Source of the DNA: a virus
DNA: 22,505 bases
IMG/VR virus record: IMGVR_UViG_3300027973_000233
Coordinates: 1 to 22,505 of that record
Direction: 5' to 3' (one strand)
Made by a program: the position numbers and the translations under genes. Shown here piece by piece: positions 1-22,505 of this stretch (the first letter of the stretch is position 1; every line of letters starts with the position of its first letter). The notes beneath the pieces were generated by a model that saw only the letters and a program-made list of their open reading frames with translations, searched no databases and was not told the origin of the DNA.

Positions 1-836
1 GTAAGATTGCCAAGTACGGCGCTCTCGAGTGCGCTCGAAATCCTCGATGGGCCAGCGTTGAGTGCCTGACCATATAAACTGGCGCCCAGCGTGCCTGGCT
101 GTACTAGACCGGCCTGCACTTGTTGTGGAGCGGCGACCTGTTGAGCTTGCATGGCTCGAGCACGCACATTGCGAGCCTCGACCTGTGCCGGCGTCTCGAT
201 GAGCGCAGCGCCCACGCGCTCGGCGCCTACGGTGCCAGGTGCGGCGACCTGAGCTGCGGCGAGTTGTTGAGCTTGCACAGATCCTGGAGACGCCATCTGC
301 TGCGCGTTCACGTCCATCGTGTTGATGTTGTTGAAGCCGGTATTCTCGCGGCCAAGCATCTGCGCATTGATGTTAGGGCCGGCGATCTGTTGAGCGGCGA
401 TGTCCTGCTGACTTGGTGGCACCGACAAGAAAGCATTCAGACGATTGAACGGCTGATTGTTGCTGGCCTGCAGAGTCTTTGCCTGCTCCATCTGAGCAAA
501 CAAATCGGGATTTGCTTTTTTAAATGCGGCCTGAGCAGCTTCCGACAAATTGGAAACATCTTGAATGTCGGCAGCGCGTTGGGCGGTGTTCAGCCCTTGT
601 TGAATGTTTTGAAATTGTTCAGATGAACGCTTGTATTGATCCAACAGACCGGCTTGGCCATCGACGCCAAACATTGCCTGCTCGGCCAGCTTGAGTTGGA
701 GCTGATTGTATTGCGGCTGGTACTGAGCCTCGGATGCATACAACTCTGGCGCCAGCGCGATCTGCGTGGCCAGCGTGTCCTGAGTTTCTTGAGCGTAGTT
801 ACGTTGCGGAGCTGCTTGAACAGTTGTAGATCCCAT
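1..836 (-). CDS. Internal virion / ejection protein, N-terminal 278 residues (cut by window edge)
   Basis: The minus strand is open from an ATG at 836 to the left edge with no stop, giving 278 residues with the C-terminus missing. The protein is very rich in Gln, Ala and Asn. Residues 1-130 look helical (many Q/A/E/L). From about 148 to 255 there is a repeat with a 5- to 6-residue period in which Ala stands three residues before a V, L, I or M (for example NAQQM, QAQQL, GAERV, EARNV, QAQQV, QAGLV). Proteins of this type and place, last in the virion operon after the nozzle and a gp13-like protein, are the T7 gp14/gp15-like ejection proteins that leave the capsid with the DNA. That role is inferred from position and composition, not from a catalytic motif. 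Only 4 nt separate it from the gene upstream. Confidence 0.7.
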   Translation of the reverse strand, partial: MGSTTVQAAPQRNYAQETQDTLATQIALAPELYASEAQYQPQYNQLQLKLAEQAMFGVDGQAGLLDQYKRSSEQFQNIQQGLNTAQRAADIQDVSNLSEAAQAAFKKANPDLFAQMEQAKTLQASNNQPFNRLNAFLSVPPSQQDIAAQQIAGPNINAQMLGRENTGFNNINTMDVNAQQMASPGSVQAQQLAAAQVAAPGTVGAERVGAALIETPAQVEARNVRARAMQAQQVAAPQQVQAGLVQPGTLGASLYGQALNAGPSRISSALESAVLGNL

Positions 837-840
837 GTTT

Positions 841-1269
841 TTATCCCTTTAAAGCTGCGAGTTGAATGTATTTTGGAGTGAGTTCGATGACCTTGTTGGG
901 ACGGAGCGCAACGACGCGCTCAACGGATCCAACCGGCCAGCGTTTGAACATTTCTAAGAAGAGTAAAGTAAGCCCGCCCTTGCGGGTGTTTACGACATCA
1001 AGGATCACCAGAATCTTGCCGAATGGATTGGTGCCGCGCCATTCCCATTTTGCCGTGATCTCCTCGGGATTACATTGGATCGCGGTGCCAAGTGCTACGA
1101 TCTCACCCTTATCTTTTACCAAGGCAAGAGTGTTCTGGCCGGCGTGGAATGCTAGATACTGACGGACGGACTCCCTTGGCCAGTTAATGAAGCAGCCGGC
1201 GTTGCCATTTTTGACAGCAAAGTCGGTGATATGCTCAAGCCAGTCGATCTTTTGAGCATCAGCATTCAT
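841..1269 (-). CDS. T7 gp13-like / GNAT-fold internal virion protein
   Basis: The protein has 142 residues. Its start codon shares one base with the stop of the nozzle gene (TAATG). The central and C-terminal part (about 48-125) alternates short beta strands with a helix: an ALVKDKGEIVALGTAI-like strand pair, a WEWRGTNPFG turn, a VILDVV strand, a helix over LLFLEMFKRW and a VERVVALRP strand. This is the order expected for an acetyltransferase-like (GNAT) fold. Small GNAT-like proteins lie between tail and ejection genes in many podoviruses, T7 gp13 being the classic case, and are thought to help assembly rather than act as enzymes. I cannot point to a clear acetyl-CoA-binding R/Q-x-x-G-x-G/A loop, so catalysis is doubtful. 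The assignment rests on fold pattern and neighbours. Confidence 0.5.
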   Translation of the reverse strand: MNADAQKIDWLEHITDFAVKNGNAGCFINWPRESVRQYLAFHAGQNTLALVKDKGEIVALGTAIQCNPEEITAKWEWRGTNPFGKILVILDVVNTRKGGLTLLFLEMFKRWPVGSVERVVALRPNKVIELTPKYIQLAALKG

Positions 1270-3077
1270 TACTGTTCAGATACCAGATCTCGGCCTGGCA
1301 CTGTTGCATTGACGCGCAGACCGCGGATCGTTGGCCGGCCATAGGTGCTCTCAAATTTGAGATCCAGACCAAAGCCACGTTTGGCGATTGGGAAGCGTTT
1401 TGTGTAATCTTGCGTGGATCCCGATGCGAACGTGAAAACTTCGGACGAGTTGTCTGGATTCTTGGCGATGGCCGTAATGACCAACGTATCGTTCGCATTG
1501 GACAGGATGTCCACCTCGCCGGAAGCAAATCGTTTTGCCGTGAATGTATTGTAAAAATACCGACGCGTCAGGATCTGGCCGGCGACCTGATACTGACGGA
1601 AATTATTCGTGATGTACGCAGGAATCTGAAACGGCAGCGTTGGCGTGCCGGTTAGGTTTTCTAGTTCGTCGTAATTTAGTTCTTCGCAGAGGAAGATGCC
1701 ATTCTCACGGTTGATGGCGTACATGCGCTTGGCCTCACCGTAAAGTGAGACGACAAAATTATCGACGTACATGCCGGTTGGGAACGTGTCGATAGATTCC
1801 CACGCCTTATTGAGCATTGAGTAGACCAGCACCGCATTATTGCGAGTGGAGCCATCAATTGGGACGGCCAGATAGTAGCGGTTGTTGAACATGCGCCCAA
1901 TTGAACCAGAGACCGCGGTGGCGTTGATTCTGGCGATGATGTCAGAGATAGGATCGGACAGTGGGGTCGTGTTACCGAGCAGCTTAAGATCAAGCGAAGG
2001 GTTAAGTAAATACACCCCATTGTCCGAAAGAAAAAAGATGTACTCGCCGGCATTCACTACGGTGCGCCGAGCCGAGCATCCAAATTCTGAGGTCAACGAC
2101 TGAATGAAAGAGTTGCCACCAGGGGCGGCGCCGGACGTGTAGCCATTAGGATCGATGTAGGCGTAGTAAATCGAGTTGCGCTCAAAGATAATGAATTTGT
2201 CTTCCTGCCACGGCTGGAATCCTACGATGGCGTCGTTGGATCCCAGGTTGATGACGAACTGAGCAAAGTCCACGTCCCAGGTGTTGTAGTCGAGGTAGTC
2301 TGAAGCGGCAATACGGTCACGCGCCGTTTTAACCACCAGACGATTCTTAAAATAGAGACCAAAGTCGCTGCACGGCATATTGGCCGTTGCGCCGGTAGTC
2401 ACGCCCTGGGGAACAACGCTCACCGTCGATACGCCATCCCAGACGAGCGGTGCCTTACCTTTCTTGCAGACAATCGTGCCTGTGGCCGGCGTGGCGGGCG
2501 TGCCGCCTACCGTGTAGTCGAACGTGTTGGCCGTGACATTGGAAATTACGAATGATCCATTGTAGTCGGTCTGCGTTGCGCCCGAGATGATGACCTCGTT
2601 GCCGTTACTAAAACCGTGCGCGGTGATCGTGACAGTGGCGGTGGTAGATACCCGCGTAATGCTGGTGACGGACACCGGATCGTTGCCCTGGCCGCGGAAG
2701 ATGTACATCACATTGTTGGCCTGCACAAGATCCACCTTGTCGGTCACTGCAATGGTGCGGCCGGTTGGGTAGTTGATCGCGCTGCCAACGGTCAGCGTGG
2801 CGGTGTTGTAAACGTAGATGGCGCTGGCCATTGCCATGACGATGTACTCGACGCCGGCGGCGGTTGAGTAGACGCCCGAGCCGTAGATCGGTAGCCCGGT
2901 AATATCTACGGTGGTCAGGCGCTTCTGGCCCTTGCGAGTAATGGCAATACCAAGGTCGAGCCGCATATTCTGCGAGAGCTGGACGTATCCAGGCTCAAGC
3001 TGGAGCGGATTCAATCGGCTCTGCATGCCGATGAAACCGTTCTCGGCTTCGACCATGTACTGGTTACTCAGTGCCAT
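1269..3077 (-). CDS. Tail nozzle / tubular protein (beta-propeller-like), 602 aa
   Basis: The start ATG follows the stop of the 47-aa gene by a single base. The sequence is beta-rich throughout, with propeller-like blades such as VEYIVMAMASAIYVYN, KFIIFERNSIYYAYID and GEYIFFLSDNGVYLLN, and a conserved-looking C-terminal barrel region. This resembles the nozzle or tubular tail proteins (T7 gp12 class) that close the short tail. Residues about 137-204 form a separate insert (HGFSNGNEVIISG followed by YNGSFVISNVTANTFDY) of the kind found as a mobile Ig-like or beta-sandwich module in many phage virion proteins. Length is normal for the class. Position between tail fibres and the gp13/ejection genes supports the call. 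An alternative is another tail hub or stabilisation protein with a propeller fold. Confidence 0.65.
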   Translation of the reverse strand: MALSNQYMVEAENGFIGMQSRLNPLQLEPGYVQLSQNMRLDLGIAITRKGQKRLTTVDITGLPIYGSGVYSTAAGVEYIVMAMASAIYVYNTATLTVGSAINYPTGRTIAVTDKVDLVQANNVMYIFRGQGNDPVSVTSITRVSTTATVTITAHGFSNGNEVIISGATQTDYNGSFVISNVTANTFDYTVGGTPATPATGTIVCKKGKAPLVWDGVSTVSVVPQGVTTGATANMPCSDFGLYFKNRLVVKTARDRIAASDYLDYNTWDVDFAQFVINLGSNDAIVGFQPWQEDKFIIFERNSIYYAYIDPNGYTSGAAPGGNSFIQSLTSEFGCSARRTVVNAGEYIFFLSDNGVYLLNPSLDLKLLGNTTPLSDPISDIIARINATAVSGSIGRMFNNRYYLAVPIDGSTRNNAVLVYSMLNKAWESIDTFPTGMYVDNFVVSLYGEAKRMYAINRENGIFLCEELNYDELENLTGTPTLPFQIPAYITNNFRQYQVAGQILTRRYFYNTFTAKRFASGEVDILSNANDTLVITAIAKNPDNSSEVFTFASGSTQDYTKRFPIAKRGFGLDLKFESTYGRPTIRGLRVNATVPGRDLVSEQ

Positions 3078-3078
3078 G

Positions 3079-3222
3079 TTATTCAGCTTTCTTCTCTTCC
3101 TTGGGCTTCAAGGCTTCGACGAGCACTTCCGCGCTTTTGCGGATGATGTCGTGTTGCTCAGCCGTTAACGGCGCGAGTCGTGCAGCATTATAGATATTAT
3201 TGAGGGCTTGTTCGGTATTCAT
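3079..3222 (-). CDS. Small conserved-type phage protein, 47 aa
   Basis: This short ORF starts with ATG at 3222 and stops with TAA one base before the nozzle ATG, so the two are very probably translated together. The product is helical and charged: an N-terminal helix (TEQALNNIYNAARLAPL), a turn, a second helix (AEQHDIIRKSAEVLVEAL) and a KPKEEKKAE tail. The two-helix form with a TAEQHDII-type second helix resembles small uncharacterised proteins found beside tail genes in podoviruses. No enzymatic motif is present. It could be a chaperone or assembly partner of the neighbouring fibre or nozzle, which is inference only. No Shine-Dalgarno sequence is seen before it. Confidence 0.7.
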   Translation of the reverse strand: MNTEQALNNIYNAARLAPLTAEQHDIIRKSAEVLVEALKPKEEKKAE

Positions 3223-3282
3223 GTGTTTTAGTTGGATTTGAGTGCGGCGACACGTTGACGAAACGACTGAAGTTCAGCAAGA

Positions 3283-4542
3283 TTATTGGTTATTTATTGC
3301 TGAGACGCTAAGACTATCGCCATTTCGCGTTGCACCAGCAATAGCTTGAACGTAATATGGAGATGAGCCACCAGTTGAGAGTTGAATCTGCGTTGCTGAC
3401 GGAGAACTCGTCGTGAAAATAGAACCAAGTTGCGAGACAATGGTGATACCAACGGAAATGTCCCACAACACTAACGCCTGACCACCTACCGAGGCATCTC
3501 GTACCCATAGCAGTCCAGAAACGCCTTCTGCTGAATTGGTGACGATGGTTTGCGTAGAAGAATTAACGGTTACCGTTTTAACTAGCTTTTGCGTTCCATT
3601 ATCAACGTGCAATTTTGCCGTAGGACTCGTCGTCCCAATGCCGACGTTGCCGGAGGTATCTACCGTAACGCGAACCGTGTTATTTGTGACAAGTCGGAAA
3701 GCATGATTGGATTCAGTTCCAACCCAGCCAGCCGTATCACCGGCAGTAAGCGATTGAAGTTTGGTGATGATGCTTCCGTCAACAGCTCTGACATACGGAT
3801 TATTACCAGCATTGCTTGTGCTGATGTTGCCCGTCACAGCGAGTCCGGTGGAGGAGATGCTGGCAATCGTAGTGCCTCCGCGCATTAACTCTAAATTGTG
3901 AGCCGTAGTAGTGCCAAAGCGAATCAGACCTGATCCATCATAGATGAGCGAGCCAGCAACCGCGCCATCAGAACGATCAAACACAAGCAATGTTGTTGTG
4001 GCTGTATCATATGCGTGAAGGTATCCAACTGTTTGACCAGAAGAAGCACCGCCAACACCAAACTGAGCACCAGTAGAAATGTTAGATGAAATCTTTCCAC
4101 TCGCGCTCAACGTCGTAAACGCGCCTGTGCTAGCCGTTGTGGCTCCCACGGTGCCGTTGATGTTGATCGAGGCCGTGCCAGTCAGGTTGGTCACCGTGCC
4201 GCTTGTAGGCGTGCCCAGCGCACCATTAAACAGCACCGGAGCACCCGCGCTGCCAGTATTAACCGCCAAAGCCGTAGCGATGCCCGTGCCGAGACCCGAG
4301 ACGCCCGTGGAAATTGGAATGCCAGTCGCATTTGAAAACAACTGCGTGAGCGTCGATTTGCGCAGTGCGGTGTCCGCGGCGCTGTGCAGCAGGATCGTGT
4401 CCGCGGCGAGCGGTACAGTCTTCGCGGTCTGATCGGTGATGGCGCCAGGCAGCAAGATTGCTGAGTCGGCCAGTGCGTTGAGATTAGCCGCCGTTACCTG
4501 ATCGCCCGTAATGTAGGTTGTTCCTTTTTGAATTTGTGCCAT
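3283..4542 (-). CDS. Tail fibre-like protein with GIGTTSP motif, 419 aa
   Basis: A Gly/Ser/Thr-rich low-complexity protein. The N-terminus (IQKGTTYITGDQVTAANLNALAD, about 4-26) is typical of phage fibre and appendage proteins that attach to the virion. The middle contains a GTPTSGTVTNLTGTA stretch (about 110-124) and TTASTGAFTTLSASG (135-149), both common in fibre shafts. Residues 298-313 read GNVGIGTTSPTAKLHV, the motif that joins shafts to C-terminal domains in many fibres and autotransporter-like proteins. The last 100 residues (VKTVTVNSSTQTIVTN onward) are a distinct beta-rich tip. No intramolecular chaperone (SGNH or endosialidase-type peptidase) motif is seen. It lies 11 nt downstream of the larger fibre gene. 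Likely role: host receptor binding. Confidence 0.75.
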   Translation of the reverse strand: MAQIQKGTTYITGDQVTAANLNALADSAILLPGAITDQTAKTVPLAADTILLHSAADTALRKSTLTQLFSNATGIPISTGVSGLGTGIATALAVNTGSAGAPVLFNGALGTPTSGTVTNLTGTASININGTVGATTASTGAFTTLSASGKISSNISTGAQFGVGGASSGQTVGYLHAYDTATTTLLVFDRSDGAVAGSLIYDGSGLIRFGTTTAHNLELMRGGTTIASISSTGLAVTGNISTSNAGNNPYVRAVDGSIITKLQSLTAGDTAGWVGTESNHAFRLVTNNTVRVTVDTSGNVGIGTTSPTAKLHVDNGTQKLVKTVTVNSSTQTIVTNSAEGVSGLLWVRDASVGGQALVLWDISVGITIVSQLGSIFTTSSPSATQIQLSTGGSSPYYVQAIAGATRNGDSLSVSAINNQ

Positions 4543-4553
4543 GTGAGTGGTGG

Positions 4554-6851
4554 TTATGGGAGTGACCCAAATTGATAAGTCGTGTTGTTGATTCTAATAA
4601 ATGCCCCCGCAGACGTTGACCAAACGTCCCCGTTGACGGGTGATGTAGGCGCTACTCCCGGAATAATACGCAGACTAGACACGGTTGTTGTCGAACCTAA
4701 AATGTTTAGATTGGTACTTGCCGAGGTAGCGATACCAACGCCGGCCAAGGTCAGGGTGGGACTGGTGAGCGTCTTGTTCGTCAACGTGTCCGTCGTGGCC
4801 TTACCAACAAGCGTGTCTGTCGCGTCAGGCAACGAGAGCGTGCGGTCAACGGTCTGCGTGCTCGACAACATCGTGCGCGTATTCGTCGTGCCGCCACTAG
4901 CATTAAACATGAGCCGCTTGGTGCCATCAACCGAGTCCTGTACGTTGACGTAGCCTGACGCGCCCTTAGCTGCTAAATGCAGACCGACGCTGGCATCTGT
5001 TCCGGTTGCCGTAATGTGAACAGCATTTCCAGTCGCTGAGTTCTCAATGGTAACTTGATTAACCGCTGACGCAATAGAAGCTAGTTTGAGCGTAGCGTTA
5101 GCACTCGCATCGTTGATTTGAGCGATGACTGGGGTGGTGATTGTGGGCGATCCTGACAGCACCACATTAGTGGTTCCGGTCGATGTCGTCACGCCGGTGC
5201 CGCCGTTGACTACGGGTAGTGCCGTGCCGCTGTAGGTAATCGCCAGCGTGCCGGCGCCTGTAATTGGACTACCAGAAATTGACAAAACGCTTGGCACCGT
5301 TGCGGCCACGCTGGTGACCGTGCCGCCAGACGAGGGAGAACTATTTGTAACCGTAAAGCTAGGATAGGTGCCGCTGACAGATATACCCGTGCCGGCAGCA
5401 ATGGCTACCGTCTGATCTGGTGCGCTGTTGGTAATGGTGAGCGTGCCACTTGATGTGATAGGGCTGCCGGAAATTGTTATTCCAGTTCCGGCGGTGGCCG
5501 CGACACTTGTAACCGTTCCCGTGAACGCATCGTTCGATGTAACCGTAAAACTTGGATAGGTGCCCGTAATAGCCGTGGTTCCGGCTCCAGTAAGAGAAAC
5601 TGTTTGGTCGGGCGCCGTATTGGTAATGGTGAGCGTGCCGCTGGTAGTAATAGGACTACCCGACACACTAATTCCCGTGCCAGCGGTAGCCGCAACAGAT
5701 GTCACCGTCCCGCCAGCATCAGCGACAAAGCTAACATTCGTGCCGTCGCTCTGTAGATTCTTGCCACTTGCGCCGGCCTGGCTTGGCAGCAAGGCATTGA
5801 GCGCCGCCTGTGCCGTAATCTGACCTGTGCCGCCCTTTGCAATTGGAACCGTGTCCGACAGTGTAGATCCTGCGGCGGTGACGGTAATCGCTGCGGAGCC
5901 GTCAAAATTTACGCCGTTGATGGCGCGTGCAGTCTGAAGAATGGTCGCACTCCCAGCGTTGCCCGTAATGGTCGTCTGGTCGCCAGTGTTAGTGCCTGAT
6001 AGATTCGTGCCGGTTACCGTGCCGGTTGCAGCAACGGATGACGGGGTGATGGCGCCGAGCGTCAGGCTGATGGCTGGCGTCGTGGTCGAGGTCGCGACGG
6101 ATCCGCTCACGCCATTGACAGTGGTCACCGAGACGCTGGTCACAGATCCCACGCCGGCCGCAGCCCATGACGTGGTCGATCCGTTGGTTTGAAGTACCTT
6201 GCCAGAATTGCCAGCCTGGCTTGGCAAAATATCGTTCGCATCAGGCGCGACCCATGTAGCGTCTGCGCGAAGAAATTTTTTGGCTGCGGCAGATCCCGAC
6301 GTTGGCGCCGGCACCAGACCATGCGTGCCACCGGATCCAGAGTCGCCCACCATGTCTGGCAGCATGCCATTGAGCGTGGCCATGTCCAAGTCACTTGGGG
6401 CGCCGGTGCCACTTGAGCGACCCTTGACCGTTGGGCCGGTCATGTTGGCCAGCTTTGCATTCGTGACCACGCCAGGTTGGATCGTGGTCGTGATCGACGA
6501 CGTGCCAGATCCAGCAACGTCAGATGACAGCGTGATCGTCTGGTCGCCGGTATTTGTACCGCTCAGATTAGATCCGCTGATGGCGCCGACAGCCGTGACG
6601 GCATCTGGCGTGATTGAACCGAGCGCCAGGGTGATGGATCCAGACGACGTAATCGGGCTGTTGGTTACAGCGATTCCATCCGTGCCAGTAATGCCAACGG
6701 ATGTGACAGTGCCGCCGCCAGCAGCCGCAAAAATCTGAGCAACCGTGGCCCTCTTGTTGGTCGAGGTGTTACCGTCCACCATGACGGTGTAGTCCGTGGT
6801 GTTTACGGTTGTGGCTACTGGTAGCTGAGAGATTTTTTTATCAACACTCAT
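4554..6851 (-). CDS. Large repetitive tail fibre / appendage protein, 765 aa
   Basis: A very Gly/Ser/Thr/Val-rich protein. The N-terminal 45 residues (DKKISQLPVATTVNTTDYTV, then an AQIFAAAGG linker) are the usual virion-anchoring start of environmental phage fibres. A unit beginning (G/S)(T/S)VTSV recurs at about residues 47, 236, 381, 445 and 510, and the last three are close copies (SGSPIT.SGTLTIT, then TYPSFTVT in two of them). SGTNTGDQT occurs at 97 and 286, LPSQAG.SGK at 209 and 355, and GGTG motifs at 340 and 550. Near 681-705 there is a TLTNKTLTSPTL element, and the end is a small beta domain (NGDVWSTSAGAFIRINNTTYQF). The ATG lies in an ATGA overlap with the 38-aa gene upstream. Likely role: a receptor-binding fibre shaft. 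Repeats at DNA level make it prone to recombination. Confidence 0.8.
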   Translation of the reverse strand: MSVDKKISQLPVATTVNTTDYTVMVDGNTSTNKRATVAQIFAAAGGGTVTSVGITGTDGIAVTNSPITSSGSITLALGSITPDAVTAVGAISGSNLSGTNTGDQTITLSSDVAGSGTSSITTTIQPGVVTNAKLANMTGPTVKGRSSGTGAPSDLDMATLNGMLPDMVGDSGSGGTHGLVPAPTSGSAAAKKFLRADATWVAPDANDILPSQAGNSGKVLQTNGSTTSWAAAGVGSVTSVSVTTVNGVSGSVATSTTTPAISLTLGAITPSSVAATGTVTGTNLSGTNTGDQTTITGNAGSATILQTARAINGVNFDGSAAITVTAAGSTLSDTVPIAKGGTGQITAQAALNALLPSQAGASGKNLQSDGTNVSFVADAGGTVTSVAATAGTGISVSGSPITTSGTLTITNTAPDQTVSLTGAGTTAITGTYPSFTVTSNDAFTGTVTSVAATAGTGITISGSPITSSGTLTITNSAPDQTVAIAAGTGISVSGTYPSFTVTNSSPSSGGTVTSVAATVPSVLSISGSPITGAGTLAITYSGTALPVVNGGTGVTTSTGTTNVVLSGSPTITTPVIAQINDASANATLKLASIASAVNQVTIENSATGNAVHITATGTDASVGLHLAAKGASGYVNVQDSVDGTKRLMFNASGGTTNTRTMLSSTQTVDRTLSLPDATDTLVGKATTDTLTNKTLTSPTLTLAGVGIATSASTNLNILGSTTTVSSLRIIPGVAPTSPVNGDVWSTSAGAFIRINNTTYQFGSLP

Positions 6852-6964
6852 TCAACGATGATTCGCCCGCCATCCTCCAACAAGATTTGCCTGTTGGACT
6901 CCTCGAGATTGAGGTAGGCCAACAGTTGGTGAACTTTGCGCAGCCGATTTAACAGCGCACGCAT
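6848..6964 (-). CDS. Small helical protein, 38 aa, coupled to the fibre gene
   Basis: A short ORF read directly from the sequence. ATG at 6964 lies 3 nt after the stop of the 101-aa gene, and its TGA overlaps the fibre ATG (ATGA), the stop-start arrangement used all over this genome. The product begins with a basic amphipathic helix (ALLNRLRKVHQLLAYLNL), followed by an acidic piece (LEDGGRIIVE). An amphipathic helix of this size could form a coiled coil. A purine-rich GGAGG stretch lies inside its 3' end, about 20 nt before the fibre start, too far for a classic ribosome site. Function is unknown. It could be a fibre adaptor or just a translation-coupling leader peptide. Confidence 0.6.
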   Translation of the reverse strand: MRALLNRLRKVHQLLAYLNLEESNRQILLEDGGRIIVE

Positions 6965-6967
6965 CGA

Positions 6968-7273
6968 TTAGTCCGTAAACGGAGAAGCGACAACGCGAGC
7001 GGCGCCGCTGTTCTGAATGAATTTAGCAGCCTGAGCGGTCTGACGACTCCAGAACTCACGATAGCCGGCCGCAAGCGAGTGACCGTTGGTCGAGCTTGGG
7101 GTGCTGGCATCAAACGTGACGTAGACGCTCGCGGTCTTAACCTCGACCAAGACGTAGTGCGTCTGGAGATCGAAGGCGCTGAGTTGTACTGCGCTGGTGG
7201 ATACGGCAATTTCTTGCAGGGTTTTGCCAACGTGTGGTTTCGGATAAAGATTAACAGCTTTTGTGAGTTGCAT
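6968..7273 (-). CDS. Small beta-rich virion protein, 101 aa (unknown)
   Basis: The gene starts 7 nt after the adaptor stop. Residues 1-25 (MQLTKAVNLYPKPHVGKTLQEI) are followed by beta strands (FDLQTHYVLVEVKTASVYVTFDAS) and by an AAGYREFWSRQTAQAAKFIQNSG segment near the C-terminus. The pattern of a Thr-phe-Asp-x-S/T-x-P loop followed by a conserved hydrophobic C-terminal strand fits a small beta-sandwich domain, as found in phage decoration or tail-collar proteins. I do not recognise a specific family. Its place between the head-tail adaptor and fibre genes suggests a structural role at the tail or as an anchor for the fibres. This is inference from context. Confidence 0.6.
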   Translation of the reverse strand: MQLTKAVNLYPKPHVGKTLQEIAVSTSAVQLSAFDLQTHYVLVEVKTASVYVTFDASTPSSTNGHSLAAGYREFWSRQTAQAAKFIQNSGAARVVASPFTD

Positions 7274-7280
7274 GGTGGTA

Positions 7281-8051
7281 TTAGTAATTGAAGAAATTCA
7301 TTCTGCGAACTTGGCCTTCGCTGAGTAGAATGCGTTCTACTTCTTTTTGACGAGACTGTTCAGCGTCATTCTCAGCCATCTGAGCCTGATCATATTGGCC
7401 TTCAGCTCGCAGGTAATCAGACAGTGCAGCGCGTGCCACATAGTCACCAAGAAAATATGGAATCTCGACCTTCTGCCAGTTCGACGCATTGCTCGACGGC
7501 GATTGATTAGCCGACGTTGCGACAATGCAGTTGTAGAGATTGCCTTTTGGCTGCTTGCCGGCGCCGGGAGTAAACGATCCGGTGTTGGTGCTGGGATCAA
7601 AGTAAGCCTGGGCGCCAACAGAGTAGGCCACAGTTGAACTCCACGCATCGCCGTACAACTCTGGGTTACCGATACGGTACTCAATCCAGACCGGACTCAC
7701 GTTCTCCATCAAATTGATGAAGCTGTTAGTGCCGTCCTCGTACAAAAAATACTTAACGAGATGCGCTCGAGTGGTGAGCCGCGGATCTGCGTTGTAGACA
7801 TTCAAAACCTCACCAACGTCATCGCCCAGAGTTACCGTGCGGATGCCCTCGGCATCAGTAGTAACCGGATCGCCTGGCGTTGTGGTCACGCGAATGAGAT
7901 CTGGCCAGACGTCGCTCTTCCAGACGCCGTCCAAACGGCCATTTGCAAAGTCACGAAATTGTGCGAACATCTGCGCGGTGATGCTCGAGCGGTCAAGACC
8001 CGCAAGCTGAAGATAGCGATAGAAAACAGTGCTGAGATCTATTGTGCGCAT
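7281..8051 (-). CDS. Head-tail adaptor (head completion) protein with inserted carbohydrate-binding-like module, 256 aa
   Basis: The N-terminus (about 1-60, STVFYRYLQLAGLDRSS then AQFRDFANGRLDGVWK) and the C-terminal helix (YVARAALSDYLRAEGQYDQAQMAENDAEQSRQKEV) are typical of the helical adaptor proteins that bind the portal ring in podoviruses. Between them, about residues 137-202, there is a domain with an AYSVGAQAYF strand and a YNCIVATSANQSPSSNASNWQKV stretch. This pattern, Tyr-x-Cys followed by a P-x-S/N-x-x-x-W-x-x-V ending, is that of small CBM5/12-like (chitin-binding-type) modules. The core is therefore an adaptor with a surface module inserted. The gene overlaps the end of the 125-aa gene by 13 nt. 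Confidence 0.6.
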   Translation of the reverse strand: MRTIDLSTVFYRYLQLAGLDRSSITAQMFAQFRDFANGRLDGVWKSDVWPDLIRVTTTPGDPVTTDAEGIRTVTLGDDVGEVLNVYNADPRLTTRAHLVKYFLYEDGTNSFINLMENVSPVWIEYRIGNPELYGDAWSSTVAYSVGAQAYFDPSTNTGSFTPGAGKQPKGNLYNCIVATSANQSPSSNASNWQKVEIPYFLGDYVARAALSDYLRAEGQYDQAQMAENDAEQSRQKEVERILLSEGQVRRMNFFNY

Positions 8052-8416
8052 GAAATGCTTCTTCCAAATTGATCGAGGATGCCAATCTTGCTGCCGTCGC
8101 TAGTAGATTTACCGTAGCCAACCTGCAGCTTGGTAGCACCGCCCTTTGTTTCCAGACCAGGGTTATCCCTTAAAAATTCTTTAATGAATGCATCGTTCTT
8201 CCAGCAATCGTAGCCAAGTTTTTGGCCCCAAAAGTGAAAAGAGGAGGCAGGAATCCGAGCGCGTAGACGGCCTAAACCATCTACGCCTCGGTGATAATTC
8301 TGGTTAATGGCCGAGGCTTTTTTGGCCTCGATCATTCCCAAAACCTTTTCCTTGTGCCAGCCCCGACGAAACTCGTCCAGCAGTGGCTTATAGAGATCGT
8401 CGGGGACAGCAACCAT
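8039..8416 (-). CDS. Uncharacterised head-region protein, 125 aa
   Basis: Starts 2 nt after the capsid stop with ATG at 8416. The N-terminal half is basic and helical (LYKPLLDEFRRGWHKEKVLGMIEAKK). The middle contains NYHRGVDGLGRLRARIP and SSFHFWGQKLGYDCWKNDAFIKEFLRDNP, and the C-terminus is Gly-rich. The HRGVDGLGRLRARIP and W-G-Q-K-x-G-x-D-C-W pieces look like a conserved core. I associate this pattern with small genes placed next to DUF5309 capsid genes in environmental phages, but I know of no function. A head completion or stabilisation role is inferred from position only. Confidence 0.6.
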   Translation of the reverse strand: MVAVPDDLYKPLLDEFRRGWHKEKVLGMIEAKKASAINQNYHRGVDGLGRLRARIPASSFHFWGQKLGYDCWKNDAFIKEFLRDNPGLETKGGATKLQVGYGKSTSDGSKIGILDQFGRSISCAQ

Positions 8417-8418
8417 GA

Positions 8419-9414
8419 TTAGCTCGAGAAGTCGAACTTACCGAACGCGAGCGGGTTCTTGACGACAAGACCGGCGACGGCCTCGATCAAACGGGCTGGG
8501 CCACCGCCGTAGTCAGGGAGATCCTTGACTTCAGGGAGGCTGGAGTAACGGATTTCGCAGAGATCCATTGGGATGACGTAGCCTTTGTAAGCCGCGGGCA
8601 TGAACGCATCAGGATGGAGACGGATGCGACCGAAATCGCCCTCGAACACATCAACGCTCGAGAGGAAGGTCTCAGAATCGGCCTCACGATTGAACGTGCG
8701 GATCGAAGAAGCGGTGTTGGTGTTGGCGTTCTGGCTGGTCGTGAACAGAAGGTTCGTGAAAGCGCGTTTGACCGAGCTACCAACGATACCGTCATAGTCA
8801 CGGAAGGTGCCGGTCTGACCCCAGATGGAGGTCAGGAGACCTTGCACCATCGACTCATCAAGCGTCGTGGAGGCAGCGGAGCCACCAACGATGCTGGCGG
8901 AAGGCGTGCGGAAAGCAGAGGGAACAGCAGGGGTGCTGCCGCCGCTGGTGCTGATCCAAGTGCCCATCGCTTTGGTGAGGTAAGGATTGGTGCCGTTATC
9001 AGCCTGGCCATCGTTGGCCGAGAGGAAGGTGGCTTCCATATCGCGCTTCATCAGCGTGATGCCTTTGGCGACCATGCCAGCGAGTTCGTCTTTCAGACCG
9101 GCGACGATAGAGACATCGACGGAGAGAGGAGACACGCGCACTGGACGACGGAACACTTGGACGTAGTTGGCCAAGAGCGCGCGGCCCGAGTTAAGATTTT
9201 GATAATCACCGGAGGTGACATCAGTGCCGTCAACGGTGCCGGTGGTGGCAGTTGCGGGGAAGTTGTCAGCCTGCCATTGGAGGTAGGTGTTGCCAGGCTT
9301 GGAGCCTTTTGGAGCCATCGCGACGAAGGGAGTGTCCTTCGCATCGACCAGCGAGATATAGTCAGCGAGATCTTCGCGTTTACCGACTTGTGAGCGTTCG
9401 TAGAGTTGAGCCAT
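8419..9414 (-). CDS. Major capsid protein, DUF5309 / SU10-type HK97 fold, 331 aa
   Basis: The N-terminus (AQLYERSQVGKREDLADYISLVDAKDTPFVAMAPKG) is the recognisable start of the DUF5309 family, whose members include the SU10-type major capsid proteins with an HK97 fold. Other family-like pieces are WQADNFPATATTGTVDGTDV (about 48-67), VFRRPVRVSPLSVDVSIVAG (87-106), the acidic helix KRDMEATFLSA (123-133), the segment FEGDFGRIRLHPDAFMP (256-272) and the C-terminal LIEAVAGLVVKNPLAFGKFDF. Length is normal for the family. A scaffold gene lies immediately upstream (18 nt) and a head-completion gene downstream. A weak AGGA element stands 10 nt before the ATG. It forms the icosahedral or prolate shell; which of the two cannot be told. 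Confidence 0.85.
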   Translation of the reverse strand: MAQLYERSQVGKREDLADYISLVDAKDTPFVAMAPKGSKPGNTYLQWQADNFPATATTGTVDGTDVTSGDYQNLNSGRALLANYVQVFRRPVRVSPLSVDVSIVAGLKDELAGMVAKGITLMKRDMEATFLSANDGQADNGTNPYLTKAMGTWISTSGGSTPAVPSAFRTPSASIVGGSAASTTLDESMVQGLLTSIWGQTGTFRDYDGIVGSSVKRAFTNLLFTTSQNANTNTASSIRTFNREADSETFLSSVDVFEGDFGRIRLHPDAFMPAAYKGYVIPMDLCEIRYSSLPEVKDLPDYGGGPARLIEAVAGLVVKNPLAFGKFDFSS

Positions 9415-9432
9415 GTTAGTGAGTCCTGGTTT

Positions 9433-10491
9433 TTATAGAAACTGCTGGAGGAGCACGTCTTTAAGGTTGCTGGCGTTGGCAGATTTTCTGAATTTTGCTT
9501 CAGCGTTTTTAGAGTCACGTTCTTTTGCCGTAACGGTCGCTGGAGCAGAGTTTGATCGAGTGGGTTGAACTGGCGCTTTCTTAACCACTGGCTTTGTAGC
9601 AGCAGTTTTTTGTTTAGCGTAATTGCTTTCGCGTTCAGCCGCCCCGCGGATGTAGTCACCGATCACCATCTTGTAGTCTGGGAACTTACGGATCTCGGGG
9701 AATGCTTTGAGCATGTTCTGCGCAATTGCATATTCCCGAGTCGTGCGATCCTTCCACCACTGGTATTCGGATTCTGCCATTGGATCAATCTGCGAGCGAG
9801 TATTTACATACTGAAGCTGCTTGGGCAGATGTTCCTCTAGTGCGTCGAGTGCGTTGAGCTTAATGCGTCGAACATCTTCTGCTGAATACTCGGTTTCTTT
9901 GCCCACCTTATCTTTAACGGTGGCACCGTCAGCATTTTCTTCGCACCAGCGACGAACCCTACGCGCTTCCGCGAATGCGGCATCGACCTCAACCTGCGAC
10001 TGAAGGTGCAGGTAAGGATTGTCCGGTGTAGCTTTGACTGGCGCGTCCTCTGTGGCCGGCCGAGTGTTCAGCTTCAACGTAAGATCCGCAATTTGAGCTT
10101 CCAATTGCGCCGCCTTCGCTTCGGCTTCCTTGCGGAGAGCGGTCAGCTTGTCGATTCGCTTTTGGGCGCCCTTGGGCAGTCCCTCTTCAACCGGAGCCTC
10201 AGTCTGTTCAACGTCTGCTTCCTTAGAAGTGTCTTCCACAGTTTCCTGTAGAGTGGTTGTGTCGTCGGTCACCTCGGCATCTGCCGGGGTTTCCTCTGAC
10301 GTGGTTTCCGCTTTGTTGTCAGGTGCTGGTGCCTGTGCCGGCTCGTCCGACAATGATCGACGAAGCAAGGCACTGAGCCTCTCCTCGCTGATTTTACCGA
10401 GCTTATCTGCCACGGAGGTATTGAGAGGTTTTTCCGCGCTCGTTCCGTTGTCCGAGGGTGCGCTCTCTACTGTCGTTGTGCTATCAGGCAT
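9433..10491 (-). CDS. Capsid scaffolding-type protein, 352 aa
   Basis: Acidic and disordered at the N-terminus (about 1-105, rich in Ser, Thr, Glu, Pro, Ala). This is followed by a coiled coil (AQKRIDKLTALRKEAEAKAA, then QLEAQIADLTLKL, about 109-141), a helical middle (VDAAFAEARRVRRWCEENAD, then LDALEEHLPKQL) and a basic, disordered C-terminal tail (about 290-345, many K, R, A). This architecture, an acidic N-terminus with a coiled coil and a basic C-terminus directly before the capsid gene, fits scaffolding proteins, whose basic tail docks on the inside of the capsid. No protease motif is seen. The gene is preceded by a hairpin-rich 144-nt leader rather than by a stop-start overlap. Confidence 0.7.
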   Translation of the reverse strand: MPDSTTTVESAPSDNGTSAEKPLNTSVADKLGKISEERLSALLRRSLSDEPAQAPAPDNKAETTSEETPADAEVTDDTTTLQETVEDTSKEADVEQTEAPVEEGLPKGAQKRIDKLTALRKEAEAKAAQLEAQIADLTLKLNTRPATEDAPVKATPDNPYLHLQSQVEVDAAFAEARRVRRWCEENADGATVKDKVGKETEYSAEDVRRIKLNALDALEEHLPKQLQYVNTRSQIDPMAESEYQWWKDRTTREYAIAQNMLKAFPEIRKFPDYKMVIGDYIRGAAERESNYAKQKTAATKPVVKKAPVQPTRSNSAPATVTAKERDSKNAEAKFRKSANASNLKDVLLQQFL

Positions 10492-10635
10492 GGTGTTTTG
10501 TGACCGTCCAAGAGGTCGTGCAGCGTTGCTCAGTGGCGCAACGCAGAAAGCCCTTGGCGCGGATCAGACACCAAGGGCTTATCTCAGTCTATAAATCAGT
10601 CAGGAAAGGTAAGGTCTACCCACCTTTCACGCTGA
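10492..10635 (-). promoter_or_regulatory. Hairpin-rich intergenic leader before scaffold and capsid genes
   Basis: This is one of the few real gaps in the late gene block. It holds four inverted repeats in succession. In the order read on the minus strand they are: a six-base stem at 10622-10627/10605-10610, a ten-base perfect stem at 10571-10580/10548-10557 (CCAAGGGCTT with AAGCCCTTGG, 13-nt loop), a seven-base perfect stem at 10538-10544/10523-10529 (GCGTTGC with GCAACGC), and a four-base stem just before the scaffold ATG. No clear U-run follows the ten-base stem, so it is not a textbook intrinsic terminator. It may be a processing or partial terminator site that separates portal expression from high-level scaffold and capsid expression. 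No convincing sigma70 promoter was found. Confidence 0.5.
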
Positions 10636-10869
10636 TCATCCAGCTCCGTAACGCTTCCTGGCCTCGTCGCGCAGTTGGTGCAGCGAGATTAAGAAGTCGT
10701 TAAGAGCCTCGGCCCGGCCGGCGGCGTGGATGCGATACTCGCCGGTGGTTTCGCGGTTAATGGCGGTCTCTACCTCGTCCTGGATGCAGTCGCTGGCATG
10801 GGCCAAGATTGCATTCCAGAGTTTGTTCTCACCATCAAACGCGAAGGATTCTAATTGGTCTGGTTTCAT
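10636..10869 (-). CDS. Small helical protein after portal, 77 aa
   Basis: The ATG shares a base with the portal stop region (start 10869, portal ends 10869), so the two are coupled. The protein is helical and acidic: FDGENKLWNAILAHASDCIQDEVETAINRETTG then EALNDFLISLHQLRDEARKRYG. The form (an alpha helix with an LRDEARKRYG ending) is common in small uncharacterised genes that follow portal genes of SU10/phiEco32-like podoviruses. No motif indicates an enzyme. A head-assembly or portal-associated role is inferred from context. It is the last gene of the packaging/portal block before the structured leader. Confidence 0.65.
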   Translation of the reverse strand: MKPDQLESFAFDGENKLWNAILAHASDCIQDEVETAINRETTGEYRIHAAGRAEALNDFLISLHQLRDEARKRYGAG

Positions 10870-13019
10870 TATTGTTGAGGAGCGGGCGGCGTGTTGCCTG
10901 GCGTGACACCAATCTTGCCTACCTGTTTATTTTGCTGCTGTTGCATTGAGAACTGGAGGTTCTTCATGTATTTTTGCAGCAGTTGTTGGAATTGCTGGTC
11001 AGTCTTTGCGGCCTGTTGAGCCTTCGGATTGCTCTGCAGCACTTGCTGCGTGTACTGCAGCTTGGAAGCCGCAGCGGGATCGTTCTCAACGTACAGCGCC
11101 TCGTTACCGAGCATCATCATGCCGATATCGTTCTGCACGTCCTTAAACATCTTCTGCGAGGCGCCCTTCTGATCGACGATCATGGTGCGAGCCGCATCAG
11201 GCGAGATGGCCATCATGATTTCTTGGATCAGTTGGTTGCGGTCAATGACGCCGCCGGCATCAAGTGGCACAACAAATTGAGAGATGGCCTGCAATTTTTT
11301 CATGACATACTCGTTGTCCATGTCGCGCACGTCGTACTTCAGAATGAAGTCAAACTGGCCGGCGATCTCGCTGATGTTTTGTGGCAGCGGCATGTTGATA
11401 ACGCGCTGGATCTCCTCGGCCGGCATGTACTGCAAGCAAAGCTGGAAGGTCTGACTGAAGATCTTGCTCCAGACGCCAAACCAATTGTTGATGTCCTTCT
11501 GCACGATGATCTGCTGCTTTGCGGGCGGCACGCTTGGGTGGAGTAGGCCAAAGTAGTTGGCGTGACGTGACTCGACTTGGCCAATCACTGCCATCGCTTC
11601 GCTGATCGGCGAACGTGGCGGATCCATGAACTGATAGTCGTCAGACTGCGTGACCGGCAACTGCACGCCAGGGCCAATCTTGTTGATCATGCCGATACGT
11701 TTCTTGACGCGGATCGGAGGCAGCGTGGTGAATGCGGTACGGTCACGCATCGAGTCATGCTGCGCCTTGATCTCGTCCTGGTCAGTCATCGACAGCTCTG
11801 GAATGCCGCGGGAGTCGCAGATCGCTCGGCGCAAACGCTCACGACGGTATTCGATAAACGGATACTCGCCGTGCGCGTAGTCGAGCAACTCATGCTTGCC
11901 GTACATGTCTTGGCCCAGCTCGGGACAGAAAACGGTATAGTAGATGGCCGGCGAGCCGTTGTCGCTCAGTTGGCGGGTGTACGCATGCACGACCTCGATC
12001 AAGTGATCGTTGCGCACCGTGCCGGTGACGTTGAGCGCCGTTGTAACCAAATTTGGATTATTGTACCAGCTCTGACGACCTTGGGTGACCGCGGCCTTTT
12101 GGCAGAACTCGCCATCCCAGCCGGCATTCTTCTCCATCGCCTTTAGCTCGACCTCAGTGAAGTACTCGCGTCGGAAGATCACGCGGGCGCGCTGCAGATC
12201 AATGGTCTCGGGTGGGAACGCGACCTCGTCGAACGGCTTGAGCGCGGTGATCGATGGCAGATTCTTTTGGATGTATTCTTCCTCGTACTCGCCGGTGCCG
12301 GTCTCGCGCAGTTCCTTCACGAACTTCTTAGCATCGCGGATCGTGAGATCAGGCAAAAAGGTCGTGACGATATCCGCGGCCTGCTGCTCGGCTTCGGGAT
12401 TCGCGATTAGCGAAGGAAGCTGCGCGATGATGCTGTTGGGATTCTGCGCCGCAGCTTGAGCCGAGATCTGCATGACCTGCTGCATCGTGATCTTCTGGAT
12501 GCGGGTGCCGGTCTTCTGATCCCAGGCAACATGGGCCACGCTCCAGCCGTACTGCTGCGTGTACTGAGCAAGCAATTCGGACTCGCGCTCGAGTTCGACC
12601 TTGAGCTTGTTCTGACGGATCCAGGTCATTAGCTCGCTGGCGGCGGCGGCGGTGCCACCATCGCTGATATCAACGCCCGAGATGTTCAACTGGCCGCGCA
12701 CGAATGACGTGGTCAGGTTGGCGACGATCTCGTTAATGGTCGAGTCGATCAGACGGATGCGGACATCGCTGGCGCCCTCAAATGGGAACACCTGCTCGCC
12801 GTCTGGCCGGGTGCTCGACCACTTCTTGCCGTCGTCGGTCTGGCCTGACCATTTGCAGAATCGGACGGCATCGTTGCTATCTACACGGCTCACGTTGTTG
12901 CCAGTGTAGAGCGAGCGTTTAAACTCGTAGTTCAGATAGTTGACGTCCGGCTTCTCGGTGGCGATGGCCAGTTGGTCAGTGTGTGGGTTGCCTGTGTCGG
13001 TTTTGTAATCGTAACTCAT
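10869..13019 (-). CDS. Portal protein, 716 aa
   Basis: A large alpha/beta protein directly after terminase and before scaffold and capsid, with the length (700-720 aa) usual for P22/SU10-type portals. Recognisable parts are the N-terminal region WSGQTDDGKKW and RPDGEQVFPFEGASDVRIRL (about 54-88), a long helix-rich body including the YNLVTTALNVTG-like region, DQDEIKAQHDSMRDRTAF (about 413-430), a stem/crown segment with MDPPRSPISEAMAVIGQVESRHANYFG, and a C-terminal Gln-rich coiled coil (QQVLQSNPKAQQAAKTDQQF, then QFSMQQQQNK). The ring of twelve subunits would act as the DNA entry and exit channel and the dock for terminase and adaptor. The start lies in an ATGA overlap with the HTH gene. Confidence 0.85.
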   Translation of the reverse strand: MSYDYKTDTGNPHTDQLAIATEKPDVNYLNYEFKRSLYTGNNVSRVDSNDAVRFCKWSGQTDDGKKWSSTRPDGEQVFPFEGASDVRIRLIDSTINEIVANLTTSFVRGQLNISGVDISDGGTAAAASELMTWIRQNKLKVELERESELLAQYTQQYGWSVAHVAWDQKTGTRIQKITMQQVMQISAQAAAQNPNSIIAQLPSLIANPEAEQQAADIVTTFLPDLTIRDAKKFVKELRETGTGEYEEEYIQKNLPSITALKPFDEVAFPPETIDLQRARVIFRREYFTEVELKAMEKNAGWDGEFCQKAAVTQGRQSWYNNPNLVTTALNVTGTVRNDHLIEVVHAYTRQLSDNGSPAIYYTVFCPELGQDMYGKHELLDYAHGEYPFIEYRRERLRRAICDSRGIPELSMTDQDEIKAQHDSMRDRTAFTTLPPIRVKKRIGMINKIGPGVQLPVTQSDDYQFMDPPRSPISEAMAVIGQVESRHANYFGLLHPSVPPAKQQIIVQKDINNWFGVWSKIFSQTFQLCLQYMPAEEIQRVINMPLPQNISEIAGQFDFILKYDVRDMDNEYVMKKLQAISQFVVPLDAGGVIDRNQLIQEIMMAISPDAARTMIVDQKGASQKMFKDVQNDIGMMMLGNEALYVENDPAAASKLQYTQQVLQSNPKAQQAAKTDQQFQQLLQKYMKNLQFSMQQQQNKQVGKIGVTPGNTPPAPQQ

Positions 13020-13225
13020 GATTGTGTTGGGTTGATAGTTTTCTTTTGGGGAAAATTGGCGCCGATATGCTCGAGCACTTCGTCTCGATAAAATCTGTGC
13101 AGACCTCCAAGCGTGCGATAGGTGCGCAGTCGCTCCTCATGCCGCAGCCGGTCAAAATACTTCTCGTCGAGGCCGGTTAGCTCACTGGCCTGCTTGCGAG
13201 TAATTAGAATGGGATAATCTTTCAT
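13016..13225 (-). CDS. Small helix-turn-helix (excisionase/MerR-like) DNA-binding protein, 69 aa
   Basis: The gene follows the large terminase directly (stop at 13226) and ends in an ATGA overlap with the portal start. Residues 8-58 form a winged helix-turn-helix of the HTH_17 / excisionase type: ITRKQASELTGLDEKYFDRLRHEER is the helix-turn-helix, followed by the wing (TYRTLGGLHRFYRDEVLEHI) with the RF-R-x-x-V ending typical of this family. The basic C-terminus PQKKTINP may add DNA contacts. Such proteins normally act as transcription regulators or recombination directionality factors. Here it stands in the packaging block, so it could also serve as a terminase cofactor that binds the packaging site. 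The function is not known. Confidence 0.7.
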   Translation of the reverse strand: MKDYPILITRKQASELTGLDEKYFDRLRHEERLRTYRTLGGLHRFYRDEVLEHIGANFPQKKTINPTQS

Positions 13226-14845
13226 TTAATAGGATCCACCACCGACGGCGGCGAAGCTGCGATTTGTGTGGTGTTGCGGATCCATGACCGCCAGGTAGCG
13301 AAGGCAGTCGATTGGATCCTTGGTTGCGCCCTTGTCACCGTCAGTGCCTGTCCACTCACGCAAAGAGTAGATCAGATTCTGGCAGCGATCCGAGACATAG
13401 AGCTTCGGTTCATTCTGAATAGAAATTGGCATGTTCTGGTTAAAAGCCAGCCAGTCGTTGATCAGGCCGACGCCCTCATCGACGCGGATGCCTGCCGCCG
13501 GCTCAAAGTACATGGGCGCAGGATCCGAGTCCAGCAGCTCCATCAGGCTGGTGCCGCCCTCCTTGCCCGCGGCCTGAGTGGCGCCGGCGCGTGGATCGAT
13601 GTACCGGGCGAACATGGACTCTTTCTGCTCAAGATCCTTGATCAGTTCCTTGTAGTCGTTGATGCCGCGGCCGGCGCCATTACGTTGGCCAATCCCAATC
13701 TTTCCGTCCTGCTTCTCGCTCGGAAGCGCCCACTCGCCGACGTTGATGTCTGGCCATTCGCGGTAGACGTAGTGCCGGCCCTGCTCATCGACGCGCATCC
13801 ACAACATAAACCAGTTTCTGGATCCAGCAGGATCAACGACCATGTAGTTGGTGCCATCCCTCGGGATCTTGTCGTGCGCGATGACGTTGTGCTGCCCGAA
13901 TTTTGGAAACTGCGACCCCTGCAGCGACTCAGCCCAGCCATACGCTCGGATCTTCAATTCATACGATCCGCGGCCATCCAGCGTGGCCTTCATGCTCGCC
14001 CAGTCCGAGTACGGATTCAGATCCGAGTGAAACCAGATGACGGCGCCCCGCTTGCCATGACACTTCGCGGTGTACGGCATTGTGCCCTTGGGCAGACCTG
14101 GCACATTGATCGTGTCGGCCAGTAGCTCGGCCTTGCGTGCCGTGAGAAACGTCGAGCCAGACACATATTCTTTTACAACCGGCGAATAGCCTGTGACCGG
14201 CGTAAACGTCAAAAGCAGCACGCCATTGCGGGTAACCAAGCGGTAGCGCAGCGTCTCGATCCAGTCGAGCGGCACCAACTCATCGCACCAGATCATATCG
14301 CACTCGCCGCCCTCGATGACCTTCTTGTCCTGCGCGTAGTTCATGAAGAAGCACTGCGACTTGTTAGGCAGCACGAACGTGTTTTCCGAGAAGCCATTCT
14401 TCTGGGTGTAGGCCACGTTGGTGATCTTGGTCTTTCTGGCCAGCTTGTACTCGGGCGGCATGTACTTCCAGATTACATTTTGCTGCATCTGAATCGACGA
14501 CATGTTCGTAGTATGCAGGCACCACACTCGAGATTCGGGTCGAGCGACGAGCAGATTGATGGCCCGCTTGGCGGCGTACTCGGTCTTGCCGGCCCGATTG
14601 CCACCATTGATCAGCAGCTCGCGGTGCTTGATCAGCAGCTTGTCGGCAACCTTCCAGTGCTCTGGCTCGTAGCCGTGCCGGTATGGATCACACTTCTCTG
14701 CGACAATTTTGTCCTCGCGCAACTGCAACCGGCGGGCGGTCTCCTCGGCGCCGTGCTCGTTTACTAGGCGCTTGATGTCCTCGATTGTTGGCGAGTACAG
14801 CACCGGATGCGGCGTCGGGACGTACTTTTTGAGCATGTCAGACAT
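13226..14845 (-). CDS. terL: Terminase large subunit, 539 aa
   Basis: The ATPase domain shows Walker A GGNRAGKT (81-88), a Walker B region ECDMIWCDE (181-189) with the catalytic Glu at 189, and coupling motif LLTFTP (210-215). The C-terminal RNase-H-like nuclease has candidate acidic residues at D338 (MVVDPAG), D417 (YIDPRAG) and D510/D513 (KDPIDCLRYL). The order, spacing and length match phage large terminases that translocate DNA into the prohead and cut it. A good Shine-Dalgarno (AGGAGG) lies 10 nt before the ATG at 14845, inside the end of the upstream gene, whose TGA shares one base with the start (TGATG). No truncation or missing key residue is seen. Confidence 0.93.
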   Translation of the reverse strand: MSDMLKKYVPTPHPVLYSPTIEDIKRLVNEHGAEETARRLQLREDKIVAEKCDPYRHGYEPEHWKVADKLLIKHRELLINGGNRAGKTEYAAKRAINLLVARPESRVWCLHTTNMSSIQMQQNVIWKYMPPEYKLARKTKITNVAYTQKNGFSENTFVLPNKSQCFFMNYAQDKKVIEGGECDMIWCDELVPLDWIETLRYRLVTRNGVLLLTFTPVTGYSPVVKEYVSGSTFLTARKAELLADTINVPGLPKGTMPYTAKCHGKRGAVIWFHSDLNPYSDWASMKATLDGRGSYELKIRAYGWAESLQGSQFPKFGQHNVIAHDKIPRDGTNYMVVDPAGSRNWFMLWMRVDEQGRHYVYREWPDINVGEWALPSEKQDGKIGIGQRNGAGRGINDYKELIKDLEQKESMFARYIDPRAGATQAAGKEGGTSLMELLDSDPAPMYFEPAAGIRVDEGVGLINDWLAFNQNMPISIQNEPKLYVSDRCQNLIYSLREWTGTDGDKGATKDPIDCLRYLAVMDPQHHTNRSFAAVGGGSY

Positions 14846-15057
14846 CAGACCGTGTCCTCCTTGTCGATACCGGTAAAGTAGGGCCGCTCATACGTCAGCT
14901 CGATGTCGGTGTGGTAGTCCGTCGAGCGACCCTGCCAACACACGCGAAATTCCACGCCGGTGTTGGTATACAAAATGCCAGTCACGATGCCGGGCGTGTC
15001 CTCGGTGCGATGGTACACCAGGTCGCCGATCTTAAAATTTACGCGGTCGGCATTCAT
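14845..15057 (-). CDS. Small SH3-like beta-barrel protein, 70 aa
   Basis: The core is NFKIGDLVYHRTEDTPGIVTGILYTNTGVEFRVCWQGRSTDYHTDIELTYE (about 7-57): a KIGDLVYH strand, a GIVTGI strand with a turn, a FRVCW strand and a final strand. This alternation is that of a small SH3/Tudor-like barrel, common in phage genomes next to terminase or head genes. No catalytic residues are seen. Its last codons carry the Shine-Dalgarno for terL (AGGAGG), and its stop shares one base with the terL start, so its translation probably affects terL. The function is unknown. Confidence 0.65.
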   Translation of the reverse strand: MNADRVNFKIGDLVYHRTEDTPGIVTGILYTNTGVEFRVCWQGRSTDYHTDIELTYERPYFTGIDKEDTV

Positions 15058-15061
15058 AGGC

Positions 15062-15583
15062 TCACCACTTACCCGGAAACCGCGGCTGGCGTGCCGCCGT
15101 CAGGATCCCATCGTACTTGCGCACCGGGATGATCATATTTGGCTGGAAATTCAGCGAATCTTTCACGCGGCAGATCGTCATCTTGCCCTCAAATTCCACC
15201 GAGATCGCCTTACGGTTGGCGAACTTGTTGGCTAGCACCTTGGCCTCGTCCTTCGTCCACCAGCCGGGGCGACCATGCTCCAAGATCAGCCCATTCTGCG
15301 GCAGTTTCGGGATCTTGTGGTCAGGATACCGATGGCCCTCGACCTCCTCAAATACCTCAATATTTACCGTTATAGGAGTAATTTCGGCTGGCTGCTCGCC
15401 CAGGATCCGCTCCATCGCCTGCACGCCGGCACTGGTATACCACACGCTTTTCGGGCGCCCATCGTAGTCCCAGTGGTCACCCTTAGTCAGCCGGCTGCGG
15501 AGCTTGCCCATCTCGACGCGGGACATGCCAATCTTGATGGCCAGCTCGATCTCGCGGATTTGATATTTGGATTCAGTTGTCAT
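15062..15583 (-). CDS. Uncharacterised HTH-containing protein, 173 aa
   Basis: The N-terminal 55 residues look like a DNA-binding helix-turn-helix: IREIELAIKIGMSRVEMGKLRSRL, then GDHWDYDGRPKSVWYTSAGVQAMERIL, with the short wing seen in excisionase-like domains. The C-terminal part is beta-rich and contains KLPQNGLILEHGRPGWWTKDEAK and FEGKMTICRVKDSLNFQPNM, which I do not recognise. The start is in an ATGA overlap with the preceding gene. Its place between the small and large terminase genes suggests a role in packaging or in its regulation, which is inference from context. No homologue can be named with confidence. Confidence 0.55.
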   Translation of the reverse strand: MTTESKYQIREIELAIKIGMSRVEMGKLRSRLTKGDHWDYDGRPKSVWYTSAGVQAMERILGEQPAEITPITVNIEVFEEVEGHRYPDHKIPKLPQNGLILEHGRPGWWTKDEAKVLANKFANRKAISVEFEGKMTICRVKDSLNFQPNMIIPVRKYDGILTAARQPRFPGKW

Positions 15584-16197
15584 TTGGTTAAAGCGTTCAG
15601 GTCGGCATTGTGGCCCGTCTCGGCGTGCCAGGTCTTTGCCGGCATCACCCGGTAACTCGAAAACGCGCCATCATTTTTGCGCACAAACGAGTCATCCTTC
15701 CACACGATCCGATTATTTGGCTGCGCCACGATCTGGCCGCTGCCATCCTGCAGCAGCAAAATGTGGTAGCACTTGTGCTCCGATGGGTACTGGCTCCAGC
15801 CGTTGTCGGTGTGATCCAAAGTAAACCAGTAGGACGCCTCGAGAATCTTACCAGACCGCGTCTTAACGGTGCAGGCCATCTCGCGCAGGTACTCATACGC
15901 GGTAACGGCAAATTCCCACCCATGACAGTCCCAGCTCTGCAGCTCGTTCAGCGGATGATGTGGGCCAGTGGGTAGCTCATGCCTCAGTTTATGCAGCGGG
16001 ATCCGCGCCCACTGGCTGCCGGCCTCAGTCATAATCGAAAAATGCAGCGCACGCGACGGTATTGAGGTCACCCCAAATATCACGCAACGGTCAAATTCGG
16101 TGCCATCCTCGACCTTTCCTCGCAAGATTCCACCGTCCACCAATCCATACAGGTGCCGCGGCGTCGATGCATTCAAGGCGTGGTGGTGGCTATTCAT
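15580..16197 (-). CDS. Uncharacterised conserved-type packaging-module protein, 205 aa
   Basis: I chose the ATG at 16197 because it overlaps the stop of a possible upstream gene (ATGA) and begins just before the conserved-looking core. A GTG start at 16245 in the same frame would add 16 residues, including a CWKC pair. Core features are YGLVDGGILRGKVEDGTEFD (17-36), VTSIPSRALHFSIM (43-56) and QWARIPLHKL (62-71), then WDCHGWEFAVTAYEYLREM (89-107) and DNGWSQYPSEHKCYHILLLQDG (131-152). I associate this layout with a protein family often found between terminase genes in environmental phages, but no function is known. It looks like a two-lobed beta-rich domain with conserved Trp, Asp and Cys. No catalytic site is clear. 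Confidence 0.6.
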   Translation of the reverse strand: MNSHHHALNASTPRHLYGLVDGGILRGKVEDGTEFDRCVIFGVTSIPSRALHFSIMTEAGSQWARIPLHKLRHELPTGPHHPLNELQSWDCHGWEFAVTAYEYLREMACTVKTRSGKILEASYWFTLDHTDNGWSQYPSEHKCYHILLLQDGSGQIVAQPNNRIVWKDDSFVRKNDGAFSSYRVMPAKTWHAETGHNADLNALTK

Positions 16198-16343
16198 AAA
16201 TTCAGGCGTGCGCGATCCCACCGGACATTTCCAGCATCCACGCACGCCCTCCGGTAGTAAGGCTCCAACTTACACTGCGAGATTTGGCCCATCCGCGTCC
16301 AGATGGCACCTCTCGAATCATATGCTTTAGAACATACCGGCAA
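16194..16343 (-). CDS. Candidate small Cys-containing protein, 49 aa (TTG start)
   Basis: The frame opens after a TAG. The first possible start is TTG at 16343 and a later one is ATG at 16292. It ends at 16194 with a TGA that overlaps the ATG of the 205-aa gene (ATGA), the arrangement typical of this genome. The product has a natural-looking sequence: KAYDSRGAIWTRMGQISQCK, then LEPYYRRACVDAGNVRWDRA, with Cys at 4, 24 and 34 and several Trp and Arg residues. No Shine-Dalgarno site is visible and no family is recognised. The same DNA also carries interleaved inverted repeats, so it may be a regulatory or structured leader instead. A competing 99-aa frame exists but looks less natural. Confidence 0.35.
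   Translation of the reverse strand: MPVCSKAYDSRGAIWTRMGQISQCKLEPYYRRACVDAGNVRWDRARLNL
16205..16255 (-). promoter_or_regulatory. Possible pseudoknot or switching inverted repeats just before the 205-aa gene
   Basis: Two inverted repeats are interleaved. Stem 1 is a six-base pair ACCGGA/TCCGGT (plus-strand 16220-16225 with 16250-16255). Stem 2 is an eight-base pair GGCGTGCG/CGCACGCC (16205-16212 with 16241-16248). In RNA order the arms are 1a, 2a, 1b, 2b, with linkers of 1, 15 and 7 nt, which is an H-type pseudoknot topology or a pair of mutually exclusive hairpins. The last arm ends 7 nt before the ATG at 16197. If folded it would cover the ribosome site of that gene. It also overlaps a possible 49-aa ORF, so coding may explain part of the pattern. 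Confidence 0.3.
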
Positions 16344-16460
16344 CCGCTGATGCTACGCATCAGACGGAAAATCATGGGGCTTTTTGTGAAAAATTTTTCG
16401 GTGATGGAACCCGTCGCATTGTCGTCGCTCCAGCGCCAGGGGTACCCCCCCCGCCCCCCT
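16344..16460. other. Palindrome- and G-tract-rich segment, candidate packaging (cos/pac) site
   Basis: In the 315-nt gap after the small terminase candidate lie a C/G tract (plus strand 16445-16459, C8-G-C6) joined to the ten-base palindrome GGGGTACCCC (16439-16448), a twelve-base palindrome GAAAAATTTTTC (16388-16399) and a hairpin with a seven-base stem, one bulged A and three more pairs (16344-16367, loop TAC). None of these reads as a terminator, because no T-run follows. A position beside terminase genes with symmetric elements is where cos or pac sites are found in many phages. This is inference; no cleavage site can be shown from the sequence. Confidence 0.35.
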
Positions 16461-16511
16461 TTTGATCGACGCACAATCTTCATTATGTTTAATATGTCCA
16501 TCGTCGGTGAC

Positions 16512-17066
16512 CTAAGCGGCGGACATTGAGTGGGTTACATCAATTACGTCGCCATCCGAACGCTTGGAATTAGCGATCAATTCATTAACCGCTGCGGTAT
16601 CGATAGTTAGGCGATGCTCGACGACAGTTGTGGGCACGTCGCCGTTCAAAAGTGCGGCCTTGTCCAAAATAATCCCTAAAGCGACGGATAATCCTACCAA
16701 CTGTGTCGGCTTGATTTCTTGGTGCTCCATCTCGTCGATGCCGCGCTCGATAGTTGATGCGGTCTTATTGGCCAAGCGTTGAAGGCTTGCGGCCATGTGA
16801 GACTTGAATAGAGTTGGCTCGCGTTCAATGAGCCGGTCACGAATGACTGCGATGGTGCTGGTCGAACTGTGAACCTCGCGTGCGATGGCGTGGAGTCCCA
16901 TGCCTTTCTTGATGAGGGTCTCGATGGCCTTGATCTTTTCTGGATCAACCTGGGTGGCTTTAAAGTTCTGGAGATCCTTCCCGCGGGCGAGCTTCTGTTC
17001 GATGGTTAGGAGTGATCCTTCATCAACTCCACCCACCTTCTCCTCGGTTATGCTCTGATCATCCAT
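16512..17066 (-). CDS. Candidate terminase small subunit (HTH protein), 184 aa
   Basis: Residues 43-80 form a helix-turn-helix (EKIKAIETLIKKGMGLHAIA, then REVHSSTSTIAVIRDRLIE). It is followed by a helical region with a TIERGIDEMEHQEIKPTQLVGLSVALGIILDKAALLNGD layout (about 105-143). A K-P-x-x-L-x-x-x-x-G-I-x-x-D-K-x-x-L-L-x-G-like segment of this form is common in small terminases and related phage HTH proteins. The C-terminus is disordered (ELIANSKRSDGDVIDVTH). Upstream of the ATG at 17066 there is no strong Shine-Dalgarno, but a hairpin (17080-17097) sits about 14 nt before the start. As first gene of the packaging module it would bind the packaging site and regulate TerL. A plain DNA-binding regulator is the alternative. 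Confidence 0.55.
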   Translation of the reverse strand: MDDQSITEEKVGGVDEGSLLTIEQKLARGKDLQNFKATQVDPEKIKAIETLIKKGMGLHAIAREVHSSTSTIAVIRDRLIEREPTLFKSHMAASLQRLANKTASTIERGIDEMEHQEIKPTQLVGLSVALGIILDKAALLNGDVPTTVVEHRLTIDTAAVNELIANSKRSDGDVIDVTHSMSAA

Positions 17067-17174
17067 CTTTCTGTTGTAACTCGGGGTTCTTCCCGAGACA
17101 AAAGATTTTTTAAAATAGTGATTGATCCCAGCGATGGGTTATGCATTGTAGAGCGCATCAACCCAATCCTCCCT
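17067..17174. promoter_or_regulatory. Divergent intergenic region with a six-base perfect hairpin
   Basis: This 108-nt stretch separates the minus-strand packaging genes from the plus-strand small-gene cassette, so promoters for both directions are expected here. It contains an inverted repeat CTCGGG/CCCGAG at 17080-17085 and 17092-17097 with a six-nt spacer, close to the small terminase start. An AT-rich run (17105-17117, GATTTTTTAAAAT) could act as a -10 or UP element. A CCCA/TGGG stem with a GCGA loop lies at about 17128-17139. I could not find a -35/-10 pair in good agreement with a sigma70 consensus in either direction, so the exact promoters remain unknown. Confidence 0.4.
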
Positions 17175-17348
17175 ATGAAAAACCCATACGCTACCTCCAA
17201 GAACGCATCACTGGCTGAACTTCGCGCCGCAGCATTTGCAGCGTTTGATGACCACAAGAAGGACATGAAGACTGACGCTGAGTACAAGAAAGCGCACGTC
17301 ATGAATCTCGCCCGCATTCGTCACAACGACAAGGTCAACGTCAAGTAA
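17175..17348 (+). CDS. Small basic helical protein, 57 aa (unknown)
   Basis: The ATG at 17175 begins MKNPYATSKNASLAELRAAA. A GTG at 17118 in the same frame would add 19 residues that look less natural, and no Shine-Dalgarno supports either start. The product is a single long, charged helix (ASLAELRAAAFAAFDDHKKD, then MKTDAEYKKAHVMNLARIRH) with a basic tail. The amphipathic pattern with many K, H and R suggests nucleic acid or protein binding, which is inference. It is the first gene of the plus-strand cassette. No family is recognised. It is followed by a 149-nt gap containing a plausible second promoter. Confidence 0.6.
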   Translation: MKNPYATSKNASLAELRAAAFAAFDDHKKDMKTDAEYKKAHVMNLARIRHNDKVNVK

Positions 17349-17411
17349 TGCACACCGCATGAATTGCGGAGAATGGTGCTCCCAATCGCCGCATTAAAAG
17401 CACACGACTTT

Positions 17412-17497
17412 GTGACAATACCTCGCCAGATATCTACAACTGATGAGGTTTTGTAACATACAAACCAAAGTAAAATAACCCACGAAACCAAAGTACA
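17412..17497 (+). promoter_or_regulatory. Putative sigma70-like promoter with operator-like repeats
   Basis: GTGACA at 17412-17417 is separated by exactly 17 bp from TACAAC at 17435-17440, a fair match to -35 and -10 boxes (5/6 and 4/6). Just downstream, at 17447-17466, there is an inverted repeat GGTTT-T-GTA ACA TAC-AAACC with one bulged T, overlapping the likely start of transcription. An exact direct repeat, AAACCAAAGTA, follows at 17462-17472 and 17485-17495 (23-bp period, about two helix turns), the second copy ending two bases before the ATG of the next gene. This looks like a repressor-controlled promoter. The rest of the 149-nt gap (17349-17411) holds only a CCGCA/TGCGG hairpin, which lacks a T-run. 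Confidence 0.4.
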
Positions 17498-17695
17498 ATG
17501 AGTCACTCCAATGATTTAAAACGCGCCGAGTACCTCGGACGCTTGTTATGCATAACGCGCCTGCTCGACTACGATCTCGAGCTGCTGACTAAGGAGCAGA
17601 TGATTAGCCGCCTGATGGACGGCGCAAAAGCCGGGCGCGAGATCTGGGACGAGCTGATCGAGATGGAGCGCACCGTGCGGGAGGTTACAAAATGA
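17498..17695 (+). CDS. Small helical protein, 65 aa (unknown)
   Basis: First gene after the putative promoter and operator. There is no Shine-Dalgarno before the ATG, which sits just after the second copy of a direct repeat. The protein is alpha-helical throughout: LKRAEYLGRLLCITRLLDYD, then LELLTKEQMISRLMDGAKAGREIWDELIEMERTVREVTK. The charge pattern suggests a helical hairpin. The stop overlaps the next start (ATGA), and a GGAGG site for that gene lies within its last codons, so translation of the cassette is coupled. I do not recognise a family. Regulatory or host-interaction roles are possible but unsupported. Confidence 0.65.
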   Translation: MSHSNDLKRAEYLGRLLCITRLLDYDLELLTKEQMISRLMDGAKAGREIWDELIEMERTVREVTK

Positions 17696-17931
17696 AACCA
17701 ACTGACGACGTTTCCCAATTTCCAGAAAACGGAATGAACACACCAGAAATAGGTGCATTGGGGCGCGAAGTGCTTCGCATTACTGGCGACGGACGCATGA
17801 TTAAGGGCGAGGGTTTGTCCACGGAGGAAGCTACCCAACAGGCGGCAAAGCTGCTAATCCAAGCGTTTGAGCAAGAGATTAAAAAGATGGTGGATGCGCG
17901 CATAGCAGCCATGAAGGAGGCCAGCAAATGA
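17692..17931 (+). CDS. Small two-domain protein, 79 aa (unknown)
   Basis: A canonical GGAGG lies 7 nt before the ATG. The N-terminal half contains a short beta motif, GREVLRITGDGRMIKGEGLS (about 24-43), followed by a helix (TEEATQQAAKLLIQAFEQEIKKMVDARI). The 'E-V-L-R-I-T-x-D-G-R' strand followed by an acidic 'G-L-S-x-x-E-A' helix cap is a recurring pattern in small phage proteins of unknown function. No enzyme motif is present. The start and stop overlap the neighbouring genes (ATGA at both ends), so it is the middle gene of a three-gene coupled block. A helper or regulator of its neighbours is the most I can infer. Confidence 0.7.
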   Translation: MKPTDDVSQFPENGMNTPEIGALGREVLRITGDGRMIKGEGLSTEEATQQAAKLLIQAFEQEIKKMVDARIAAMKEASK

Positions 17932-18191
17932 GCAAACCACATGTAAAGAAAACCACAGAAAACCATGCATTTCCCCACAACATGTCAAAATTAACAATCA
18001 AACTCGCCAAGCAAATTAAGAGCAAAGTCGTGATCGATGATGAGTTTCGTGTGGTGGCGTTAACCTACCGATCTGCCTTGGTTACGTTGCGCAATGTGCT
18101 GCGTAAGCATGGCCGAAAGATTAAAACGGCGTGGTATCACCGCTGGACGGATGGCCAGCACTGCTGCGTGACGCTTCTCATCAAATACTGA
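17928..18191 (+). CDS. Small basic alpha/beta protein, 87 aa (unknown)
   Basis: A GGAGG site lies 7 nt before the ATG, inside the end of the previous gene. After a charged N-terminus (KPHVKKTTENHAF) there is a helix (SKLTIKLAKQIKSKVV), a strand (FRVVALTYR), another basic helix (SALVTLRNVLRKHGRKI) and two strands (TAWYHRWTDGQHCCVTLLIKY). The high Lys/Arg/His content and compact alpha/beta fold suggest nucleic acid binding, by inference only. No family is recognised. A 37-nt gap separates it from the membrane peptide gene. Confidence 0.65.
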   Translation: MSKPHVKKTTENHAFPHNMSKLTIKLAKQIKSKVVIDDEFRVVALTYRSALVTLRNVLRKHGRKIKTAWYHRWTDGQHCCVTLLIKY

Positions 18192-18228
18192 GCACGCAAT
18201 CTCAACCCTAATGTTAACAACCTACGTT

Positions 18229-18345
18229 ATGAAAGACAAAATCATCACATTACTCATGACCTTGGCATTTTCGGCCCTGATTTTGATGCTCTGGCCTGTG
18301 CTGGCGTACATTTTCAAGATCGAAGACAAGGATAACGACCCATAG
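18229..18345 (+). CDS. Small membrane protein, 38 aa
   Basis: ATG at 18229 and TAG ending at 18345 give 38 residues. After KDKI the sequence has one hydrophobic span (ITLLMTLAFSALILMLWPVLAYIF, about 6-29) and an acidic C-terminus (KIEDKDNDP), so it should insert as a single transmembrane helix. No signal peptidase site is convincing. There is no visible Shine-Dalgarno. It is the last gene of the plus-strand cassette, and a strong terminator follows. Possible roles are a small inner-membrane effector (for example superinfection exclusion) or a holin-type peptide. The size is below the usual holin range, so the latter is weak. Confidence 0.6.
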   Translation: MKDKIITLLMTLAFSALILMLWPVLAYIFKIEDKDNDP

Positions 18346-18395
18346 GTAGGCCACCCTGCTTGATTTCCCGCCATTTCCAGCCCGATCTGGCTCAA

Positions 18396-18429
18396 GACCC
18401 CCATAACTCAAATTATGGGGTTCTTTTTT
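18396..18429 (+). terminator. Intrinsic terminator of the plus-strand cassette
   Basis: A perfect eight-base stem CCCCATAA/TTATGGGG (18399-18406 and 18413-18420) with a six-nt loop CTCAAA is followed by TTCTTTTTT. Read on the plus strand this is a good rho-independent terminator and ends the cassette about 50 nt after its last gene. The other side of the stem has no T-run on the minus strand. The 18346-18395 stretch before it shows no gene. Confidence 0.85.
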
Positions 18430-18453
18430 GATTTAAACCACCGATAGTTTACA

Positions 18454-18770
18454 TTAAAACCATTTGATCCAGCCATCCTTGGTTTTTTGGTAGTGGGTCA
18501 GTTTCTCGCAAACATTTGGTAGCGCTCGGCGGGGTATCCGAACACCTTAGACCCTTTCAGCGACTTAAACTCAATCTGGCTAGACGTCACATATAAATGC
18601 TTGTCCACAAACGGCAAAAGGCTCTTTGCATTAAGAAACGCCGGGAGGTTGACGTCACCATCGTAGTAGGCGCGGCCCTTGGCCTGACGGGCGCGCCCAA
18701 GGACACGCATAACGTCGCTCTGCGTAAGCACTCGCCTGCCGTCGGCCTCGCTGCAGCCGCGTGATTTCAA
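18454..18770 (-). pseudogene. Frameshifted and truncated P63C-type phage protein
   Basis: From a TTG at 18770 (a TAG lies 12 nt upstream in frame) 90 codons run to a TGA at 18498. The sequence GRRVLTQSDVMRVLGRARQA, then PAFLNAKSLLPFVDKHL, IEFKSLKGSKVFGYPAE resembles the N-terminal part of P63C-domain proteins, whose core continues with '(I/L)-LPxVC(E/D)'. In the shadow frame the DNA continues LPNVCEKLTHYQKTKDGWIKWF and stops at 18454. So the reading frame that matches the family is lost by one base near 18535, right after 'GYPAE', and both ends are short. Either the gene is decayed, a frameshift is programmed, or there is a sequencing error. P63C proteins have no firm function. The fragment ends about 25 nt before the convergent terminator. 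Confidence 0.5.
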
Positions 18771-18933
18771 ACTGACACACTACCGGTTTTTTGGAGATAA
18801 TCCAAACCAATCATCCCAGGGCGCGCTGCCCCTTCGCCCGTCAGGAGCGAGAGGGGGCAGTAAGCGCCCCTCTGCTTTAGTAGAAGCAGCCCCCTCACAT
18901 AGCCCCCAAAATCATCCTATCGTCATCCTATCG
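18771..18933 (-). other. GC-rich structured spacer with competing stems and 11-bp tandem repeats
   Basis: No convincing gene is seen. At 18850-18896 three stems compete: AGAGGGG/CCCCTCT (18850-18856 with 18867-18873), CTGCTT/AAGCAG (18872-18877 with 18884-18889) and GAGGGGGC/GCCCCCTC (18851-18858 with 18889-18896). A CTGCCCC copy upstream (about 18817) can also pair with GGGGCAG. At 18912-18933 an 11-bp unit (CGATAGGATGA on the minus strand) is repeated twice, plus a third ATCCT core at the stop of the 122-aa gene; on the minus strand each unit gives an ATGA stop-start. A hairpin TTTGGA/TCCAAA lies near 18791-18807. The segment may be a regulatory or attenuating region after the replication operon, or a decayed insertion. 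Confidence 0.4.
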
Positions 18934-19302
18934 TCATCCTCTGAGGTCATGCACGATCTTGGCAAGCGCGTTGTGTTGTTCAACTACCTGACTTAGTACG
19001 CCTTGCAGATGCTTAACCTTGGCCAACGACTCGCGCACCTGGCGCCTAAGGTCGGCCATCTCGCCGGCGATCCTCATCCTCCTGTCATCCTCGGTCTCAA
19101 AGGTCACATGCTCGGCTCCCTGCCAGATGCGGCCGCGGGTAAGAAAGATCAGGTGTCCCTTGTTGCGCAGGTAGTGGAACGTGCGCTGCGCCGTAGGCAA
19201 GTCGCAGCCTGCTTCTGATGCGATAAAAGCAAGTACGGCACTGCGTTCGGGTATGCGATCATGCCGGCGAGGCTCCATTCTGCGGAAAAGGTCACAGGTC
19301 AT
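18934..19302 (-). CDS. Winged-helix / coiled-coil replication-module protein, 122 aa
   Basis: The start overlaps the primase-helicase stop (ATGA). Residues 15-60 (HDRIPERSAVLAFIASEAGCDLPTAQRTFHYLRNKGHLIFLTRGRIW) look like a winged helix-turn-helix with a strand and turn (wing). Residues 73-122 form a coiled coil (RRMRIAGEMADLRRQVRESLAKVKHLQGVLSQVVEQHNALAKIV). A DNA-binding head with a dimerising coil directly after the primase-helicase fits a replication accessory protein or an operon regulator. I do not recognise a named family. Its last codons overlap the tandem repeat downstream. Confidence 0.65.
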   Translation of the reverse strand: MTCDLFRRMEPRRHDRIPERSAVLAFIASEAGCDLPTAQRTFHYLRNKGHLIFLTRGRIWQGAEHVTFETEDDRRMRIAGEMADLRRQVRESLAKVKHLQGVLSQVVEQHNALAKIVHDLRG

Positions 19303-21107
19303 AGCTTGATGGTGGCTGGAATGACGGCCGGCTTAGGCTTGAACATCACCGAAGGTGCGTACTCCCAGCAGATGCCGGCCTGCGAGTGGCGTAGACGAAT
19401 GGCTGATGCCGGGTTACCCATGAGATCCACCATGCCGCTGCGCTTGCCACGCTTAGTCAACGTGAAGGTGAAGGTCGGATCGTCGCCCTGGCGTTGCAGC
19501 ACGCCAACCTCTCGAGACCAGTTGGTGAGATCCGCGGAGCCGGCGCCGGCGTAGGCCAGATCCGACACGGTGCCCTTGGACTGGTCGCCCTTGGGTGGTT
19601 TCGGCATGTGGTGGAGCCAGATCCAGACGCATCCGGTCTCTTTTAAGACTGGATTAAGATGGTTGCGCAGGAATTTGCTCATGAACTTCTGTTCGCTGAT
19701 GTCGTCGCCGGCATAAGACAAGAGCGGATCCGCAATCATCAAATCAGCCTTGTGCTTCACGATGATGGATCTGGCCAACCTAATAAACTCAAGGCCGGTC
19801 TTAACGGTCTCGTCGTAGAACCGGATATTGGTGTTTAGGGTCTCCAGATCTGACTGGTTGTACCGCATCGCATCGATGACGCCGCGGAATGCCTCGGCCA
19901 TGTCGCCCATGTCATTCTCGGCCTGGATGAATGCCACGCGCAGTGGTCTGATTGGTTTTATGCCAAAGAAGTGCCTCCCAAGGCCAAAGGTCAGACCCAA
20001 TTGCATCGCAAACGACGACTTACCGACGCCAGACTGGCCCACAATGGTGAGCGACCCACCGCGGCATAGCCAACGCTTGCCAAGGACATTGTTGGGATCG
20101 TTCTCGGTGTCGTACTCAAGCAATTCCTGCGGTGTGGTAGGATCTGCGATCTCGGACTGATCACGCCAGTCGATCCACTCCTGCCAGGTCGATAGGCCAA
20201 TGTTAAGCGCCACTAGCTTCTGCTCGATGTCGCCGCGCATGATGCCAGGTAACCGGCTGAACCGCGATGGATTCTTGTTGGCCTCGCAGGGATCGTAGTC
20301 GGACAGGTAGTCATACACGATGTCCCGGCGCTCATCAAACTCGGCCTTGTCGGTCGCATCGACGCGCACCCAGGCGTGAAGTGACCGTCCACCGGAGTCG
20401 ATCACCGCGGCGATGGGAAGCTGGCACTGCTGAATGATCTGCATCTGCTCCTCCTTTGGCTTCTCGTCGAACTCGATCAGCACATGCCGGTAGTCGGCGA
20501 CGTTGGCGTCGGATCCGACATATTGGTCAGGCTTCGTCGGGTTAATGCGGATCCAGGCGCCGGCTTCCTTGCCGTCCCAGATGGCGTCAGGGAAACGCTC
20601 AAGCCAGCGCACCTGAGTCATAAATGTACCACTGGCCGATGGAAACCATTTGCCGCGCTCTTCGTCGTGCCGGGCCTCGTTGGTGATACAGATCCAGTCG
20701 GTAGGCAAAAAGACCGTCTCGAGGAATTTCTTAGTGGCCTCATATCCGGTCAGCTCGGTGCTGGGCGCCGCCGCCGCCGCCGGCAATGAGCGCACGATGA
20801 ACTTGCCGGTGGGCGACACGCACGACGGACGACGCACGCTGACATCACCGATCAGATGGCCGGCCGGCTTGTCGTGTGGCTTCTTGATGGCCTCGTCGAT
20901 CTTGTGCTCGAGTTCTCGAGTGCTCCACGGTGGAACGCACTTTGCGTTGTACTCGCCAAGCAACCAGAGCGCATCAATTTTGTTGAGTGAGAAACCATGC
21001 ACCAGCGCGACGGCGACGGTGTAGGTTGTGGAGTGACCGCCTGATCCAGAGATGGCGGGTGGGCAGTGCGCGAGGTACGCTCGAGCACGTTCTAGGATGG
21101 GATTCAT
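19299..21107 (-). CDS. Primase-helicase fusion: PriCT-like, AEP primase and RecA-type ATPase, 602 aa
   Basis: The ATG at 21107 gives 602 residues and starts 7 nt after the upstream stop; a longer in-frame start at 21167 would overlap that gene and add unrelated residues. Residues 1-78 form a PriCT-like domain (ERARAYLAHCPPAISGSGGH, then WSTRELEHKIDEAIK). About 170-300 is an archaeo-eukaryotic primase-like domain: HVLIEFDEK (208-216, acidic E212/D214), SGGRSLHAW (238-246, S and H) and NPSRFSRLPG (279-288). About 345-560 is a RepA/AAA_25-type RecA ATPase with Walker A GQSGVGKSS (357-365) and Walker B KADLMIADPLLSYAGDD (453-469). HHMPKP (499-504) is the sensor region. It would unwind DNA and prime phage replication. 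The gene order and fusion are common in environmental podoviruses. Confidence 0.85.
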   Translation of the reverse strand: MNPILERARAYLAHCPPAISGSGGHSTTYTVAVALVHGFSLNKIDALWLLGEYNAKCVPPWSTRELEHKIDEAIKKPHDKPAGHLIGDVSVRRPSCVSPTGKFIVRSLPAAAAAPSTELTGYEATKKFLETVFLPTDWICITNEARHDEERGKWFPSASGTFMTQVRWLERFPDAIWDGKEAGAWIRINPTKPDQYVGSDANVADYRHVLIEFDEKPKEEQMQIIQQCQLPIAAVIDSGGRSLHAWVRVDATDKAEFDERRDIVYDYLSDYDPCEANKNPSRFSRLPGIMRGDIEQKLVALNIGLSTWQEWIDWRDQSEIADPTTPQELLEYDTENDPNNVLGKRWLCRGGSLTIVGQSGVGKSSFAMQLGLTFGLGRHFFGIKPIRPLRVAFIQAENDMGDMAEAFRGVIDAMRYNQSDLETLNTNIRFYDETVKTGLEFIRLARSIIVKHKADLMIADPLLSYAGDDISEQKFMSKFLRNHLNPVLKETGCVWIWLHHMPKPPKGDQSKGTVSDLAYAGAGSADLTNWSREVGVLQRQGDDPTFTFTLTKRGKRSGMVDLMGNPASAIRLRHSQAGICWEYAPSVMFKPKPAVIPATIKL

Positions 21108-21114
21108 GTGGGAT

Positions 21115-21279
21115 TTATTGTTTGCAGCGATTTCGTAGCTCGCTGCGCAGTGCCTCGACAAAGACAATTGTCTGAGGCGTGATGGGTAATTCTAACAGTT
21201 CGAACGCGGTGTAGCACTGGCCAAGCAGCACACGCTGCTCCTCGATGATATCATTTTTTTCCTTTAAGATATCTTTCAT
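21115..21279 (-). CDS. Small helical protein, 54 aa (unknown)
   Basis: I take ATG at 21279 (MKDILKEKNDIIEEQRVLLG), because a longer in-frame start at 21357 would overlap the previous gene by over 100 nt. It overlaps that gene's end by 29 nt. The product is a helix (KEKNDIIEEQRVLLGQCYTAFELL), a proline turn (PITPQT) and another helix (IVFVEALRSELRNRC). It ends 7 nt before the primase-helicase start. No family is recognised. It could be a small partner of the primase-helicase, by position only. Confidence 0.55.
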   Translation of the reverse strand: MKDILKEKNDIIEEQRVLLGQCYTAFELLELPITPQTIVFVEALRSELRNRCKQ

Positions 21280-21445
21280 CAAATTCTTCGCGGATGCGCT
21301 CCTTGATTTTATTTTTGGTCTTTCGTCCGCGTTGTATCTCTCGGCGCCAGTCTTCACCTGTGATGGTATTGAAAATGTGATCGTAGTTTTCGCGGTAGTG
21401 TTCCGAAAAACAGTTCCGCGGTGAGTCGCCCTTTCCGTTGTTCAT
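21251..21445 (-). CDS. Small basic protein, 64 aa (unknown)
   Basis: The ATG at 21445 overlaps the stop of the beta-helix gene (ATGA). The sequence is polar and basic: NNGKGDSPRNCFSEHYRENYDHIFNTIT, then WRREIQRGRKTKNKIKERIREEFDERYLKGKK. The 'GDSPRNCFSExYRxNYDxIF' start is a pattern I associate with small phage proteins of unknown function in replication regions. The C-terminus is a long basic helix that could bind nucleic acid. No enzymatic motif is present. Confidence 0.65.
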   Translation of the reverse strand: MNNGKGDSPRNCFSEHYRENYDHIFNTITGEDWRREIQRGRKTKNKIKERIREEFDERYLKGKK

Positions 21446-21987
21446 TTTTTTGAGAATAGATTCAGAATAAAGACATAGACCTTCAGCATGAGCGACTGCC
21501 AGAAAAGAATCTTCACGTCGCCGCCGATCACCACTGGCCGATCAGCCCAGCCCACGCGCACCCGAATTGGTTTACCATCGCTGCGCCGGCAGTTCACAAT
21601 GCGCACGTCGGTCGTCTTGCCCTTCGCGTTGTCCGAGTAGTTTCCGATATCAATATCAACCTTTTCCCAGCCGCCGCCGCCGCGGGTGATCGTCACGTTG
21701 GAAAGATCGATCTGGCTGCTTCCACCTTTGATTGTGAATGCGTACTTGGCGCCGGCACCCACCTGGCATTTGCCAATGTAGATCGAGCGGCAGAATCGCA
21801 TGATGTCGATGCCGTCCTCACGGTTGCCACCGGACGGATTAATGATGCAGTTGTTAATGTTGGCGCCCTCGACGTGCGACAACTTTAGGATGTCGTCGTA
21901 CTGCTCAGGGTTTGGCGCATCGATGGTATCATTCTGGATCACGACGTTTTGTTCGTCGGCGTAGCTTTTGTAGTTTTTATCGCTCAT
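21442..21987 (-). CDS. Right-handed beta-helix (pectate lyase-like) protein with hydrophobic C-terminus, 181 aa
   Basis: The start overlaps the HTH gene stop (ATGA). From about 10 to 140 the sequence shows short repeated strands with stacked Asn/Ile/Val: VVIQNDTIDAPNPEQYDDIL, ANINNCIINPSGGNREDGID, IYIGKCQVGAGAKYAFTIKGG and IDLSNVTI. The NN(C)-I-I / I-G-K-C / L-S-N-V-T spacing fits a right-handed parallel beta-helix (four or five coils). After RVRVGWADRPVVIGGDVKI (139-157) comes a hydrophobic helix (LFWQSLMLKVYVFILNLF) and a KK end. No catalytic Asp/His set typical of polysaccharide lyases is clear. It lies in the replication operon rather than with tail genes, so it is probably not a tailspike. 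A membrane-tethered or cell-surface role is possible. Confidence 0.6.
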   Translation of the reverse strand: MSDKNYKSYADEQNVVIQNDTIDAPNPEQYDDILKLSHVEGANINNCIINPSGGNREDGIDIMRFCRSIYIGKCQVGAGAKYAFTIKGGSSQIDLSNVTITRGGGGWEKVDIDIGNYSDNAKGKTTDVRIVNCRRSDGKPIRVRVGWADRPVVIGGDVKILFWQSLMLKVYVFILNLFSKK

Positions 21988-22268
21988 GGTTTTTTGGAAA
22001 AAGTAATGTGCTTACCGTTTAGGACTCGAGACACGCAGGCCGGCGAACGCGACATGCGCTCGCAGATCAGACTGGCCTTCATGCCTGAGTGATGCAGCTC
22101 AAGGATCTTGTCATGTTCTTCTTGGGTGAGAAAGTCACGGCGCGTGATAATTTGGTCGCGCTCAACTCGAGGTTTCATGCCAGAGATGTTTGGGCCGTGG
22201 TTAAATTTATCGGCGTGCTTGCGCAAAATAAATTCAATGTTCCGCAAGGTTTCACTTGGGCTGTTCAT
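21984..22268 (-). CDS. Small HTH DNA-binding protein, 94 aa
   Basis: ATG at 22268 overlaps the stop of the zinc-ribbon-like gene (ATGA); a longer in-frame start (TTG at 22388) would mostly overlap that gene and is not used here. The N-terminus (SPSETLRNIEFILRKHADKFNHGP) is helical. Residues about 43-90 (TRRDFLTQEEHDKILELHHSGMKASLICERMSRSPACVSRVLNGKH) form a clear helix-turn-helix: 'EEHDKILELHHSGMKASLICERMSRSPACVSRVL' has the turn at S-G-M and the recognition helix at SPACVSRVL. It is probably a transcription regulator. It ends in an ATGA overlap with the beta-helix gene. Confidence 0.75.
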   Translation of the reverse strand: MNSPSETLRNIEFILRKHADKFNHGPNISGMKPRVERDQIITRRDFLTQEEHDKILELHHSGMKASLICERMSRSPACVSRVLNGKHITFSKKP

Positions 22269-22393
22269 TTTTTCTTTTTTGGACGGCCACCCTTTTTGCC
22301 GTTGATGCGTGCGCTCTGCGCCTTGCGTGGAGTTTTGATTGATCCCAAGAGCGCCGCAGCGTTGATGGGTTTGTGACAGTGGGGGCAATTCAT
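22265..22393 (-). CDS. Zinc-ribbon-like small basic protein, 42 aa
   Basis: A short ORF read directly: ATG at 22393, TGA at 22265-22267. The protein begins MNCPHCHKPINAAALLGSIK and ends in NGKKGGRPKKKK. The C-x-x-C pair at residues 3-6 resembles half a zinc ribbon; no second CxxC follows, so metal binding would need a dimer or other ligands. The very basic tail suggests nucleic acid binding. Both ends overlap the neighbouring genes (ATGA). Proteins of this form, with a CPxC start and a GKKGGRPKK tail, recur in phage early operons. Function is unknown. Confidence 0.75.
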   Translation of the reverse strand: MNCPHCHKPINAAALLGSIKTPRKAQSARINGKKGGRPKKKK

Positions 22394-22505
22394 AGTGGTC
22401 GTGAAATTTTGTATCCTAGCTTGTGATAGGTTCTGACTCGGGCGAGAAATTGAGCGTGAGCCAGCGCGGCGCCGGCATCAACAAAGTCGTGAACGATTCC
22501 AAATT
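22390..22505 (-). CDS. Partial gene, C-terminal 37 residues (cut by window edge)
   Basis: The minus strand is open from the right edge to a TGA at 22390-22392 that overlaps the ATG of the 42-aa gene. The last 37 residues read FGIVHDFVDAGAALAHAQ, then FLARVRTYHKLGYKISRPL. This looks like a helical end with HDFVDA and a basic tail. The frame, the ATGA coupling and the natural residue mix support a real gene. The start lies outside the window, and the family cannot be named from this piece. Confidence 0.65.
   Translation of the reverse strand, partial: FGIVHDFVDAGAALAHAQFLARVRTYHKLGYKISRPL

Follow-up and report, generated by a model that had tools for sequence, protein, structure and literature searches.

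What does a small beta-helix protein do in the middle of a phage replication operon, and does its position there say anything about its function? The question arises from a stretch of viral DNA of 22,505 nucleotides (IMG/VR record IMGVR_UViG_3300027973_000233, positions 1 to 22,505; hereafter the window), in which a single-domain protein of 181 aa, P0001, is encoded on the minus strand at 21,442-21,987. A sequence-only reading had described a beta-helix with a hydrophobic C-terminal segment, coupled by ATGA overlaps to both neighbours in a replication setting, and from this position had proposed a non-virion role. The genetic setting is as described, with all genes on the minus strand. Upstream, the stop of an HTH-like gene of 94 aa (21,984-22,268) overlaps the beta-helix start in an ATGA (junction CCATGAGC), and the HTH gene has an ATGA overlap with a 42-aa CPHC/GGRPKKK gene (22,265-22,393). 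Downstream, a 64-aa NGKGDSPR gene (21,251-21,445) overlaps the beta-helix stop in the same manner (junction AAATGAAC). The next large gene is a primase/helicase (19,299-21,107; 602 aa from the start seen in relatives; phrog_2597, E 2.1e-61; AAA_25, E 1.1e-15), with the 64-aa frame and an 80-aa gene (21,115-21,357), to which Pfam and PHROG scans assigned no function, lying between it and the beta-helix gene. The HTH call rests on Pfam matches under their cut-offs, and the start of that gene is most likely the ATG at 22,268, which gives 94 aa as in relatives. The beta-helix gene is under purifying selection (its comparison with eight relatives or their groups aside, omega was 0.035-0.214 throughout), and nine IMG/VR loci carry it at 91-100% identity.

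Three observations on the surroundings are recorded here in their own right. The 42-aa CPHC...GGRPKKKK protein is 100% identical in at least eight loci, in most of which the neighbouring genes diverge. The NGKGDSPR...NYDHIF protein lies directly 3' of the beta-helix gene in clades A and B, and similar NGKG[DS]xPR proteins are found just upstream of the beta-helix gene in L069 and L075 and at a distance of 2 to 6.5 kb in L052, L062, L063, L065 and L097. Near the terminase gene of the window, the frame at 15,580-16,245 matches phrog_3704, labelled ferredoxin, with E 8.5e-32.

Structure prediction bears out both the beta-helix and the hydrophobic segment. AlphaFold2 run on ten near-identical rows returned a mediocre model (pLDDT 68.4); run on a 42-row family alignment from iterated scans (A4), it reached a pLDDT of 92.5 and a pTM of 0.89. 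The strands of this second model fall within residues 5-160, and its sole helix of at least four residues is 162-179 (pLDDT near 79). Together with the conserved residues, this model places the beta-helix body (residues 5-160) at 21,508-21,975 and, together with the composition of the tail, the C-terminal hydrophobic helix at 21,451-21,504, both on the minus strand; the best hydrophobic stretch of 18 residues is 158-175, with a mean Kyte-Doolittle value (KD) of 1.67. As modelled, the protein appears to belong to the pectin-lyase-like superfamily and to form a small, right-handed parallel beta-helix. The window protein itself scores 13.0 bits against PF13229 (Beta_helix; cut-off 25.9), and relatives of about 52% identity with the same gene order attain the cut-off, namely L027 (31.7 bits, E 1.5e-7) and L035 (26.8 bits), with L036 exactly at it (25.9 bits). 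Among the 50 VIA-align matches listed (Z 11.9-15.7), most are beta-helix proteins and most are glycan-active or glycan-binding, with inulin lyase at 15.7, tailspikes at about 14, and polygalacturonases and PL3 lyases at 12-13. However, NosD (Z 13.7) and DHS dehydratase (Z 12.0) are listed as well, and Z values under about 13 may, for repeats, reflect merely a common arrangement, so the fold does not reveal the function. Foldseek matches to the PDB were weak (best E 0.02), and the top match among viral models was A0A6J5MX28 (E 1.1e-6), an uncharacterised protein of 176 aa from an uncultured Caudovirales phage, which at TM 0.73-0.75 and 24% identity most likely belongs to the same family; a search by accession found no mention of it in the papers covered.

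Comparison with characterised enzymes narrows the likeness without naming an activity. The A4 profile searched against PDB sequences listed twelve matches, eight of GH28 type, one to the phi29 preneck appendage and three that look like chance; rhamnogalacturonase A (1rmg) reached E 0.0027 over the whole sequence and 0.19 for its best single stretch, and the polygalacturonase ADPG2 (7b8b) reached E 0.0067. GH28 polygalacturonases and rhamnogalacturonases, right-handed beta-helices as well, hence give the best sequence matches in the PDB, but the family stays below the cut-off of PF00295 (best 17.0 bits, for L027, against 22.9), is about half their length, shows no signal peptide and carries an additional cationic tail. 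The catalytic motifs of GH28 are NTD, DD, GHG and RIK, and the register of the family against them is inconsistent, E57-D58 falling on the DD of 7b8b and on the TD of NTD in 8ikx. PL3 pectate lyases, such as the 195-198 residue chains of C. bescii, are of similar size and align with a VIA Z of about 12.5 over 145-146 residues, but at 12-13% identity and with no PF03211 match in Pfam scans. Homology to PL3, an idea that came from motif resemblance, was dropped: PF03211 was never matched in the Pfam scans, which took ten members up to E 10 and ten up to E 0.5 (HMMER filters drop weak matches), and a PF03211 search of 14 control genomes gave a match in none. A pentapeptide-repeat mimic of DNA was likewise dropped, as MfpA, AlbG and QnrB appeared in Foldseek at low TM only.

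The tailspikes among the closest folds (CBA120 TSP3 and Fri1 gp49, both beta-helices, Z about 14) suggest a different possibility, that of a minor virion protein, either the tip of a short fibre or a partner of the tail fibre, docked to the tail by its helix. One member, L052, also has a partial match of 29% (E 3e-3) to the K64-1 depolymerase S2-4, and the family resembles tailspikes and depolymerases in often adjoining tail-fibre genes. Tailspikes carry virion-binding and assembly domains, whereas the family protein consists of a single domain of about 180 aa. In the predicted model of the window protein (181 aa) the first strand already starts at residue 5, so that no space remains for an N-terminal virion-binding domain of the tailspike type. 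The gene order taken up below bears on this alternative from both sides.

Twelve columns are invariant in all 42 rows of A4 (D3, N5, D32, K35, G54, E57, D58, D61, T85, K87, G88 and G115), and an outward column on the first sheet is formed by K35, D61, T85, position 113 (D or E, with a weight of 0.97) and position 144 (R or K, 0.91), which in the window reads K35-D61-T85-D113-R144; its stacking is inferred from strand order. The mean entropy of this column is 0.43, whereas the alignment as a whole averages 1.96 and the inward-facing core of that sheet 1.50, and a fraction of 0.0001 of 20,000 random five-column sets was equally conserved, a test that is descriptive only since the ladder was chosen after conservation had been seen. 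Such a surface bears on the idea of a non-enzymatic passenger, or moron, whose beta-helix merely binds something and whose conserved face is structural: invariant outward charges would be unusual in a purely structural coil. The passenger idea does draw on the single copy found in all ten records searched (some of them fragments), on the patchy presence of the gene and on the finding, described below, that sister phages carry different subfamilies at different sites, and we give it a small chance. Of the apparent extra copies in clade B (matches of E 4-8), the one of 18 residues falls inside the terminase frame and was discarded.

The other shared feature is the charge of the tail. The last 25 residues carry a net charge of +3 to +8 in 42 of 42 A4 rows, and are cationic in all 57 distinct sequences of a later, partly overlapping set. 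Hydrophobicity is less general: the tail of the window protein comes near that of a transmembrane segment, but a mean KD above 1.5 is found in only four of the 42 rows, three of them from the clade of the window, and the best 18-residue stretch averages 0.57 to 1.37 in the other 38. An amphipathic tail helix is unsupported in 39 of 42 rows, the helical moment exceeding that of shuffled sequences at p<0.05 in only three. Judged by its sequence, the predicted tail helix could plausibly associate with a membrane or with the envelope. These figures bear on the role put forward in the sequence-only reading, here taken as that of an intracellular protein, not part of the virion, which during replication would be anchored to the inner membrane, where it might alter lipid-linked glycan precursors or exclude superinfection. 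The hydrophobic tail of the window clade, the absence of a visible signal peptide in the window protein, the coupled site in the replication operon of clades A and B, and the presence, in some large phages, of glycosyltransferase and methyltransferase genes close to it all fit such a role. Against it stand the lower tail hydrophobicity of those 38 rows and the variation of gene position across the family, and we regard it as unlikely.

To follow gene position, the extent of the family has to be known. A scan of IMG/VR with a subfamily alignment gave 268 candidate stretches, of which 249 encode relatives, so the family has at least 249 members; the best 80 of these 249 were retained. The A4 profile, although built in part from some of these sequences, confirmed every one. 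The family is seen almost only in viruses known from metagenomes. A tblastn search of 50,697 phage records with eight family proteins (E limits from 0.001 to 10) gave no full-length match, its only matches being one at E 4 and, in three records, the partial one of 29% between L052 and S2-4, a tail fibre of K64-1. PHROG scans of 21 members found no dedicated family, with weak tailspike or tail-fibre matches for L052 and L053, and NCBIfam scans of ten members (alignment A2) returned only a generic beta-helix match (E 0.058) and another, less strong, to an unrelated model. Nor do the openings of the abstracts searched describe such proteins. This large phage gene family has no dedicated family in the libraries tried.

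Among genome contigs, a first profile scan gave no match and a second gave two contigs of metagenome-assembled genomes (MAGs), both of which could be phage contigs that were binned with a bacterium. Of 387 genomes from the phylum to which the Opitutae MAG belongs, 21, that MAG included, had a match. The family motifs are retained in L100 (E 7.5e-19) and L101 (E 1.9e-13), whereas the remaining 18 match less strongly (E 2e-7 to 7e-4), within open frames of 356-908 aa. L100, from a Verrucomicrobiota genome (1243-2133, minus strand), is a relative of 296 aa with the motifs LKFS, EDALDIVRG, TIKGG and EFGNWSD, and its N-terminus is signal-like as judged by eye. In the order of the Burkholderiales MAG, the single match in 399 genomes was that MAG itself. 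A match on a Paracoccus plasmid (39% over 57 aa, E 0.3) was taken as chance.

Across this family, the replication setting turns out to be local. The beta-helix gene lies in the replication operon in clades A and B, and in the longer window-lineage records G005 (37.5 kb) and G006 (39.0 kb) a single strand carries, in this order, tail genes, a gene for a holin or a holin-like protein, other genes over about 7 kb (including DNA methylase and helicase genes in G005), the HTH gene, the beta-helix gene and the primase. In L049, L069 and L075 the gene follows a polymerase-exonuclease-like gene, and other members have gp23-type capsid and T4-like tail genes nearby, a RuvC-like gene before, a terminase gene after, or lipoprotein-like, glycosyltransferase and methyltransferase genes. 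These settings come from a tally that covers 26 loci with 131 neighbours (98 PHROGs and 34 Pfam families, the first 25 of each considered), which does not name the member and in which some labels were assigned by eye. Because the neighbours span replication, T4-like capsid, terminase, tail-fibre and holin-like genes, a replication-specific role was rejected as a property of the family. In the large phages L052, L061, L063, L076, L087 and L092, a lipoprotein-like frame of about 315-335 aa, opposite in strand and with an LTGC-type lipobox as judged by eye, recurs near the gene, as does a protein of 94 aa (phrog_18771, function not known; that of L087 was scanned).

One large group has the order tail fibre, beta-helix, holin-like gene. 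Of 85 distinct sequences, counted with the window and 11 loci of the bacterial search left aside, 80 had a downstream stretch, and in 22 of these 80 a holin-like gene starts 2-17 bases downstream of the beta-helix gene. Eleven of the 22 match a model built from the gene of L162, a named holin (phrog_3427, E 3.7e-24), and eleven a model from L149, L172 and L046, whose genes match phrog_6637 (function not known); four of the 22 match by construction, having helped to build the models, and 58 of 80 matched neither. In G799, a sister phage of the window and one of the 22, a single gene matches both holin-like families. With a holin-like gene directly downstream in about a quarter of the testable sequences, although not in the window, the protein probably works at the outer layers of the host rather than in DNA replication. 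Upstream, a frame of at least 400 aa ends within 400 bp in 24 of 72 testable sequences. Four such frames were scanned, and each matches a PHROG of tail or tail-fibre proteins, in two cases phrog_4492 (E 1e-50 and 4e-49). The minor virion protein considered above gains from these upstream genes and from sister phages with the gene among tail genes (L047, L048 and G799), and loses by the coupling to replication genes in clades A and B and by the position after a polymerase-exonuclease-like gene; on balance we consider it possible, if rather doubtful. The sequence-only reading is therefore partly supported: its description of the gene holds, and its non-virion role is weakened, since relatives sit between tail-fibre-like and holin-like genes and the position of the family is not tied to replication, so that location is no argument for such a role.

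The sister phages make the same point within one lineage. G799 (37 kb) shares structural frames of 66-92% identity with the window and a primase of 81% over the stretch covered, but its beta-helix gene is only 29% identical to that of the window and belongs to another subfamily (tree support 97/98, long branch). This gene, followed by a holin, lies between the homologues of the frames at 3,283-4,542 and 1,269-3,077, where the window has a gap of 205 bases (3,078-3,282). In L047 and L048, whose structural frames are 54-87% identical to those of the window, a third subfamily sits between the homologues of 4,554-6,851 and 3,283-4,542. Different subfamilies at different sites in related phages fit a function that is independent of operon position. 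L025, L026 and L032 have other small frames in place of the beta-helix gene between the HTH gene and a primase that is 85-87% identical to that of the window; absence of the gene from these close relatives and from L033 is only suggestive, as the records are fragments of 7-16 kb.

We tentatively propose, at a probability of roughly 40%, that the family comprises envelope proteins that engage glycans late in infection, around tail fibres and lysis. The invariant charged face of the exposed first sheet would engage a glycan of the host envelope, by binding or by cleavage, and the cationic hydrophobic helix at the C-terminus might dock the protein onto a membrane or a partner, for example the tail fibre. 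Acting at the tail-fibre and lysis stage, the protein could, for instance, loosen envelope glycans or free progeny from them; in the lineage of the window, the gene may have moved into the replication operon or been acquired separately, and might be made earlier. In favour of this proposal are the confident beta-helix with its terminal helix, the glycan-type matches, the invariant face, the cationic tail, the holin and tail-fibre neighbours and what looks like a signal peptide at the start of the Verrucomicrobiota relative. Against it are the distance of about 7 kb between the gene and its holin in the window lineage, where it lies among early genes, the majority of sequences without a holin-model match, the half of the positives contributed by phrog_6637, the weak Foldseek E-values and the lack of a known catalytic constellation in the protein as predicted. 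An account of phage SPP1 (PMC6316719) has its early units encode replication and lysis functions, so an early position does not exclude a role in lysis.

A bolder version of the glycan-engaging proposal, one that we hold to be unlikely, is that the family represents an unrecognised factor for lysis or progeny release in phages of uncultured hosts, in which a beta-helix that attacks or grips glycans is joined to a cationic, membrane-seeking helix, is co-expressed with a holin and can be replaced by distant homologues at other sites.

Together, the sites beside holin-like and tail-fibre genes and the occurrence of subfamilies at differing sites point to a selected function at the host envelope. 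The family thereby cautions against inferring function from operon position, and against naming such genes pectin-degrading auxiliary genes by fold alone.
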